DNA of 64,000 nt from Paenibacillus pabuli (GTDB lineage Bacteria > Bacillota > Bacilli > Paenibacillales > Paenibacillaceae): contig NZ_CP073714.1 in NCBI RefSeq assembly GCF_023101145.1, positions 2,418,001 to 2,482,000 on the forward strand, read 5' to 3'. The position numbers and the translations under genes were made by a program. The notes beneath the pieces were generated by a model. The model was not told the DNA's origin. It saw only the letters and a program-made list of their open reading frames with translations, and did no database searches. Below are positions 1 through 64,000 of this stretch, in pieces (within the stretch, counting starts at the first letter, position 1; the number at the start of each line of letters is the position of its first letter).

Positions 1-1292
1 GTAACCTCGCTGCTCATTTTCTCAACCGATTGACGGAAAAAGGACTCATCCGACAGCGACCAGCCAAGGGGGTCATCCTGTTCAAAATCATTTTTACTGT
101 AGAACTTGTCATACTTCATATTCTGATACATCGTATAGCGATTCCAAAATCCGCTCTCATAGGCATGAAATACATTTGTACTATAACCGTGATCCTTCAA
201 GATCGAAGGCAGGGAATCGTAACTGTGGTCTGCGTATCGGACAAACGCGGATCCAACTGACAGTGGATGCAATGAAATATTGGCTCCAAAGTCGGCATCC
301 GATGTTCGCCCTTGACCTGTCTGGTGATAAAAGTGACTGTAGTACTGGCTTTCCTTCATCAGCTCGTTAAAATGAGGCGTAATTTCCTGACCACCAATGC
401 TCTTGCCAATCATGAAATTCATGAAGGCTTCACCTTGAACAATGATCACATTGCTGTCTTTGTACTTGCCAAACATTGCATCCTTCACTGGGTCAGTCTG
501 TTGTCTGCTCGCAAAATAAGCTTTTGCCTGCTCCAAATCGGCAGGATCAACCTCCGGTCCAGACCCCAGATGATCTTTGGCATAGTTGTACAGATCATAG
601 CCATGAAAAGCAAGAAGTCCGGTAACATTGTACATGGATACGTTCCACCAATTGTTATCAAACAAGCCTTTCGCCCAGGTTTTACTATAATAATAAATCG
701 GACCTACCGCCAGACCTAGACCCAGCACAAGGGCAATGCTGCCTGCTGTGAGTCGACGACGCATGGTTGTTTTGCGGGAATTTGATGAGTAAGAGTTCAA
801 CCCGTTCGAATATGCGCTGTAATCTCCACGGCGGTTACGTTTGCTGAACAGCAGGATCGCTGCATAGGGGATAATTACAAGCCAATCGGCGAAGAACCAT
901 AGATCACTGGCGTAGATGAGCGTAGCGATGCTGTCTCCCAGAGCGTCGACCTGTCTGGCTTGCATCAACACAGGAATCGTCAGAAAATCCTGAAAGTAGC
1001 GATAATAAACCATATCAGCATAGATCAGTGCAGTGAGCAGCAGATTGAGTATAACGAGTGATATAATCATACCCCGGCGAGGCAGCCACCAGGTCCAGAA
1101 AGACAGAAGCAGCAGCGAACCGATGGCAATCACTTTGTCCAGAAGCCCCATCGTAATGTTGTAAGCGTGCAGATTGTGGTGGAGCCACATTAATTTGAGC
1201 AGCATGAGTACAAGAAAAATAAGATATAACGTAAGTGGATGATTCAGAAGCCCGAGCGGCGTAAGGCTGCGTGTTGGCTTAGTGACAAACAT
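1..1292 (-). CDS. LtaS-like lipoteichoic acid synthase, 3' end off the window
   Basis: This is the N-terminal 430 residues of a membrane phosphoglycerol transferase of the LtaS/sulfatase superfamily, which builds polyglycerolphosphate lipoteichoic acid outside the membrane. About five hydrophobic segments fill residues 15-200, and the extracellular catalytic domain then begins. The putative metal-binding glutamate is E288 (in QGEAF) and the nucleophile is T330 (in GQGRTSD). Their spacing, 42 residues, is close to that of E255 and T300 in S. aureus LtaS. A tryptophan follows in FWNRY (383-387). The C-terminal third, with the DH and H metal ligands, lies beyond the left edge. The ATG is preceded by a G-rich GGGGGGGAG site. 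A TTGAAA-16-TATAAT promoter lies upstream. Whether it is a main LtaS or a primase-type paralogue (YvgJ-like) cannot be decided here. Confidence 0.88.
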   Translation of the reverse strand, partial: MFVTKPTRSLTPLGLLNHPLTLYLIFLVLMLLKLMWLHHNLHAYNITMGLLDKVIAIGSLLLLSFWTWWLPRRGMIISLVILNLLLTALIYADMVYYRYFQDFLTIPVLMQARQVDALGDSIATLIYASDLWFFADWLVIIPYAAILLFSKRNRRGDYSAYSNGLNSYSSNSRKTTMRRRLTAGSIALVLGLGLAVGPIYYYSKTWAKGLFDNNWWNVSMYNVTGLLAFHGYDLYNYAKDHLGSGPEVDPADLEQAKAYFASRQQTDPVKDAMFGKYKDSNVIIVQGEAFMNFMIGKSIGGQEITPHFNELMKESQYYSHFYHQTGQGRTSDADFGANISLHPLSVGSAFVRYADHSYDSLPSILKDHGYSTNVFHAYESGFWNRYTMYQNMKYDKFYSKNDFEQDDPLGWSLSDESFFRQSVEKMSSEV

Positions 1293-1352
1293 ATATGTCT
1301 CCCCCCCCGGATGAATGGTTTTGTTAACGGAATGTAAAATAGGACTTTATCC

Positions 1353-1380
1353 ATTATAGCGTGGTGTCATGGCTTTTCAA
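1353..1380 (-). promoter_or_regulatory. Sigma-A promoter of the LtaS-like gene
   Basis: On the minus strand TTGAAA (1375-1380) and TATAAT (1353-1358) are separated by 16 bases. They lie about 60 bases before the start codon. Confidence 0.6.
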
Positions 1381-1456
1381 CTATGCCCAGGGGAGAAAAA
1401 CTTCATGCGGAAGCAATGTTTTCAAGATCATCCATAAAGTCTCCTGGAATACATAC

Positions 1457-1490
1457 AAAAAAACGCCCCAGCCGTGAAAGGCAGGGGCGC
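1457..1490 (-). terminator. Rho-independent terminator of the RNA methyltransferase gene
   Basis: Read on the minus strand, a GC-rich stem (GCGCCCCTGCC with GGCTGGGGCG) with a six-base loop is followed by a run of seven T. It begins 19 bases after the stop codon. Confidence 0.85.
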
Positions 1491-1508
1491 TTGATCATTC
1501 CAATACTA

Positions 1509-2669
1509 TTATTGTTGTGGTGTTTTATTGCGTGGAGGCAGTGGACCCAAATACTGATAATATTGGGTTTCAATGCGTCCATTGAACAACTTGCGGCGCT
1601 TGTCTGCCTTGTGGCCAAAGTCTTCCTCGAAAGATTTGGTCGACGTAATGGCGAAAAAGGACCATGTTGGCATTTCAAGGTAAGTGCGCCCTAAAGAGCG
1701 CAGAAGCTTCTGCACTTCTTTTTCTTCACTCAAACGTTCACCATATGGAGGGTTGGTAATAATGACACCATATTCGCCCTGTGGTCTTGCCCGATGAGCG
1801 GGCAGAACGCTGACTTCAATATCTTTGGCGAAGCCGGCACTCTTGATTGCTGCCTGTGCTACCTCAATGGCTTCCGGATCAATGTCGCTGCCCGAAATTT
1901 GCAATGGAATATCATCGCGAACCGCGTCAAATGCTTCTTCGCGCGCCTGTTCCCACAATTCTTCAGGAATGACAGCCCAGTTCTCGGAGTTGAAGGTCCG
2001 ACGAAGTCCTGGTGCAATGTTCCAGCCGATCATGGCGGCTTCAATCAGCATTGTGCCGGAACCGCAGCATGGATCATAGAATGGACGGGATACATTCCAG
2101 CGGCTGAGCTGAATAAGCGCTGCAGCAAGCGTTTCTTTGAGCGGTGCTTCGGTTACGAGTTTACGATAACCCCGTTTATGCAGACCTGGTCCCGTCGTAT
2201 CTAAAGTAAGCAAGGCGCGATCGTTCAGCAAAATGACCTCAATCACATAACGAGACCCATCCTCTGGGAACCACTCCGTGTCATAAGTCAGCTTCAGTTT
2301 CTCTACGATCGCTTTTTTCACAATTCCCTGTGATGCAGGTACGCTGCTTAGTTGAGATTTGTGGGAACGACCTTCGACCGGAAATTCGCCATCGGCTGGA
2401 ATCCATTCCTCCCAAGGTAATGCTTTGGTACCTTCAAACAATTCATCGAAAGTTGTCGCCGGGAATTCACCCATTTTGACCAATACGCGATCGGAACTTC
2501 TCAGCCACAGATTACACCGGCAAATATCAATATAATCTCCAGTGAAGAAAACCCGGCCATTGTCGATCGTAACATCCTCATACCCCAGCTGCTTCAGTTC
2601 CCGGGCGACAACAGCCTCGAGTCCCATTGCCGAGGTCGCAATCAATTGCAATTGAGCCATGTGATTCAT
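1509..2669 (-). CDS. ypsC: THUMP-domain class I SAM-dependent RNA methyltransferase (YpsC/RlmL type)
   Basis: This is a predicted N2-guanine RNA methyltransferase, related to the N-terminal half of E. coli RlmL and to B. subtilis YpsC. The N-terminal ~160 residues have the layout of a THUMP RNA-binding domain. The C-terminal half is a Rossmann methyltransferase with the SAM motif PCCGSGTMLIEAA near residue 200 and the catalytic NPPYGERL motif near 305. That motif is typical of enzymes that methylate the exocyclic amine of guanine. At 386 residues the length is normal for the single-module Gram-positive form. The gene is alone between a divergent O-methyltransferase and its own terminator. The target nucleotide cannot be read from sequence; 23S rRNA is the family expectation. 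Confidence 0.9.
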   Translation of the reverse strand: MNHMAQLQLIATSAMGLEAVVARELKQLGYEDVTIDNGRVFFTGDYIDICRCNLWLRSSDRVLVKMGEFPATTFDELFEGTKALPWEEWIPADGEFPVEGRSHKSQLSSVPASQGIVKKAIVEKLKLTYDTEWFPEDGSRYVIEVILLNDRALLTLDTTGPGLHKRGYRKLVTEAPLKETLAAALIQLSRWNVSRPFYDPCCGSGTMLIEAAMIGWNIAPGLRRTFNSENWAVIPEELWEQAREEAFDAVRDDIPLQISGSDIDPEAIEVAQAAIKSAGFAKDIEVSVLPAHRARPQGEYGVIITNPPYGERLSEEKEVQKLLRSLGRTYLEMPTWSFFAITSTKSFEEDFGHKADKRRKLFNGRIETQYYQYLGPLPPRNKTPQQ

Positions 2670-2839
2670 TTCAACTCCATTTCAAGCCGGAGAAGGAATG
2701 TCCTTCTCTCAGCTGTATAGTGACGGTGCGGCCTTGCCGCTTTCCGTGAAAAAACTTACAATGAGAAATGCGGTGAGCTTTGCATTCATCTTTCGAGCTG
2801 ATGCAGCAGCCAACCGCCTGTGTTTGACAACAAACATTT

Positions 2840-2868
2840 ATTATAGAACATTGGCATCCATATGGAAA
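2840..2868 (-). promoter_or_regulatory. Candidate promoter of the RNA methyltransferase gene
   Basis: Minus-strand TTTCCA (2863-2868), a 17-base spacer and TATAAT (2840-2845) lie in the 230-base divergent gap, about 170 bases before the start codon. Confidence 0.4.
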
Positions 2869-2899
2869 GCAGTCCAAGTGTCCAAGGAGGATTTTAGCG

Positions 2900-3532
2900 G
2901 TGAATCTGACCCCTGACGAATATGTAAATCAATTATTTCAAGAGGATGATCTCTTGTTAAAGGTAAAAGAAGCCATTCGATCGAACGGCATGCCGGAAGT
3001 TTCGGTTGCAGCGGCTTATGGGCGTTTGCTTACTTTTCTCGCGAAGACATCGAAAGCGGAAGCTGTACTCGAAATCGGCGTGCTGGGCGGATATAGCGGG
3101 ATTTGTCTTGCTCGTGGTTTAAGTGACGGGGGGGCCCTGACTTCGCTGGAACTGAAAGAGGAATACGCAGCGATGGCTCGTGGTCATCTGGAGGAAGGAG
3201 GCTTCGGGGATCAAGTCGAATATCGAATCGGCCCCGCAGCTGACAGTCTGGAGCAGCTGGCAATGGAAGGGCGTACCTTCGATTTCTTCTTCATTGATGC
3301 AGACAAGGAGAATTATCCCGTATACCTCGATTACGCCATTAAGCTCGCACGGCCTGGGGCGGTCATTGTGGGAGATAATTGTTTCCTGCGTGGCCGTACG
3401 CTGAATCCGGATAAGCAGGGTCCGGCTGTCCTCGCGGTTCGACGCTTTAACGAGCAGATGGCCAGTGACCCGCGCCTCGTAACAACGATGCTCCCGGATT
3501 ATGATGGTCTGGCTCTGGCCTGGGTGAAGTAA
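2900..3532 (+). CDS. Class I SAM-dependent O-methyltransferase (family 3, CCoAOMT-like)
   Basis: This is a soluble 210-residue O-methyltransferase that uses S-adenosylmethionine; the acceptor is probably a small catechol-like or hydroxylated metabolite. The SAM-binding motif VLEIGVLGGYSG lies near residue 55. The metal and substrate part FFIDADKENY lies near 130, followed by GDNCFLRG, all in the order known for COG4122 proteins. The start is GTG at 2900 because AAGGAGG ends ten bases before it. It is divergent from the RNA methyltransferase gene and has no downstream partner, so the substrate is not indicated by context. In Bacillales such proteins are usually annotated only as O-methyltransferases. 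Confidence 0.88.
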   Translation: MNLTPDEYVNQLFQEDDLLLKVKEAIRSNGMPEVSVAAAYGRLLTFLAKTSKAEAVLEIGVLGGYSGICLARGLSDGGALTSLELKEEYAAMARGHLEEGGFGDQVEYRIGPAADSLEQLAMEGRTFDFFFIDADKENYPVYLDYAIKLARPGAVIVGDNCFLRGRTLNPDKQGPAVLAVRRFNEQMASDPRLVTTMLPDYDGLALAWVK

Positions 3533-3682
3533 GAAAATCAGCTCACAAGGCAAAGCTCTGATGAACCGACATTAAAGAGGTCTGTCCGTCACTGCCATCC
3601 ATCCAATGAAATGTCGGTATATAAATGAAACGATGCCCATGTTGCATTCTATATTTTGCATGCAGGAGATTGAGGGCATCAG

Positions 3683-3740
3683 CCAAAAAGAAGAGACGAC
3701 CAGACCCTGGGTACTAGGGGATGTCGTCTCTTCTTTTTGG
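3683..3740. terminator. Bidirectional terminator between O-methyltransferase and asparaginase
   Basis: A perfect 18-base inverted repeat (CCAAAAAGAAGAGACGAC with its complement) encloses a 22-base loop. The A- and T-rich outer arms serve as the T tract in both directions for the two convergent genes. Confidence 0.8.
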
Positions 3741-3766
3741 CAAAATATAAAGTGATAAGAGCCTTA

Positions 3767-4978
3767 TTAAACTTCCGGTGTTCCGTAAGTCTCAAACCAT
3801 TTTTTGATTGTGTCAAAATCATCGCTGAAGGATAACCCAAGCATTAACAAAATGCGTGCTTGCTGCGGACTGAGGTTGTCACCGGCGATCACGCCTTTCC
3901 CTCCACCGTATACACTGCCTGAACCTGTCCGAGTGGTCGTTACGAAGATTACGCCATCCTCCACCGCTTTGGTACGTGCTTGTCCCATCGCTCTGGAGAT
4001 CCCGCCTGCTCCAGTACCGGACGTGACGATTCCCTTGGCGCCGCCCTTCACAAATCCTTCAATGGCTTCGCCGCCAGCTTCCTGATAGGAAATCGCAATT
4101 TCCACCTTGGCGAGATCCGCCTTCGTGATTTTGCTCAGGTCGAATGCCGGTTTCAATGTACCTTCAGGCTTCAAGGCACGTGCAGGAGCACGGTAAATTC
4201 GAATGTTTTCTTCATCAATATAACCTACTGCACCAAGCATCGGGGTTTCGAACGTGTCTGTTCGATAATCATTCGTTTTGGTCACGCCACGTGCCAATTG
4301 AATGGTATCGTTCAACATCAGCACAGTTCCAAAAGAAGTGGTGCGCCCACTGCCTGCGAGCTTGATGGCGTTGTAAAGATTCGCTTGTGCGTCTGATCCA
4401 ATAACCGTCCAAGGGCGCATGGACCCAGTAATGACAACGGGTTTGTCACTTTGTACGGTCATATCGAGGAAATAGGCGATTTCCTCCATGGTATCTGTAC
4501 CGGTGGTAACCACAACGCTGTCGTACTGAGCCAGAGCCTTGTCCACCGTCTGAGATAAGTCATAGAGATCAGCCATGGTATATGAGCCTGAACCTGAATT
4601 TCCGAATTGGAGTGTGCTAACATCTGCAATCTTCTGTTTGTCCGGTAAGGCATCGACCATTTCTCCAATCGGGAGTGTACCAGCCTTATAGTTCTGGAAG
4701 CTGGTTGCATCCTCGGATTGACCTGCAATCGTACCACCCGTTCCAATGACCAGAACATTAGGCAGTGCGGATTGTTTGAACGACTCGGATAGAGTAGGGA
4801 TGGTCGTATTGCGAGCCGGAGTGGATGATGCGGTCTGAACTGCACTGGTTGTGCCGCTCACTTCTACCGTAGCAGCCTGAGCCGAATAGGTCCCGATGGG
4901 GGACAGGGAGATGGTCAGAGCTGTCAAAGCGGCTGTGCTCCATACAGCCCAAGGACGAAGATTTGAAGTTTTTTTCAT
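3767..4978 (-). CDS. Secreted type II L-asparaginase
   Basis: This exported enzyme hydrolyses L-asparagine to aspartate and ammonia. A signal peptide covers residues ~1-37 (basic MKKTSNLR, hydrophobic core, then AQAA). There is no lipobox cysteine, unlike B. subtilis AnsZ, which is a lipoprotein. The first active-site motif is GTGGTIAG, carrying the threonine nucleophile. The second is TTGTDTMEE, with the second Thr-Asp pair. The ATG at 4978 is chosen over the in-frame GTG at 4987 because the AAGGAG site (4989-4994) touches that GTG but lies ten bases from the ATG. A GlnR/TnrA-like box lies at 5215-5231. The gene is monocistronic and convergent with the O-methyltransferase. The likely role is nitrogen scavenging outside the membrane. 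Confidence 0.92.
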   Translation of the reverse strand: MKKTSNLRPWAVWSTAALTALTISLSPIGTYSAQAATVEVSGTTSAVQTASSTPARNTTIPTLSESFKQSALPNVLVIGTGGTIAGQSEDATSFQNYKAGTLPIGEMVDALPDKQKIADVSTLQFGNSGSGSYTMADLYDLSQTVDKALAQYDSVVVTTGTDTMEEIAYFLDMTVQSDKPVVITGSMRPWTVIGSDAQANLYNAIKLAGSGRTTSFGTVLMLNDTIQLARGVTKTNDYRTDTFETPMLGAVGYIDEENIRIYRAPARALKPEGTLKPAFDLSKITKADLAKVEIAISYQEAGGEAIEGFVKGGAKGIVTSGTGAGGISRAMGQARTKAVEDGVIFVTTTRTGSGSVYGGGKGVIAGDNLSPQQARILLMLGLSFSDDFDTIKKWFETYGTPEV

Positions 4979-5214
4979 GAAAAGCACTCTCCTTCAGGTT
5001 AGTTTCGTGTGATGTTTGTTGAGGATGATATGTAGATGAATTAAATTGATTGTATTTGATGTTAAATAATATGACAATTGTAGATAACGATAGAGTAATC
5101 GGTTACATTGATAGAAATATAGAGTATATAGTGTATTTATGAGGTTTAATGGATAAATATGAGGAAATAAAAAAAGAGAATAAAGGATATAAAAACATAA
5201 TAAATAAATTTTAA

Positions 5215-5231
5215 TGTTATATTTTGTAACA
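5215..5231. promoter_or_regulatory. GlnR/TnrA-type nitrogen box
   Basis: TGTTA-N7-TAACA matches the palindromic consensus TGTNA-N7-TNACA exactly. It lies 237 bases before the asparaginase start. A T-rich stretch on the minus strand with a TTATAT-like -10 near 5184 would put the box about 50 bases before a start point, which is the activating position for TnrA. Confidence 0.55.
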
Positions 5232-5402
5232 TATGAGTCTTTTGGCCTGATCGATTTAAAAGAAAATTTTGGGGAAAGTGTTGCAGGATCGTCCATAGCA
5301 GAAGTGACCTTATCCAAAACGAATAATGGGGGTGTAAGTTAGCAAGTCTTGGCGATTTTTGTAATACGATCTAGGAAATGAGGCTCAATTATTGCCAAAT
5401 AT

Positions 5403-5431
5403 TTGTATGCTCATAGCGTTGAGTCTATAAT
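5403..5431 (+). promoter_or_regulatory. Candidate promoter of the P450 gene
   Basis: A perfect TATAAT (5426-5431) follows a weak -35 TTGTAT (5403-5408) at 17 bases. Confidence 0.5.
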
Positions 5432-5485
5432 ATAGGGTGATTTCAATATGTAAAAAAATATATATAAATGATTGGAGGAGAAACG

Positions 5486-6691
5486 ATGAACCGAGCACCC
5501 AGAAAGTATGCCAATTACATTCCGATCCGGGAGCTGGAGGCGGTGGAGAAGCAATTATTTCCCTTCCAGGTGTACGCTGAACTTCGTGAAAATACTCCAG
5601 TCCGCTATGACAACCATCGAGAATGCTGGGATGTTTTCCGTTATGAAGATGTGCAATATGTGTTGAAAAACCCTAAACTGTTCTCTTCTGAACGTGATCG
5701 TGCCAACGCCAGCATGCTCACGACAGATCCGCCGAAGCACAAACAACTGCGGGATCTGGTTAATCAGGCGTTCACCCCTAAAGCAATTGAAGCGTTAGCT
5801 CCGCGGATTCAGGAAATCGCTGATGAATTATTAGCTCCGCATTTTTCAGAAGGTCGTATGCGACTTATTGATGATCTTGCAACTCCACTTCCTGTTATCG
5901 TGATTGCCGAACTGATAGGTGTCCCTGCCTCAGATCGCCCAAAGTTTAAAGACTGGTCTGATGCACTTGTGAAGGGTGCGCGGGATGACAGTGATGAAGC
6001 TTTCCAGGAATTGATGGAAGAAAAGAAACGGAACCAGCAGGAACTGGCGAGCTACTTCACGGCCATTATGGAAGAAAGGCGTCAGCGACCCGAGGATGAT
6101 CTGATCTCTTTACTGCTTGCTGCGGAGATTGAAGGGGAGAAGCTGACAGCAGCGGAAGTGGTCGGATTTTGCATCTTGTTACTTGCTGCCGGTAATGAAA
6201 CCACAACCAATCTAATTACCAATGCTGTTCGTATTCTGTCAGAGCTGCCTGAGCTTCAGCAGCAGCTGCGAGAACATCCTGAACTTATTTCAACTTCAGT
6301 AGAGGAAACACTGCGTTATTATCCGCCAATTGTGGCTATTGGGCGTATTGCCAAAGAAAACGTAGAATTGAACGGACAAACGATACAGGCGGGGGAACAG
6401 GTGATATCCTGGGTAGGATCGGCCAATCGGGACAGTGCTCAATTCGATCAGCCAGAAAAGTTTGTACCTGACCGCAAGCCGAACAGGCATATGGGCTTTG
6501 GATTTGGTATTCATTTTTGTCTCGGTGCGCCGCTTGCACGGCTTGAGGCAAGGGTTGTACTTCAGACGATGCTTCGACAAATGGAAGATATTCAACTTAT
6601 GCCTGATACCGTTTTGCAGCCGATTCAAAGTGCTTTTGTATTCGGTGTCAAAGAATACCCGATTCAATTCAGAAGCCGTCTGGCGCCATAA
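5486..6691 (+). CDS. Cytochrome P450 (CYP107-like, soluble)
   Basis: This is a 401-residue soluble bacterial P450 monooxygenase. The oxygen-binding I-helix motif AAGNETTTN lies near residue 231, the ExxR pair is in EETLRYYPP near 272, and the heme loop FGFGIHFCLG has its cysteine ligand near 344. The length and motif set resemble the CYP107 group, which in Bacillus includes CypA and PksS and acts on fatty or polyketide-like substrates. The ATG at 5486 is chosen because GGAGGAG ends five bases before it; an in-frame ATG at 5468 has no such site. No redox partner lies beside it; the window has one small ferredoxin at 60466. The substrate is unknown. Confidence 0.9.
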   Translation: MNRAPRKYANYIPIRELEAVEKQLFPFQVYAELRENTPVRYDNHRECWDVFRYEDVQYVLKNPKLFSSERDRANASMLTTDPPKHKQLRDLVNQAFTPKAIEALAPRIQEIADELLAPHFSEGRMRLIDDLATPLPVIVIAELIGVPASDRPKFKDWSDALVKGARDDSDEAFQELMEEKKRNQQELASYFTAIMEERRQRPEDDLISLLLAAEIEGEKLTAAEVVGFCILLLAAGNETTTNLITNAVRILSELPELQQQLREHPELISTSVEETLRYYPPIVAIGRIAKENVELNGQTIQAGEQVISWVGSANRDSAQFDQPEKFVPDRKPNRHMGFGFGIHFCLGAPLARLEARVVLQTMLRQMEDIQLMPDTVLQPIQSAFVFGVKEYPIQFRSRLAP

Positions 6692-6745
6692 ATCCGTTTG
6701 AGGTTTAAATAAACAAGTAATTGAACAAATAAATACTTAAATGCC

Positions 6746-6787
6746 AAAAACCGCTTTCAGCCTAAATAGATGCTGAAAGCGGCTTTA
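6746..6787. terminator. Bidirectional terminator between P450 and MFS genes
   Basis: An 11-base stem CCGCTTTCAGC with its complement and a ten-base loop lies between two convergent genes. A T run follows on the minus strand and a short CTTTA on the plus strand. Confidence 0.7.
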
Positions 6788-6819
6788 CATAAGAACTTAA
6801 TATTATTGGGAATTCAATG

Positions 6820-8031
6820 TTAGGATTCCCTGATCAGAGGGGGCTTTTTGTACAATTTGAATCTCACCCACACCATATTCAGAAGCAATAAACCGCCAGA
6901 GACGATGAATAGGCCTTCGATACCGATGAAACCGGCCATAAAGCCGCCGATTACGGCTCCAAGCATGTTACCCAGAGCGAGTGTGCTCGTGTTAAAGCTG
7001 AACGCCCGGCTTATCATACTGTCTGGTGTGTAGGAGCGAATGAGCGCGTTGACACTTGGAAGCAGGCCACCCATGAACACACCCATCATGAATCGGACGA
7101 TGATGAGCTGCCATACCGTCTGTACGAAAGCCTGAGGTATAAGCATGAGCCCAGTTCCTATTAGAGAGAATGTAAGTACCTTGTGTGAACCGATCCTGTC
7201 GCTGAGCTTCCCGAGAACCGGGGACATGGCCATGTTGGATAGTCCCGTGACTGCTCCGACAAGCCCTGCCCAAAAGGCCACGTTCACATCCGAACCGTGC
7301 AGTTTCTGTACATACAGCGGCAAGAGTGACATCGGGCTGATCATGGCAAACTGCAACAGGAATGTTACAGCAAATAACGCAGGCAGCTGGGGAGACTTGT
7401 TCAGTTCCTTCAGGCCGGACAATACGGATTGTTCGGGTAGTTTGGCCGCTTCCTTGCGGTCAAACTTCTCTCTGACTAGGAACATGGCGAGCATCGAAGC
7501 TGCGAAGATCAGTCCGCCAGTAATATAGAAGATAGGGCGGAAGCCTACTGCATCAGCGAGCAAACCACCGATCAGAGGACCCAGAATTGTACCGGCTACT
7601 TGGCCGGATTGGCTGATACCCATGGCAAAACCCATGCGATCTTTCGGCGTTGTACCGGAGATCAATGCAACGGCTGCCGGATTGAAGCCGGAGATCGTAC
7701 CGTTGAGCAGTCGTAATAAAAGAAGCTGCCACGGGTTCTGTGCAAAACCCATCAGGGCGATAACAATCGCCATCCCGAATCCGGATCGCAGCAACATAAT
7801 TTTTCGGCCGTACTTGTCGGACAGTTTGCCCCACAAGGGCTGGAACAAAAATGAGGTGAGGAAGTTGGCAGCAAATATAAATCCCGCCCATATGCCAATC
7901 TCATGCTCACCAACCACGCCAAGATCCTTGGCGAGATACAGGGACAAAAACGGTGTAATCATGGTCATGCCCGAATTGACCAGAAATTGTCCAAACCAAA
8001 GCACAATGAGGTTTATTTTCCACGTTTTCAA
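6820..8031 (-). CDS. MFS efflux transporter, multidrug type
   Basis: This is a proton-driven 12-helix exporter of the major facilitator superfamily, with 403 residues. The loop 2-3 signature GKLSDKYGRKIML follows the second helix and is repeated as GKLSDRIGSHKVL in the second half. A drug-antiporter motif C-like GPLIGG lies near helix 5. The start is TTG at 8031: AAAGGAAG lies nine bases before it, whereas the longer frame opens at 8073 without a ribosome site. A TGTTATAAT extended -10 lies upstream. It stands alone, divergent from hemE. The substrate cannot be told from sequence; similar Bacillales proteins are annotated as multidrug or tetracycline-type pumps. Confidence 0.85.
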   Translation of the reverse strand: MKTWKINLIVLWFGQFLVNSGMTMITPFLSLYLAKDLGVVGEHEIGIWAGFIFAANFLTSFLFQPLWGKLSDKYGRKIMLLRSGFGMAIVIALMGFAQNPWQLLLLRLLNGTISGFNPAAVALISGTTPKDRMGFAMGISQSGQVAGTILGPLIGGLLADAVGFRPIFYITGGLIFAASMLAMFLVREKFDRKEAAKLPEQSVLSGLKELNKSPQLPALFAVTFLLQFAMISPMSLLPLYVQKLHGSDVNVAFWAGLVGAVTGLSNMAMSPVLGKLSDRIGSHKVLTFSLIGTGLMLIPQAFVQTVWQLIIVRFMMGVFMGGLLPSVNALIRSYTPDSMISRAFSFNTSTLALGNMLGAVIGGFMAGFIGIEGLFIVSGGLLLLNMVWVRFKLYKKPPLIRES

Positions 8032-8168
8032 AGTGCTTTCACTTCCTTTCCGATCGTTTCTGCAAAGTTTCAAAAAAACACGATTCTTTCATTATAACAT
8101 AATTTGCATATGGGTGAGGGGATGTAACGAATGTCATAGTATTGTCATCGGAACAGATCGACACGTGG

Positions 8169-8197
8169 TTGTTACCGCTCTTTAAAAAGGGCATAAT
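8169..8197 (+). promoter_or_regulatory. Promoter of the hemEHY operon
   Basis: TTGTTA (8169-8174), a 17-base spacer and CATAAT (8192-8197) lie 39 bases before the hemE start. Confidence 0.6.
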
Positions 8198-8235
8198 GTT
8201 ATTTATGAGTCCAAAAACTATTGGAGGCTTCTTAC

Positions 8236-9300
8236 ATGAGCTATAATGATCGTCTGATTCAGGCCAGCTTCAAACAGCAGGTGGACCGTGTTCCCGTGTG
8301 GTACATGCGTCAGGCTGGGCGTTATGATCCTGAATATCGCAAGATTAAGGAAAAGTATTCTTTGCTCGAAATTTGCCGTCAACCTGAGCTAGCAGCTGAA
8401 GTTACACTCATGCCGGTACGTAAACTCGGTGTGGATGCGGCTATTTTGTATTCCGATATTATGAATCCGGTTGCTTCCCTCGGTATAGATTTTGATATTG
8501 TTAAAAATATTGGACCTGTGATAGACAATCCAATCCGCACGGCGGCAGATGTGGATCGTTTGCGTCCGATTGATGTTGAAGGAGATCTGTCTCATATACT
8601 GGAGACGATCCGAATTCTGGACAAGGAACTGAATGTACCCCTGATTACATTTGCCGGTGCACCGTTTACCATCGCCAGCTATTTGATTGAAGGCCGACCT
8701 TCCAAAGGGTACATACGAACCAAAACGATGATGTACAGTGAACCGGAAATGTGGCATAAATTGATGCAAAAACTCGGTGATATGGTGATTACATATGTCC
8801 GTGCACACATTGCGAACGGCGGCAAGGCATTCCAGCTGTTTGACAGCTGGGTAGGCGCGCTTTCACCAAATGATTTTAGAACGTATGTGTTGCCGACGAT
8901 TACTCGTATCTTTACCGAATTATCGGATTTGAATGTACCGAAAATTTATTTCCCGGGTGTGGCTTCTGGTGAATTGCTGCCAACCCTGCATGATCTGCAA
9001 GCTGATGTGATTGGGCTGGACTGGAGGGTGTCGATCTCCGAGGGACGGAAACGACTGGGCGGAAAATTTGCTGTGCAAGGAAACCTGGACCCTTATGTGC
9101 TGACTGCACCGATGGATCTGATCAAGCAGCATGCCAAATTGATTATTGACGAAGGTATCAGGGAGCCGGGGTATATTTTCAACCTGGGACACGGATTATT
9201 CCCTGAAGCATCTTTGGATAAATTAAGAGAACTCACGGCGTATATTCATGAATATTCTGCTGACGCATTGAAGACTGGGGTGACGGTTACTAATGACTAA
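8236..9300 (+). CDS. hemE: Uroporphyrinogen III decarboxylase
   Basis: This enzyme removes four acetate carboxyls from uroporphyrinogen III to give coproporphyrinogen III. The N-terminal signature PVWYMRQAGRYDPEYR (residues ~18-35) holds the arginines that hold the substrate, followed by SDIMNP. FAGAPFTIASYLIEG and the FNLGHG region near residue 320 complete the family pattern. At 354 residues the length is normal. The ATG at 8236 is set by GGAGG at 8223-8227. It is the first gene of hemE-hemH-hemY, the same order as in B. subtilis, and its last eight bases overlap hemH, which suggests translational coupling. Confidence 0.97.
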   Translation: MSYNDRLIQASFKQQVDRVPVWYMRQAGRYDPEYRKIKEKYSLLEICRQPELAAEVTLMPVRKLGVDAAILYSDIMNPVASLGIDFDIVKNIGPVIDNPIRTAADVDRLRPIDVEGDLSHILETIRILDKELNVPLITFAGAPFTIASYLIEGRPSKGYIRTKTMMYSEPEMWHKLMQKLGDMVITYVRAHIANGGKAFQLFDSWVGALSPNDFRTYVLPTITRIFTELSDLNVPKIYFPGVASGELLPTLHDLQADVIGLDWRVSISEGRKRLGGKFAVQGNLDPYVLTAPMDLIKQHAKLIIDEGIREPGYIFNLGHGLFPEASLDKLRELTAYIHEYSADALKTGVTVTND

Positions 9301-10243
9301 TACAGTAGGTGTACTGGTGATGTCGTATGGCACACCTGAGAACATGGAAAGTATTGAAGCGTATTACACTCATATCCGGAGAGGCCGTCCGCCTGAACCG
9401 GAACAACTTAAGGAACTGACCGACCGTTATGAAGCGATCGTTGGGGGGGTATTCCCTCTACGGGAAAACACGGATAATCAGGTTAAGGCTCTTCAGGAGA
9501 CGTTAAACAGGGATGAACGTTCCAATGAGGTTGAATTCATTTGTTATCAAGGGCTGAAGCATGCGTATCCGTTCATTGAGGATGGCGTGGAACAGATGGC
9601 GAAGGATGGAATTCAGACCGCAATAGGTATCGTGCTTGCACCGCATTTCTCTACAATGAGTGTAGGCAGCTACATCAACCGTGCTCGCGAGAAAGCGGAA
9701 GAACTGGGCATTCAGATGTCCTTTATTGAGAGTTATCACCTGCATCCGAAGTTGATTCAGGCTCTATCCACACGTGTTAGCGCCAAATTGGATGAGTTCG
9801 AGGAAGCGGGAGCCAAGCGTGGGGATGTACGGGTATTGTTCAGTGCACACAGCCTGCCAGCGCGAATTGTAGATATCGGTGATCCATATCCGCAGCAACT
9901 GCTGGAGACTTCGGAAGTTATTGCTTCCCGTCTAGGAATTTCGAACTGGCAGTTCACGTGGCAAAGTGCGGGGCGGACGGCGGAGCCATGGCTGGGTCCT
10001 GATATTCTGGACACGCTTCAGGATCTTGCTCGGGAGCAGGTTGAGGATGTGCTTGTAGCACCGATTGGATTCGTATCGGATCATCTGGAAGTACTTTATG
10101 ATCTTGATATTGAAGCAAAAGCGATTGCCAAAGAGATCGACATGCGCCTCATGCGTATCGATTCTCTCAATAGCGACCCGCTTTACATGGAAACGTTAAG
10201 TGACGTCATTATTGGCCAGTGGCAGCAAGGAACGGATGTGTAA
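9293..10243 (+). CDS. hemH: Coproporphyrin III ferrochelatase
   Basis: This enzyme inserts iron into the macrocycle. In Gram-positive bacteria with the coproporphyrin-dependent route it works on coproporphyrin III, so the current name is CpfC. Motifs are VGVLVMSYGTP at the N terminus, FSAHSLPARI with the invariant histidine, and GFVSDHLEVLYDLD with the catalytic glutamate. The length of 316 residues fits the monomeric Bacillus enzyme without an iron-sulfur cluster. It starts inside the end of hemE (ATGACTAA overlap), and its stop TAA shares one base with the hemY start. The assignment to the coproporphyrin route rests on the neighbouring HemY type and on taxonomy. Confidence 0.95.
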   Translation: MTNTVGVLVMSYGTPENMESIEAYYTHIRRGRPPEPEQLKELTDRYEAIVGGVFPLRENTDNQVKALQETLNRDERSNEVEFICYQGLKHAYPFIEDGVEQMAKDGIQTAIGIVLAPHFSTMSVGSYINRAREKAEELGIQMSFIESYHLHPKLIQALSTRVSAKLDEFEEAGAKRGDVRVLFSAHSLPARIVDIGDPYPQQLLETSEVIASRLGISNWQFTWQSAGRTAEPWLGPDILDTLQDLAREQVEDVLVAPIGFVSDHLEVLYDLDIEAKAIAKEIDMRLMRIDSLNSDPLYMETLSDVIIGQWQQGTDV

Positions 10244-11667
10244 TGGAAGACCATAAGCGTCGTGTTGTTGTTGTCGGCGGAGGTCTGACCGGCCTGAGCG
10301 CGGCATTTTATATCCGGAAACATTACAGGGAAGCCGGGATTGAACCTGCAATTACATTGGTTGAGAAGAGTTCTTCCATGGGTGGCATGATTGAGACGCT
10401 GCACCGGGATGGGTTCGTTATTGAGAAGGGGCCAGATTCATTCCTTGCTCGCAAAACGGCGATGATTGACTTGGCTAAAGAGCTGGAAATCGATCATGAG
10501 CTGGTCAGCCAGAATCCGGAATCCAAAAAAACGTATATCATGCAGCGTGGCAAGTTACATCCCATGCCGGCAGGACTCGTGCTGGGAATTCCAACGGAGT
10601 TGAGACCATTTCTAAAAAGTGGTCTTGTATCTCCGGCAGGCAAGCTGCGGGCATTAATGGATTTTGTCATCCCTCCCCGTCGCACAACGGAGGATGAATC
10701 GCTCGGTTACATGATTGAGCGCCGTCTTGGCGCGGAAGTGCTTGAAAACCTGACTGAGCCATTGCTTGCGGGCATCTACGCAGGGGATATGCGGCGATTG
10801 AGTCTTCAGGCAACCTTCCCGCAATTCGGCGAAGTGGAGCGGGATTACGGCAGTTTGATCCGGGGAATGATGACTGGCCGCAAACCGGCTGAGACCCATA
10901 CGGGAACGAAGAGAAGTGCTTTTCTGAACTTCCGTCAGGGCTTGCAGAGCCTAATTCACGCGCTTGTACATGAGTTGCAGGACGTGGATCAACGACTGAA
11001 CACTTCCGTGCAATCCTTGGAGGTTCAGACTGGTGATTCGGCCAGATATAGCATTCAACTGAATAACGGAGAGTATCTTGAAGCAGATGATGTAGTCATT
11101 ACTGTACCTACGTATGTTGCATCCGAACTGCTGCAACCGCACGTGGATACAGCGGCTCTGGATGCAATTAATTACGTATCGGTAGCGAATGTGGTGCTGG
11201 CTTTTGAGAAAAAAGATATCGAACATGTATTTGATGGATCTGGTTTCCTCGTTCCGCGTAAGGAAGGCCGCAATATTACAGCGTGTACTTGGACATCAAC
11301 CAAGTGGCTTCACACGAGCCCGGACGACAAAGTACTGCTTCGTTGTTATGTTGGCCGTTCGGGAGACGAACAGAATGTGGAACTGCCGGATGATGTACTG
11401 ACGGATCTGGTGCTTAAGGACTTGCGTGAAACGATGGGCGTAGAGGCGGTTCCGATCTTCTCGGAAATTACCCGGCTTCGCAAATCCATGCCGCAGTATC
11501 CGGTAGGTCATCTGCAGCACATTGCAGCACTCCGGGAGGAGCTTGACAGCAAATTGCCGGGGGTATACATCGCGGGCGCCGGTTATGAAGGTGTGGGGTT
11601 GCCTGACTGTATTAAACAGGCGAAGGAAATGTCAGTTCAAGCGACACAGCGAATTACTGCATCATAA
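10243..11667 (+). CDS. hemY: Coproporphyrinogen III oxidase (HemY/CgoX type)
   Basis: This FAD enzyme oxidises coproporphyrinogen III to coproporphyrin III in the Gram-positive route; it was historically called protoporphyrinogen oxidase. The dinucleotide motif GGGLTGLSAAFYI lies at the N terminus, EKGPDSFLARK near residue 70, and the C-terminal FAD segment YIAGAGYEGVGLPDCI near 445. The ATG at 10243 overlaps the hemH stop by one base (TAATG). A longer in-frame start at 10219 would lie inside hemH and is not supported. It closes the operon, with a terminator ten bases downstream. Confidence 0.94.
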   Translation: MEDHKRRVVVVGGGLTGLSAAFYIRKHYREAGIEPAITLVEKSSSMGGMIETLHRDGFVIEKGPDSFLARKTAMIDLAKELEIDHELVSQNPESKKTYIMQRGKLHPMPAGLVLGIPTELRPFLKSGLVSPAGKLRALMDFVIPPRRTTEDESLGYMIERRLGAEVLENLTEPLLAGIYAGDMRRLSLQATFPQFGEVERDYGSLIRGMMTGRKPAETHTGTKRSAFLNFRQGLQSLIHALVHELQDVDQRLNTSVQSLEVQTGDSARYSIQLNNGEYLEADDVVITVPTYVASELLQPHVDTAALDAINYVSVANVVLAFEKKDIEHVFDGSGFLVPRKEGRNITACTWTSTKWLHTSPDDKVLLRCYVGRSGDEQNVELPDDVLTDLVLKDLRETMGVEAVPIFSEITRLRKSMPQYPVGHLQHIAALREELDSKLPGVYIAGAGYEGVGLPDCIKQAKEMSVQATQRITAS

Positions 11668-11677
11668 TGAAGGACAT

Positions 11678-11725
11678 GGCTGTCTCAATCGTAGAGTTTT
11701 CTACAAGGGAGACGGCCTTTTTTAT
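11678..11725 (+). terminator. Terminator of the hemEHY operon
   Basis: The arms GGCTGTCTC and GAGACGGCC (with one G-T pair) pair around an inner hairpin and are followed by a run of T. Confidence 0.8.
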
Positions 11726-11852
11726 ACTAATGAAGTGAGAAATAAAGGGAGAAGTGGTACTCTTCAATGCTTGCAGTTCCAAGGAATGATGGAAATCCAG
11801 AATATGCCTGATATAATATGATAAGGATTGCTGTGAAGAAGAGGAGCTGCCT

Positions 11853-13262
11853 ATGTATCCCCCAAGATCAAAACGAAGTGTACAGAAGAAAAAACAAAAA
11901 CGTACCCGCAGCCGCCGGATTTGGATCGTTAATTTGGTACTGCTTGCGGCAATTGGACTCGTCGGCATCTATTATGCAGTGGGCATGCAGGATCAGCAAG
12001 CAGATCCGACGGTGACAGAAACGGCTGTGAATCAGGAACCTGCGGATGAAGAGGGGCCTCAAGGCGGTGATCAGGTAAGTTCACCTGAAACGGATTCGGA
12101 GGCTGGTCATAGTTCGGATGAAGGGTCGGTGGATTCCGTTGAGCAGGCAACTGAAAATTCCGGCGGTAAGTCGGGTGAGGAAAAGCCTGATGCTGCAGGC
12201 TCCAAGGCAAATGGAAAGACAGATACAGGAACGAAAAAACCGACGGATACTCCCGCTTCTTCCGGCTCAAAGGAGAGCGAGGGTGACGGTATTGGGACGA
12301 CAGAGCAATCTAACCCGGCGAAAAATGTAACCATCAACTTTGTTGGGGACATCCAGTTTTCGGGTAAAGTGGCTGAGTTATTGGATAAAAACGGTTATGA
12401 TTATCCTTTTGCAAAGCTCGGCAACTTGTTCAAGGAAGATGATCTGACGATCGGCAACCTTGAAACCCCCGTTACCCTTGGCGGAACTGGTGCAGCAGAC
12501 AAAACCTATGTATACAAATCTTCGCCAAAGGCGCTCAAAGCGATGGCTTCAGCTGGTTTTGATGCGGTTAATTTGGCCAATAATCATATTCTGGATCAGG
12601 GCGTTGAAGGTTTGGTCGACACACTGACGTATCTCAAGGAATATGGTATTGCTTATACTGGGGCAGGCATGAACGAAAATGAGGCCTATGCACCTGCTTA
12701 TCTGGAGCGCAAAGGCATGAAGATTGCACTGCTAGGATTCAGTCGGGTAGTGCCTGAAACAAGCTGGAAAGCGGAAGGAAATCGGGCAGGTGTTGCCGAA
12801 GCTTACAATTCCACAGGTGCGGTAAAGGCGATTCAGGAAGCCCGTCAAAAGGCTGAGCTGGTCATCGTTGTTGCACACTGGGGAGAGGAGCGGGTCAGCA
12901 CACCGAATAATGATCAGACTCGCCTGGCACATGAATTTGTAGATGCTGGAGCCGATCTGGTTATAGGCGGGCATCCCCATGTCTTGCAAGGGGTGGAGTA
13001 CTATAAAGGCAAATGGATTGCATACAGTACAGGCAATTTTATTTTCTCGAGATCAACAACAGAGGAAACGTGGAAAACAGCGATTTTTCAGGCGAACTGT
13101 AGTAAGGATGCCAAATGCAGCATGAAGGTTATCCCTTATGAGGCAGGGTTGGGTCAAGCCATTCCGATGCTGGATGAAGCCAACAAACTGCTGCTGGAGC
13201 AGATGACACAGCTCTCGCCAGGTATTCGTTTTGATGCGAAGGGATTCGCATCGCCAAGTTAA
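11853..13262 (+). CDS. Membrane-anchored CapA/PgsA-like metallophosphatase
   Basis: This 469-residue protein belongs to the CapA family (poly-gamma-glutamate capsule protein, calcineurin-like fold). A basic N terminus is followed by one membrane segment (~24-45) and a low-complexity linker rich in Gly, Ser, Glu and Lys (~46-155). The CapA domain then begins at INFVGDIQFSGKV. Metal-ligand motifs in order are VGDIQ, GNLETP, ANNHILDQG, HWGEE and GGHPHVLQG. The domain would face outward on a flexible stalk. There are no capB or capC partners nearby, so a general envelope or phosphoesterase role is as likely as capsule synthesis. A TGATATAAT extended -10 lies at 11809-11817. Confidence 0.88.
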   Translation: MYPPRSKRSVQKKKQKRTRSRRIWIVNLVLLAAIGLVGIYYAVGMQDQQADPTVTETAVNQEPADEEGPQGGDQVSSPETDSEAGHSSDEGSVDSVEQATENSGGKSGEEKPDAAGSKANGKTDTGTKKPTDTPASSGSKESEGDGIGTTEQSNPAKNVTINFVGDIQFSGKVAELLDKNGYDYPFAKLGNLFKEDDLTIGNLETPVTLGGTGAADKTYVYKSSPKALKAMASAGFDAVNLANNHILDQGVEGLVDTLTYLKEYGIAYTGAGMNENEAYAPAYLERKGMKIALLGFSRVVPETSWKAEGNRAGVAEAYNSTGAVKAIQEARQKAELVIVVAHWGEERVSTPNNDQTRLAHEFVDAGADLVIGGHPHVLQGVEYYKGKWIAYSTGNFIFSRSTTEETWKTAIFQANCSKDAKCSMKVIPYEAGLGQAIPMLDEANKLLLEQMTQLSPGIRFDAKGFASPS

Positions 13263-13293
13263 AAAGCATTTTATTTATTTAGGAGGGGATGAA

Positions 13294-14046
13294 ATGAACA
13301 ACCTTTGTGTAGCGCACCGTGGATTTTCGTCCATTGCACCGGAAAATACGATGGCAGCATTTCTGCTTGCCATGGAACGGCCTGAAGTTCAGTGGATGGA
13401 GCTGGATGTACAGTTATCGCGTGATGGTGTGCCGGTAGTTATACATGACTTTACTTTTGACCGGACTACGAATGGAAAAGGACTCGTTCGGGAGACGGAC
13501 TGGTCAGAAATACAGCAGCTTGATGCGGGTGCATGGAAGGGAAAAGCCTACAAGGGCGAGCGAGTTCCTGCTCTTAGTGAGGTGTTGGATCGTTGCTGTG
13601 GCAAAGTGCGATTGAATATTGAACTTAAAACGCAAGGAAATATGTATCCCGGCCTTCCGGCAGCAGTCATTCATGAGGTAAGGAAAAGACATATGCAGCA
13701 TGATGTGGTCATCACTTCGTTTGAACCTGAGGCACTGGTTGAGGTGAAGAAACTGGCTCCGGAGTTCAAAACGGGGTTGATTATTGATGCGCGTCCAGGT
13801 GATCTGGCAGCAGTGCTGCGGCAGATGAATTGCAGTTTTCTTTCCATCGGATACACCAATGTGGACAAATCGCTGATGCGCGAGATGCGTAATGAAGGCA
13901 TTCAGGTCATGGCCTGGACAGTCGATGACAAAGTCATTATGAAAAGGCTCGCTGCGATTGATCCGGAACTGATGTTATGTACAAATCGGCCTGATGTGTG
14001 GGAACAGGCTTTTCAGGAAACGAGCAGCCGATTTTTCAGACCGTAA
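13294..14046 (+). CDS. Glycerophosphodiester phosphodiesterase, cytosolic
   Basis: This enzyme hydrolyses deacylated phospholipids to glycerol-3-phosphate and an alcohol. The GDPD signature is complete: H8-R9, E36 and D38 in ELDVQLSRDG, H51 in VIHD, and E in LNIELKT. There is no signal peptide, so it acts in the cytosol, and its 250 residues fit the short UgpQ/YhdW-type enzymes. The ATG at 13294 is chosen because AGGAGGGG lies just before it; the longer frame from 13231 overlaps capA and has no such site. It follows the CapA-like gene by 31 bases and may be read with it. Confidence 0.92.
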   Translation: MNNLCVAHRGFSSIAPENTMAAFLLAMERPEVQWMELDVQLSRDGVPVVIHDFTFDRTTNGKGLVRETDWSEIQQLDAGAWKGKAYKGERVPALSEVLDRCCGKVRLNIELKTQGNMYPGLPAAVIHEVRKRHMQHDVVITSFEPEALVEVKKLAPEFKTGLIIDARPGDLAAVLRQMNCSFLSIGYTNVDKSLMREMRNEGIQVMAWTVDDKVIMKRLAAIDPELMLCTNRPDVWEQAFQETSSRFFRP

Positions 14047-14151
14047 ACTTTAATTTATACAATAGCGCAAATATGATATGTACTTATATAATAAAAAGAT
14101 GAACATGCTCCATATACGCTAATGAATCCGATAAAGGTGGTCGTAACATCG

Positions 14152-14787
14152 ATGCTGACAAACATTCGCAATGTATACTGTGTAGGACGAAATTATAAAC
14201 TTCATGCAGAAGAATTGGGTAACGCGGTTCCGGATGAACCGATGATCTTTATGAAACCTTCCCATGCGGTTGTGCCCTTGAATAGTGAAACGCTGCAATT
14301 GCCTGCGACAAAGGGCGAGGTTCATTATGAGGCTGAACTGGTCATTCAAATCGGGCGGGATTATGAGCCGGGTATGGCTGTGGATGAGTTGGTTGACGCG
14401 TATGCGTTTGGCATTGATTTTACATTACGTGACGTACAGACGGTTATTAAGAAAAAGGGCCATCCATGGACAGCAGCCAAAGGGTTTAAGAACTCTGCTC
14501 CGGTTACTGCATTCCAGCCATTTCCGGGGGCCCAGGCTCTTCTTGAGAAAGATTTTACACTCACCAAGAACGGTGCCGAGGTCCAACGTGGCAATATTCG
14601 TAACATGATTTTCAGTCTACAGGACATTGTGGATTATGTAGGCCATCATTACGGACTGGGACCTGGAGATATTATCTTTACAGGTACACCAGAAGGGGTT
14701 GGACCAACGGCAGCAGGAGATGTGCTTGAACTGGCCTGGGGCGGCGAATTCTTGGGCAAATGCACGATTGCAGCAGCAGTTCAGTAA
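14152..14787 (+). CDS. Fumarylacetoacetate hydrolase-family protein
   Basis: This is an FAH-superfamily enzyme acting on 2-oxo acids or enols, in the group of 5-carboxymethyl-2-hydroxymuconate isomerases, acylpyruvases and oxaloacetate decarboxylases or tautomerases. VGRNY and FMKP begin the fold. The metal-binding ExE pair is E60 and E62 in HYEAELV, and an aspartate follows in FGIDFTLRD. IIFTGTPEGVG near residue 180 is typical. The ATG at 14152 (protein starting MLTNIRNV) is preferred since AAAGGTGG lies 11 bases before it; the ATG at 14122 is also in frame. The substrate cannot be fixed. YisK of B. subtilis is a likely relative. Confidence 0.88.
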   Translation: MLTNIRNVYCVGRNYKLHAEELGNAVPDEPMIFMKPSHAVVPLNSETLQLPATKGEVHYEAELVIQIGRDYEPGMAVDELVDAYAFGIDFTLRDVQTVIKKKGHPWTAAKGFKNSAPVTAFQPFPGAQALLEKDFTLTKNGAEVQRGNIRNMIFSLQDIVDYVGHHYGLGPGDIIFTGTPEGVGPTAAGDVLELAWGGEFLGKCTIAAAVQ

Positions 14788-14838
14788 GTATCATGCATCA
14801 TCAATCTGCTTACTTAGAGTAAATATGAAACAGATAAA

Positions 14839-14861
14839 GGGGCGTTTCGACGCTCCTTTTT
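14839..14861 (+). terminator. Terminator of the FAH-family gene
   Basis: A six-base stem GGGGCG/CGCTCC with a six-base loop is followed by five T. Confidence 0.7.
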
Positions 14862-14906
14862 GGCGTGCTCTCATTCTCTGCAATAGTACATGTGAAGACT
14901 TTTCGT

Positions 14907-15314
14907 TTACGCGAAGCTGTATGCTGTATTGGCACTCTCCGTGACCAACTCTTCCAGTTCACTGCTTTGCACTGCGTGCTGCTCCGCGCTAATACTTCCA
15001 CTTGCGAGTCGTTGATCTAATTGCTCCTTGAGCTGCCTTATTTGCAATGCGACAACCTGGTTGAAGTCACCAGCGTTCTCATCTGCAATCATCCTCAGTG
15101 ATTTACCCGCGTACAGATTCTGAACCAAGTCGTCTTCCGACTTTTGATTCAGAGCACTCAGCAACTCATCTCCGCTCTCGTCTTTGGTATCTATGTTAAC
15201 GATGGACCATTTCGTCAAAGGTATAGGCGATATCGCTGATCTGCCCCAGGCTGTTCCTGCGAAAGACATGGTGACAATCATTGTTCCGACAATGATTACG
15301 CGCTTCATATTCAT
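14907..15314 (-). CDS. Small secreted helical protein of unknown function
   Basis: This 135-residue protein has a signal peptide (MNMKRVIIVG start, cleavage near residue 25) and a mostly helical mature part. The segment AGKSLRMIADENAGD followed by LDQRLASGSISAEQ resembles the repeat pattern of Bacillales secreted proteins. Those carry a GKSLADIA-like turn and a LDxxVxxGxIT segment (YckD/DUF2680-like). That is a resemblance by eye only. The start at 15314 is set by TGAGGATG eight bases upstream; the frame can extend to 15329 without a site. It is convergent with the FAH gene and has no obvious partner. Confidence 0.7.
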   Translation of the reverse strand: MNMKRVIIVGTMIVTMSFAGTAWGRSAISPIPLTKWSIVNIDTKDESGDELLSALNQKSEDDLVQNLYAGKSLRMIADENAGDFNQVVALQIRQLKEQLDQRLASGSISAEQHAVQSSELEELVTESANTAYSFA

Positions 15315-15481
15315 ATGTGTCATCCTCATTTCTATAGTTAAGTACGAACCGAATCGTAGCTGGTTTGATGTAACGCTCTGAGGATAGTGTAAACGGGAAA
15401 GCTGAAGTGAAACTTAAAACCGGATAAGTAATCTAAATATGAGGGACATCGAGCGAGCAGAAAACAAATTCAAATTCACAC

Positions 15482-15509
15482 TTGACAGGTTGGGTTAGTG
15501 GGTTATATG
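15482..15509 (+). promoter_or_regulatory. Promoter upstream of marR
   Basis: A perfect TTGACA (15482-15487) is followed after 16 bases by TATATG (15504-15509). Confidence 0.6.
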
Positions 15510-15517
15510 ATGAACTC

Positions 15518-15556
15518 AATTATTTTAACACTAATTAAATGAACAGTGAAATAATT
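15518..15556. promoter_or_regulatory. Inverted repeat, candidate MarR operator
   Basis: AATTATTT...CACT pairs with AGTG...AAATAATT around a 12-base centre, with a three-base bulge. It covers the expected transcription start of the 15482 promoter and contains the smaller palindrome TTAACACTAATTAA. Confidence 0.45.
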
Positions 15557-15584
15557 TGAACTGAAGCGAGCTGATTGGACCACC

Positions 15585-15633
15585 AAAGGCTCCCGGGACT
15601 ACTCCACTATGGAATGTCCGCGGGAGCCTTTTT
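15585..15633 (+). terminator. Terminator-like hairpin in front of marR
   Basis: AAAGGCTCCCG pairs with CGGGAGCCTTT and six T follow. It ends only 37 bases before the marR start, so transcripts from 15482 must read through it to reach the gene. Confidence 0.75.
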
Positions 15634-15670
15634 TCGTATTTGCTGCCGTTCAGTTAGACAGGAGGATGAA

Positions 15671-16228
15671 ATGAACGATAACGACTGGGAAGCGTTGGAA
15701 AAGGCAGATTGGTTGTTTCGTAAAATGGTCAGACGGTTCGTGAAAGAACGAGATCGCATATCGGTAGAGGGGGTCAGTCTACCAGGCATGCTCATCCTGC
15801 ACAAAATCATTCGTGAAGGGGAACAGCGGCTGGGGGATTTGGCCGAACAACTGGATTTCACTTCAGGTGCCATTACAGCTTTAACAGACAAGTTGGAGAA
15901 AAAGGGGCTTACGATCCGCAGGCGCAAGGAAGATGACCGCCGGACGGTTCTGCTGGACATTACTGCAAGTGGACGGGAGATGTTTGCGCGGAACAGCAAT
16001 ATCGGTGCCCGATGTATCACGCTTCTGTTTGAGGGATTTACGACGGAGGAACTGGAGCAGCAAAGCCAATTTTATGAGCGGGTGATAGCGAATCTGGAGG
16101 GGTTCTCGGATACGCTGCTGGAATTGGCAGAGAACAATGGGAGACAGAAAAACGATCCATCCACCGAAAGTGACCCTGAACAGAAGCAGAGAGAAAATAC
16201 CGGAAAGAGCAGCTATCTCAGTTATTAA
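15671..16228 (+). CDS. MarR-family transcription regulator
   Basis: This is a winged-helix dimeric regulator of 185 residues. The recognition region LGDLAEQLDFTSGAITALTD and the wing RRKEDDRRTVLLDIT are typical of MarR proteins, followed by the C-terminal dimer helix. The last ~30 residues are hydrophilic and extend past the usual end. The ATG at 15671 follows AGGAGG by five bases. It lies directly before the aryl-sulfate sulfotransferase gene (46 bases), so it probably controls the sulfotransferase and importer genes, and itself through the repeat at 15518. The ligand is unknown; a phenolic sulfate would fit the neighbours. Confidence 0.9.
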   Translation: MNDNDWEALEKADWLFRKMVRRFVKERDRISVEGVSLPGMLILHKIIREGEQRLGDLAEQLDFTSGAITALTDKLEKKGLTIRRRKEDDRRTVLLDITASGREMFARNSNIGARCITLLFEGFTTEELEQQSQFYERVIANLEGFSDTLLELAENNGRQKNDPSTESDPEQKQRENTGKSSYLSY

Positions 16229-16274
16229 CGATTGATCCGATGTTAAAACCAACAATCCAAGGGAGAGATGATCA

Positions 16275-17714
16275 ATGGGGCATTCAACAATTTATCCAAC
16301 CGGGGCAACCGTATATAACCCTGATAAGGCTTGGGGCGGTTATACCGTCTATCAGGCAGGCGAGGAAGGGGTTGTACTGATTGATATGAATGGTAAGGAG
16401 GTTCACCTGTGGAAGGGGCTGCTGGGCTTCCCGGCCAAAGTCTTCCCCGGGGGTTTTGTATTGGGCAGCACAGGGCGAAGAGATCCGAAGTTCGGTATCC
16501 AGGACAACGTTGATTTGGTTCAGGTGGATTGGGATGGCAATATTGTGTGGAAATACAACAGCTACGAACACATTGAAGATCCGGGATATGAACCGCTGTG
16601 GTACGCTCGTCAGCACCATGATTTCCAGCGCGAAGGCAATCCGGTCGGCTACTACGCCCCTGGGCTCGCACCAAAGACACAGAGCGGGAAGACACTGATT
16701 CTTGCTCATAAAAATGTGAATAACCCGTCCATTTCGGATAAGCCTTTGCTTGATGATGCGATTATAGAAGTCGATTGGGAGGGAAATGTATTATGGGAAT
16801 GGCTGCCAAACGAGCACTTTGAGGAACTTGGATTCGATGAGGCTGCCCGTAATGTTCTGTTCCGTGACCCGAACACACGCTCATTTGGACATCTCGGTGG
16901 TGGGGTAGGTGATTGGCTGCATATTAATTCGGCTTCTTATGTTGGTCCAAACCATTTCTATGAAAATGGAGACGAGCGGTTCCACCCTGACAATATTATC
17001 TGGGATGCCAGAGAAGCAAATATTATCGCAATAACCGACAGACAGAGTGGAAAGATCGTGTGGAAATTAGGTCCGGATTACTCTTTGCCTGAAGTGAAGC
17101 ATATCGGCACTATTATTGGACAGCATCATGCGCATATCATTCCCAAAGGTTTGCCCGGAGAAGGGAATCTGCTGGTGTTCGACAATGGTGGTTGGGCCGG
17201 TTATGGTCTGCCTAATCCAGCTTCTCCATACGGCTTGAAACACGCCGTTCGCGATCATTCACGCGTGCTGGAGATCAATCCGGTGACCCTGGAGATCGTT
17301 TGGCAATATACATCCGCAGAAGCTGGATTTTCCGTTCCGACAGATTCCTATAAATTTTATAGCCCATATATCAGCTCCGCTCAGCGCCTGCCTAATGGTA
17401 ACACGCTAATTACTGAGGGTTCCAATGGAAGACTGTTCGAGGTTACATCCGAGTATGAACTGGTTTGGGAGTATATATCCCCTTATAAGGATGGACGGAA
17501 CACCAATATGGTCTATCGTTCGTATCGTGTGCCTTATCACTGGGTACCACAGCTGGAGAAGCCTCAGGAGGTTGCCATTGATGCGATTGATGTGTCCGCC
17601 TTCAGAGTGCCGGGAGCAGCGCCCAAAGGTTCTTCATCCGTTGTAAGTGTTGAGGTAACACTGCCGTTTGTTGAAGGTGCAGCCTGTGTGGCAACGTCAG
17701 ACGAAGGCAAGTAA
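16275..17714 (+). CDS. Aryl-sulfate sulfotransferase, no signal peptide
   Basis: This is a PAPS-independent arylsulfotransferase-family protein (ASST, beta-propeller). Members transfer sulfate from a phenolic sulfate ester to another phenol through a histidine. Repeated blade motifs of the form VDWDGNIVWKY and VDWEGNVLWEW are visible. Conserved His-containing segments are YARQHHDF near residue 115, GQHHAHIIPKG near 280 and FDNGGWAGYG near 300. At 479 residues it is full length. It starts at MGHSTIYP without a signal sequence, so it should be cytosolic, whereas E. coli-type ASST is periplasmic. It lies between a MarR regulator and an SsuABC-like importer. Which histidine is catalytic cannot be fixed by eye. 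Confidence 0.85.
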   Translation: MGHSTIYPTGATVYNPDKAWGGYTVYQAGEEGVVLIDMNGKEVHLWKGLLGFPAKVFPGGFVLGSTGRRDPKFGIQDNVDLVQVDWDGNIVWKYNSYEHIEDPGYEPLWYARQHHDFQREGNPVGYYAPGLAPKTQSGKTLILAHKNVNNPSISDKPLLDDAIIEVDWEGNVLWEWLPNEHFEELGFDEAARNVLFRDPNTRSFGHLGGGVGDWLHINSASYVGPNHFYENGDERFHPDNIIWDAREANIIAITDRQSGKIVWKLGPDYSLPEVKHIGTIIGQHHAHIIPKGLPGEGNLLVFDNGGWAGYGLPNPASPYGLKHAVRDHSRVLEINPVTLEIVWQYTSAEAGFSVPTDSYKFYSPYISSAQRLPNGNTLITEGSNGRLFEVTSEYELVWEYISPYKDGRNTNMVYRSYRVPYHWVPQLEKPQEVAIDAIDVSAFRVPGAAPKGSSSVVSVEVTLPFVEGAACVATSDEGK

Positions 17715-17762
17715 GGTGGCGAAGAGCGACGAACATTGATTAGAACGAATGGGGTGCATATT

Positions 17763-18791
17763 GTGAGAAAACCGTCCACCTTAACTGGTGCGTTATTAAT
17801 GCTCTTATCCATGTTATTGATATTATCGGGATGTTCTGCAAACGAATCGGTATCCGAAGTAAAAGGGGCATCCGGCACTGAGGCCAAAAAAGTGAAAATC
17901 CGGATCGCAGATACAAGTACGAACCCAACGTTCAGGGTAGCCATTGCCAAAGGTTTCTTTGCAAGCCACGGTATTGATGCAGAGAGCATTACGTTTGGTT
18001 CGCCGGCGGAAGGTGTCAATGCGCTATTTATCAAGCAGGTGGATATTGCCTACGGCGCTGATTTTCCTGTATTGAACGCTTTGGCAAAAGGGGATTACTC
18101 CGTCATTGCTTCCGCAGGTCAGGCTACGAATGAAGCAGCAGCTGCATGGAAGTTGTATGCCAAGAACGATATACAGAGTGGTGCAGATCTGAAGGGTAAA
18201 AAAGTAAGTTTCATCCGCGGTACCTTTATTCCTTACCTGTGGGATGAATATTTGAAGGACCAGGGATTGGGTTTAAGTGATGTAACCCAGGTGGGTCAGG
18301 GAGCATTTGACGAAGCGTACATTGCACTAAAGCAGGGCGATCTAGATGCAACATGGGTCATTGGTTCCGCCTTGACTGATAAGTTCGATGTGCTTGAAGG
18401 AGTACATCAGCTCACCGATATGTCCCAGACCCCTGTACGCCTTGGAATGGGGCTTGTAGCAAGCAATGAGTTCATCCAGACGAACCCTGAAACAGTGAGT
18501 GGTTTTCTCGCGGCGCTGAATGAAGCCTCCGTGTATGCCCAGGCACATCCTGAAGAGGTTGCAGACCTGATGTATAAGGAAACCAAGCAGCCTAAGGAGG
18601 CCACATTGAAGGATCTGCCAATCAATCCATGGGAAGTTGGATTTACCCAGGCAGCTTATGACAGTCTGGCAGGGCAGAAGCAGTATATGGTGGATAACGG
18701 GATCATCGAACATGACTTTGATCTCGATAGCAAACTGAACCTGGAGCCCCTGAAGCAGACACTGCCAGATAAAGTGACTTATAGTAAATAG
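17763..18791 (+). CDS. ABC importer substrate-binding lipoprotein (SsuA/NMT1 type)
   Basis: This binding protein captures the substrate outside the cell and presents it to the membrane components encoded downstream. The lipobox LILSGC gives the lipid-anchored cysteine about 25 residues in. The mature part has the SsuA/TauA/NMT1 pattern, with FRVAIAKGFFASHGID, then GADFPVLNALAKGDY and FIRGTFIPYLWDEYL. The start is GTG at 17763, preceded by GGGGTG at a spacing of seven. It is 47 bases after the sulfotransferase and belongs to the same operon. The family carries sulfonates, taurine, sulfate esters or pyrimidine precursors; the neighbour favours an aryl sulfate or sulfonate. Confidence 0.87.
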   Translation: MRKPSTLTGALLMLLSMLLILSGCSANESVSEVKGASGTEAKKVKIRIADTSTNPTFRVAIAKGFFASHGIDAESITFGSPAEGVNALFIKQVDIAYGADFPVLNALAKGDYSVIASAGQATNEAAAAWKLYAKNDIQSGADLKGKKVSFIRGTFIPYLWDEYLKDQGLGLSDVTQVGQGAFDEAYIALKQGDLDATWVIGSALTDKFDVLEGVHQLTDMSQTPVRLGMGLVASNEFIQTNPETVSGFLAALNEASVYAQAHPEEVADLMYKETKQPKEATLKDLPINPWEVGFTQAAYDSLAGQKQYMVDNGIIEHDFDLDSKLNLEPLKQTLPDKVTYSK

Positions 18792-18818
18792 CTCGCAAAT
18801 TGTGTTGGAGGTGTTCTC

Positions 18819-19595
18819 ATGTCCTTACCTGCAGATCAGCATACGATTCGTATCGAGCAGCTTCGCAAAACATACAATGTCCCCACTCATGGGGATGTAC
18901 ACTATATTATCAAGGATGTCGATCTGGTCATCAAGGGAGGGGAATTCTTTGTCCTGCTCGGTCCCAGCGGATGTGGCAAGTCCACGCTTCTAAATATGAT
19001 TGCAGGCTTTATCTCCAAGTCGGGCGGTCAGCTCAAGGTGGATAATAAGGAGATTGACAGGCCAGGCAAGGATCGAGCTATGGTATTCCAGCAGGCGGAT
19101 TCTTCTCTCTTCCCGTGGCTTACCGTAAGGGAGAATGTGGAGTTTGGACTTCGGATGGCCAAGGTGCCAAAGTCTCAGCGGCGTACGATATCAGACCGAT
19201 ACATCGAGCTTGTTGGACTGGGGAGTCATGAAGCCAAATTTCCAAAGGAACTGTCAGGTGGCATGAAGCAGCGGGTGCAGTTGGCCCGGGTGTTAGCCAA
19301 CGATTCGGCCATCCTGTTGATGGATGAACCCTTTGGAGCGTTGGATGCAATGACTCGGCGTACGATGCAGAAAGAGCTGGTCAATATTTGGCAGGAAACG
19401 CACAAGACCGTTATTTTTGTCACTCATGATATTCAGGAGGCGCTTTTGCTGGGTCAGCGGATAGGAATTATGTCAGTAGGGCCTTCATCCAAGATAACGG
19501 ATATATATGACAATGCTCTGTCTTATCCGAGGAACATTGCCTCATCCGAGTTCAACACCCTATATGACCAGATTCAAAGCCATTTTGAAGAATAA
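18819..19595 (+). CDS. ABC importer ATP-binding protein (SsuB/TauB type)
   Basis: This is the cytosolic ATPase of the importer. It has Walker A GPSGCGKST near residue 49, a Q-loop in MVFQQADSSLFPW, the signature LSGGMKQRVQLA near 145, Walker B ILLMDEPFGALD and the switch histidine in VTHD. The length of 258 residues is usual. The ATG at 18819 follows GGAGG with a spacing of seven. It lies between the binding-protein and permease genes in one operon. Confidence 0.93.
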   Translation: MSLPADQHTIRIEQLRKTYNVPTHGDVHYIIKDVDLVIKGGEFFVLLGPSGCGKSTLLNMIAGFISKSGGQLKVDNKEIDRPGKDRAMVFQQADSSLFPWLTVRENVEFGLRMAKVPKSQRRTISDRYIELVGLGSHEAKFPKELSGGMKQRVQLARVLANDSAILLMDEPFGALDAMTRRTMQKELVNIWQETHKTVIFVTHDIQEALLLGQRIGIMSVGPSSKITDIYDNALSYPRNIASSEFNTLYDQIQSHFEE

Positions 19596-19611
19596 TTGAG
19601 GTGATAGCAAG

Positions 19612-20385
19612 ATGAGATGGTTGGAGAAAAAGTGGGTTTCTATCCCTCTGTTGTGGGTGACGGTAATTCTGATTTGGCAGCTAGGGGCCATGCTCTATGG
19701 TCCTGAAGTGATTCCCGGTCCGTGGGATACCATTCTCGGTGCCCGTGAATTGCTTGCTGACGGTACACTGATGCAGTATATCGGAATTAGTTTTACACGT
19801 GTGCTTGCGGGTTGGGTGCTTGGCAGTGTGATAGCGATCCCGGTAGGGCTTATCATCGGCAAGGTTCATATGATCCGACTGTTTGCCGAACCTTTCCTTA
19901 ATTTTATCCGCTTTATTCCGCCGATTGCATTCATTACCCTATTCCTGGTCTGGTTCGGGATCGGGGAGCAATCGAAGATTGCACTCATCATGTATGCAAC
20001 GTTCTTCATCGTTGTGTTAAACACGCTGACAGGTGTACTCTCCATTGAAGAAGACAAGATCCGGTCAGCCCGCAGTATGGGAGCAAACGAATGGCAGATT
20101 TTGCTGCATGTCGTTGTTCCGGCGACGACTCCGTATATTTTCACAGGGGTACGACTGGCAATGGGCACTTCCTATATGGCCATTATCGGTGCGGAGATGA
20201 TTGCTGCAAATGAAGGCGTGGGTTATCTGATCTGGAATTCCCGATTATTCTTTCGCACGGATTGGATCTTTGTCGGCCTGATTTCTCTGGGGTTTATGGG
20301 CTTTCTCACCGATCGGTTGTTCAATTGGTTTGGTCGCAGCGTGCTCTACCGTTATGGTGTCATTGGTGGAACGAAGCGGGTCTGA
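19612..20385 (+). CDS. ABC importer permease (SsuC/TauC type)
   Basis: This is the membrane component of the importer, with 257 residues and six predicted helices. The EAA-like cytoplasmic loop that docks the ATPase is visible as ARSMGANEWQILLHVVVP near residue 150. It ends the MarR-sulfotransferase-SsuABC run and is followed by a terminator. It begins 16 bases after the ATPase gene with GAGGTGATAG as ribosome site. Confidence 0.92.
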   Translation: MRWLEKKWVSIPLLWVTVILIWQLGAMLYGPEVIPGPWDTILGARELLADGTLMQYIGISFTRVLAGWVLGSVIAIPVGLIIGKVHMIRLFAEPFLNFIRFIPPIAFITLFLVWFGIGEQSKIALIMYATFFIVVLNTLTGVLSIEEDKIRSARSMGANEWQILLHVVVPATTPYIFTGVRLAMGTSYMAIIGAEMIAANEGVGYLIWNSRLFFRTDWIFVGLISLGFMGFLTDRLFNWFGRSVLYRYGVIGGTKRV

Positions 20386-20469
20386 ACTGGCGCTTGAGGT
20401 GATGGAGCCATCAGATTCTTGATCAAACGGAAGCAGGATCATGCATATCATGTATTGCAGTATCATTAG

Positions 20470-20510
20470 ACCTGATTTGGCAGCTTTCAAAGCTGCTGAA
20501 TCAGGTTTTT
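20470..20510 (+). terminator. Terminator of the sulfotransferase-importer operon
   Basis: ACCTGATT-GGCAGCTTT pairs with AAAGCTGC-AATCAGGT and is followed by five T. Confidence 0.85.
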
Positions 20511-20551
20511 GGTATGTGGGGCCAGGGAGTTTCGGCATTGGGATCAAACCG

Positions 20552-20560
20552 TGGTATAAT
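20552..20560 (+). promoter_or_regulatory. Extended -10 promoter of the DUF92 gene
   Basis: TGGTATAAT is an extended -10 element about 62 bases before the start; no good -35 was seen. Confidence 0.45.
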
Positions 20561-20621
20561 TGAATCTCAAAAATATAAAACGTCATGTGGGCCATAGAAG
20601 CTGTCACATGCAGGAGAACTT

Positions 20622-21431
20622 ATGGACTGGATTATTGGCGCCGTATGCGCTTTTATTGTGGCTGGTGCTGCTTACGCGAAGAAGTCACTAACCCTATCCG
20701 GCTGTCTGGCGGCTGTGATGATGGGGACGATCTATTACGGAGCGGGCAACCTGTTCTGGTTTGGAACATTGCTGTTGTTTTTCATTACCTCAACGCTGTT
20801 CTCCAAATTTCGCAAGGATCGCAAGCAGGAGCTTGAGAAATCGTATGCCAAGACGGGCAATCGTGATGCTGGACAAGTCTTGGCTAATGGTGGAATCGGC
20901 ATGTTTCTTGTTCTGGGGAACTGGATCTTTCCACACCCGGCCTGGATGTATGCTTTTATCGGTGTCATGGCTACCGTTACTTCAGATACATGGGCAACCG
21001 AGTGGGGAAGTCTCAGCCGTAAGCCGCCGCGCTCTGTTGTGACGTGGAAGGAGCTGACGCCAGGTACCTCTGGAGGTGTTTCATTACTTGGGACACTGGC
21101 TGCGGCCATAGGCGGAGCTTTAATCGGTGTGGGTGCGTTTTTCTTTTCCTGGATTGCGTGGATCGGTGGCTTGAATCTGCTCAGCTGGATGTGTGTCGGC
21201 CTTGTAGGCGGATTGGCAGGAGCTTTTGCCGATTCCTATCTGGGCGCAACAGTTCAGTATATGTATCGTTGTACAGTGTGCGGCCGTGAGGTCGAGGTAA
21301 GTGAACATTGTGGACACCCAACCGTCCGATCGCGTGGCTGGTCCTGGATGAGCAATGATTTGGTAAACGTGCTTAGTTCGGTGATCGGCGGAGGTTTGGC
21401 GATCGGTTTGGGTATCATTTTGGCGTTGTAG
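20622..21431 (+). CDS. DUF92/TMEM19-family membrane protein
   Basis: This is a 269-residue integral membrane protein of the DUF92 family, relatives of which include the plant phytyl-phosphate kinase VTE6. About six hydrophobic helices are visible. The family pattern includes the N-terminal KSLTLSGCLAA, then GNRDAGQVLANGG, TSDTWATEWG with acidic residues, and GTSGGVSLLGT. The C-terminal loop CTVCGREVEVSEHCGH, with three cysteines and a histidine, could bind metal. It is read with the TetR gene that follows after 13 bases. A lipid or isoprenoid phosphate kinase activity is possible but not shown. Confidence 0.85.
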   Translation: MDWIIGAVCAFIVAGAAYAKKSLTLSGCLAAVMMGTIYYGAGNLFWFGTLLLFFITSTLFSKFRKDRKQELEKSYAKTGNRDAGQVLANGGIGMFLVLGNWIFPHPAWMYAFIGVMATVTSDTWATEWGSLSRKPPRSVVTWKELTPGTSGGVSLLGTLAAAIGGALIGVGAFFFSWIAWIGGLNLLSWMCVGLVGGLAGAFADSYLGATVQYMYRCTVCGREVEVSEHCGHPTVRSRGWSWMSNDLVNVLSSVIGGGLAIGLGIILAL

Positions 21432-21444
21432 GGAGGGAGTGCAT

Positions 21445-22023
21445 TTGAGCACTGTGCAGGGAGACAAATCGGAGGCTATTCTGGATGCAGCTTATGGTAT
21501 TTTCGGTTCCAAAGGATTCTATGAGACGAAAATGTCCGATATTGCGGACGAAGCGGGCATTGCGAAAGGCACCATTTATTTATATTTCAAAAATAAGGAA
21601 CAATTATTTGTTGCCGTATCCAAGCGGGATTGCGACAGTTTTATCAGTCGCCTGAATCATGCGTTGAACTCACATCAGAGTACGGGGGATAAGCTGGGCG
21701 CAATCGCCAAGACACACCTTACGTATTATTATGAGCGTCGCAATCATACCAAGCTGTTTTTTATGGCACCGAATAATGATCCGGACCTGATGAAATTCAT
21801 GAAGGCATTTATGAATGAATATATGAGCATGGTGCGTGAGGTGTTAGAGAATGCTGGCGTACCTGAGCCTGTGCTGCTCGCAGAAGCTTATATCGGGATT
21901 CTTGATCGCCTCAAGATGGATATCATGCTGAATCCGGAGTTTAATGAGGAACATCTGAACAAACGAATTGCCTTTGCAGCAGCTCTGTTTCTGGATGGAT
22001 GTCGTTCCTTTTTGCAAGTATAG
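21445..22023 (+). CDS. TetR/AcrR-family transcription regulator
   Basis: This is a 192-residue helical regulator. The N-terminal DNA-binding domain has ILDAAYGIFGSKGFYETKMSDIA and IAKGTIYLYFKNKEQLF (residues ~10-55), a classic TetR pattern. The rest is the ligand or dimer domain. The start is TTG at 21445, with GGGAGGG seven bases before it; the GTG at 21439 is too close to that site. The ribosome site overlaps the DUF92 stop, so the two genes are coupled. The target may be its own operon. Confidence 0.87.
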   Translation: MSTVQGDKSEAILDAAYGIFGSKGFYETKMSDIADEAGIAKGTIYLYFKNKEQLFVAVSKRDCDSFISRLNHALNSHQSTGDKLGAIAKTHLTYYYERRNHTKLFFMAPNNDPDLMKFMKAFMNEYMSMVREVLENAGVPEPVLLAEAYIGILDRLKMDIMLNPEFNEEHLNKRIAFAAALFLDGCRSFLQV

Positions 22024-22096
22024 CGTGAGTGGCGTTATTGCATCTTAAGTGCAGCTTTATATTGAATTTATTTTATAGAGAAGTAGGTTACGAGCA

Positions 22097-24031
22097 ATGA
22101 ACATAATGACGGTAGAGCAAGTTGCGAAAAGCTATGGTGAGAAAATATTGTTTAAAGACGCCTCGTTTGGCATGGGCGATCAGGACAAGATTGGTGTCGT
22201 TGGTATCAATGGAACCGGGAAGTCCACGTTTTTGCGTGTTATTGCAGGCATGGAGCCAGCGGATGAGGGACAGATCTCGATTGGGAATGACGTGCGCATT
22301 CAGTTCCTAGCACAGAATCCGCAGTTTAACCCGGATAATACGGTGCTGCAACAAGTATTCGAGGGCGACAGTCCGGAGATGAAAACAGTACGTGAGTATA
22401 CGGAAACGATGGAGCTGCTGGAGCTTAATCCTTCCGATCCAGCTCTGCAAGAACGTTTGTTGCGTTTGAACCAGCAGATGGAGCAGCTCCAGATTTGGCA
22501 GATGGAAAGTGAAGCCAAAAGCATTCTGTCCAAACTTGGCATTCGTCAATTTGATGCGCTGATGGGAACGTTGTCTGGTGGACAGCGCAAACGGGTAGCG
22601 CTTGCCTCTGCACTGATTCATCCTTGCGAATTGCTCATTCTGGATGAGCCTACGAACCATATTGATAATGATTCCGTAGTTTGGCTAGAACAGTATTTGC
22701 AAAAACGGCGCGGCGCATTGCTCATGATTACGCATGATCGGTATTTCCTGGATCGTGTAGCCAATGTGATGCTGGAGCTGGATCATGGACGCTTGTTCCG
22801 GTATGAAGCCAACTATACCCGCTTTCTGGAACTGAAGGCTGAGCGTGAAGAGCGTGAATCCGCATCTGAACAAAAGCGGCAAAATCTGCTGCGCACGGAG
22901 CTCGCCTGGATTCGTCGCGGTGCCAAAGCACGGACTACGAAACAAAAAGCGAGAATTGATCGTTTCGAACAGTTGAAGGATCAACAGGGACCCAATCGGT
23001 CAGGCTCTTTGGAGGTATCCGTGGGCTCCACTCGTTTGGGTAAAAAAATACTGGAGATCGAGCATCTGTCCAAGTCGGCAGGCGGCCGCACATTGATTGA
23101 CGATCTGAGTTACATTGCGGTACCAGGTGACCGGGTAGGTATTGTCGGCCCGAACGGCAGCGGTAAGTCGACCTTACTGCAAATGATTTCCGGGAAGCTG
23201 GAACCCGATGCCGGGGAGGTTGTTGTAGGCCCTACTGTTAATCTGGGTTACTTCACTCAGGAGCATCAGGAGATGAATGAATCTCTGCGGGTCATTGAGT
23301 ATATTAAGGAAGTGGCCGAGAATGTGAAAACGGCGGATGGATCTCTCATTACCGCAGCTCAGATGCTGGAACGTTTTCTCTTCACCCCTGCGTCACAGTG
23401 GACACCTATCTCCCGTTTGTCTGGCGGAGAAAAGCGTCGTCTGTACCTGTTGCGCGTGCTGATGGCTGCACCGAATGTTCTGCTGCTGGATGAGCCGACG
23501 AACGACCTGGACATTCAGACACTCGCTGTACTCGAAGATTACCTTGATGATTTCCCGGGTGTTGTATTTGTCGTGTCCCATGACCGGTATTTCCTGGATC
23601 GGACGGTGGATAAAGTACTGTCTTTTGAAGGTGGCGGTGCTGTGCGTGTACATGTTGGGGACTACAGTGAATATGCAGAATGGATGCTGAAAAATGCCTC
23701 TGCATCTTCTCAGGAAAATGCGATGGGAACAGCTGCTAAAGTGAAACCGACTACGGAGGAAAGTAAACCTGCTGCCTCGGCGGCTAAACCTAAGCTGAAG
23801 TTCAGCTTCAAGGAACAGCGTGAATATGATCAGATTGATGAGAATATTGAGAAAGCTGAAGCCAATCTCGCCCGTATTAATAAAGAGATGGAAGAATCAT
23901 TCAGTGATTCAGCTCGTCTGCAGGAGTTAATGGCAGAACAGGCTGAGGCAGAACGTCATCTGGATGAACTGATGGAACGATGGACCGTTCTGAATGAACT
24001 TGCGGAACAGATTGAAAATAGCAAGTCTTAA
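22097..24031 (+). CDS. ABC-F family ribosome-associated ATPase (Uup/YfmR-like)
   Basis: This soluble protein has two ATP-binding cassettes and no membrane domain. ABC-F members act on the ribosome, in translation quality control or antibiotic protection. The first cassette has GINGTGKST, LSGGQRKRVALA and LLILDEPTNHID. The second has GPNGSGKST, LSGGEKRRLYLL and VLLLDEPTNDLD. A linker of charged helices lies between them (~residues 240-300), and a C-terminal coiled coil (~565-640) follows a KLKFSFKEQREY segment. This is the Uup/YfmR arrangement rather than the EttA or antibiotic-resistance type. At 644 residues it is full length. The ribosome site before the ATG is weak. Confidence 0.9.
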   Translation: MNIMTVEQVAKSYGEKILFKDASFGMGDQDKIGVVGINGTGKSTFLRVIAGMEPADEGQISIGNDVRIQFLAQNPQFNPDNTVLQQVFEGDSPEMKTVREYTETMELLELNPSDPALQERLLRLNQQMEQLQIWQMESEAKSILSKLGIRQFDALMGTLSGGQRKRVALASALIHPCELLILDEPTNHIDNDSVVWLEQYLQKRRGALLMITHDRYFLDRVANVMLELDHGRLFRYEANYTRFLELKAEREERESASEQKRQNLLRTELAWIRRGAKARTTKQKARIDRFEQLKDQQGPNRSGSLEVSVGSTRLGKKILEIEHLSKSAGGRTLIDDLSYIAVPGDRVGIVGPNGSGKSTLLQMISGKLEPDAGEVVVGPTVNLGYFTQEHQEMNESLRVIEYIKEVAENVKTADGSLITAAQMLERFLFTPASQWTPISRLSGGEKRRLYLLRVLMAAPNVLLLDEPTNDLDIQTLAVLEDYLDDFPGVVFVVSHDRYFLDRTVDKVLSFEGGGAVRVHVGDYSEYAEWMLKNASASSQENAMGTAAKVKPTTEESKPAASAAKPKLKFSFKEQREYDQIDENIEKAEANLARINKEMEESFSDSARLQELMAEQAEAERHLDELMERWTVLNELAEQIENSKS

Positions 24032-24059
24032 ACTATATGCCAAAAGCTATATTCCAATG

Positions 24060-24117
24060 AATCGCCCTCTCTTCAAGAGTGACTAACAGTCGTCTTTTGG
24101 GGAAGGGCGATTTTTTT
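24060..24117 (+). terminator. Terminator of the ABC-F gene
   Basis: AATCGCCCT pairs with AGGGCGATT around an inner hairpin and is followed by seven T. Confidence 0.8.
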
Positions 24118-24210
24118 GCATGGACGGAAATGAATTTATATGAAACGTTAACCATATTCCAAACGTTTATTAAATAAAGAATTCCATAGAAGGGGGAGAA
24201 CTCCAGATCC

Positions 24211-25149
24211 ATGTACAGAGAACTGAATGAACAATTGGCAGTAATCAAGGAAAAGGGAAGAATGTATGAGAAATGGAATGATCGGTTGGAGAAGCTGAAC
24301 CAGGAGGAAGCAGAATGGAAAAGGAAAGTACAGCAGCGTCTGGAGCACCTGCAGAAGGAACAAAATGATGTCGATCGACTCAACAGCATGACGTTATCCG
24401 CATTCTTTTATCATTTAATCGGCAAAAAAGAGGATCGACTGGAGAAAGAAGAACTGGAGTTAATGGAAAGTAAAGCAGAGTACGATACGGCTTGCCAGAT
24501 GTTGAACGATATCCAGGAGCAACGCTCGCAAGTGCAGAAAGAACTGGACAGACAGCGGCAATATCAGTTCTGGCAGAGTGATTACAAGGTGTTATGGGGG
24601 AAGAAGGAAACGGATCTGCTGGAGAAAGATGCAGAATTACAGCAAATGGCTGAGGACCGAGAACATCTCTCGGGAGAGCTTCAGGAGCTAAATGAAGCGG
24701 ATCAAGAGGGGCAGTATCTGCTCCTTGCACTTGAACGCGCTGAAAAGGCTTTGTCCTCTGCTGGAAACTGGGGAATATACGACATGATGGGTGGGGGAAT
24801 GATCTCAACTCATGTGAAGCGCAGCAGGATGGATGATGCCCAGGTTGCCATTATGGATGCTGGAAGACGTCTTCGCCGATTTCAGAAGGAGCTGGAAGAT
24901 GTGAAGATGGCTGTAAACACGGAATTACACCTTGGTGGTTTGCTTTCATTCGCAGACTATTTCTTCGACAATCTCTTTGTGGACTGGATGGTGCAAGACA
25001 AAATTCGCAAAGCGGAGACTCAGGTGAAGGATGGACTAAGTGCAGTGCGAAGCACGTTGCATGTACTTAGGAATGAGATTCAGGAACACAGAGTGAAGTT
25101 GAAACTTCTGGACCGTAGTTATCATGAACGTGTTGAACGAGCGGATTAG
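24211..25149 (+). CDS. Coiled-coil protein of unknown family
   Basis: This 312-residue soluble protein is almost entirely charged helix with heptad-like spacing. Coiled-coil stretches cover ~1-60, 70-180 and 255-312. Short apolar breaks, SAFFYHLIGKKEDRLEKEE near residue 65 and FADYFFDNLFVDWMVQDK near 255, could be hinge or docking sites. A Gly-Met-rich turn lies near residue 195. There is no signal peptide, membrane helix or catalytic motif. It is alone between two terminators. I do not recognise the family; similar proteins probably occur in other Bacillales. A structural or scaffolding role is a guess only. Confidence 0.75.
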   Translation: MYRELNEQLAVIKEKGRMYEKWNDRLEKLNQEEAEWKRKVQQRLEHLQKEQNDVDRLNSMTLSAFFYHLIGKKEDRLEKEELELMESKAEYDTACQMLNDIQEQRSQVQKELDRQRQYQFWQSDYKVLWGKKETDLLEKDAELQQMAEDREHLSGELQELNEADQEGQYLLLALERAEKALSSAGNWGIYDMMGGGMISTHVKRSRMDDAQVAIMDAGRRLRRFQKELEDVKMAVNTELHLGGLLSFADYFFDNLFVDWMVQDKIRKAETQVKDGLSAVRSTLHVLRNEIQEHRVKLKLLDRSYHERVERAD

Positions 25150-25162
25150 ACATTTCAGAAGA

Positions 25163-25217
25163 AAAAGGACACTTTCAGCATGCCCCTAAACGGCGCAGCA
25201 GAAGTGTCCTTTTTTTA
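25163..25217. terminator. Bidirectional terminator after the coiled-coil gene
   Basis: AAGGACACTT pairs with AAGTGTCCTT, with seven T on the plus side and a T run on the minus side. It may also serve the M42 peptidase gene, which ends at 25344. Confidence 0.8.
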
Positions 25218-25343
25218 CATGATACAGGTGAATTATAGGTACCCAAGCCGGCGTGCATGCCCGACAAGATTGAGATCAAGATCTCTGATCATTTATTCAA
25301 ATACTGTATAGCCATTCTATTTGCCGATGTCCATGTTTACCAT

Positions 25344-26384
25344 TTACTTGGTTGTAATATATGCGGCAAGCAGTTTCGCTGTATTCAGGACAGCATCTTT
25401 ATGTGTGCGTTCCATGGAATGGGAAGCATGAACGCCCGGACCAATCAACGCAGCGCGGATGTTATTTCCTCCACGTAATGCTGCGCTGCCATCGGAGCCG
25501 TATTGTGGATAAATATCAACGACATAATCAAGGTTTGCTTGTTTGGCCAGTTCGATCAGCCGAGTGGTCATATCGTAGTCATATGGTCCGGACGAATCCT
25601 TGGCACAGATAGATACATCCGTCTCCTTGCAGCTAAGGTCGTCGCCCATTGCGCCCATGTCTACAGCAATCAATTCGCTGATTTCGGCAGGAATATAAGA
25701 TGCGCCATGTCCAACTTCTTCATAGTTCGAGATGAGCAGCGAAATGTTATGCAGAGGTTTCCAGTTTTCGCGATGTGCAGATTCCAGAATACCGAACAAG
25801 GCAGCTACGCTGGCTTTATCATCAAGGTGACGTGATTTGATATATCCGCTTGGTGTAATGACCGCACGAGCATCGAAGGAAATAAAGTCCCCGACAGAGA
25901 TACTCAACGCCAGAACATCTTCCTTGGAAGAGACTACTTCATCAATACGCACTTCCATATGGCTTTCGCTTCGCTCAAACGTACGCGCATCTGGATAGAC
26001 ATGCACAGAAGGATGCAGGGAGAGGATGGTGCCTGTATAGGTCTTTCCGTCACGTGTGTGGATGGTGCAATACTCATTCTCGATACTGTTCATGGTAAAA
26101 CCACCGACAGAAGTGAGCTTCAGTGTGCCGTAGGAAGTGATGGAACGCACCATGGCTCCCAAAGTATCCACATGTGCACTCAGTCCGATCGTTCTGGAAG
26201 AATCCTGCCCTGGCAATGTGAGCACAGCTCCGCCTTTGTTGTTCAATTCAAAAGCGACATCGAGTGATGCGGCTTCCTTGCGGATCATCTCGATAATATC
26301 ATGGGTATAGCCGCTAGGGCTGGGGGTATCCAGTAGTTTTTTCAGAAAAGACAGGACATAGGATTCATTGATAGTAAAACTCAT
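25344..26384 (-). CDS. M42-family metallopeptidase
   Basis: This is a cytosolic dizinc aminopeptidase of the M42 family (glutamyl aminopeptidase / FrvX / YsdC type), usually a 12-subunit cage that trims peptides. Metal and catalytic residues are visible in order: H in LSAHVDTLG (~67), D in SRHLDDKAS (~181), EE in SNYEEVGHG (~215), D in AVDMGAMG (~237) and the last H in HASHSMERTH (~320). The length of 346 residues is standard. The ATG is preceded by GGAGGAAATTCCC. It is monocistronic. Confidence 0.92.
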   Translation of the reverse strand: MSFTINESYVLSFLKKLLDTPSPSGYTHDIIEMIRKEAASLDVAFELNNKGGAVLTLPGQDSSRTIGLSAHVDTLGAMVRSITSYGTLKLTSVGGFTMNSIENEYCTIHTRDGKTYTGTILSLHPSVHVYPDARTFERSESHMEVRIDEVVSSKEDVLALSISVGDFISFDARAVITPSGYIKSRHLDDKASVAALFGILESAHRENWKPLHNISLLISNYEEVGHGASYIPAEISELIAVDMGAMGDDLSCKETDVSICAKDSSGPYDYDMTTRLIELAKQANLDYVVDIYPQYGSDGSAALRGGNNIRAALIGPGVHASHSMERTHKDAVLNTAKLLAAYITTK

Positions 26385-26435
26385 ATGGGAATTTCCTCCT
26401 TGTTAATGGTTGTGTGCAGTAGAAAATTGTTCTAA

Positions 26436-26495
26436 AAACAGAATACAGCCTGTCTGGCAGAATGTACAATCCCATTCTTGATGGCCAGCAGGCTG
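26436..26495 (-). terminator. Terminator of the LapA-like gene
   Basis: Read on the minus strand, CAGCCTGCTGGC pairs with GCCAGACAGGCTG and is followed by TATTCTGTTTTT. Confidence 0.7.
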
Positions 26496-26506
26496 CTTCA
26501 GATGTG

Positions 26507-26893
26507 TTACAGCGTACCCGAAGGATTTCCTTTTCGTTGACTCTGAATGGAATCGGACTCCACAGAAGCGTTGTCCGAATCAATCGTTCCGAATGTATCC
26601 ATCGATTTAAACGAATCCAGAGAAGAAGAACTGCTTGCTGCAGAGCTTTCCAATTCGGATACACGTAACTGCAATTGCTTGTTCTCACGTTGCAGTCTAT
26701 ATTGGCGGAAGATGCCATAAGACCCTACAATGATTCCGCCGATTAGGGTGCAGCCTAGAATGAGCAGAATCAGGGGGATTTGAACCGTATTAAACAGCAG
26801 GTTAACTTGTACGGAATCCACATTTATAACCGCAAAAATTCCGGTAAGCAATGCAAAAACGAGACCTGCGATGAGTGTCCATTGCATTTTCAT
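26507..26893 (-). CDS. LapA-domain (DUF1049) membrane protein
   Basis: This 128-residue protein has two membrane helices (~6-28 and 40-62) with the LapA pattern FAVINVDSVQVNLLF between them, then a short coiled coil and a Ser/Asp-rich tail. In Gram-negatives LapA helps lipopolysaccharide assembly. In Bacillales the relative YrvD has no known role. The ATG follows AGGAGG with a spacing of seven. It is monocistronic between the M42 and PepF genes. Confidence 0.8.
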   Translation of the reverse strand: MKMQWTLIAGLVFALLTGIFAVINVDSVQVNLLFNTVQIPLILLILGCTLIGGIIVGSYGIFRQYRLQRENKQLQLRVSELESSAASSSSSLDSFKSMDTFGTIDSDNASVESDSIQSQRKGNPSGTL

Positions 26894-26971
26894 GGTGGTG
26901 CCTCCTTGTTGAACGATTCAGAGCTATGTATGCAATTACCCTAATACATGTATCTTGCATCTCGCTTGATT

Positions 26972-27000
26972 ATAAAATCCCTTGCCCGAATGGGCAAGGG
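26972..27000 (-). terminator. Terminator of pepF
   Basis: On the minus strand a nine-base stem CCCTTGCCC/GGGCAAGGG with a four-base loop is followed by ATTTTAT. Confidence 0.8.
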
Positions 27001-27029
27001 ACACAGGTCACATGGACGAGAAAGCAACC

Positions 27030-28820
27030 TTATTTCGTTAGTTGTTCCATTTGCTCAATCAGTTCCTTGAACACACTCATTGCTTCGCGAATCGGCTCTG
27101 GCGTAGACATATCCACTCCTGCTTTTTTCAGGATGTTAATGGAATAGTCACTGCCACCGCTCTTGAGGAATCCAAGATAGCGGTCAACAGCAGGTTGGCC
27201 TTCTTCCAGAATTTGCTTGGAGAAACTGGTCGCTGCAGAGAAGCCGGTCGCATATTTGTACACGTAGAAGCTGTTATAGAAGTGGGGAATACGAGCCCAT
27301 TCCATTTCGATGTCTTTGTCCACAACCATGCTGTTTCCATGGTATTTGACGTTAAGGTCATAATAAATTTCGGAAAGCAGCTGAGGTGTGAGAGCTTCAC
27401 CCTGTTCAGCGCGCTCGTGAATAATTTTTTCGAATTCTGCAAACATGGTTTGACGGAATACAGTGGTACGGAACTGATCTGCGTAATACGTCAGCAAGTA
27501 CAGTTTTTCCTTCGGATCTGTCGATTTATTGAGCAGATAATCCATCAGCAAGGCTTCATTCGTTGTGGATGCAACTTCAGCCAGGAAAATGGTGTACTGT
27601 GCATCCCGATACGGAAGCGTAGTGTCCGAATAGTGGGAATGCAGCGCGTGGCCCATTTCATGTGCCAGTGTAAACATGCTGTTCAGGTTATCTTTGTGAT
27701 TCAACAAGACGTAAGGGTGGGTGCCATAGGCTCCCCAGCTGTATGCTCCTGAACGTTTATTCTCATTTTCGTATACATCAATCCAGCGGTCATCATAGCC
27801 AGCCTGCAATGCATCTGCGTAATCCTTACCAAGCGGCTTCAAGCCATCTTTGACCGTTTGTTTTGCTTCCTCATAGGTAATGTCCATTTTGTACTCATCC
27901 ACCAGTGGGGCGAAAAGGTCATACATATGCAGCTTATCTACGCCGAGCAATTTTTTGCGCAGGTCCATGTAACGGTGTAACAGCGGAAGGCTCTCATGAA
28001 TCGTATCCACAAGATTGGTGTAGACATCCTTCGGAATGTTGTCTCCATAAAGGGACATTTCCATGACGGAAGGGTATTTCCGAACATCCGCATAAAACAT
28101 GTTTTTGGTTACGTTGGCGTTCAGAGCCGCAGCAATCGTGTTCTTTTGCTTGGCATAAGTTTCATATACGGCTTTGAATGCACGTTCACGAACTTCCCGA
28201 TTCGGATTTTCCAAGAACTGAATATAACTGCCGTGGGTTAGTTCCACTTCATTTCCATGCTCATCCTTGATTTTCGGGAACTTGAGATCAGCGTTGTTCA
28301 ACATGCTAAAGATGGTTTGTGGTGCCTGTGACAGATTGCCCACCTGTGCGAGCAGTGCTTCCTCGGCTTGGCTCAGTACATGAGCCTTTTCACGTTTCAT
28401 CTCTTCCAATGTGAACTTGTAGGCAGAGAGTTTCTCGCTAGCGATGAGGGCATCCAACTGATCATCCGGAAGGGACAAGATTTCGGGTGTGACATAAGAT
28501 AGTGCTTCACCAACCTGCACGCTTAGCTTTTGTGCTTTTTGGGACAGGTTTTGATATGTAGGATTAGCTGTGTCTTCATCTTGATGCATCCGTGCATACA
28601 CAAAGAGGCGTTCGGTTTTGAGACTGATTTCATCCTCAAGTTCAAAACAGCTTTTGAGTGTTTCAGGTTTGTTCAGTTTGCCCTGGAATTCGGAGGCTTT
28701 CTTGGTCAAAGACGATACTTCTTCATATTCCTGATCCCAAGCTTTCTGATCGGCAAATAGATCTTCCAGTTTCCAGGTTTGTTCAGTAGGTACCTCGGAA
28801 CGTTTCAATAATTGACTCAT
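27030..28820 (-). CDS. pepF: Oligoendopeptidase F (possible second, exported form from 28949)
   Basis: This zinc peptidase of family M3B cleaves peptides of about 7-17 residues. The zinc motif LAHEMGHALHSH lies near residue 385, with the third ligand E in LAEVASTTNEALL. From the ATG at 28820 (MSQLLKRSEV, preceded by AAAGGAGG) it has the usual 596 residues. The reading frame stays open for 43 codons upstream, to a TTG at 28949 with its own GAGGAGGAAGG site. That extension reads MKYRKSLFILLVLSLIPSSL, then SAQA, which is a convincing signal peptide. Either two forms are made, cytosolic and secreted, or only one of the starts is real. Confidence 0.93.
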   Translation of the reverse strand: MSQLLKRSEVPTEQTWKLEDLFADQKAWDQEYEEVSSLTKKASEFQGKLNKPETLKSCFELEDEISLKTERLFVYARMHQDEDTANPTYQNLSQKAQKLSVQVGEALSYVTPEILSLPDDQLDALIASEKLSAYKFTLEEMKREKAHVLSQAEEALLAQVGNLSQAPQTIFSMLNNADLKFPKIKDEHGNEVELTHGSYIQFLENPNREVRERAFKAVYETYAKQKNTIAAALNANVTKNMFYADVRKYPSVMEMSLYGDNIPKDVYTNLVDTIHESLPLLHRYMDLRKKLLGVDKLHMYDLFAPLVDEYKMDITYEEAKQTVKDGLKPLGKDYADALQAGYDDRWIDVYENENKRSGAYSWGAYGTHPYVLLNHKDNLNSMFTLAHEMGHALHSHYSDTTLPYRDAQYTIFLAEVASTTNEALLMDYLLNKSTDPKEKLYLLTYYADQFRTTVFRQTMFAEFEKIIHERAEQGEALTPQLLSEIYYDLNVKYHGNSMVVDKDIEMEWARIPHFYNSFYVYKYATGFSAATSFSKQILEEGQPAVDRYLGFLKSGGSDYSINILKKAGVDMSTPEPIREAMSVFKELIEQMEQLTK

Positions 28821-29020
28821 GGGAATCCTCCTTTGATGAAGTGATGAATATATAGACGAAGCTGCCTTCGTCCCACTCGCTTGTGCGGAGAGAGACGAAG
28901 GAATCAGACTAAGTACCAGCAGAATGAACAGCGATTTGCGGTATTTCAATAGCCTTCCTCCTCACTATACGAATAATCCCGTATAGTATGACCTGAGAGG
29001 CATTGAAATATTTGAAGAAG

Positions 29021-29206
29021 CTAGGCTCCCATGTTCACCAAAAAGTAAACGATCAGGAAAAATGCGAAACAAATCAGCAGGGTGGCGATTAGAGCCATGC
29101 CCCGTCTTAGACGATCCGGGATGGAATTACGTCCCAGAATCAGCACGATTCCCAGGCAAAAAGCAAGAATAATAAAGATGACGACATTGCTTGAGTCAAG
29201 CTGCAT
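29021..29206 (-). CDS. Small two-helix membrane protein
   Basis: This 61-residue protein has two hydrophobic helices (~8-25 and 37-58) joined by the basic loop GRNSIPDRLRRGM. AAAGGGG lies nine bases before the ATG. It starts three bases after the stop of the 77-residue gene upstream, so the two are an operon. I do not recognise a family. Confidence 0.65.
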   Translation of the reverse strand: MQLDSSNVVIFIILAFCLGIVLILGRNSIPDRLRRGMALIATLLICFAFFLIVYFLVNMGA

Positions 29207-29209
29207 GGG

Positions 29210-29443
29210 CTAGACCCCTTTGAAGGCCGCCATCAATTGACGCCATTCATCCTCGCGGTTCTCAAAATCTTCTTTCGGGAAGCGGCGTTCAGCCCAGTGC
29301 ATCAACGCAGGTCGGCTGAGGAAAGTATGGCATTCCTCGCCCCATTCTTCCGAAATCTCACGAAGCACCAGATATTTTCCTTGTACTTCCACGGTCATCA
29401 TATTCCACTTGTCTGTTTTGTATATTTCATGTTTTTTTATCAT
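29210..29443 (-). CDS. Small acidic cytosolic protein of unknown function
   Basis: This 77-residue soluble protein is rich in Glu, Trp and Arg, with no signal or membrane segment. It begins MIKKHEIYKTDKW and ends in EWRQLMAAFKGV. It precedes and is coupled to the 61-residue membrane protein gene. The pair lies between pepF and the divergent cold shock gene. I do not recognise a family. Confidence 0.65.
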   Translation of the reverse strand: MIKKHEIYKTDKWNMMTVEVQGKYLVLREISEEWGEECHTFLSRPALMHWAERRFPKEDFENREDEWRQLMAAFKGV

Positions 29444-29532
29444 AGGTAGTCTCCAAACTAACGGTTTTGGTAAAATGATACCGTACCCTACGATTCAAAG
29501 CAAATTTTTTCGGCTTTTAATGAAAAGATAAA

Positions 29533-29561
29533 TTGCAAAGTGGAAATTCATACAGTATAAT
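29533..29561 (+). promoter_or_regulatory. Promoter of the cold shock gene
   Basis: TTGCAA (29533-29538), a 17-base spacer and TATAAT (29556-29561) lie 45 bases before the start. Confidence 0.65.
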
Positions 29562-29606
29562 AAGGGTATTCGCCATAGATGGCGATATTTTTAGGAGGTT
29601 GTTCAT

Positions 29607-29804
29607 TTGAAAGGTACAGTTAAATGGTTTAATGCAGAAAAAGGCTATGGCTTTATTTCAGTTGAAGGCGGCGAGGACGTATTCGTACATTTCTCCGCAA
29701 TCCAAGGCGACGGCTTTAAAACATTGGAAGAAGGTCAAGCGGTAGAATTCGAAATCACTGATGGAAACCGTGGTCCTCAAGCAGCTAACGTAAACAAATT
29801 GTAA
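29607..29804 (+). CDS. Cold shock protein, CspB/CspD type
   Basis: This 65-residue OB-fold protein binds single-stranded RNA and DNA and acts as an RNA chaperone. Both RNP motifs are present: KGYGFIS (RNP1) and VFVHFSAI (RNP2). The start is TTG at 29607 with AGGAGG seven bases before it. The gene is alone, with its own promoter and terminator. The paralogue name cannot be fixed. Confidence 0.95.
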
Positions 29805-29866
29805 GAATATTTCCGGTCAAACGGATTTCTTATAAATGATTGGCTTCTAGCTGAATATAAGAACCC

Positions 29867-29903
29867 AAGCACAGTCCCCCCCAAGGGAGGCTGTGCTTTT
29901 TTT
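29867..29903 (+). terminator. Terminator of the cold shock gene
   Basis: AAGCACAG pairs with CTGTGCTT around a C-rich loop and is followed by seven T. Confidence 0.85.
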
Positions 29904-29941
29904 GATTTGTTGAGTTCCATAAGGGAAGTTCTCATAGTTGT

Positions 29942-31111
29942 TTATGCGCGGCTAGTCATGCTTGACCAAAGTTTTATGGAAAATCCAACAAGTGCGGCCA
30001 GGGAAAACGCCATCGCAGTGAGGTAGAAGGTGTTTCTATTGGTATGCTCCAGCAGCAATCCCCCCAGTGTTCCGCTGAGCAGACCGGAAGCGCTGGACCA
30101 TACAATAGTGAATAGGGCCATACCAGTCGCGCGATAACCATCCGGAACAAGACGGGTAATGTAGCGGACCGCAGTTACGTAAAAGATGCCGAAGGTCACG
30201 CTGTGCATGGTTTGAATAGCAACGACCGCCGCGGGTGTATCCGAGATGGACATCAGAAACAAGCGAATCGTATACATCAGCGCAGCGATCGTGAGCAAAG
30301 GCAGTTCCTTGTAGCGATTGCCGTACCTGCTTAACAGCAGAAACACCGGAATTTCGCTTACGGATGAGATTAACAGGGACCAGCCGATTAACCCTTCACT
30401 GGCACCCAGATCTTTCAGTGTAATGGTAAGAAAAGCTTCATTCATCCGGTGACCCAGAGCGAGCAGGAAAACACAGCCGAAAAAGGTGAGGACATCCCTT
30501 CGTTTCAAGATGGACCACAGCCCTGAGAGATCCATTTTAGTGCTGCTGCCGGAAGGCTGATCTTTCAATTGAAAACCGATCAGGAGTGTGGTCGCGGCCA
30601 GCACGATACATACCCACATCGTCCATCCTGGACCGAAAGATCCGAGAAAGTAGCCGATGCTTAACGCAAAGAACGCATATCCGATCGAGCCAAAGACACG
30701 AATGGAAGTGAAATTTCGCCCATACTTGCTCGCAGTTGTAATCGCCATCGTATCGGAAAGTGGGTAAACCGGGTAGTAGAAAAAGTAAAATAGTGTCACC
30801 AGTACAAATACCTGACCAAAGGATGTGGCATTGGCGAGCAGGACACCGGTAATCAGCTGCCCGGCAAGCAAGATGATCATCACTTTGCGTACAGTGTTGT
30901 AGCGGTCACTGGCCATACTCCAGAACATGTTGGAGAATACGGAGACGAGAGGGCCAATCCCGTACAGATAACCGATTTCGGCCCGGCTGAATCCCAGATG
31001 ACTGAAATAAAGCTGAAAATACGATACCACCAGTACAGTGGAACCGAAGATGGTGAACATGAGTGCCCGCAGCCAGTTCTGATCTGGGCGGGCGGTATGA
31101 TTTGATTTCAT
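29942..31111 (-). CDS. MFS transporter, MFS_1-like group
   Basis: This 389-residue, 12-helix transporter resembles the MFS_1-like/HcaT/nucleoside-transporter group. It has SASDRYNTVRKV-like charges after helix 2 (read here as MASDRYNTVRKVMI) and a long central loop DQPSGSSTKMD. The start at 31111 is chosen because GGAG lies ten bases before that ATG; an in-frame ATG at 31126 has none. It is the last gene of a minus-strand run that begins at 36339, only 36 bases after the flippase gene. The substrate is unknown. Confidence 0.82.
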   Translation of the reverse strand: MKSNHTARPDQNWLRALMFTIFGSTVLVVSYFQLYFSHLGFSRAEIGYLYGIGPLVSVFSNMFWSMASDRYNTVRKVMIILLAGQLITGVLLANATSFGQVFVLVTLFYFFYYPVYPLSDTMAITTASKYGRNFTSIRVFGSIGYAFFALSIGYFLGSFGPGWTMWVCIVLAATTLLIGFQLKDQPSGSSTKMDLSGLWSILKRRDVLTFFGCVFLLALGHRMNEAFLTITLKDLGASEGLIGWSLLISSVSEIPVFLLLSRYGNRYKELPLLTIAALMYTIRLFLMSISDTPAAVVAIQTMHSVTFGIFYVTAVRYITRLVPDGYRATGMALFTIVWSSASGLLSGTLGGLLLEHTNRNTFYLTAMAFSLAALVGFSIKLWSSMTSRA

Positions 31112-31147
31112 GATGAAAGGCTCCATTCTTGATACAGTTCAAATTGA

Positions 31148-32488
31148 TTATCCCTTGAGGGAGGATGATTTCCCGGATGAGGGTACATACATGGTAGGTT
31201 CCTTCTGTGTGCGCCGGATGACAAGCCAGACAATGACCAGCTCGGCAAGCAGACCGAGGGATTGAGCCACTGCACCGATCATGCCGTTCCACGCAGGGAA
31301 TATGCTAACCAGAATAAGCAGGACGATAACCGTGCATATGGCATTGGCCGATTGGGAGCGAAACATCGTTTTGGTCTGTCCACGCAGCAGAATCAAACCA
31401 TTGCTGAAGTCGAGAAAAGGTGAAATCAGTGGAAACAGTACAAATGCACGCAGTGTCCACAAACTTTGCTGCAGCAGATTGCCCTGAACGCTCATCACAT
31501 TCTCCAGTACCCACGGTCCAAGCGGGGTGTAGGCAATCGATACGGTCATGGCAAAAGGAACGAATCCGGTGACAAGTGCGAACTTCTTCACAAGTTTGGC
31601 ATCAACAAGATAGAAGTTCAGCACGATCTGGTGAATGTATGTAAAAAAGCTCAGCATCAGCTGCATCAGACTGCTTGCAACGGCAAAGGAAGAAATGGCC
31701 AGAGCAATCCCGGTCGTTTTGCCAAGAACGATGTTGATGACGGGTCCGATAAACAGGGCCACGAAACTGGACAATAACAGTGGTTTATAAAAGCGAAAGA
31801 CATCTCCCTTGTTCTCAACAGGATGATCCTCCAGCTTGGCTGGCATCTTGCGCTTGATGCTGTTTCCTTCGAGAAAACTGACCAAAGCCTCAATCATCAT
31901 ACCCGCGGCAAAAATGATAGCGCCTACACGTCCGCTGTCAATGCTGTCTGTATAGATGAAATACAAGGACAGGCCATACATGCCTGCAAGACGGAATAAC
32001 ATGCCGATCGTCAGCCATTTCGTACGGTTATTCGTAATAATGATGCCCTGATAGATATTGCGGATGACCGAAAAGATGCTGACATACATAAGAATCTCGT
32101 AGACGTCGATCACTTTGGATAACAGATCCGGACTTACGCCAAACAGATATTTGAATACACCTGTACCAATGGGAGAATATACGATGAGGAATCCGATCAG
32201 AAGCACACAAGCGAGAAATATTTTGGTCACAAACGTGAGGGCCTGAAAGGAAAGGCGATCCCGAACCAGCGCCGAACAGGTTTGACGCAGCAGGGTAGAG
32301 GGTCGCTCTGTGAGGGTTAACAGACTGCCGGCAATGGCATAGCTGGCAATAACGGTTTCCGGATGAGCGGAGCGGGCAAGTGTACTGTTAATAATTACGT
32401 GAGAAATGGTAACGAGAGAGGCGGATATGCCAAGCGGCACAAAAAATGCAAATAACCGTCTCCACGAAAGTGGTTCACTTGACGTCAT
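31148..32488 (-). CDS. MATE/MOP-superfamily exporter-like membrane protein
   Basis: This 446-residue polytopic protein (about 12 helices) has the two-bundle layout of the MOP superfamily. SRTLARSAHPETVIASYAIA-type helices and the charged ERPSTLLRQTCSALVRDR stretch near residue 55 are distinctive. Relatives in Paenibacillus are annotated as multi-antimicrobial extrusion proteins. The frame is open to 32812, but the ATG at 32488 has AAAGGAG nine bases before it and starts at MTSSEPLSWRR, so the extra 108 codons are dropped. It lies between a SpoVB-like flippase (200 bases) and an MFS gene. Confidence 0.75.
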   Translation of the reverse strand: MTSSEPLSWRRLFAFFVPLGISASLVTISHVIINSTLARSAHPETVIASYAIAGSLLTLTERPSTLLRQTCSALVRDRLSFQALTFVTKIFLACVLLIGFLIVYSPIGTGVFKYLFGVSPDLLSKVIDVYEILMYVSIFSVIRNIYQGIIITNNRTKWLTIGMLFRLAGMYGLSLYFIYTDSIDSGRVGAIIFAAGMMIEALVSFLEGNSIKRKMPAKLEDHPVENKGDVFRFYKPLLLSSFVALFIGPVINIVLGKTTGIALAISSFAVASSLMQLMLSFFTYIHQIVLNFYLVDAKLVKKFALVTGFVPFAMTVSIAYTPLGPWVLENVMSVQGNLLQQSLWTLRAFVLFPLISPFLDFSNGLILLRGQTKTMFRSQSANAICTVIVLLILVSIFPAWNGMIGAVAQSLGLLAELVIVWLVIRRTQKEPTMYVPSSGKSSSLKG

Positions 32489-32688
32489 GTCAACGACTCC
32501 TTTGATGGATGAAATGAATGGATGAAATAAAGTGAGTATCACATAATGCTTACATAAAACAGATGCCCGCCAGCAATTGAATGCCAGCGGGTCAAAAAGT
32601 TTCCGATACTTTTGAAAGATTAAAGACATTATATTCTTGTCGGGAGTTGATGTAAATAGATGGCATTGTGACAATCGACAATTGAATG

Positions 32689-34173
32689 TTAACTTCTCAA
32701 GCGATATTGGATCATCAGATAAATGCCATTCAAGAAGAAAAACAGCAAAATGTTTGGGAGAATGGCATAGCTTCCCCAGTTCACGGTCAGGCTGCTCCAC
32801 TCGTTCATCCATATCACAAATCCCGAGATCGCCCCGACCATCAGGACATGAACAGCCAAATTGCCGATGCGAATCTCTTTGAGCAAGCTTCTCAATCCAA
32901 TCAGATTTCCAGACATGATGATGAATTCCATCAGCACTACACCCGCCACTGCACCTTTAAGATGAAATCCATCAAGAGGGATCAGGAAGTAATGGCAGAG
33001 GGTAGCCGCAGTAATGCCGATTGCCGTTCCGATCAAACTGGTTTTTTTGTTATCCTGTGACCACAATATACTGGTGGATACCTCGCGCAAGCCGACAAGC
33101 AGCGGTATGATGCTTAACCAGCGAATCAGCTCTGCGGTTGCTGCAGAATTGAAAAAGAGCTGTGCCAGGTCGCGGTTGAAAATCCATAAAAAGGAGCTGG
33201 AGGCGATTCCCCAAATCCACACTATTTCCATTGTTAGTCGGCTTTTGTTGGCAAAATAATTATAACGAAGCTCCTGCCAGGAGAGAACAAGTTTCATGGT
33301 CAGGGTATGTGATATGGCCGCCGTTACAATTGTTGGCATATACACTACCAGCATGGCCATACCCATAAGCAGGCCGTACATTGCAGTCGCTTGTGTGGAG
33401 GTGTAGCCTGCGGTTTGCAGCCTTGACGGAATAATGACCGCATCCAGCATGTCGGAAAATGGAATCAGCAGCCGTGTGAGGGAAATAACCAGGGAGCTTT
33501 TGATAAACCAAAAGCCGTCAGCCCTCCCTGTGGGGACACAAGTATGTATTTCATTCTGTTGCCCGGCATGACGCAAAAAAAGAAGCAGGATCACAAAAGC
33601 TGCAATTCCGCCCATCGCCGTTCCAATCAAACTTCTTCCGACCGCCGCCATTACACCTTGAGGCAGCCACAGCCAGGTAATGCCTAACATCAGCCCGACA
33701 CGAACCGCTTGTTCCATTATCTCTGAGATAGCAATGGCACCATAATGTTCAAGACCTTGCAAATAGCCTCGCAGCAGGCTTAACAGAGGCACGACGAATA
33801 TGGCCAGGGACAGAGAGCGTATAAATGGCTCCAGAACAGGGTTTCCCAGCCACTTGGAAATGGTTGAAGAGTAGGCGAGTGTAAATAAACAGATCGTTCC
33901 GCCAATGAGCATCAGCAAGGCAGATAAGCGCTTGAACCAGACCCAGCCAAGCGCTGGTCTCCTCGCTGTATACATGGCAAGGGAGGTAGGAAGCCCTCCC
34001 GTAATTAACATAAGCATAAAACCGAAATAGGAATAGGCGATCTGAAATAAACCTATACCTTCAGGGCCCGCCATACGGGTAAGTATGACACGTCCAATCA
34101 GACCTATCGCTTTGACCAGAGAGACAGCACCGATGCGGATACCCGTCTGCTTGAGACCGGGAGGAATATTCAT
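32689..34173 (-). CDS. SpoVB/MurJ-like polysaccharide flippase (MOP superfamily)
   Basis: This 494-residue membrane protein, with about 14 helices, belongs to the polysaccharide transport/SpoVB group. Members flip lipid-linked sugars such as lipid II or teichoic precursors. The N-terminal motif VILTRMAGPEGIGLFQIAY is the usual SpoVB-type signature. LLRGYLQGLEHYGAIAISEI near residue 130 is the second conserved stretch. The start at 34173 is chosen for its GGAG site at eight bases; the frame opens at 34212. It follows the secreted amidase gene by 81 bases. Its role next to a sortase suggests envelope work, which is inference. Confidence 0.87.
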   Translation of the reverse strand: MNIPPGLKQTGIRIGAVSLVKAIGLIGRVILTRMAGPEGIGLFQIAYSYFGFMLMLITGGLPTSLAMYTARRPALGWVWFKRLSALLMLIGGTICLFTLAYSSTISKWLGNPVLEPFIRSLSLAIFVVPLLSLLRGYLQGLEHYGAIAISEIMEQAVRVGLMLGITWLWLPQGVMAAVGRSLIGTAMGGIAAFVILLLFLRHAGQQNEIHTCVPTGRADGFWFIKSSLVISLTRLLIPFSDMLDAVIIPSRLQTAGYTSTQATAMYGLLMGMAMLVVYMPTIVTAAISHTLTMKLVLSWQELRYNYFANKSRLTMEIVWIWGIASSSFLWIFNRDLAQLFFNSAATAELIRWLSIIPLLVGLREVSTSILWSQDNKKTSLIGTAIGITAATLCHYFLIPLDGFHLKGAVAGVVLMEFIIMSGNLIGLRSLLKEIRIGNLAVHVLMVGAISGFVIWMNEWSSLTVNWGSYAILPNILLFFFLNGIYLMIQYRLRS

Positions 34174-34254
34174 CCATTTCACTCCATCCAACACAAACAT
34201 CTTGTCCATCATTTATATGAGCCAAGGGTGTCAAGTATGTGTGTTGTGGCGTAA

Positions 34255-35352
34255 TCAGTCCTGAATATGGATGAGAATATACGACGTTTTGTTGTCCCAT
34301 CCCAGATCAAACGGGGCCTGAAAGCGGTCAGCTGTGTGAGAATTGACAAGGGGGTAGCCGCGTTGATCGAATCCGGTCACGATGGAAAAGTGATCCACAT
34401 CATTATGCATGACATGGGCAATCAGATCGCCAGCCTCCAATTTGCCTATCGCCCCATAAGGGTGAGCGGCCGTTTTTTCGACCAGTTTCGAGAACGAGTC
34501 CGTGGCGATTCTTTTGCCATACCCGGAATATATCAGGAAATTTTTGAATGCGTCCGTCTGTACCCACGTTTTGGTGCCGCCCTTGGGGAAATGATATCTC
34601 CACGGACCGCTCATGGGCAATCCGCCGCCTTCCTCCCGGTCGCCAAGCACCTGGGAAGCAAAATTGGTACAGTCGCCCCCGAGATTATTGTAATTTTTGT
34701 ATTTGGCATTATACCTGACCTTGTCATTGGTTCTCCAAGCGATTCCGGCATATTTGTTTGCATAAGCTACCGCTTGCTTTCTTTTGTACTTCTTGCCATC
34801 CTTCAGCACCGGTCGATCGGGCGGCGGAGAGGGAATTCCTTCGGCAATCAGACGAGGATTCTCTTCCAGCGGGTCCAGGTACCATTCCTTCGAGACGATC
34901 CATTGATCATGAACTTTTTTCAGCGTGACAGCATGCCATGTTCCGAGCCCGAACGAATGACTGGCTGACATTTGATCATTATAGGCGTATGTGATCTGCT
35001 GTGAATGACCCAAAGAAACGGTGGCTGTCTGATCCTTGATATGGATTTTGGAGATATGGATTTTGGACTTACAGTCGGTAATCTTCATGTTTCGATATTT
35101 GGCCCATGTATGAAGATACGTTTTGCGTTTGACTTCCATTGTGTAAGCCTGACGACTCAAAGGAGATTTAATATCATAATACTGTTCCATGTGATGATTG
35201 CGTTCTGCTAAGTAATTTGATCTTTGTGAAAAAAGATCTTCCAGATTTTTCTTGACCTCATATTCTGTTATGGAAGATGCTTCTGCTGGGCTCACTCGAT
35301 GTATAGTTATAAACAAACTGCATATCAGGAGCATAGTTATCCACTTATACAT
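34255..35352 (-). CDS. Secreted amidase-6 (Amidase_6) domain protein
   Basis: This is an exported putative cysteine amidase, possibly acting on peptidoglycan peptides. A signal peptide covers residues 1-26 (VSPAEASS). The middle ~30-160 looks like a conserved cystatin-like or NTF2-like helper region. The catalytic part has C228 in GGDCTNFASQ, H321 in HFSIVTG and the following NSHTADR, which is the Amidase_6 pattern known from B. subtilis YhbB. At 365 residues it is complete. A small 13-residue-scale repeat, SKIHISKIHI, lies at 96-105. AAGAGGAG precedes the ATG. It starts 18 bases after the sortase stop, so both are on one transcript. Confidence 0.88.
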   Translation of the reverse strand: MYKWITMLLICSLFITIHRVSPAEASSITEYEVKKNLEDLFSQRSNYLAERNHHMEQYYDIKSPLSRQAYTMEVKRKTYLHTWAKYRNMKITDCKSKIHISKIHIKDQTATVSLGHSQQITYAYNDQMSASHSFGLGTWHAVTLKKVHDQWIVSKEWYLDPLEENPRLIAEGIPSPPPDRPVLKDGKKYKRKQAVAYANKYAGIAWRTNDKVRYNAKYKNYNNLGGDCTNFASQVLGDREEGGGLPMSGPWRYHFPKGGTKTWVQTDAFKNFLIYSGYGKRIATDSFSKLVEKTAAHPYGAIGKLEAGDLIAHVMHNDVDHFSIVTGFDQRGYPLVNSHTADRFQAPFDLGWDNKTSYILIHIQD

Positions 35353-35370
35353 GTCTTCTCCTCTTGAAAG

Positions 35371-35985
35371 TTATTCAACCAATCGGGTATACACGATCAG
35401 GCGTTTTTCGTGTTCCTTTTTTTTGCGATCGTATTTTCCTGTACATGTGATCAGATTCAGCTGCTTTTCAGGGGTATCACCGAATATTTTCTCCAAAGGT
35501 GCTTCCTGCGTGTAATAGGATTGAACCGCCAGAACCTCATATTTGAGATATTGGTTATTCTGGTCAAACAGCAAAACAAAAGAACCCGGTTTCAGATGCT
35601 TGAGAGGGTAAAATATGGCTGGACCTGTATAGTTGTCTACATGACCCGCAACAATTGCATTTCCGTTTTCTCCAGGCAAAACTCCATCTACATATAAACC
35701 GGCCACCTCACTGGACTTGGGTACTTGCAATTGTCCATCTGCTGACAGATGAATAGGAATGATTGAAGTACTCAAATGAACCGATGGAATACACAAGCGA
35801 ACCGGCTTCTTCATGACTATGGATTGCGGAATCCTTGTCTGTATCTCGGGATCAGCACTAGTCTGATCTTTAGGAGCTGATGTTTGGAAAGCGGTCTGTT
35901 CCTTCATGTTATTTGCTGGAGATAAGATAAGGCATGCAATGATTAAAAAAATTACAATTGCGGCGAATGAAGTGTTGTTTTTCAT
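35371..35985 (-). CDS. Class F sortase
   Basis: This membrane-anchored cysteine transpeptidase has 204 residues. One N-terminal membrane helix (7-23) acts as anchor, then a ~35-residue linker leads to the beta-barrel. The catalytic triad is visible: H115 in AGHVDNYTG, C181 in LITCTG and R195 in EKRLIVYTR. The arrangement GHVDxxxGPAIF...LITCTG is that of class F sortases. Its probable substrate, a small LPKTG protein, is encoded 81 bases upstream on the same strand, and the secreted amidase follows after 18 bases. Class F enzymes are less well studied than SrtA; the acceptor here (lipid II or other amine) is unknown. Confidence 0.92.
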   Translation of the reverse strand: MKNNTSFAAIVIFLIIACLILSPANNMKEQTAFQTSAPKDQTSADPEIQTRIPQSIVMKKPVRLCIPSVHLSTSIIPIHLSADGQLQVPKSSEVAGLYVDGVLPGENGNAIVAGHVDNYTGPAIFYPLKHLKPGSFVLLFDQNNQYLKYEVLAVQSYYTQEAPLEKIFGDTPEKQLNLITCTGKYDRKKKEHEKRLIVYTRLVE

Positions 35986-36014
35986 ACGTTTCTCATCCTT
36001 AATGATAAATTGAA

Positions 36015-36059
36015 GAATAAGAGAAAAGAAAAATCGTTTTCTTTTCTCTTCTCTTATTC
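36015..36059 (-). other. AT-rich hairpin between LPKTG gene and sortase gene
   Basis: GAATAAGAGAA...AAAG on one side pairs with CTTT...TTCTCTTATTC on the other, with a short loop. It lies directly between the stop of the LPKTG gene and the sortase start. It lacks a GC stem and T tract, so it is a weak terminator at best and may instead tune relative expression or mRNA stability. Confidence 0.5.
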
Positions 36060-36066
36060 CTTTTTT

Positions 36067-36339
36067 TTACTCGCTTACGCCGCCATATCCTGTTTTAGGA
36101 AGGGCTTTTGGCTTGATGCTTTTTGCATGGATTTTGTGCTCTTTGTTGACGGATTTCTGATGTAGCTTGTGTTCCTTGCCTTTATGCGATTTCGTGTGCA
36201 CTTTGTGCTCTGCTTTGTGTTCTGCTTTGTGAGTGGATTTCTCCATTTTGTGCATCGGTTCAGTTGCGGCGGATGCAGAAGCACCGGATACAGCCAGCAT
36301 TAGACAAGCAGACAGAGAAACAATGGTTGCTTTATTCAT
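36067..36339 (-). CDS. Small His/Lys-rich secreted protein with C-terminal LPKTG and no membrane anchor
   Basis: This 90-residue precursor has a clear signal peptide (1-25, ending SASAA). The mature part of 65 residues has about 10 His and 16 Lys, arranged in HK-containing short repeats such as HKAEHKAEHK and EHKLHQK. The sortase motif LPKTG lies at 80-84, followed only by YGGVSE and the stop. A normal cell-wall sorting signal needs a hydrophobic helix and basic tail after LPXTG, and these are absent in all frames downstream. The start at 36339 follows AGGAGG by nine bases. It is the first gene of the sortase cluster and so the likely substrate. Function is unknown; metal or anionic polymer binding would fit the composition. 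Confidence 0.85.
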   Translation of the reverse strand: MNKATIVSLSACLMLAVSGASASAATEPMHKMEKSTHKAEHKAEHKVHTKSHKGKEHKLHQKSVNKEHKIHAKSIKPKALPKTGYGGVSE

Positions 36340-36641
36340 ACTTGAATTCCTCCTAGTGGGTAATTTGCATTGCATAATTTAATATCCCCAGGTCTTACAT
36401 GATTATCGATTGTATTTTTTTACAGTGCTTATCGAAGTCATGGAGGTTTATTGTTGATTTGGTAAAATAGAATGACGTGTGGTGTGAATGGAAGGGGTAT
36501 TTTGCAACAAGTCGTTCGTAGGTGTGATTTTTTGCCGTGATTATGCGGGAGATCATTTGTACAATTAAGGGGATCATATTATAATAGGATTGGTTAAAAA
36601 TCGCTCTAATACGTATTCAACCAAGTGGAGGCACATTTATT
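36340..36641. other. Divergent region between LPKTG gene and ytpB
   Basis: About 300 AT-rich bases. A plus-strand promoter for ytpB is visible at 36557-36585; no convincing minus-strand promoter was found. A minus-strand 60-codon frame at 36395-36577 has no ribosome site. Confidence 0.5.
36557..36585 (+). promoter_or_regulatory. Promoter of the YtpB-like gene
   Basis: TTGTAC (36557-36562), a 17-base spacer and TATAAT (36580-36585). Confidence 0.6.
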
Positions 36642-37721
36642 TTGAGCCAATCAAATCGAAATCGTCATCAATATCCGCGTGGACCGTTGGCATTGATGAG
36701 AGGGGTGTACAAATACACCATTCCGGAAACGCGAAAGGAATTGGATGGATGGCGTGCCCAAGCCGAGAAAATTCCGAATGAGGAATTGCGCAATCAGGCC
36801 TTGGCCAGTCTCAGGGACAAACAGTTCCACTGTGAAGGCGGGACCGTTTATGCTTTGCCTGATTTGCCGAACAGGCACATTCTGATTCCATTGATCGTTT
36901 CATATCAGACTATTAGTGATTATTTGGACAATCTGTGTGATCGTAGTACATCGATGGACCCGAATGACTTTCGTCTTCTCCATCAATCCATGCTTGATGC
37001 GGTAGATCCCGAAGCAACCCCTGTCAATTACTACGCGCTCCGTGAGGAGCAGGATGACGGCGGGTATCTAAGGAATCTGGTGACTTCATGTCAGGAGCTG
37101 ACCCGTCAGCTGCCAGGCTATGCATCCGCCAAGCCTCAAATTCAGGATCTGGCAGGCCTATACACGGACCTGCAGGTATATAAGCACATCAAGCCGGAAC
37201 TGAGAGAAACGGCATTGCTCGAATGGTGGTCAGAGCATCGCCACCGTACACCTCAGTTCCGCTGGAACGAATTTGCCGCTGCTACTGGCTCTACGCTGGG
37301 GGTATTCATGCTGTTTCTGGCTGCGAGTGATGATCAGCTAACGGAAGAGCAGGCGGCTTCAATCCATACTGCCTATTTTCCTCATGTATGCGCATTGCAC
37401 ATTATGCTCGATTATTTAATCGATCAGGATGAGGATCGTATCGGGGGAGATCTCAACTTCTGCAATTATTATGAGAATGTAGAGACAATGCTGGACCGAA
37501 TTGCTTTTATTGTGGAGATGGCCCGCAGTGATGTGCAGAAGATTCCGGGAAGTTCGTTTCACCGGATGATTATCGAAGGACTGCTTGCCATTTACCTGTC
37601 TGATCCCAAAGTCAGCGAACAACAGGAAGTTCGCGTCGTCTCCAAGCGTTTGATGAAGAATAGTCCAATGACGAGAGTTTTTTTCTTTATCTTTAGCCGC
37701 TGGATTCGTAAGCATATGTAA
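36642..37721 (+). CDS. ytpB: YtpB-like tetraprenyl-beta-curcumene synthase (DUF2600)
   Basis: This 359-residue all-helical protein matches the YtpB/DUF2600 family of large terpene synthases. In B. subtilis YtpB cyclises heptaprenyl diphosphate (C35) to tetraprenyl-beta-curcumene, the precursor of membrane sesquarterpenes. Acidic metal-binding motifs are DYLDNLCD (93-100) and DYLIDQDED (~252-260). The start is TTG at 36642, with GTGGAGG ten bases before it. No partner cyclase (SqhC-like) is in the window. It precedes a phosphofructokinase gene by 54 bases. The product is inferred from family only. Confidence 0.88.
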   Translation: MSQSNRNRHQYPRGPLALMRGVYKYTIPETRKELDGWRAQAEKIPNEELRNQALASLRDKQFHCEGGTVYALPDLPNRHILIPLIVSYQTISDYLDNLCDRSTSMDPNDFRLLHQSMLDAVDPEATPVNYYALREEQDDGGYLRNLVTSCQELTRQLPGYASAKPQIQDLAGLYTDLQVYKHIKPELRETALLEWWSEHRHRTPQFRWNEFAAATGSTLGVFMLFLAASDDQLTEEQAASIHTAYFPHVCALHIMLDYLIDQDEDRIGGDLNFCNYYENVETMLDRIAFIVEMARSDVQKIPGSSFHRMIIEGLLAIYLSDPKVSEQQEVRVVSKRLMKNSPMTRVFFFIFSRWIRKHM

Positions 37722-37775
37722 GTCAGGCGTATTGTGGTGGGAGCCTGAAGTGAAACTAGAGGAGGAAGAAACATC

Positions 37776-38747
37776 ATGACAGCAGTAAAGAAAATCGCAG
37801 TTTTAACGAGCGGTGGTGATTCACAGGGGATGAACGCGGCTGTTCGTGCGGTTGTTCGCAGCGGACTGTTTCACGGTCTCGAAGTATATGGTATTCAACG
37901 TGGATATCAGGGACTTTTGAATAACGACATTTTCCCAATGGATCTCCGGAGTGTAGGGGACATCATCCAACGTGGGGGAACGGTTCTGCAGTCTGCGCGT
38001 TGCAAGGAGTTCTATACCGCTGAAGGTCAGCAAAAAGGTGCAGACATTTTACGTGCACGCGGCATAGATGGTCTGGTTGTTATTGGGGGAGACGGGTCAT
38101 ATAACGGTGCCAACAAACTGAGCAAGCTGGGCATCAACACGATGGGTCTTCCAGGAACAATTGACAATGACGTTTCTTTCACCGATCACACGATCGGATT
38201 CGATACAGCAGTAAGCGTAGTGGTAGACGCCGTTAACAAATTGCGTGATACGATGTCTTCACACGAACGTTCTTCCATCGTTGAAGTTATGGGTCGTCAT
38301 TGTGGCGATATCGCATTGCATGCAGGACTCGCATCAGGCGCAGAAACGATTCTTGTGCCGGAAGTTCCGTTTGACATGGACGAAGTGGCAGAACGTATGA
38401 AAGCCAACTTTGCCCATGGTAAACGTCATAGTATCATCATTGTTGCTGAAGGTGTAGGTAAAGGTGAGGATGTAGCAAAAGAACTGATGGAACGTTGCCC
38501 AACGTATGAGCCACGTGTAACTGTATTGGGTCACATTCAGCGTGGAGGCACGCCAACTCCGTTTGACCGTAACCTTGCCAGTCGTCTGGGAGATTTCGCC
38601 GTTCGCAGTCTGATCGCAGGTGAGACAGATAAAGGATGCGGCATTATCAAGGGAGAACTGACCTTGACGGATATTGATAAAGTTGTTAATACGAAAAAAG
38701 ACTTCGATATGGAGACTTACCAACTTGCACAGCGTTTGTCCCAATAA
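37776..38747 (+). CDS. pfkA: ATP-dependent 6-phosphofructokinase
   Basis: This glycolytic enzyme phosphorylates fructose-6-phosphate, with 323 residues as usual for the allosteric bacterial tetramer. Motifs: ATP site LTSGGDSQGMNAAVRA at the N terminus, VVIGGDGSYNGA near 100, the catalytic aspartate in GLPGTIDNDV near 127, and MGRHCGDIA near 170. Residue 15 is Gln where the common form is Pro (GGDSPGMN); this appears outside the catalytic residues and is probably lineage variation. Codon use looks biased, as for a highly expressed gene. The usual accA-pyk neighbours are absent. A strong site, GAGGAGG, precedes the ATG. Confidence 0.95.
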   Translation: MTAVKKIAVLTSGGDSQGMNAAVRAVVRSGLFHGLEVYGIQRGYQGLLNNDIFPMDLRSVGDIIQRGGTVLQSARCKEFYTAEGQQKGADILRARGIDGLVVIGGDGSYNGANKLSKLGINTMGLPGTIDNDVSFTDHTIGFDTAVSVVVDAVNKLRDTMSSHERSSIVEVMGRHCGDIALHAGLASGAETILVPEVPFDMDEVAERMKANFAHGKRHSIIIVAEGVGKGEDVAKELMERCPTYEPRVTVLGHIQRGGTPTPFDRNLASRLGDFAVRSLIAGETDKGCGIIKGELTLTDIDKVVNTKKDFDMETYQLAQRLSQ

Positions 38748-38773
38748 TCAAGTCATCACCAAAAGTTCAAATC

Positions 38774-38815
38774 AAAAGAGCACAGTCCCGTTTTATCGCG
38801 GGCTGTGCTCTTTTT
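38774..38815. terminator. Bidirectional terminator between pfkA and MATE gene
   Basis: AAAAGAGCACAG pairs perfectly with CTGTGCTCTTTT around CCCG/CGGG and a short loop, with T runs on both strands, between convergent genes. Confidence 0.88.
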
Positions 38816-38827
38816 GTTATATTTCCA

Positions 38828-40195
38828 TTATTTATTTTCGGCCAAACGTACCGATGATTGTTTCTGCACAAGGAACAACCTCCATAGAAGTGCCGTTGCT
38901 CCAACAGCAAGACCTGCAATGAGTCCAACCCAGTAACCAAACGCACCAAGTGAAGTATACGTTGCGGTGATGTACCCGACAGGCAGACCGATGATCCAAT
39001 ACGCGACAAACGTTATGATCAATGCTGGATTAACATCCTTGTAGCCCCGGAGTGCTCCCTGCGTTGGGGTGGCAATGGCATCAGAGATTTGAAAGAAAAT
39101 GGCGTAGATGAGGAAATGTTGTGTCAGAGCGATAACCTGACGATCGTTTGAGTACACGCTCGCAATTTGTTCCCCAAATACGAGTAATAGTACAGCCAAA
39201 AACAGGGAAAGCGCAATAGCACCTCCGATACCCAGAAGACTATACTGCTTCGCATCTCTCACACGCCCTGCGCCTGCCTCATAGCCCACAAGAATCGTAA
39301 GAGCCATACAGATACTCACAGGGAGCATATACAGCGTAGAAGCGAAATTCAGGGCCGCCTGATGGGCAGCAATCGTGATGGTGTCGAACCGACTCATCAA
39401 TAATGTGACCGCTGCAAATATGGAGGTTTCAAAAAAAGTAGCGAATCCAATGGGAACACCAATCTTAAGCAGCTCTTTCCATTTGGTTAGTGAGATTTTG
39501 GGCATCTGTCGAAAGATGCCATACTTGGCAAAAGGCTCAACCCGATGGACAAAAAAGAGGCTGATGAGGAAAATGAGCCAATATGTAGTTGCCGTAGCAA
39601 CACCTGCTCCGACACCTCCCAGTTGGGGAAAGCCCCAACGTCCGTAGATAAGCAAATAATTCAGGAAAATATTGACGGGAAGTGAGACGAGCGTAATCAT
39701 CATTGTGATCCTTGTCTGGCCCAGTGCATCCATGAAGCTCCGCAGCACCGTGTAACCAAACAGGGGGATAACCCCAAAAGCCAAGGCACACAGGAAATAG
39801 AAGGCGACTCGGCCAACCCGTGGCTCCAAAGGCATCCCGTTCAGGATTGGACTGAGCAACAATGCGCCTGCTGCAAGAACGACTATTCCAACGGCCACAC
39901 CAAGATACAAGGCTTGTACAACGCTATGATCAATCCTGTCATTACGCTTCGAACCAAGCAGGTGGGAGACGACAGGAGTAATTCCGATCAGAATACCACT
40001 CAGTCCTGTCTGCACCGGCATCCAAAGACTGGTGCCAACGGCGACACCTGCGAGATCAGCAGGGGAGAACTTGCCTGACATATTGGTATCGAAAAACGAC
40101 ATGGCAGAAAGGGCGATTTGTGTGGTGAAGATGGGCAGAAATATAATCAGGAATTGTTTTACTTTCTGAGAAAAGCTGGTGGTTGTCATGTTCAC
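38828..40195 (-). CDS. MATE-family efflux transporter (NorM-like)
   Basis: This 455-residue, 12-helix cation-coupled drug exporter of the MATE family has two similar halves. Family patterns are [20 protein letters not shown] near the N terminus and [17 protein letters not shown] near residue 310. The short aligned pattern [13 protein letters not shown] lies near 205. The start is taken as GTG at 40195, which has GAGG eight bases upstream; the ATG two codons later is possible. It is monocistronic. The substrate is unknown. Confidence 0.9.
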
Positions 40196-40328
40196 TGGCA
40201 GTGCCTCGCTATTCTTAAGAGTTATCTCTAAAAACTGTCATGTAGGGACAGCTATTTATTGTAGTGGATTTTGCTCAATTTGAATAGAGATGGATCAGGT
40301 ATGAGGAAAAGTAAAGCCGAGGATACAT

Positions 40329-40364
40329 CAAAAAAACCTCGCTCCGGCTTAGACGGAACGAGGT
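40329..40364 (-). terminator. Terminator of the DUF4015 gene
   Basis: Read on the minus strand, CCTCGTTCCG pairs with CGGAGCGAGG around a seven-base loop, followed by seven T. Confidence 0.85.
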
Positions 40365-40396
40365 CATCGAATTCAATGAAGAAGTATAAAAGTGCA

Positions 40397-41578
40397 TTAT
40401 TTATAGTTTACGTCTGGTGTATAGCGATTGGAGGCATTCCAGAGCAGATATTCATCCACATTCATGTCTTTCATCGCACGAATTTGGTCTTCAACCTGTT
40501 TTTTGCCGTATTTGATGTAATGTCCACTGCCTAGCCAGCTTGCTGTAAAGTCCTGAATCCATGGGCGGATAACGGGTTTGAGTTCCTTTGTTGGATCCAA
40601 TTTCTTATGTGTATCTTTCATGGAGCCTTTGATGGTGGTATAGGGATCTTTGTCAGGATCTTTTACACCATACCAGCCAGTGGAATAATGACTTGGATAA
40701 ACCATCGGCGAGATGACATCCACGTTTTCGGAAATTTTCACGAAATCCTGTCCAATGCCTTCAGCTGCGGGCACAGAGGCTGCATAACCGAAAATATCCA
40801 CCGAGACCCGAACACCGAGCGGTGCAAGCTCTTTGCGTGCATACTGCACAAATTCGGCTACAATGTCGACCCGGGACTTGTCAGATTTGGTGTATTTCAA
40901 TGCGTCTGCACGCGTTTCAAAACCTTCCGGAAAACGGACATAGTCGAACTGAATTTCCTTAAATCCCAATTTAGCAGCTTCTTTGGCAATCTCTATGTTG
41001 TAATCCCATACTTCCTTACTGTAGGGATTCACGAAGCTGTCGCCTTTGCCATTGGCCCATACAGAACCGTCCTTGTTGCGGAAAGAGAGCTCCGGATTTT
41101 TCTTGGCGAGAATCGTATCCTTGAATACAACTACTCGTGCGATCGGGTAAACATCATGTTTTTGCAGGCGTTTCATCAAAGCATCAATATCGCGGATAAA
41201 AGGCTGAGATTTGCCCATTTCCTGTAATGTTTTGTTTTTTGTAGGGTAAGTTATGTATCCGAGGTCGTCTTTGATATCAATGACCATGGAATTGAGCTCC
41301 GTGTTATCCATCAGATCGAGTAATGATGTCATGCGCTGACCACCAGCGCTGTACGCCGTCACATAGATTCCTTTGACAACGGGTGCATCGGGTTGTGGGT
41401 CAATTTTTGCAGGTGGGTTATCCGCATCAATAACGACCTTATCTTTTTGAGATTGGATGATGGCGGTGTTGAAACTGTTTGTTAATGATTGAAAGGGTTG
41501 TTTTCCTTGATCCGCTGTAACGGGTGCCCCACTGAAGGCTCCCCACGCCATAGCAAGTAAAGCCCAAAACATGTTCAT
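40397..41578 (-). CDS. Secreted or anchored putative glycoside hydrolase (DUF4015)
   Basis: This 393-residue protein has an N-terminal signal-like segment (MNMFWALLAMAWGAFSGAP), a ~45-residue linker and a TIM-barrel domain of the DUF4015 putative glycosidase family. Visible family features are VKGIYVTAYSAGG at the domain start, MVIDIKDDLGYITY, ARVVVFKD, EIQFDYVRFPEGF near residue 215 with acidic residues, and the end part DEYLLWNASNRYTP. YbbC-like Bacillus relatives are uncharacterised. GGGAG precedes the ATG at nine bases. The gene is monocistronic. The substrate is unknown; a cell-wall or exopolysaccharide sugar is plausible. Confidence 0.85.
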   Translation of the reverse strand: MNMFWALLAMAWGAFSGAPVTADQGKQPFQSLTNSFNTAIIQSQKDKVVIDADNPPAKIDPQPDAPVVKGIYVTAYSAGGQRMTSLLDLMDNTELNSMVIDIKDDLGYITYPTKNKTLQEMGKSQPFIRDIDALMKRLQKHDVYPIARVVVFKDTILAKKNPELSFRNKDGSVWANGKGDSFVNPYSKEVWDYNIEIAKEAAKLGFKEIQFDYVRFPEGFETRADALKYTKSDKSRVDIVAEFVQYARKELAPLGVRVSVDIFGYAASVPAAEGIGQDFVKISENVDVISPMVYPSHYSTGWYGVKDPDKDPYTTIKGSMKDTHKKLDPTKELKPVIRPWIQDFTASWLGSGHYIKYGKKQVEDQIRAMKDMNVDEYLLWNASNRYTPDVNYK

Positions 41579-41678
41579 TCATTTCCACTCCCCTATGTGC
41601 ATTCCATGTTTGAATTATACAATAAAGCCTCTGGGCTTTTAACCATATCAAGCAAGTAATGAAACACATGGGAAAAAT

Positions 41679-41718
41679 GAAAACCGCTTCCTGTTAAGGG
41701 AATCCCCACAAGAAACGG
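41679..41718 (-). terminator. Terminator of the 64-residue gene
   Basis: On the minus strand an 11-base stem (CCGTTTCTTGT with ACAGGAAGCGG, three G-T pairs) is followed by TTTT. Confidence 0.7.
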
Positions 41719-41736
41719 CGTGATCAATCTAAAAAA

Positions 41737-41931
41737 TTATTGAATGTAAATCTCATTTTGATGCTCACAAATACTGTACTGAATGATTTCCATTGCGTCT
41801 CCCTGTTCCAAGATGCCCAGCCCATCCCGGAGAACAATCAGTGAGTCGAGTTCATTCGGTTTCAAGAAAGGGAGCATTTCCGGGCACCATTTGTTGACGA
41901 TTTCAAACAGTTTTACCGTTTCCATATCCAC
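41737..41931 (-). CDS. Small cytosolic protein of unknown function
   Basis: This protein of about 64 residues is acidic, with no signal or membrane helix, and reads ETVKLFEIVNKWCPEML near its start. GTG at 41931 is chosen because AAAGGG lies eight bases before it; the frame also allows GTG at 41940 and ATG at 41925. It has its own terminator and lies between the DUF4015 and YitT genes on the same strand. I do not recognise a family. Confidence 0.6.
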   Translation of the reverse strand: MDMETVKLFEIVNKWCPEMLPFLKPNELDSLIVLRDGLGILEQGDAMEIIQYSICEHQNEIYIQ

Positions 41932-42100
41932 AATAATCACCCTTTCCTACTCGAATTCCAAAATGGTAAGTCATTCGGCGCGAATCGGAAAAGCACATGG
42001 TGCTGTGAAATTGAATGGCACATCCTGCTATACAACATATTTAGGAGCCGTACACTGTTATTATACCACAATGTTTTGAATTGTTAACCGTACATCTGTC

Positions 42101-42922
42101 TCAACTTCGGCGAAAAGAACCCATGACTCCAACAGTTTCCACGATATTAACAAAGGCGGTCGGATCGGTTTCCTTAATAATTCGTTTGATTTCAACAAGT
42201 TCGTAGCGAGTAGTCACTGTCATTAACATGTCCTTTTCAATGTCTGTATATGCTCCTTGAGTCTTAATTTTGGTGACCCCGCGAGGGCGAATAAGCAATT
42301 TTTTCAACATCGCGTCGGTTTCATTGGTGATAATGTACAATGTGACTTTCACATGGCTGATATGAATCAGATCCAGCACTTTGCCTGTGATATAGATGGA
42401 TACCATGGAGGCAAGTGCGATATTCCAGTTATCATTCAGATAGCCTGCGAGCATAATGATGGCTCCGTTCATGCCAGCCATTACCGTTCCAATCGGGAAA
42501 TCACGATTGCGGGTGAAAATGGAACCAACAATGTCGAGCCCGCCCGTTGAGCCGCCTACTCGGAAAGAAACTCCGGTACCCAGCCCCACTAACACACCCC
42601 CAAATACACAACTTAGCAGAGGATCTGTTGCCACAGCAAAAACAGGCAGAAGCCCGATGAACCATGAAGTGGCTGCTACCGAAACAATACTTAATGTAAT
42701 GAAACGTCGTCCAAGAATAAACCAACCTGCAATGAGCAGAGGAATGTTTAGAACAAAATACATTATACTAAGATTCAAATTTGTGAAATAGCCGAGAAGC
42801 ATGGAAATACCGGATACCCCGCCGCTGAGAAGCTGATGGGGAACCAAAAACCAGTTGAAGCCGCAGGCAATAGCTGCAGCACCCAATACGATCACTAAAA
42901 AGTGCCAAATCATTTTGGGCAA
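42101..42922 (-). CDS. YitT-family membrane protein (DUF161 plus DUF2179)
   Basis: This 273-residue protein has about five to six membrane helices with the YitT pattern (GFNWFLVPHQLLSGGVSGIS, GVSFRVGGSTGGLDIVG). A C-terminal cytosolic DUF2179 domain follows, with TKIKTQGAYTDIEKDMLM and VETVGVMGSFRR. Members are common in several copies in Bacillales and have no fixed function; ion or small-molecule transport is suspected. The start is TTG at 42922 since GAGGTG lies six bases before it; the frame is open to 43024 but without a ribosome site. Confidence 0.87.
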   Translation of the reverse strand: MPKMIWHFLVIVLGAAAIACGFNWFLVPHQLLSGGVSGISMLLGYFTNLNLSIMYFVLNIPLLIAGWFILGRRFITLSIVSVAATSWFIGLLPVFAVATDPLLSCVFGGVLVGLGTGVSFRVGGSTGGLDIVGSIFTRNRDFPIGTVMAGMNGAIIMLAGYLNDNWNIALASMVSIYITGKVLDLIHISHVKVTLYIITNETDAMLKKLLIRPRGVTKIKTQGAYTDIEKDMLMTVTTRYELVEIKRIIKETDPTAFVNIVETVGVMGSFRRS

Positions 42923-43226
42923 TTTAATCACCTCATTTATATTTAAAACCAGATTGCTGGTAATCTTGAATTGTTTTGTGATATAATGATTTGTGGATAT
43001 TCTTGAGTAGGAAACTTTTTCCAAATCGAACGATAAAATTTGAAATGTTTCAAACGCATGTATGTAGTTTTAGTCTTATGTTGGGGACCCATTCACGAAT
43101 TATGTTTATTGTATGAAAATAATTTGGCTTGATGGGATAACCTATAAATATTAATGCTACTTAAGAATACAGACAACAAAGTGGATTGTCCACCATGTCC
43201 ACCATATAGAAGGAGTATGAATAATT
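42923..43226. other. Divergent region between YitT and DEAD-helicase genes
   Basis: About 300 AT-rich bases. Near the helicase start are a small GTGGA-TTG-TCCAC hairpin and a tandem GTCCACCAT repeat (43188-43205). No strong -35/-10 pair was found for either gene. Confidence 0.5.
43188..43205 (+). repeat. Tandem GTCCACCAT repeat in the helicase leader
   Basis: Two exact copies of a nine-base unit (43188-43196, 43197-43205) lie six bases before the ribosome site of the helicase gene. The first overlaps a GTGGA-TTG-TCCAC hairpin. Confidence 0.7.
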
Positions 43227-44801
43227 TTGACAAATTTAAATTTCGCAGATTTTAATCTTGAACCACTGGTGCTTCAAGCGATCACCGAACTTGGGTTTGA
43301 AGAGGCAACTCCGATTCAATCCAAATCAATCCCTTTTGCTCTTGAAGGCAGAGACTTGATCGGTCAAGCTCAAACGGGTACTGGTAAAACCGCTGCATTT
43401 GGTATTCCATTGATCAGCAAAATCTCCAAAAGCGATGAAAAAATCCGCGCCCTCATTATGGCACCTACACGTGAACTTGCGATTCAAGTTGCCGAAGAAA
43501 TCGAAAAACTCACCCGCTTCAAAGGTTTGCGCTCCCTGCCAATTTACGGAGGACAAGACATCGTTCGTCAAATCCGTGCACTGAAAAGAAAACCACAGAT
43601 CATCATTGGTACACCAGGACGTCTCCTGGATCATATCAACCGCAAAACAATCAAACTTGATGATGTACAAACTGTTGTATTGGATGAAGCAGATGAAATG
43701 CTCGACATGGGTTTCATGGAGGATATTCAATCCATCCTGAAACAAGTTCCAGACGAGCGTCAAACGATGCTGTTCTCAGCAACAATGCCTCCTAACATTC
43801 AAAAATTGGCACAACAATTCTTGAACAACCCTGAGCACGTATCCGTGATCCCTAAACAAGTAAGCGCACCTTTGATTGACCAAGCTTACATTGAAGTGCC
43901 TGAACGTCAAAAGTTCGAAGCACTCAGCCGTTTGCTGGATATGGAATCTCCTGAACTGGCGATCGTATTCGGACGTACCAAACGTCGTGTTGACGAATTG
44001 GCTGAAGCTCTGCAAAAACGTGGATATTCTGCTGACGGTCTTCATGGTGACTTGTCCCAAAACCAACGTGATACAGTAATGCGTAAGTTCCGTGACGGCA
44101 GCATTGATGTACTTGTTGCAACAGACGTAGCTGCTCGTGGTCTCGACGTATCCGGTGTAACTCACGTTGTGAACTTTGACCTTCCACAAGATCCGGAAAG
44201 TTATGTTCACCGTATCGGCCGTACAGGTCGTGCAGGTAAAGAGGGTGCTGCATGGTCATTCGTTACTCCGCGTGAAATCGACCACCTGCACTTTATCGAG
44301 CGTGTAACACGTCACCGTATTCCACGCAAACCTTTGCCAACAATGGCAGAAGCGGTAGAAGGCAAACAACGTTTGACAGCTGAGCGTTTGCTCGAAATCG
44401 TACAATCTGGCGAACTGAACGAATACAAAGGTATCGCGATTCAAATGCTTGAGCAATATGATTCTGTTCAACTGTTGTCGGCAGCCCTGAAGCTCCTGAC
44501 TGGTGACAAGAAAGATGCTCAGATTGATCTGACTCCTGAAGATCCGATCCGTGCGAAGCGTCGCAAACCGGATGTTCGCTCTGGCGGACGCAAACCATCT
44601 GGTTACAGCGGTAACCGCAGTGGTGGTGGCGGTGGTTACAACCGTGATCGCAACAGCAGTGGTGGCGGACGTGGTGGGTACAACCGCGATCGTAACAGCA
44701 GCGGAAGTGGAAGCAGAGAGGGTGGTTACAACCGTGACCGCAAACCGCGTCCAAGCAACAACGAAGGACGTCGTCCTGCCAAAGATTCTTCTTTCGAATA
44801 A
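43227..44801 (+). CDS. cshA: DEAD-box RNA helicase, CshA-like
   Basis: This ATP-dependent RNA helicase acts in ribosome assembly, mRNA decay and cold adaptation. The motif order is complete: Q motif in [67 protein letters not shown] and [10 protein letters not shown]. After the second RecA domain there is an extension and a tail of ~75 residues rich in Arg-Gly and in the repeat GGYNRDR (three or four copies), which binds RNA. The start is TTG at 43227 with AAGGAG ten bases upstream. The 524-residue length suits CshA. Codon use looks that of a highly expressed gene. Confidence 0.93.
44615..44760 (+). repeat. Coding repeat for the Arg/Gly-rich helicase tail
   Basis: GGTTACAACCGTGATCGC-like units occur three times (near 44633, 44676 and 44725), separated by GGT/AGC-rich spacers. 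Each encodes GGYNRDR. Confidence 0.75.
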
Positions 44802-44821
44802 TATACAAGTGTGAATTGGAA

Positions 44822-44851
44822 AATGGGGCAGGGCGACTGCTCCATTTTTTT
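44822..44851 (+). terminator. Terminator of the helicase gene
   Basis: ATGGGGCAG pairs with CTGCTCCAT around a five-base loop, followed by six T. Confidence 0.88.
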
Positions 44852-44984
44852 ATGCTCAGATTATGCCAAACCAGTGATTCGTTGATCTCTTTTCGGGAAG
44901 TGCTGGCTTTTCCTATCTAGAATAAGGTATATTAATATTATTAGACTTCAGGTTAGACGCAAGGCTGCGGAGGAGGAGAATTGT

Positions 44985-45821
44985 TTGGAATTTAAAGGAG
45001 CTATGGGTGGGATCTACCGACTTACAGAGTGGATTACGAGACTGGCCGCAACCAACCTGTTGTGGGCTATTTGTTCGTCTCCGTTCTTGTTTTTCTTGAT
45101 TATGAAACTGCTCGTGATTCAGCAGAACCTGGCCAACGAATCATTACAAATGAACTGGGCTATAGCCATTGTGGCACCGCTTACACTGTTTCCTGCGACA
45201 TCTGCGCTGTTTACAGTTGTGCGTAAATGGAATATGGGGGATACGGACGTGCCGATCTTCCGTACTTTCTTTGTAGGTTACAAGGAGAACTATAAACAGA
45301 GTTTAATTGGAGGCATTTTCTATACCTTGCTGTTTGCCATCATGTATCTGGATTACACCGTATACATGACACAATTCCGCAATATGCAGTTGGTTGGAAT
45401 TATAATGCTTGTACTGCTGCTGCTGCTGTTTGTTTCTCTCTTTAACTTTTTCTCAATGGTTGTGCACTACCACATGTCGATCGGATTGATTATTAAAAAT
45501 GCAGTTCTTTTGACACTGATTAGACCATTTCGTGTATTTTCCACGTTGCTGGGAAGTGGGTTGTTGTTCTATATCGGTTTCCGTTATCCGGTCTTGTTTG
45601 TCTTCTTCATTATTAGCATTATTGCCTGGTTTGCGTTTTTCAACTTCTACGCCACCTTTAACAAGATGCAGGAGCAGATGGAGAAGATGCAGCTGAAGAA
45701 GGAAGAAGAGGAAGCGGCAAAAGCTGCTGAAGAGGCTGATGGCCCAGCTGAGACGATTGAGGCGATTGAGCCTGCAGAATCCAAATCATCTGACGAAAAA
45801 CACGATAATCTTCAAAAATAA
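44985..45821 (+). CDS. YesL-like DUF624 membrane protein
   Basis: This 278-residue protein has about five to six membrane helices. Patterns such as LTEWITRLAATNLLWAICSS at the N terminus and PATSALFTVVRKWNMGD near residue 70 place it in the DUF624/YesL family, often found beside sugar ABC transporters. The C-terminal ~50 residues form a charged coiled coil and Glu-rich tail. The start is TTG at 44985, with GGAGGAGGAG seven bases before it. It is alone, followed by the 6S RNA gene. The function is unknown. Confidence 0.82.
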   Translation: MEFKGAMGGIYRLTEWITRLAATNLLWAICSSPFLFFLIMKLLVIQQNLANESLQMNWAIAIVAPLTLFPATSALFTVVRKWNMGDTDVPIFRTFFVGYKENYKQSLIGGIFYTLLFAIMYLDYTVYMTQFRNMQLVGIIMLVLLLLLFVSLFNFFSMVVHYHMSIGLIIKNAVLLTLIRPFRVFSTLLGSGLLFYIGFRYPVLFVFFIISIIAWFAFFNFYATFNKMQEQMEKMQLKKEEEEAAKAAEEADGPAETIEAIEPAESKSSDEKHDNLQK

Positions 45822-45838
45822 AACATGAGCTGTCACCA

Positions 45839-45867
45839 TTTACTTTTTACACAGTTAGGGATATAAT
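45839..45867 (+). promoter_or_regulatory. Promoter of the 6S RNA gene
   Basis: TTTACT (45839-45844), a 17-base spacer and TATAAT (45862-45867). Confidence 0.6.
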
Positions 45868-45873
45868 AATTGT

Positions 45874-46085
45874 ACATCCTGCGATGTACGTTTCGGTTAT
45901 TCGTTGTTTTGAACCAATGATGATGTCTTCGGGAGATCAATACAGAATGTTGCTGAAACGCCCTGTCTATATGACATGGGGACTTCAAAAAGCATTCTTG
46001 CGGCCACCCACCTGCTAAGCAGGTTCATAAGACAATGTAGCCGGACGGCATAGGCGGGTTCCTATTTTACCATGTACAGCACCCT
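45874..46085 (+). ncRNA. ssrS: 6S RNA (RNA polymerase-binding regulator)
   Basis: This ~210-base transcribed region has no reading frame, its own promoter and a terminator. Its 5' and 3' ends pair (TGTACAT with ATGTACA), closing a long stem. Several short stretches match what I recall of Firmicute 6S RNAs: CCTGCGATGTACG at the 5' end, TTTTGAACC in the 5' side of the central bubble, GGCCACCCACCT in the 3' half and GGGTTCCTATTTTACCATG near the 3' end. 6S RNA mimics an open promoter and sequesters sigma-A polymerase in stationary phase. SRP RNA, RNase P RNA and tmRNA were compared from memory and do not fit. The exact ends are estimated from the promoter and terminator. Confidence 0.8.
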
Positions 46086-46125
46086 GACTCTTTCCTCTAA
46101 TCCAGGAATTCAGGGTGCTTTTTAT
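46078..46125 (+). terminator. Terminator of the 6S RNA gene
   Basis: AGCACCCTGA pairs with TTCAGGGTGCT, followed by a run of T. Confidence 0.88.
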
Positions 46126-46249
46126 TTGAATTCATTTTGTTGAATTGGCTGTATTTTGTTAAAAGTGTCGCTTGCCCTTTTGTTACTACATGAACAATGA
46201 TACACTAGTATACATAAATGGAACGGTTACATTCAAAGGAGGAAGGGTC

Positions 46250-46642
46250 TTGACCTTAAAGAGAACGCTCGTCGGTATCATCCGCAGCATGGAGGGAACC
46301 AGCGATCGAGCCAAGGATCCCAAATTAAAAACACGGTATTATAACTTATCCAAAGACAGAGCTTGGGAAGAAGTTTCTTCGACACTCAAAAAAATTCCGG
46401 GTTATAAAGTGCTGCATGAAGTGCCTTCTGTAGGAGAGGTCATACTGGAGAAGCGGACTACCTTTGGACGGACGATGGATATTACGGTGTCCATTATATC
46501 GGTAAGTCCTGTACGCAGCGCGGTCGATATGTATTCGGCTTCACGTGGTTCACTTGGAGATCTGGGTTCTAATTATCGCACGATTATGAACTTGTTCTCC
46601 GTATTGGATAAAAAGCTGAGTAAGTATAAGTCAAACGATTGA
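46250..46642 (+). CDS. DUF1499-like small protein
   Basis: This 130-residue protein has a mixed alpha-beta pattern without signal or membrane helix. The end part VDMYSASRGSLGDLGSNY resembles the DUF1499 signature (a YSxSRxGxxDxGxN motif), and AWEEVSSTLKKIPGY near residue 40 fits the same family. TTG at 46250 is the start because AAAGGAGG lies seven to fourteen bases before it. The frame opens at 46172 within the promoter-like region. It is convergent with tpx. The function of the family is unknown. Confidence 0.75.
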   Translation: MTLKRTLVGIIRSMEGTSDRAKDPKLKTRYYNLSKDRAWEEVSSTLKKIPGYKVLHEVPSVGEVILEKRTTFGRTMDITVSIISVSPVRSAVDMYSASRGSLGDLGSNYRTIMNLFSVLDKKLSKYKSND

Positions 46643-46660
46643 AATAGATGGCTGAATAAC

Positions 46661-46695
46661 AAAAAGCGAGAGAAGGTTAACCTTCCTCGCTTTTG
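46661..46695. terminator. Bidirectional terminator between DUF1499-like gene and tpx
   Basis: AAAAAGCGAG-GAAGG pairs with CCTTC-CTCGCTTTT around a short loop, between convergent genes. Confidence 0.85.
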
Positions 46696-46715
46696 TTCTG
46701 AACGTGAACTACCTT

Positions 46716-47234
46716 TTACAGCAAAGCTTTTACAGCGGAAATCGCTTGCTCGAAGTTAGGTGAGTCTGTCATTTCAGGCAGATATTCCACATATGTAATT
46801 CGGTCTTCAGCATCCACCACGAAGATGGAGCGCATGTCCAGTTGGAATTCTTTGATCAGAACACCGTAGTTTTCACCGAATGAACGTGTTTTGTAATCAG
46901 ACAGTGTTACGACGCGGTCTACACCGGCTGCTCCGCACCAGCGTTCCTGTGCGAACGGAAGGTCAACGCTTACTGTCAATACGACTACATTGTCGCCAAG
47001 ATCCCCTGCTTCAACATTGAAACGGCGAGTTTGGGCATCGCATACGCCAGTGTCCAGTGAAGGAACAACGCTGATTAATTTGATTTTACCTGCGAAGTCT
47101 TTCAGGGATGCATCTTCAAGCAGATTTTTGCTTAATGTAAAATCGGGAGCTTGATCGCCCACTTTCAACTCGGGTCCGATCAATGTAATAGGGTTGCCTT
47201 TAAAAGTGGCTGCGCCTGTACGTTCTTGTGCCAT
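46716..47234 (-). CDS. tpx: Thiol peroxidase
   Basis: This atypical 2-Cys peroxiredoxin reduces hydrogen peroxide and organic peroxides with thioredoxin. The peroxidatic cysteine is C65 in [13 protein letters not shown] with T62, and the resolving cysteine is C100 in ERWCGAAG. The spacing of 35 matches Tpx rather than AhpC or Bcp. The 172-residue protein starts at MAQERTG (47234), with AAGGAGG nine bases before; the longer frame to 47270 runs into the promoter. A TGGACA-18-TATAAT promoter lies upstream. It is monocistronic. Confidence 0.96.
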
Positions 47235-47275
47235 AATAATGTTCCTCCTTAAATTGGTGATCCGTGCCAAAATCC

Positions 47276-47305
47276 ATTATAATCTTTTATGAAAGGCATT
47301 GTCCA
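47276..47305 (-). promoter_or_regulatory. Promoter of tpx
   Basis: Minus-strand TGGACA (47300-47305), an 18-base spacer and TATAAT (47276-47281). Confidence 0.65.
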
Positions 47306-47380
47306 ATTCGGACGAAGGATCTTTAGCATGGGTCAGACTTGCGGGCCGATCTGAACAGGGTGGAGTGAAAGTAGAAACGT

Positions 47381-48007
47381 ATGATATTTATAAGGTATGA
47401 GAACTGGAAAAGTTATTTAAAATTTTTCCCTTTGACGTCGATTCTGTTAATTGCCAATGTTGTTATGTTTATTGTGTTAAGTTTTAATGGTGGTTCCACA
47501 AACAGTATGACGCTGCTTAAGTTTGGAGCACTTGTTAACCATGAGTTATTTGCAGCAGATTGGTGGCGTTATATTACGTCCATGTTCCTGCACGCTGGTT
47601 TCAGCCATCTGTTGTTTAACAGCTTCGCTCTTATCGTATTTGCACCACCAATGGAACGACTGCTTGGTTCGGTAAGGTATGGTGTGCTGTACTTGGGTGG
47701 GGGCATCCTAGGCAACATTCTGGCTGTTGCGTGGTATAACTCGGTTGGGGCAACGACAATCTCGGTAGGTGCTTCAGGTGCGATCTATGCCATCTATGGT
47801 GCGTTTCTGTATGTTGCCTTGTTCCAGCGGACAATGATGGACGAAACCTCACGCAAAACGTTGTATACGCTGCTTATATTTGGGATTATATTCTCCTTTG
47901 CCATGACAGGCATTAACTGGATGGCGCATTTGGGTGGGTTGTTAGGTGGATTCTTCATTTATGGACTTCTCATCCGCTTGTGGAAACCCCGCAGCTTTAA
48001 GCAGTAG
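47381..48007 (+). CDS. Rhomboid-family intramembrane serine protease
   Basis: This 208-residue, six-helix membrane protease is the minimal rhomboid form. The catalytic serine is S132 in GASGAIYA and the histidine is H183 in MAHLGGLLGG. The conserved HAGFSHLLFN in helix 2 and E92-R93 in loop 1 are also present. Without the TPR extension of B. subtilis GluP it resembles the short YdcA-like form. The ATG at 47381 has no close ribosome site; GGTGGAG lies about 15 bases before. It is followed after 70 bases by a LysR-type regulator. Confidence 0.9.
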   Translation: MIFIRYENWKSYLKFFPLTSILLIANVVMFIVLSFNGGSTNSMTLLKFGALVNHELFAADWWRYITSMFLHAGFSHLLFNSFALIVFAPPMERLLGSVRYGVLYLGGGILGNILAVAWYNSVGATTISVGASGAIYAIYGAFLYVALFQRTMMDETSRKTLYTLLIFGIIFSFAMTGINWMAHLGGLLGGFFIYGLLIRLWKPRSFKQ

Positions 48008-48077
48008 TCGGATTGGTCTGAAGACGGAATGTAATCAAGGATAAGTAGGGTATAGCAGATTGGAGAGATCAGGGGCA

Positions 48078-48989
48078 GTGGAATTAAGACAGTTGCATTA
48101 CTTTTTGAAAGTGGCACAGAAGGAGCATGTTACGCAGGCGGCGGAGGAATTGCACGTAGCGCAGTCTGCGGTGAGTCGTCAGATTCATCAGCTGGAGGAA
48201 GAACTGGGAGTTGACCTCTTTATGCAAAAAGGGCGAAATCTGCAGTTGACCGCAGTTGGGCAGCTCTTTTGTAAACGGGTTGAAGGCATATTGAAAGATC
48301 TGGACAAAGCGGTCGGGGAGGTTCATGAGTTTCTCGATCCGGAGCATGGTGAGATTCGTATCGGTTTTCCTCATAGTCTCGGTATTCACTTGATTCCTTC
48401 GGTTGTAGCAGCGTTCCGTCAGCGTTACCCTAACGTCAAATTCAGATTCAAACAAGGCATGTTCCCGACGCTCATTCGTGATGTGTTATCGGCTGAAGTG
48501 GACTTGGCATTCATATCTCCATTTCCGGAGAAGCACGACCAGGTGGATGGTGACATTGTGCTTACGGAAGAATTGCATGCTATCCTTCCGCCCAATCATC
48601 CATTGGCCGGTGAAGAGAACATTGCGTTAGAGCAGCTTAAAGATGATAAGTTTGTGCTTTTCAGCAAAGGGTATTCTCTGCGTCCGATTGTCTGGCATGC
48701 TTGTCTTGAAGCAGGATTTACGCCCAAGATTGCTTTTGAAGGTGAAGAGACGGATACCATTCGTGGATTGGTTGCTGCCGGTATGGGTGTGAGTTTGCTG
48801 CCGGAAATGGCACTTTTTCAGACGAACCCGCTGCAACCAGCGCATGTGGCCATTTCTCATCCAAAAGTGACGCGTACGATCGGGTTGATCCACCGTGCGG
48901 ATGATAAGCTTCCACTTGTTGCGCAGTCGTTTCGCTCATTCTTGCTTAATTATTTCGGTTTACAGCAAAACAATACCCCACCCGATTAA
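48078..48989 (+). CDS. LysR-family regulator, GltC-like
   Basis: This 303-residue regulator begins VELRQLHYFLKVAQKEHVT, with the winged helix EELHVAQSAVSRQIHQLEEEL. The effector domain has IRIGFPHSLGIHLIPSVV and LVAAGMGVSLLPE. The pattern is close to B. subtilis GltC, which controls glutamate synthase, but also to other unassigned LysR members. No gltAB is in the window. The start is GTG at 48078, with GGAGAG ten bases before it. Autoregulation is common in the family but no operator was confirmed. Confidence 0.85.
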   Translation: MELRQLHYFLKVAQKEHVTQAAEELHVAQSAVSRQIHQLEEELGVDLFMQKGRNLQLTAVGQLFCKRVEGILKDLDKAVGEVHEFLDPEHGEIRIGFPHSLGIHLIPSVVAAFRQRYPNVKFRFKQGMFPTLIRDVLSAEVDLAFISPFPEKHDQVDGDIVLTEELHAILPPNHPLAGEENIALEQLKDDKFVLFSKGYSLRPIVWHACLEAGFTPKIAFEGEETDTIRGLVAAGMGVSLLPEMALFQTNPLQPAHVAISHPKVTRTIGLIHRADDKLPLVAQSFRSFLLNYFGLQQNNTPPD

Positions 48990-49006
48990 GGGTGGGGTAT
49001 TGTTTT
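48967..49006. terminator. Bidirectional terminator between LysR gene and yugP
   Basis: AAAACAATACCCCACCC pairs with GGTGGGGTATTGTTTT around a seven-base loop. It begins inside the end of the LysR coding region. Confidence 0.88.
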
Positions 49007-49025
49007 GGTTTGTTTGAGTATTTAA

Positions 49026-49706
49026 TTAGTCTCGGCTATTGAAAATTCCGATGTAACGAATCAGCTCAAGCAATGAGATTAACGCTGCAGCGACGTAAGT
49101 TAATGCCGCGGCATTCAATACTTTAGCGACGCCTCTTTCTTCTTCATTCCGAATGTAACCTTCCGATACCATAATTTCTCTTGCGCGGTTACTTGCGTTG
49201 AATTCGACCGGCAATGTAATGAGTTGGAAAGCAACGGTTACGGAGAAGAAAATAATACCAATACCGACAAGGTTCATTGCATTAAAGATGAATCCGGCGA
49301 TAAGCAAGAAGGGCGCAAGTCCGGATGCAAAATTGACGATTGGGAAAATCCGGTGACGCAGTGCCAGCATCGGATAACTTTCCTTGTGCTGGATCGCATG
49401 GCCCACTTCGTGACACGCCACGGAGACAGCCGAGATTGAATTTTCGTAATATACAGGCTCAGACAACCTCACTACCCGATTGATCGGATCATAGTGATCG
49501 GAGAGTGCTCCGCGCACGGGTTCAATAGGAACGTCGTGCAGGCCATTGGAATCAAGCATGTGGCGGGCAGCATCGTACCCGGTCATTCCGTTCAGGTTTT
49601 TGACATCAGACCAACGATTGAATGTACTCTTAACGCGAAATTGCGCCCATAAGGAGAGCAAAAAGGCGATAATGATCAAAACGAACATACCGTTATTAAA
49701 ACTCAT
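49026..49706 (-). CDS. yugP: YugP-family zinc metallopeptidase
   Basis: This 226-residue membrane metalloprotease has an N-terminal helix, the zinc motif ACHEVGHAIQH near residue 95, and three or more helices after it (FPIVNFASGLAPFLLI, LVGIGIIFF). The third ligand is probably E in LPVEFNAS near 170, with NASNRA after it, as known for YugP/M48-like peptidases. The start at 49706 is chosen because GGAGG lies seven bases before; the ATG at 49712 is adjacent to that site. It follows the MerR gene by 29 bases, and both are on one transcript. Confidence 0.9.
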   Translation of the reverse strand: MSFNNGMFVLIIIAFLLSLWAQFRVKSTFNRWSDVKNLNGMTGYDAARHMLDSNGLHDVPIEPVRGALSDHYDPINRVVRLSEPVYYENSISAVSVACHEVGHAIQHKESYPMLALRHRIFPIVNFASGLAPFLLIAGFIFNAMNLVGIGIIFFSVTVAFQLITLPVEFNASNRAREIMVSEGYIRNEEERGVAKVLNAAALTYVAAALISLLELIRYIGIFNSRD

Positions 49707-49735
49707 ATTCATTCCTCCGCTTTCTAAATAATAAG

Positions 49736-50164
49736 CTACATCATGGTGTTCTCGAGCAAGATTTTCAAGGCTTCCATTGTACCAGCGCTTTTGGTGAGTA
49801 GTCCGGCCATCATCTTGCGTGCTTGTACAGGTTTCATCTCGCCAAGCAGCGGTTTAAGCTCATTTACCTCTCGCTCAAGCTGTTGCACATGAAGCTCCAA
49901 TGTTGTCAGTTTGCTGGCAACCTGTTCTTCCGTGCTCACCAGACTCCACTTCTCAAGAGATTGCTTGATCTCGTCGAGACTATACTTCTCTTGTTTCATG
50001 TGTACAATACGTTCGAGCCTGGTTAAAGTTTCATTACTATAAAGACGATAGTTTTTTTCTGTGCGCTCTTCCGGAGCGATGAGACCGAGTTTTGTGTAAT
50101 AATCAATCGTCCGTTCGCTCACTCCAGCAGTTTTGGCAAGTTCGCCAATCCGAAACAATTTCAT
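49736..50164 (-). CDS. MerR-family transcription regulator
   Basis: This 142-residue regulator has the MerR winged helix FRIGELAKTAGVSERTIDYYTKLGL and NYRLYSNETLTRLERI, then a coiled coil (~75-120) and a short effector end without a cysteine metal site. The start at 50164 (MKLFRIG) is the family-typical one; the frame is open to 50236. A TTGACT-18-TATCAT promoter lies at 50268-50297, and the slightly long spacer fits MerR control. Coupling to yugP suggests it may respond to envelope or drug stress, which is inference. Confidence 0.85.
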   Translation of the reverse strand: MKLFRIGELAKTAGVSERTIDYYTKLGLIAPEERTEKNYRLYSNETLTRLERIVHMKQEKYSLDEIKQSLEKWSLVSTEEQVASKLTTLELHVQQLEREVNELKPLLGEMKPVQARKMMAGLLTKSAGTMEALKILLENTMM

Positions 50165-50267
50165 ATCCCCAATGATATTCACCTCGCTTGCAAGTTCAAA
50201 TGTAGGGAATTGTAGATTCCAGTTGCGGCTATGCATAACCCGCCCATTTTTTTTCTTACTAATAGTT

Positions 50268-50297
50268 ATGATACATGATCTTTAACCATACAGTCAA
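50268..50297 (-). promoter_or_regulatory. Promoter of merR
   Basis: Minus-strand TTGACT (50292-50297), an 18-base spacer and TATCAT (50268-50273). Confidence 0.55.
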
Positions 50298-50407
50298 ACG
50301 TTATGCTTTGGTTATTGTCAGGCTACGTTTCTATATCTATGTACTTATAGGACATGATTATGTGCTTAAGTGCAAGAAAAAGACGTAAGACTTTATTCCC
50401 AGAAATA

Positions 50408-50427
50408 TTTTTCAGTTTTGCTGAAAA
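50408..50427. promoter_or_regulatory. Inverted repeat just upstream of the amtB -35
   Basis: TTTTTCAG and CTGAAAA flank a four- to five-base centre, ending six bases before the -35. It does not fit the GlnR/TnrA consensus. Confidence 0.35.
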
Positions 50428-50432
50428 TACTC

Positions 50433-50462
50433 TTGTCAACTTTCCTGTCTTCTGCTTATAAT
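50433..50462 (+). promoter_or_regulatory. Promoter of amtB
   Basis: TTGTCA (50433-50438), an 18-base spacer and TATAAT (50457-50462), giving a start near 50469. Confidence 0.65.
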
Positions 50463-50483
50463 GGCATTAAGAGTTTCACGATA

Positions 50484-50500
50484 TGTGAAGAAACTTAACA
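50484..50500. promoter_or_regulatory. GlnR/TnrA-type box after the amtB promoter
   Basis: TGTGA-N7-TAACA matches TGTNA-N7-TNACA exactly. It lies about 15-31 bases after the expected transcription start, a position that fits repression. Its left half also overlaps a GTTTCAC/GTGAA palindrome (50473-50492). Confidence 0.6.
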
Positions 50501-50518
50501 TAAGAGGGAGTGGGGTAT

Positions 50519-51919
50519 ATGAGAAAGAAATGGTTGGTTTCGGTGTTAATAATGCTTACTTTATTGGCTTTCCCGGTCAGCGCATTTGCAGCTGCGGAGG
50601 GGCCGACTAACATCGAACTACAAAGTGGTCTGAACTCAGCCTTTACGTTTCTGGCTGTTGTGCTGGTTTTCCTGATGCAAGGGGGATTTGCTCTACTTGA
50701 AGCGGGTTCGACCCGAATGAAAAATGCAGGACATATTGCGGGTAAAACAATCCTGACATTGGGAATTTCAGTTATTGCCTTCTGGGCTCTGGGCTTCGGC
50801 CTTGGTTTTGGTAATGGTAACAGTTTCTTCGGAACAGCCGGATTTTTCCTGAGTGGAGACGGAATGGCTGCTTCGTTCGAATCATTGGCCTTCTCTGATG
50901 TTCCGCTAACAGTCAAATTTGTATTCCATCTTGCTTTTGCAGCGGTATCCCTGGCTATTGCCTGCGGTGGTATGGCAGAACGTGCAAAGATGAGTGTATA
51001 TATCGTTTTTGGTACGCTGTATACCATTATCATGTATCCGGTTGTTGCTCACTGGGTATGGGGCGGCGGCTGGTTGGCTGAGCTTGGCATGCAAGACTTT
51101 GCAGGTTCCACGGTTGTGCATTTGACAGGTGCAACTGCCGCATTGGTAGCTACAATCCTGTTGAAGCCGCGTATTGGCAAATATAACAAAGATGGTAAAC
51201 CTAACATCATTCCAGGTCATAACCAAGTTTACTCTGTACTCGGTGTAATTATCCTGTGGATTGGTTGGTTTGGATTTAACCCTGGTAGTACATTATCTGC
51301 CATGGGCGATGGTTTCTTTGGCTATGTAGCATTGACTACAAACGTAGCTGCGGCTGCCGGTGGTGTTGCTGCACTATTGATATCATGGGCTGTATTGGGT
51401 AAATCCGATATTCCTAGCATGCTGAACGGCGTGCTTGCGGCACTCGTTGCGATCACAGGTGCATGTGCTTTCGTTGAACCATGGGCGGCGCTGGTTATTG
51501 GTGCTCTGGCAGGTATTATCACATTCTTCACTGCTCAATTCTTTGATCGCAAAGGAATTGACGATCCAATCTATGCTTTCTCTGTACATGGTATTGCCGG
51601 TATGTGGGGAGCGATCTCCACAGGTTTGTTCGCAACACCGGAACTTGCTGAGAATGCAGGTGTAGGTCAAGCGGGGCTGTTCTACGGTGGCGGTTTCCAC
51701 CAACTGGGCGTTCAGCTTCTGGGTCTGGTAGGCGCGTTCGCCTTCGTACTGATCATGTCCTTCATTATTCTCGGTGGCATGAAAGCTATCATGGGAATCC
51801 GTGTAACGGAAGAAGAAGAAACGATGGGTCTGGATTTAAGTGAGCACGGTACTTACGGGTACCCTGAACAAATGAAAAATGTAGAAACTAAATCCAATGG
51901 CGGTACGTTCAGCTCCTAA
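50519..51919 (+). CDS. amt: Ammonium transporter (Amt/MEP/Rh family)
   Basis: This membrane channel for ammonium has 466 residues. Its signal-like first helix ends in VSAFAAAEG, and 11 core helices follow. Conserved pore features are the twin histidines in VVHLTGATAAL and FSVHGIAGMWG, plus GFALLEAGSTRMKNAG, GFNPGS and IGALAGIITFF. The C-terminal tail GIRVTEEEETMGLDLSEHG is the conserved regulatory tail that PII proteins read. The ATG at 50519 is set by AGGGAG at nine bases; the ORF can open at GTG 50510. In most Firmicutes a glnK gene follows amt (nrgAB). Here a GlnD-like gene follows after 39 bases and no PII gene is in the window. Confidence 0.96.
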   Translation: MRKKWLVSVLIMLTLLAFPVSAFAAAEGPTNIELQSGLNSAFTFLAVVLVFLMQGGFALLEAGSTRMKNAGHIAGKTILTLGISVIAFWALGFGLGFGNGNSFFGTAGFFLSGDGMAASFESLAFSDVPLTVKFVFHLAFAAVSLAIACGGMAERAKMSVYIVFGTLYTIIMYPVVAHWVWGGGWLAELGMQDFAGSTVVHLTGATAALVATILLKPRIGKYNKDGKPNIIPGHNQVYSVLGVIILWIGWFGFNPGSTLSAMGDGFFGYVALTTNVAAAAGGVAALLISWAVLGKSDIPSMLNGVLAALVAITGACAFVEPWAALVIGALAGIITFFTAQFFDRKGIDDPIYAFSVHGIAGMWGAISTGLFATPELAENAGVGQAGLFYGGGFHQLGVQLLGLVGAFAFVLIMSFIILGGMKAIMGIRVTEEEETMGLDLSEHGTYGYPEQMKNVETKSNGGTFSS

Positions 51920-51958
51920 GAGGAATGATTGCTGAATCATGCTTCAAGGAGGCTGGAC

Positions 51959-53047
51959 ATGATGGAACCCATCCCGTATATAAATCAATCCTGGTCCTAT
52001 CAGGGAATAGATGGTGCGGCATCTTCTCAAGAACTGCGCCAGGCACGTGTGATATTGCAGAATGAGCTCCAGGAACTGTTGTCCGCTTCCTTGTCGCCGA
52101 TTGAATGGTACCAGACGGTAAATGAACTGCATGACCGGGTTGCTCGGCGAGCAGTGGAGTTATGCATCCAGGGGATGGTAGAGGAAGGCCTAGGCCAACC
52201 TCCCGTCCCCTATGCCTTTATCGTTTTTGGCAGTTCTGGCAGGCAAGAAGCGACGTTATGGAGTGATCAGGATAATGGCATGATTATCAGCGATACCCCA
52301 CATGAGGGGAAAGAAGCCTATTTTGCCGAACTCGGACTTCGAATGACCGATATGTTGGAGGCACTTGGCTATGCCAAATGCGAAGGCAAGGTGATGTGTT
52401 CAGAGCCTCTGTGGAGGAAAACGCTGGCATCATGGAAACAACAACTAAAAGAGTGGGGATCGGACCTGTCATGGGAGCCGGTTCGCAATTTAATCATCGC
52501 TTCAGACATGCGTTTTGTTGCGGGTGAGCCAGAGCTGGCGGAAGAATGGATTATAGCATTTTATGAAGGATTCAGATCAGTTCCTGAGCTATCTGATGCT
52601 GTGCTGCGCAATACGGTTAAACATAAGGCGACATTGAACATTCTTGGAAGGGTAGTAACCGAACGTTTCGGTGAACATGCAGGCGGATTTGACGTGAAAT
52701 ACGGTTTGTATATTCCGCTCGTGAACAGTGCGCGTTTTCTGGCTTTGCAGCATGGTATCAAAGAAACGTCCACGCTTAAACGAATTCAAAGGTTGGTTTC
52801 ACTCGAAGCGATTCCGCTTACGTTGCTGGATGCAGCCCAGCGTGCATTTATGACAGCTCTGAAGCTGCGGCGCAGTACACCTATTGAAATGAAACAAGGA
52901 TTACAGCATAGTGTTGGTTTCCTGAATGAGAAACAGCTGAAGGAAAAACAAATGTTATACGAACTCCGAGATACATTAGGCTTGGTGCGGCGAGTACACC
53001 GTGCGCTGCAAAGACAACTTCGTTTTGCAGAAAGGAGACGTCCATGA
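51959..53047 (+). CDS. DUF294 (GlnD-like) nucleotidyltransferase
   Basis: This 362-residue soluble protein has the DUF294 putative nucleotidyltransferase fold. The active-site motif is GSSGRQEATLWSDQDNG, with G91-S92 and metal-binding D103 and D105. It is analogous to the GGYGRxEL...SDIDL motif of the PII uridylyltransferase GlnD. A DUF294_C-type helical domain follows (~190-360). The cNMP-binding and CBS domains that usually precede DUF294 in longer proteins are missing; about 80 helical residues stand in their place. The ATG at 51959 follows AAGGAGG. It lies 39 bases after amt with no terminator between, and overlaps the exonuclease gene by four bases. The target of nucleotidylation is unknown. 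Confidence 0.85.
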   Translation: MMEPIPYINQSWSYQGIDGAASSQELRQARVILQNELQELLSASLSPIEWYQTVNELHDRVARRAVELCIQGMVEEGLGQPPVPYAFIVFGSSGRQEATLWSDQDNGMIISDTPHEGKEAYFAELGLRMTDMLEALGYAKCEGKVMCSEPLWRKTLASWKQQLKEWGSDLSWEPVRNLIIASDMRFVAGEPELAEEWIIAFYEGFRSVPELSDAVLRNTVKHKATLNILGRVVTERFGEHAGGFDVKYGLYIPLVNSARFLALQHGIKETSTLKRIQRLVSLEAIPLTLLDAAQRAFMTALKLRRSTPIEMKQGLQHSVGFLNEKQLKEKQMLYELRDTLGLVRRVHRALQRQLRFAERRRP

Positions 53048-53781
53048 GAGAGCCGGCAAGGGGCAATACTGGATTCTGGAATTCGCTGCGCCAGGGAGGG
53101 GTTCCTTCCGCCATCGCTTCCATAATGGGGGCCCCTACGGCGCAGCATATGGCGTTCATCCGTTCAATGATGAGAGAACAGCGAAGACCCGAGGTGCTGC
53201 ACACGCCCTTGAATGAATTGAATGCAGTTGTATTTGATTTGGAAACGACGGGGTTCTCCCCCCAGCATGGGGATGAGATTCTTTCCTTTGGAGCGGTGCG
53301 TATTCATGGTGGTGTGATGCTGGAGCATGAGCAGTTCTATACGTTGGTTCAGTCTAAAGTCTCCGTTCCGGAACACATTACGGAACTGACAGGAATTACA
53401 CAGGAAATGACGATGGATGCTCCATCGCTTCTGAAAGGCTTGCATGACTTCATGTCTTTTGTTGGCGGGAGTGTACTGGTTGCCCATGCAAGCGCGCATG
53501 ATCGTGCTTTTCTGAATGCGGCCTTGTGGCGCACATCCAAAGTAAGGCTAACGCACCGGCTCATTGATACAATGATGCTGGCACGTTGGCTTGAACCGAG
53601 CAGACCGGGTTATGGTCTGGATGAATTGCTGGAATCCAAAGGCATTCCGATCTATGGACGACATCACGCCTTGGAAGATGCCAAAATGACTGCACAGTTA
53701 TGGTCCTGTTATCTGAAGGAAATGTCTAGCAAAAATGTAAAAACATTAGGCGATCTGTACACTCAGTTAAGTCACGCATAA
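53044..53781 (+). CDS. DEDDh-family 3'-5' exonuclease (DnaQ/PolC-like)
   Basis: This 245-residue exonuclease has Exo I FDLETTG (D65, E67), Exo II HASAHDRAFL with the second aspartate near 145, and Exo III HHALEDAKMT. The YxxH-to-HxxxD form marks the DEDDh group. The first ~55 residues are an extra helical region rich in Met and Arg. Its start overlaps the DUF294 stop by four bases (ATGA), so the two are coupled. DUF294 proteins and DnaQ-like exonucleases are known to be linked or fused in other bacteria. The 3' end overlaps the convergent JAMM gene by 15 bases. Confidence 0.9.
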   Translation: MREPARGNTGFWNSLRQGGVPSAIASIMGAPTAQHMAFIRSMMREQRRPEVLHTPLNELNAVVFDLETTGFSPQHGDEILSFGAVRIHGGVMLEHEQFYTLVQSKVSVPEHITELTGITQEMTMDAPSLLKGLHDFMSFVGGSVLVAHASAHDRAFLNAALWRTSKVRLTHRLIDTMMLARWLEPSRPGYGLDELLESKGIPIYGRHHALEDAKMTAQLWSCYLKEMSSKNVKTLGDLYTQLSHA

Positions 53782-54255
53782 CTGGGCTCGTTGTAAGTTG
53801 TATGGTTGGACATGGTCCATTCCAGTGAATGAATCATGACTTGAATGGATCTGATAACCGTTTAGAAGCATCTTTGGTTGTGAATCAGCTGTAAGATCAG
53901 GCGAGCCTATAAAATATACCTGAAGTAATCCGGCGAATATCGGAAGATTATGCAGGTCCTCATTGGAAGGAACGGGAGTGGTTCGAGGGTGGGAGTGAAA
54001 GAGTCCGATAAGCTGTGGCTCATTAAACACACACCGGATCCATTCTGCATCTTCCAATGCGAAATGGTGCAGCGGGTCAGGCGCTACGTTACGAATGGGC
54101 TGAAACCGACTGATTCGTATGCCGCCCGCTGCGGCTTCACCCAGCACAACCCCGCAGGCTTCCTGCGGCAGTGAAGCGAACATGTACTTAGACATCTCCT
54201 GTTCTACGGAGGAAGGGATGTAGAAGGTGTTTTGCTGCCCGTGAAGTGCTGCCAA
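53767..54255 (-). CDS. JAMM/MPN-domain metalloprotease (M67 family)
   Basis: This 162-residue protein has the zinc JAMM motif: E32 in PQEACGVVLG, then H87, H89, S97 and D100 in GLFHSHPRTTPVPSNED. Bacterial members cleave isopeptide-like or C-terminal bonds, for example releasing small ubiquitin-like sulfur carriers; no such carrier gene is beside it. The start is TTG at 54255, with GAGGGGTG seven bases before it. It is divergent from a thioredoxin-like gene with overlapping promoters. Its end overlaps the exonuclease gene by 15 bases in antisense, and no terminator for it was seen. Confidence 0.87.
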   Translation of the reverse strand: MAALHGQQNTFYIPSSVEQEMSKYMFASLPQEACGVVLGEAAAGGIRISRFQPIRNVAPDPLHHFALEDAEWIRCVFNEPQLIGLFHSHPRTTPVPSNEDLHNLPIFAGLLQVYFIGSPDLTADSQPKMLLNGYQIHSSHDSFTGMDHVQPYNLQRAQLCVT

Positions 54256-54279
54256 TTGTATTCACCCCTCTCTCTTTGG

Positions 54280-54305
54280 CTCCTGCTTCGGCAGGAGTCC
54301 TTTTT
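54280..54305 (+). terminator. Plus-strand terminator beyond the JAMM gene start
   Basis: CTCCTGC-TTCG-GCAGGAG is a stable UUCG tetraloop hairpin followed by TCC and five T on the plus strand only. It lies ~500 bases after the exonuclease stop and within the 5' leader of the JAMM transcript. Confidence 0.8.
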
Positions 54306-54308
54306 CTA

Positions 54309-54337
54309 ATTTTATTTTGTGTGACCCGGATTGTAAA
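54309..54337 (-). promoter_or_regulatory. Promoter of the JAMM protease gene
   Basis: Minus-strand TTTACA (54332-54337), a 17-base spacer and TAAAAT (54309-54314). Its -35 overlaps the -35 of the plus-strand promoter. Confidence 0.5.
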
Positions 54338-54360
54338 ATTTTAAAGGAAAAGGGTACAAT
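54331..54360 (+). promoter_or_regulatory. Promoter of the thioredoxin-like gene
   Basis: TTGTAA (54331-54336), an 18-base spacer and TACAAT (54355-54360). Confidence 0.55.
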
Positions 54361-54440
54361 ATGAGAGAGAGCTGAAATATCTCACATGTTAGAAGAGCGT
54401 GAATCTGGATATGTTTGATTATACAAAAGGGTGGCTGGTT

Positions 54441-54992
54441 ATGAAACGAAATATATACATATTGCTAGGTGTTGTTTTGCTTGTAGGCATTGCTTTGGCT
54501 CAAAATGCAGACAGCGGCATCGCAGCCGTGTTTAAGCAAGAGGAGCCGATGCCCACGGAGACGGGACCGAAAGCGGGTTTACTGGCACCAGCGTTCTCTT
54601 TGAAAGCCATGGATGGGAAAACCTACTCTGTGGGAGGAGCCAAGCAAAAGGCTATCTTTGTCAGCTTCTGGGCATCCTGGTGTGAACCGTGCAAGCAGGA
54701 AGCTCCTGCGCTCAATACGTTGGCAGCAAAATACAAGGATAAACTCGATCTCTACGGTGTGAATGTAACCACGTACGATAAAATCAGGGATGCCAAAGCT
54801 TTTGTGGATGAATACAAACTGACGTTCCCCATTCTGCTTGATGAAGACGGAACAGCATATGCCAAATATAACGGTTTAGCTTTTCCGACGAATGTACTGA
54901 TTGATTCCCGAGGTGTCGTTCAGGAGATTATTTTAGGGATTTTACCTGAGAAAGAGCTGGAGCGCAAAATTAAGGGTTTAATTGCAGATTAG
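54441..54992 (+). CDS. ResA/TlpA-like membrane-anchored thiol-disulfide oxidoreductase
   Basis: This 183-residue protein has an N-terminal membrane helix (6-22) and an outward-facing thioredoxin fold. The active site is WCEPC in SFWASWCEPCKQEAP near residue 75, identical to that of B. subtilis ResA, and the cis-proline is in AFPTNVLID. ResA-type proteins reduce apocytochrome c or other exported thiols. The start at 54441 is chosen because AAGGGTGG lies eight to ten bases before; the frame opens at 54399. No cytochrome c assembly genes are adjacent, so the partner is open. Confidence 0.9.
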   Translation: MKRNIYILLGVVLLVGIALAQNADSGIAAVFKQEEPMPTETGPKAGLLAPAFSLKAMDGKTYSVGGAKQKAIFVSFWASWCEPCKQEAPALNTLAAKYKDKLDLYGVNVTTYDKIRDAKAFVDEYKLTFPILLDEDGTAYAKYNGLAFPTNVLIDSRGVVQEIILGILPEKELERKIKGLIAD

Positions 54993-55023
54993 TCAAGCGA
55001 GAAATTAGCCAAGCGAGAAGCAA

Positions 55024-55060
55024 AAGCGCCTATCCTCCAATGCTTTGGAGACAGGCGCTT
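55024..55060. terminator. Bidirectional terminator between thioredoxin-like gene and cimA
   Basis: AAGCGCCT pairs with AGGCGCTT and CCTCCAA with TTTGGAG inside, with T-rich flanks on both strands, between convergent genes. Confidence 0.85.
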
Positions 55061-55084
55061 CTTTTATTTTCCGGGAAATATGCA

Positions 55085-56704
55085 TTAATGGTTGCTTAGT
55101 CCGTGAGCAGGAATGTTGACTGCACCAGGCTCGTCCTGCAATTTTTCCTGAAGAAGGGCATAACGGAAACTGTGTACGAGGGCTTCCCAACTCGCTTCAA
55201 TGACGTTCTCGGATACACCGACCGTATTCCACGTGTTTTCCGTGTTTTTGGATTCAATTAATACACGGACTTTCGCGGCAGTAGCATCTTTCTCATCCAG
55301 AACACGTACTTTATAGTCGGACAGATGCATGTTGGCAAGGGAAGGGAAGTACTGCACAAGTGCTTTCCGAAGCGCATTATCCAGTGCGTTGACCGGACCG
55401 TTGCCTTCGGCTGCGGTATACGCACTTGTTCCGCCTACATTAAGTTTAACAAAGGCTTCCGATACAACTGACTTGCCAGCCACTTTTTCAACAAGCATCT
55501 TGAACGATTCAAAGGTAAACAATTCTTTCATGCCACCGTTGGCTTCACGGATTAACAATTCAAGAGAAGCATCGGCACCTTCGAACTGATAGCCCTGATG
55601 TTCCAGATCTTTGATTTTCTCAATGATCTGACGTGAGTTGGCACTGCTTGGATCAAATTCAAGACCCAGTTCCTGTGCTTTGGATACGATGTTGCTTTGT
55701 CCTGCCAGTTCGGAGACGAGCACACGCTGTTTGTTACCAACCAACTCAGGCACGATGTGTTCGTAGGTCCGGGAATCACGCAATATGGCAGAGACGTGAA
55801 TACCGCCTTTGTGAGCGAAAGCAGCATTTCCGACATAAGGCTGGTTGATTGGCATATTTACGTTGGCAATCTCACTGACATAACGGGCAACATTCGTAAG
55901 CTGTTTCATTGAATCCTCTGAAACGCACTCATATCCAAGCTTCAGCTGCAGATTAGGGATGATGGAAGCCAGATTGGCGTTGCCGCATCTCTCTCCATAC
56001 CCATTCATTGTACCTTGAACCTGTCTGGCACCAGCTTGTACTGCACTTAAAGTATTGGCGACAGCAAGTTCACAGTCATTATGGGTATGAATGCCCAGAT
56101 GAGCTTGGGGAAGGCGTTCAGCGAGTGCAGATACGATCTCGTACACCTCATGCGGCATCGTTCCGCCGTTGGTGTCACACATCACTAGCCAGTCCGCTCC
56201 AGCTTCATGGGCTTTGGTCATTACGGCCTCTGCATATTCAGGGTTGTGCTTGAATCCGTCGAAGAAATGCTCTGCATCAAAAATGACTTCCATACCGTTT
56301 TGTTTCAGATAGGCGATGGAGTCGTAGATCATGGACAGGTTTTCTTCCAAAGTGGTTTGCAAAGCAGTGTGCACGTGGAAATCCCATGATTTTCCAACTA
56401 GAGTCGCTGCCTGAGCACCGGATTCGATCATGCGCTTCAAGTTGGCGTCTTCACTGGCGATGCTGCCTTTGCGACGCGTACTGCCAAAAGCGACAATCTT
56501 CGCGTTCAGGTTCAGTTCCTTGACTCTTTTGAAAAACTCAATGTCCTTGGTGTTGCTGCCTGGAATTCCGCCTTCAATATAATGAGCACCCAGGTCATCG
56601 AGCTTTTTGGCAATTTTGAGCTTGTCATCTGCCGATAAGCTGACTCCCTCCCCTTGTGTGCCGTCACGTAAAGTCGTATCGAAGATGGAAATGGCCTTTG
56701 ACAT
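55085..56704 (-). CDS. cimA: Citramalate synthase
   Basis: This enzyme condenses pyruvate and acetyl-CoA to (R)-citramalate, a threonine-independent entry to isoleucine synthesis. The 539-residue protein has the HMGL-like barrel with FDTTLRDGTQGEG at the N terminus, HTHNDCELAVANT near residue 205 and NGYGERCGN near 235. A C-terminal LeuA-type allosteric domain (~400-520) follows, with KVRVLDEKDATAAKVRV. The DTTLRDGTQGEG form with long C-terminal part marks the CimA branch rather than 2-isopropylmalate synthase. AAAGGAGG precedes the ATG. It is monocistronic, with no leu or ilv genes in the window. Confidence 0.93.
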   Translation of the reverse strand: MSKAISIFDTTLRDGTQGEGVSLSADDKLKIAKKLDDLGAHYIEGGIPGSNTKDIEFFKRVKELNLNAKIVAFGSTRRKGSIASEDANLKRMIESGAQAATLVGKSWDFHVHTALQTTLEENLSMIYDSIAYLKQNGMEVIFDAEHFFDGFKHNPEYAEAVMTKAHEAGADWLVMCDTNGGTMPHEVYEIVSALAERLPQAHLGIHTHNDCELAVANTLSAVQAGARQVQGTMNGYGERCGNANLASIIPNLQLKLGYECVSEDSMKQLTNVARYVSEIANVNMPINQPYVGNAAFAHKGGIHVSAILRDSRTYEHIVPELVGNKQRVLVSELAGQSNIVSKAQELGLEFDPSSANSRQIIEKIKDLEHQGYQFEGADASLELLIREANGGMKELFTFESFKMLVEKVAGKSVVSEAFVKLNVGGTSAYTAAEGNGPVNALDNALRKALVQYFPSLANMHLSDYKVRVLDEKDATAAKVRVLIESKNTENTWNTVGVSENVIEASWEALVHSFRYALLQEKLQDEPGAVNIPAHGLSNH

Positions 56705-56867
56705 GAAGATCCTCCTTTAAGATGAAGCGCTTTTTTTAGAAAGTTTAATGGTGTGTTTAAAAAACATATGAACAGGTTGGTGACGAATCCTTCGATTCTG
56801 TACCGCTACACTGTATTAAATTCAAAGTGTAGATTTGTCCTAAAATCGTGAATTTGTATAATTAATT

Positions 56868-56876
56868 ATTATAGCA
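56868..56876 (-). promoter_or_regulatory. Extended -10 of the cimA promoter
   Basis: Minus-strand TGCTATAAT, about 165 bases before the cimA start; no clear -35. Confidence 0.45.
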
Positions 56877-56885
56877 CCATTATCG

Positions 56886-56916
56886 CCAAATGCTACATCG
56901 AATTCACCATTTGGTG
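56886..56916. repeat. Inverted repeats in the cimA divergent region
   Basis: CCAAATG (56886-56892) and CATTTGG (56908-56914) are inverted copies 15 bases apart. The second lies inside the 12-base palindrome CACCATTTGGTG (56905-56916). Confidence 0.55.
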
Positions 56917-56947
56917 TAACAAATGATGGATTGCAGAGTAGAGTGTG

Positions 56948-56976
56948 TTGTAAACATAGTCCTTGCAATATGTTAT
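56948..56976 (+). promoter_or_regulatory. Promoter of the 35-residue membrane peptide gene
   Basis: TTGTAA (56948-56953), a 17-base spacer and TGTTAT (56971-56976). Confidence 0.5.
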
Positions 56977-57049
56977 GCTTCATCTATATGCAGCTATTCC
57001 GGGATTGAATAGAGATTCATATCATATTTTTATAAAAGGAGGGAAGAGG

Positions 57050-57157
57050 ATGCATTTTGTGTGGGAGAATACAATTATTTCATTCATTATAATTGCTATT
57101 ATTGTCGTTGCTGTGTGGGGTATCATTCGATCGATCGTTAAATCTCGCCGAAAATAA
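57050..57157 (+). CDS. 35-residue single-helix membrane peptide
   Basis: It starts MHFVWENTIISF, with AAGGAGGG six bases before the ATG, runs through a strongly hydrophobic helix (~9-25) and ends in the basic tail RSIVKSRRK. The frame continues upstream to 56963, but the ribosome site decides for 57050. A promoter is visible upstream. It is divergent from cimA, and the IS element begins 21 bases after its stop. The function is unknown. Confidence 0.7.
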   Translation: MHFVWENTIISFIIIAIIVVAVWGIIRSIVKSRRK

Positions 57158-57194
57158 GGGGATATAAATGATTTTTACAGAATCCCCGAACGAG

Positions 57195-57224
57195 AAAGCC
57201 CCATTCTTTAGATGTGGGATGAAA
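57195..57224 (+). other. Left-end hairpin of the IS element
   Basis: AAAG guide followed by a CCCCAT...ATGTGGG hairpin with a TTCTTTAG loop, the structure recognised by the Y1 transposase. Confidence 0.6.
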
Positions 57225-57230
57225 GTGAGG

Positions 57231-57272
57231 TCGGATACAGAGTATCACTATTGTGATGCTTCAAGTATCCGA
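57231..57272 (+). other. Hairpin in the tnpA leader
   Basis: TCGGATAC pairs perfectly with GTATCCGA, and GTATCAC with GTGATGC inside. It lies 66 bases before the tnpA start. IS200 elements use such leader hairpins to block tnpA expression. Confidence 0.7.
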
Positions 57273-57337
57273 AATGTCTGCGTTCTTAATTTTTTTAGTT
57301 TGTTTCAATTCATTTATTAAACTGATACAATATAGAT

Positions 57338-57736
57338 ATGAATGAATATAGAAGAACAAACACAACCGTATCTTTGTTGAACTATCATTTTGTGTTCTGC
57401 CCACGATACAGGAGAAAGATATTTCTCAAATTAGAGGTAGAACAGCGCTTCAAGGAATTGGTGCATGAGGTATGTGCAGAGCTTAACATTGTGATTGTTG
57501 CCATGGAGTGCGACAAAGACCATACACATATGTTTCTCAATGCACTTCCAACCTTAAGCCCTGCTGAGATCATGGCAAAAATAAAAGGAGTCACATCCAA
57601 AAAACTACGAGAAGAGTTTCCACACCTTCTGCATTTGCCCAGTTTGTGGACACGTTCCTATTTTGTTTCTACCGCTGGACATGTATCCAGTGAGACCATC
57701 AAGCGTTATGTTGAACAACAAAAGACAAGGGGGTGA
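57338..57736 (+). CDS. tnpA: IS200/IS605 transposase TnpA (Y1 HUH)
   Basis: This single-strand DNA transposase of 132 residues uses one tyrosine. The HUH motif is H62-T-H64 in DKDHTHMFL, and the catalytic tyrosine is Y124 in IKRYVEQQ. Both are intact, and the length is normal, so the enzyme looks active. The ATG has no ribosome site, consistent with low translation in this family. It overlaps or abuts tnpB. Confidence 0.95.
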   Translation: MNEYRRTNTTVSLLNYHFVFCPRYRRKIFLKLEVEQRFKELVHEVCAELNIVIVAMECDKDHTHMFLNALPTLSPAEIMAKIKGVTSKKLREEFPHLLHLPSLWTRSYFVSTAGHVSSETIKRYVEQQKTRG

Positions 57737-57741
57737 AGTAT

Positions 57742-58821
57742 ATGTCTCAGACCATAACGGTTAAGGTAAAGCTGCTGCCGACTCAAGAGCAGATCCAACT
57801 ATTGCAGCAAAGCAGTCATGAATATATCCGAGTTGTTAATACACTCGTGGCCGAGATGGTAGAAGAAAAGAGAAGGTTGAAGAAGACAACAAAAGACATT
57901 CCTACTAATCTACCAAGTGCAGTAAAAAATCAAGCGATTAAAGATGCGAATAGTGTATTCTCTACCAAAGTTAAGAAAAGTAAATACGCAATCATACCGA
58001 TCCTAAAGAAACCGATTTGCGTATGGAATAACCAAAACTATTCTCTTGACTTCACGCACATTTCCATTCCATTCATGGTAGAGGGAAAATCTAAGCGTTT
58101 AAAAATTCGTGCATTGTTCATCGACAAAGACCATCGAAACGTTGACCTTTTGAAGCATAAACTGGGTACGCTCCGTGTCACGAAAAGCTCAGGGAAATGG
58201 GTAGCCCAAATTGCTGTCACCATGCCGACAACTGAAAAAACGGGTATGCGGATTTTGGGCGTTGATTTAGGGCTGAAAGTCCCTGCCGTAGCCATCACAG
58301 ATAATGATCACGCTCGCTTCTTTGGGAATGGGCGAGAAAACAAATACAAGAAACGGAAGTTTCGTAGTGTTCGTCAAAAGCTAGGAAAACAAAAGAAAGT
58401 GAACGCTATTCGCAAGTTAGATGATAAAGAACAACGATGGATGAAAGACAAAGACCACAAAGTCAGTCGTGAAATCGTTCATTTCGCAGTCGAAAATAAG
58501 ACTTCTGTCATTCGCTTAGAGCAACTAACGAATATTAGGCAGACGACAAGAACAAGTCGTAAAAACGAAAAGAATCTACACACATGGTCATTCTACCGTT
58601 TGGCACACTTCATTGAATACAAAGCAAATATGGCAGGGATCAAAGTGGAATATGTGAACCCTGCATATTCAAGTCAAACCTGTCCAGAATGTTCAAAAAA
58701 GAACAAGGCGCAAGATAGAAGATATAAGTGCCCATGTGGATTCAAGAAACATCGTGATATCGTTGGGGCGATGAATATTCGCTACGCAACTGTGATTGGC
58801 GGTAACAGTCAATCAGCCTAA
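57742..58821 (+). CDS. tnpB: TnpB RNA-guided endonuclease of the IS element
   Basis: This 359-residue nuclease belongs to the ancestor group of Cas12. It cuts DNA matching the guide part of an omega RNA made from the element's right end, next to a motif equal to the target TTAC-like tetranucleotide. The RuvC triad is intact: D175 in GVDLGLKVPA, E260 in IRLEQLTN and D339 in KKHRDIVGAM. The zinc-ribbon cysteines are C314, C317, C330 and C332. The ATG at 57742 follows AAGGGGG; a GTG at 57733 overlapping the tnpA stop is also possible. All catalytic residues being present suggests an active nuclease. Confidence 0.94.
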   Translation: MSQTITVKVKLLPTQEQIQLLQQSSHEYIRVVNTLVAEMVEEKRRLKKTTKDIPTNLPSAVKNQAIKDANSVFSTKVKKSKYAIIPILKKPICVWNNQNYSLDFTHISIPFMVEGKSKRLKIRALFIDKDHRNVDLLKHKLGTLRVTKSSGKWVAQIAVTMPTTEKTGMRILGVDLGLKVPAVAITDNDHARFFGNGRENKYKKRKFRSVRQKLGKQKKVNAIRKLDDKEQRWMKDKDHKVSREIVHFAVENKTSVIRLEQLTNIRQTTRTSRKNEKNLHTWSFYRLAHFIEYKANMAGIKVEYVNPAYSSQTCPECSKKNKAQDRRYKCPCGFKKHRDIVGAMNIRYATVIGGNSQSA

Positions 58822-58967
58822 GATGCTATATGCACTGTCTTAGGAGGGGTAATGGCATACCCTAATCTTAGCATCTGTCCAAAGCAGAAATGAAATGAGG
58901 ACGTTAAGTTTAGCTAAGAATCCCAATCACTTTAGTGATCTTGCCCCTTTAGGGGTGGGAGTGTCAA
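58780..58967 (+). ncRNA. Probable omega RNA (right-end guide RNA) of TnpB
   Basis: In this family the RNA scaffold covers the end of tnpB and the right end, and the guide is the flanking chromosomal sequence beginning at 58968. The region has paired segments CTTAGG...CCTAATCTTAG (around 58840-58870), CACTTTAGTG and CCCCTTTAGGGG. The 5' end is unknown. Confidence 0.5.
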
Positions 58968-58978
58968 ATAAGTGATTT

Positions 58979-58987
58979 TGATATAAT
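58979..58987 (+). promoter_or_regulatory. Extended -10 of the dinB promoter
   Basis: TGATATAAT lies 12 bases after the IS right end. The -35 position falls inside the IS, where no good hexamer is seen. Confidence 0.5.
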
Positions 58988-59041
58988 AGAGCAGAGAGTG
59001 TTTGTAACGGAATTGTGTATACGAAAGGGCGGTGGTGGATC

Positions 59042-60346
59042 ATGTCTTCAGACCAAACGCATAACAACCTAAATGTAGATCGATATTATCCTACCGCCGG
59101 ACGAGTGATTTTGCATGTCGATATGAATGCTTTTTATTGCTCTGTACATGAAGCCGAGGAACCGGAATTATATAAGGGGAAAGCGACGGCCGTTGCTGGT
59201 AGCAGTGAAGTGCGCAAAGGTGTCATTGTAACTTGTTCGTACACGGCTCGACGGAGGGGCATTTCTACAGGCATGGTTGTACATCAAGCATTGAAAAAGT
59301 GTCCTGACTTAATTGTGATTCGTCCGGATTTTCATTTATATCGTAGGTATTCGAAAGAATTCATGAAAATAGCTTACAGTTATACTCCGCTGCTTGAAGC
59401 GACCTCAATCGACGAGTGTTATCTTGATATTACGGGGTCCAGGCAGTTCGGTACACCGCTGGAAATTGCGGAAAGTATTCAGACCAGAATCCGGGATGAG
59501 CTGGGAATGCCCTGTTCGATCGGAATTGCACCCAACAAGCTGCTTGCCAAGATGGCCTCTGATTTGAAAAAGCCTAATGGCATTTCGATTTTACGGATGA
59601 GGGATGTACCTCAGATTTTATGGCATAGACCTTGTAACGAGATGTTTGGGATCGGCAAAAAGACAGCGGAGAAGCTGAAGAAACTGGGCATTGAAACCAT
59701 AGGACAGCTGGCCAAATCAGACGAGCGGATGTTAACCGATGTGTTTGGAATTAATGGCTCCTGGTTAAAAAATTCAGCAAACGGCATTAATCATTCGCCA
59801 GTTCAGGCTGAACGTGAAGCGAACAAATCGATTGGACACACAACAACGTTACCCGCAGATATATCTGAAATGGATGATGTACATCGGGTGTTACTGAATA
59901 TAAGTGACCAGGTTGCCAGGCGGCTGCGCAAGCACGAAATGCTCAGTCAGGGTATCCAGATTACGATTCGTACACCGGATATGAAGACGATTACGAGATC
60001 ACGTATGATGGAAGTGCCTACTGAAGATGCATCAATCATATACCGGGAGGCCTGTGCTTTATTTGCAAAACATTGGGGCGGCGGGAAGCCTGTTCGGATG
60101 TTGGGTGTGACCCTTCAAACGCTGATTCCACGTGAGGAATCAGCAATACAGCTTGACCTCTTTGAATATGAACAGAAGCCGAAGAAGGAAAACCTGATTC
60201 GCATCATGGATCAGTTACGTGACAAATTTGGCGAAAATGCTGTCGTTACGGCTGGTATGCTTGGGGATGATCCTTCCGTATTACTGCGCAATCATAAAGT
60301 GCGGGGAACATCGCTGCAAAAAGATAATTTGCAAAGTCTCGATTAA
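59042..60346 (+). CDS. dinB: DNA polymerase IV (Y family)
   Basis: This translesion polymerase has 434 residues. Catalytic residues are D27 in HVDMNAFYCSVH and the DE pair in TSIDECYLD near residue 125. The steric and fingers motifs are in YTARRRGISTGM. The helix-hairpin-helix thumb is MFGIGKKTAEKLKKLGI near 210, followed by the little-finger domain. The beta-clamp binding motif QLDLF lies near 375. The ATG at 59042 is chosen with GGTGG upstream; the frame opens at 59015. No LexA/DinR box (GAACNNNNGTTC) was seen upstream. The IS element lies directly before its promoter. Confidence 0.95.
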   Translation: MSSDQTHNNLNVDRYYPTAGRVILHVDMNAFYCSVHEAEEPELYKGKATAVAGSSEVRKGVIVTCSYTARRRGISTGMVVHQALKKCPDLIVIRPDFHLYRRYSKEFMKIAYSYTPLLEATSIDECYLDITGSRQFGTPLEIAESIQTRIRDELGMPCSIGIAPNKLLAKMASDLKKPNGISILRMRDVPQILWHRPCNEMFGIGKKTAEKLKKLGIETIGQLAKSDERMLTDVFGINGSWLKNSANGINHSPVQAEREANKSIGHTTTLPADISEMDDVHRVLLNISDQVARRLRKHEMLSQGIQITIRTPDMKTITRSRMMEVPTEDASIIYREACALFAKHWGGGKPVRMLGVTLQTLIPREESAIQLDLFEYEQKPKKENLIRIMDQLRDKFGENAVVTAGMLGDDPSVLLRNHKVRGTSLQKDNLQSLD

Positions 60347-60450
60347 ATAGGGCATAATGGTGTCTTGAGGCTGTTAAAATGATTTGTAATAACTCTTACT
60401 TTGTATTAATATGTTTCTAGATAAAAATACTGTACGTTTTTGAATAATAG

Positions 60451-60708
<258 letters not shown>

Positions 60709-60729
60709 TTCCTTTCATATGAACATACA

Positions 60730-60776
60730 AAAGCACATTCTTCTGTCTTTGAGACAGCGGGGGTGTGCTTTTTTTG
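60730..60776 (+). terminator. Terminator of the ferredoxin gene
   Basis: AAGCACA pairs with TGTGCTT around an inner CTGTCTTTGAGACAG hairpin, followed by seven T. Confidence 0.85.
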
Positions 60777-60880
60777 TCGAATGTTGAGGCTTAGATCCGG
60801 GTACTCAAGTCCTATAGATTTCTAGTCATCTTTTGCCGATATATAAAGAAACGGAAAAAAGCAAAATGATGGAGGATCGG

Positions 60881-62317
60881 ATGCAGAATACTCATCTAAG
60901 AACATATGTTAAGAAACATCCCGATAATAAAATGGCCTGGTATTTACTCGGTAAGGAATATTTGGGTGAAGGGCAGGAGGCCAAGGCAAACTATTGTTTT
61001 CAGCAGGCGGGTGAAGTCTACGAGGCTTTTGAGCGAAGCAAGGCACCGGCAGATATATGGGTGGATTATCAGGAGAAGCTGGTTGAAATGGCTGAGCAAA
61101 AAGAGAAAAAACATCGTGTTCGCAAAATGTGGCTCACCCTGCTGATGCTGCTAGTACTGGCAGGACTCCCGCCTGCGGATGCTCCCGGTTTCAATCGCGA
61201 TGCAGCGGACGCGCTGGCTTCGGCGTTGGATTCGACGGACGACACCACCGAGAGAGGGTCAAGAGAAAACGGGAGGGATTCGTCTGCTGTTACACATTCC
61301 AACGTGTTCACCGCTGGAACATTCGGTGGAGGCAATCAAGGTGAGGTTGCTCTGGCTGCTGCATGGTCCGGCTCTGGTCCGAAAGTGGAAACATCGGCTG
61401 TGCTCGGAATGCAAGCGTCGGGTAATTGGTCTTTATGGAAACGTAATATGCCTGTAAAATATATCGTTCAAACGAATGGCAGTGGCAAATTGGTTGCACA
61501 GAGTTATGATGCCAAACAGTGTAACTGTGAGCCGCCGGAGGTGTCTGAGGAAATCAAGAAGCTGGCACAAGCGTGGATCGTTAAGCAAGAATCCGCAGCA
61601 GCGCTATCTAGTGCAATGATTACATATAAAAAACAAAATGGAAGCTGGCCGAAAAGTGTGGCGCAACTTGCCAGGCCATTTCCAAATAATATTTTGGGAG
61701 AGACTGCACCTGGCATGACCCAGATGTTTCCGGCACTTCTATCCCTTCACCAAAAAGGGCAAATGGAACAAGGAAAAAACACAGCTGAGGGAACAGGTGA
61801 AAATTTAGATTATCCGCAAGGCAAAAACGCTGCATTTGTGGATACGTTGGGTGGAAAGCCTTTTTTGCTGGATCGGCTTGAGATTATCGTGGACAAGAAA
61901 CAACATAGGCTTGCGCTGATCAGTGGCAACACCATCATTAGAAACTACGAGGTAGGGCTTGGGGGAGATCGAACTCCAGAGGGGTCATTTGTCATTTCAG
62001 ACAAGGTTGTTAATCCAAATGGTCGCTCCAACGGCGAATTTGGAAGCAGGGGAATGCAGCTGTCGGACACGAATTATGCCATCCATGGGACCAACGAGCC
62101 AAACAGTATTGGGCTGGATGAATCCCTTGGATGTGTGAGAATGAGTACTGAAGATGTGGAAGAGCTATTTGCTCTTGCTCCTCAGGGAACTTCGGTACGC
62201 ATCGGGAAAGATTTGCTGCCAGAGACAGCTGTTGTTCCAGAAACGAAGGATCGTTACCGGTACACACTTGTTCCCAAGCAAAATAACCCAAATAAGACGT
62301 ATCATTGGTTGAATTAA
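60881..62317 (+). CDS. Membrane-anchored L,D-transpeptidase (YkuD domain)
   Basis: This 478-residue protein likely cross-links or modifies peptidoglycan, or attaches proteins to it. Residues 1-75 form a cytosolic TPR-like helical part (MAWYLLGKEYLGEGQEAK). A membrane helix lies at ~83-97, then a long low-complexity and pilin-like middle region. The YkuD domain (~325-450) has AIHGTNEPNSIG and the catalytic SLGCVRMS with the cysteine near 418. The N-terminal cytosolic domain is unusual for the family, whose secreted members start with a signal peptide. ATG at 60881 follows GGAGG at five bases. It is monocistronic. Confidence 0.9.
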   Translation: MQNTHLRTYVKKHPDNKMAWYLLGKEYLGEGQEAKANYCFQQAGEVYEAFERSKAPADIWVDYQEKLVEMAEQKEKKHRVRKMWLTLLMLLVLAGLPPADAPGFNRDAADALASALDSTDDTTERGSRENGRDSSAVTHSNVFTAGTFGGGNQGEVALAAAWSGSGPKVETSAVLGMQASGNWSLWKRNMPVKYIVQTNGSGKLVAQSYDAKQCNCEPPEVSEEIKKLAQAWIVKQESAAALSSAMITYKKQNGSWPKSVAQLARPFPNNILGETAPGMTQMFPALLSLHQKGQMEQGKNTAEGTGENLDYPQGKNAAFVDTLGGKPFLLDRLEIIVDKKQHRLALISGNTIIRNYEVGLGGDRTPEGSFVISDKVVNPNGRSNGEFGSRGMQLSDTNYAIHGTNEPNSIGLDESLGCVRMSTEDVEELFALAPQGTSVRIGKDLLPETAVVPETKDRYRYTLVPKQNNPNKTYHWLN

Positions 62318-62407
62318 TGATTTAACGAAATATCATGTGATTCAGACCAAAAAATTAATATCCATGCTGGATTGGTATGTAGATGCAGACACAGTCGTTT
62401 GAAGCAA

Positions 62408-62545
62408 TTACAGGTTGGCGATAATAATAAGCGCACCAATGATAATGATTAGTCCGCCAACGCTGGCTGCCGTCCAGATAATGGCTTTCCGGTTGACTTC
62501 TTCTTTCTTTTGCTGCAAAGTAGGTGGTTTGCGTTTGGGAGCCAT
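62408..62545 (-). CDS. 45-residue single-helix membrane protein
   Basis: This gene is short and easily missed. It begins MAPKRKPPTLQQKKEEVNRK, a basic cytosolic part, then a helix of ~20 hydrophobic residues (AIIWTAASVGGLIIIIGALI) and ends in ANL. AAGGAGG lies eight bases before the ATG, a perfect site. The overlapping larger minus-strand frame (62355-62612) has no ribosome site and no protein-like composition. The function is unknown; it lies between the L,D-transpeptidase and pyrD. Confidence 0.72.
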   Translation of the reverse strand: MAPKRKPPTLQQKKEEVNRKAIIWTAASVGGLIIIIGALIIIANL

Positions 62546-62647
62546 GGGCTGTTCCTCCTTCATGGAATAAGGCTATATCGATGTAGCCATGCTCCCATTG
62601 TAAAGAATTCAACTCGCCATTTCCAGTAGGCGGGTGGATTTCTTGTG

Positions 62648-62697
62648 AGCATTTTGCATCATACGATTCCTGTGGCTTGGGGGGGATGCAAAATGCT
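62648..62697. repeat. Perfect 13-base inverted repeat upstream of pyrD
   Basis: AGCATTTTGCATC (62648-62660) and GATGCAAAATGCT (62685-62697) flank a 24-base loop. No T tract follows. It lies 130 bases before the pyrD start. Confidence 0.7.
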
Positions 62698-62827
62698 TCT
62701 GTCTATGCTCAAACTACTTTCCTTTTGAAGAAGAAACGGATAGACTTGTGTATAGAGTGTTTTTTTACATATGAAAAAGACGGAAAGCAGTTTTTTCAGC
62801 GTACCGGACCAGAACGGAGTGAGTGAT

Positions 62828-63925
62828 TTGTTATACAGAAGTCTTGCTAAACCCTTGTTGTTCAAAATGGACCCTGAGCAGGCCCATCATCTAATTATCG
62901 GCGGTCTCAGCGGCATGGGGAGTATTCGCCCGGTTCCTTCCGGTTTGCGTGTCATGTATGGTGTGCGTGAAACATCGGATCTGGCTGTGGACATGTTTGG
63001 ATGCCATTTTCCTACACCTGTAGGACTTGCGGCCGGTTTGGACAAAAACGGACAGGCTGTAACGGGCTTTTCTTCCATCGGGTTTGGCTTCATGGAAGTG
63101 GGCACAGTCACACCGCTTGCACAGCCAGGCAACGATCAGCCGCGGTTATTCCGCCTGCCTCCCGATGAGGCATTGGTAAACCGGATGGGCTTTAATAATC
63201 TTGGAGCCGAAGCGATGGCGGGTGAATTGGCACGCCTCACGGAGCGCCGTATTCCAGTGGCCGTAAATATAGGTAAAAATAAGGCAACACCGAATGAAGA
63301 AGCGCATTTGGACTATGCAAAATGCATTCGGGCGCTATACGATTATGCGGACCTGTTTGTGGTGAATATCAGTTCACCAAATACACCGGATTTGCGTAAT
63401 CTGCAGCATGGGAATGAATTGAAGGAATTGCTTGCCGCAGTCATGAATGAGATGGAGACACAGCGCAAGAGAGCGGGCGGTTCCGCTAAATCGGTGCTGG
63501 TCAAAATTGCACCTGATGTGAATGACCAGGAGCTTGAATATATGGTGAGCACCATTGCAGATAGTGGAGTTGCCGGTATCATCGCAACGAATACAACGAT
63601 CAGCCGCGAGGGTCTGTCTCATCAGCATGCCAAAGAGACAGGTGGGCTAAGTGGCAAGCCGCTGCGTGATCGTTCCACGGAAATCATTCGCCAAATCTAT
63701 CGCCAGACAGAAGGCAAACTGCCAATCATCGGATCGGGGGGCATTTTCACAAGCGAAGATGCTTACGAAAAGATTAAAGCAGGGGCCAGCCTGGTGGAAA
63801 TATATACGGCATTGATCTATGAAGGACCTGAAGTGAATCGGCGCATTCATGCCGGACTGCGTGAATTGCTGCGCAAAGACGGTTACAGTCATATTTCGGA
63901 AGCTGTCGGTGCAGAGCATCGTTAA
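62828..63925 (+). CDS. pyrD: Dihydroorotate dehydrogenase (quinone), class 2
   Basis: This enzyme of pyrimidine synthesis passes electrons to membrane quinone. The class 2 features are the N-terminal membrane-associated helix LLYRSLAKPLLFKMDPEQ and the catalytic serine in NISSPNTPDLRNLQ, rather than the cysteine of class 1B. FMN-binding GLAAGLDKNG, IATNTT and GSGGI are also present. The start is TTG at 62828: GGAG lies eight bases before and it gives 365 residues beginning at the usual place. An ATG at 62771 would add 19 residues and has no ribosome site. It lies apart from other pyr genes, and no PyrR attenuator was seen. Confidence 0.94.
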   Translation: MLYRSLAKPLLFKMDPEQAHHLIIGGLSGMGSIRPVPSGLRVMYGVRETSDLAVDMFGCHFPTPVGLAAGLDKNGQAVTGFSSIGFGFMEVGTVTPLAQPGNDQPRLFRLPPDEALVNRMGFNNLGAEAMAGELARLTERRIPVAVNIGKNKATPNEEAHLDYAKCIRALYDYADLFVVNISSPNTPDLRNLQHGNELKELLAAVMNEMETQRKRAGGSAKSVLVKIAPDVNDQELEYMVSTIADSGVAGIIATNTTISREGLSHQHAKETGGLSGKPLRDRSTEIIRQIYRQTEGKLPIIGSGGIFTSEDAYEKIKAGASLVEIYTALIYEGPEVNRRIHAGLRELLRKDGYSHISEAVGAEHR

Positions 63926-64000
63926 GCAATGTTTCGGAGTTCCCCAGATTGAAAATTAGAAGCGTGGAAGAGGGTAGTGGCGTACGGGACTCTTCCCCCC
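63926..64000. other. Downstream of pyrD, right edge of window
   Basis: A GGAAGAG...CTCTTCC inverted repeat (63966-63995) begins here and may be the pyrD terminator, but the T tract would lie beyond the window. Confidence 0.35.

Follow-up and report, generated by a model that had tools for sequence, protein, structure and literature searches.

On the minus strand of the window, the 64,000-nucleotide stretch of Paenibacillus pabuli DNA analysed here, a small secreted protein whose sorting motif is followed by only six residues is encoded next to a class F-like sortase. We consider that the two genes probably form a dedicated sorting cassette, in which the sortase would take a soluble signal, cleave it at Thr-Gly and likely transfer the protein to the wall. 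The features concerned are as follows.

36067..36339, minus strand: small secreted His/Lys-rich protein (90 aa) whose last residues are LPKTG-YGGVSE; proposed sortase substrate lacking an anchor (translation, orthologs, alignment)
36265..36339, minus strand: putative N-terminal signal peptide MNKATIVSLSACLMLAVSGASASAA (by eye: basic start, hydrophobic core, AxA site)
36067..36102, minus strand: shortened class F sorting signal, LPKTGYGGVSE, with the stop codon (in 81 distinct genes P, G, GG and S never vary, although their codons do)
36009..36061, minus strand: strong stem-loop in the gap from the substrate stop codon to the sortase start codon, resembling a terminator or attenuator (fold -25.2 kcal/mol, z -4.63)
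35371..35985, minus strand: class F-like sortase of 204 aa (N-terminal hydrophobic anchor; His115, Cys181, Arg195; Pfam Sortase 3.3e-21; NCBIfam class F 8.8e-38)
34255..35352, minus strand: secreted Amidase_6 protein (PF12671, 2.8e-42; accessory, Paenibacillus-type loci only)
32689..34212, minus strand: polysaccharide-type flippase, Polysacc_synt (PF01943, 3.9e-23; accessory, Paenibacillus-type loci only; co-directional)

The LPKTG protein and the adjacent sortase

Translation from 36339 to 36067 gives MNKATIVSLSACLMLAVSGASASAATEPMHKM...KALPKTGYGGVSE-stop, 90 residues, of which 65, including 10 His and 16 Lys, lie after the predicted AxA cut. Like canonical LPXTG substrates, the protein combines an LPxTG motif with a signal peptide (the latter recognized by eye), but the hydrophobic helix and basic tail that should come after the motif are absent: six residues follow, then the stop codon (six to nine residues in relatives of the group). 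A Pfam search of the 90-residue substrate returned nothing above cut-off, and no PDB relative was found; hits to Gastrin, Zip and other families lay below the cut-offs and were discarded as low-complexity noise. A frameshifted or read-through continuation could not add an anchor, because the TAA stands ahead of the A-run and the sortase gene begins just 81 nt after that stop. Read in another frame, the hairpin gives FFFSLILQFI, which we rejected as a hidden hydrophobic segment: the sequence is the stem-loop's complement arm, and the stretch before it is basic, not hydrophobic. The earlier note had described an LPKTG protein with six residues after its motif and no membrane anchor, and a mature part with about 10 His and 16 Lys in 65 residues, and the translation confirms both. 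It had also excluded a frameshifted continuation downstream, where we find the stop codon, then the hairpin and, 81 nt on, the sortase start; the class F sortase that it placed next door is present at 35371-35985, with class F as its best profile though under the curated cut-off.

For this sortase the best NCBIfam profile is class F (NF033748, 129.4 bits, E 8.8e-38), and the next is class E with 36.8 bits. The score falls below the curated class F cut-off (129 vs 166 bits), which is passed by none of the 399 genomes of the class sample, all 94 positive genomes scoring below it. Because the score lies below this 166-bit cut-off, which excludes the whole Bacilli branch, we term the enzyme class F-like. 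By similarity, the sortase would place the window in Paenibacillus, near P. xylanivorans and P. taichungensis. Its catalytic residues are intact, His115, Cys181 and Arg195 being invariant in an alignment of 32 rows. An AlphaFold model predicts a confident sortase fold, with pLDDT >90 over most of the domain; used as a Foldseek query, the model found as its best matches sortases of classes C, A, D and E, with E values down to 3e-10, and a class F label is absent among the best 50 matches listed.

Conservation of the tail and its link to the sortase

The earlier note had proposed a search for other short proteins ending soon after LPxTG beside class F sortases in Paenibacillus and related genera; the group of such genes compared here numbers 81 distinct members. 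After PxTG these have 6 (26 genes), 7 (2), 8 (7) or 9 (46) residues, and no longer tail of this motif was seen in this soluble-type group. Relatives thus restore no hydrophobic tail, and the sequencing error that the note had named as a possible objection can be set aside. All 81 genes keep the Pro, Gly, Gly-Gly and Ser of PxTGxGGxS, yet the codons differ: four are in use for Pro, four for Gly, two and four for Gly-Gly and two for Ser; judged from these sequences, the tail is under selection and strongly constrained. The remainder of the protein changes fast. Whole substrates span about 61 to 114 aa, and their highly variable, low-complexity bodies contain no Cys and on average 23% Lys. Three unrelated bodies carry the tail: His/Lys-rich ones in Paenibacillus, Cohnella, Fontibacillus, Brevibacillus and Aneurinibacillus, Gly/Gln-rich ones in two Aneurinibacillus (5-10% Lys), and CBM9-like proteins (G109 and G167). 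The His/Lys body is therefore usual, not required, and the comparison marks the tail as a modular signal.

In the genus sample, the sortase was found in 21 of 75 genomes. In addition to the window itself, 19 of the 20 others with a sortase have a short-tailed ortholog beside their class F enzyme; in the twentieth (G033; L008, L025) a frameshift destroys the tail (LPKTWIRWRERANELG...), and the sortase frame remains open. G065 (L019) keeps the tail with a broken substrate N-terminus and signal peptide and a weaker sortase profile score, and this pair may be decaying. The family sample has the sortase in 33 of 199 genomes, nearly all of them with the pair, which was seen in the five genera named above. 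A strict DNA pattern for the tail, P-K-[T/S]-G-x-G-G-x-S-[E/K/Q], occurs in 29 of the 33 sortase genomes of this sample vs 1 of the 166 sortase-less ones (Fisher p ~2e-29, a value inflated by kinship); a relaxed motif raises the former count to 31. The one match in a sortase-less genome (G022) lies outside any open frame of at least 45 aa, and a single strict match among genomes of the order's other families reads through a stop codon. We regard both as chance, and the tail as tied to the sortase rather than occurring in genomes that lack any sortase, which the note had named as refuting its reading. Two of the four strict-negative sortase genomes have the relaxed tails MPQTGGGGASEWTD and MPRTGEGGASEWTD. 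In the other two, G185 and G270, which share a long, separate and distant sortase branch, no soluble substrate was found near the sortase; in G185 a membrane-anchored IPKTGDG protein is encoded immediately upstream of it.

Three genomes of the genus keep the amidase and flippase genes but have neither sortase nor substrate. Because both are missing from genomes that retain the neighbours, and because only these two genes are common across genera, substrate and sortase appear to be gained and lost together. This joint absence, along with the patchy occurrence within the genus, is a better argument than the co-occurrence statistics, which kinship inflates. The proposal that a class F sortase may take a soluble substrate with a short Gly-rich tail thereby finds support at the comparative level, in tail length, co-occurrence and joint absence. 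A second substrate paralogue in G248 (C33; L093, from about 4501, plus strand), with the tail LPKSGFGGASEQTE, has no sortase within about 4.5 kb, which would imply action in trans.

Anchored relatives, proposed mechanism and alternatives

Class F sortases of Fictibacillus, Metabacillus, Halobacillus, Pontibacillus, Shouchella, Gracilibacillus, Planomicrobium and others adjoin proteins with a PxTGxGG core, for example MPKTGMGGASDESSSNYTAGIIAAVA. The sortases are homologous and the substrates equally adjacent, but these substrates are long (DUF4397-type proteins or proteins of ~450 aa without a Pfam match, as at L190, L202-L204, L226 and L110-L139), and their tails continue for 31-41 residues after the motif, including a hydrophobic helix and a basic end. 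No intermediates between 9 and 31 residues occur among the motif-bearing sortase neighbours counted. Because the same motif is found with a helix beside these other Bacilli sortases, and intermediates are missing, the short tail is, by sequence comparison, a normal class F sorting signal minus its anchor. At L144 (minus strand, 434-aa frame), within the anchored-substrate group, the protein beside the class F sortase ends MPNTALAPPEKSVETGYYQAQ; it lacks a helix, has the atypical motif MPNTALAPP and could reflect a frameshift. The sortase tree unites the soluble types in a single main clade (51 rows; SH-aLRT 100), outside which, among anchored types, lies the CBM9-type pair; one clade for all is not rejected (p-AU 0.48), and one or two origins of the soluble state are possible. 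The change was presumably loss of the anchor rather than gain; the tree is unrooted, and the direction rests on anchored sorting signals being general among sortases.

In the cassette that we favour, the small protein would be exported by the Sec route, and the membrane-tethered sortase would meet it, still nascent, near the export site. The enzyme would read the extended PxTGxGGxS motif, including the GG and S on the primed side, after which Cys181 would cut between Thr and Gly and pass the Thr carbonyl to an amine. In the standard model, the helix after LPxTG holds sortase substrates in the membrane; capture without a helix would have to rely on three things, namely the extended motif, the closeness of enzyme and substrate, and the dedication of one enzyme to one small substrate. 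The acceptor would most likely be a peptidoglycan amine, yielding a wall-bound cationic protein, with the Lys of another copy, and hence a polymer, as the main alternative. Wall attachment is suggested by analogy, and the His/Lys body may then coat the wall and bind metals or anionic polymers there. The short tail could also be conserved for some other contact with the sortase. Points against the cassette are the two sortase genomes G185 and G270 without a soluble substrate, and the sortase score under the NCBIfam class F cut-off. A broader proposal is that the whole class F branch of Paenibacillus, Cohnella, Brevibacillus and Aneurinibacillus, with its many predicted lipoproteins, acts on soluble substrates through PxTGxGGxS, assembling tiny proteins into covalently joined cationic layers or into polymers linked through Lys; we advance this tentatively, as possible but doubtful.

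Class C sortases polymerise pilins through Lys-isopeptide chains, and similar chains, possibly released or wall-ended, would form here if the Thr acyl-enzyme were attacked by the Lys of another copy. The Lys-rich, low-complexity bodies are compatible with such a reaction, the intergenic hairpin suggests that substrate is made in excess over enzyme, and AbpA of oral streptococci is turned into a ladder by its SrtB (PMC4974636). We nonetheless find polymerisation rather unlikely, in view of the Lys-poor, Gly/Gln-rich bodies of the two Aneurinibacillus, which bear the same tail, and of a pilin-type acceptor motif not being seen.

Much less probable still is that the sortase works as an endopeptidase, trimming the tail so that the active product, perhaps a signal, would be the freed protein or the short peptide cut from it (GYGGVSE, GFGGASEQTE). 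Such a peptide would be small and soluble, its sequence is the best-conserved part of the protein, and without a helix nothing keeps the protein in the membrane. Class F substrates with a membrane anchor, however, keep the same residues although they yield no free peptide, so that sortase recognition can account for the conservation; in addition, no receptor gene linked to the pair was found among the neighbours compared. Single decayed cases, namely the tail frameshift of G033 and the broken N-terminus of G065, would fit the view that the short tail is a leftover, or an error of annotation or sequencing, with the true sorting signal lost and the protein simply secreted. For the group this is scarcely credible: in 81 genes from five genera the key residues stay the same while their codons vary, which excludes decay or error, and the substrate is absent jointly with the sortase.

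Known systems and further features of the locus

The principle of an anchorless signal is already known. AbpA ends LPKTS-AVK, and SrtB cleaves it at T-S in vitro and anchors it to the wall (Liang et al. 2016, PMC4974636), so cleavage of so short-tailed a signal is known to be possible; AbpA is also readily released to the medium (PMC4974636). Both cases involve a sorting signal with a very short tail and a sortase partner of its own, but the partner of AbpA is of class B whereas that described here is class F-like by profile, and AbpA is an apparently unrelated amylase-binding adhesin with another tail, reported only in selected oral streptococci. As far as the open-access literature shows, the much wider class F variant is new; no description of a class F soluble-substrate system was found in that literature, outside which most subscription papers lie. 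The class F sortase of Propionibacterium (Cutibacterium) acnes and SrtF1-4 of Actinoplanes belong to the same class by profile but are actinobacterial. In the passages of PMC13251363 drawn on here, the physiological roles of actinobacterial class F sortases are described as unknown, quadruple srtF deletion in Actinoplanes caused no phenotypic change, and no anchorless substrate is described. With canonical LPXTG/class A substrates the protein shares the LPKTG pentapeptide and the Sec signal peptide; it differs from them in having an extended GGxS motif and neither membrane helix nor basic tail.

The pair, which recurs in dozens of related species, represents a widespread two-gene system without an anchor, in which the recognition core appears strongly constrained and anchored relatives provide a natural control group. 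Class F sortases, whose roles the same passages describe as unknown (PMC13251363), gain from it candidate partner proteins of natural origin and an extended recognition motif to test. The enzyme could also prove useful for joining soluble proteins by way of a defined GxGGxS tail.

On the minus strand, the substrate gene (36339-36067) is followed by those of the sortase (35985-35371), 81 nt beyond the substrate stop, the Amidase_6 protein (35352-34255), 18 nt further on, and the flippase (34212-32689). The Amidase_6 gene is present in 20 of the 21 sortase-F genomes of the genus vs 3 of 54 others, and the flippase is a common neighbour in 23 loci, window included. Neither was found near the pair in Cohnella, Brevibacillus or Aneurinibacillus, and we rejected the two as core of the system; they are confined to Paenibacillus-type loci, and across genera only substrate and sortase are common. 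No phage relatives were found.

Most Bacilli class F sortases have a lipobox-like Cys after the N-terminal hydrophobic stretch (21 of 39 by regex and about ten more by eye; L003, L043, L034, L054, L131, L145 and others) and look lipid-anchored, whereas in the window's own subclade the N-terminus resembles a membrane helix. Because the lipobox is found with both soluble and anchored substrate types, it does not explain the soluble state. Hairpins like that between the substrate and sortase genes occur at the equivalent position in most of the related loci examined among L160-L201; many of these loci have GGAGG at the substrate stop ahead of the hairpin and the sortase ATG right behind it; the hairpin might place the ribosome site close to the sortase start.
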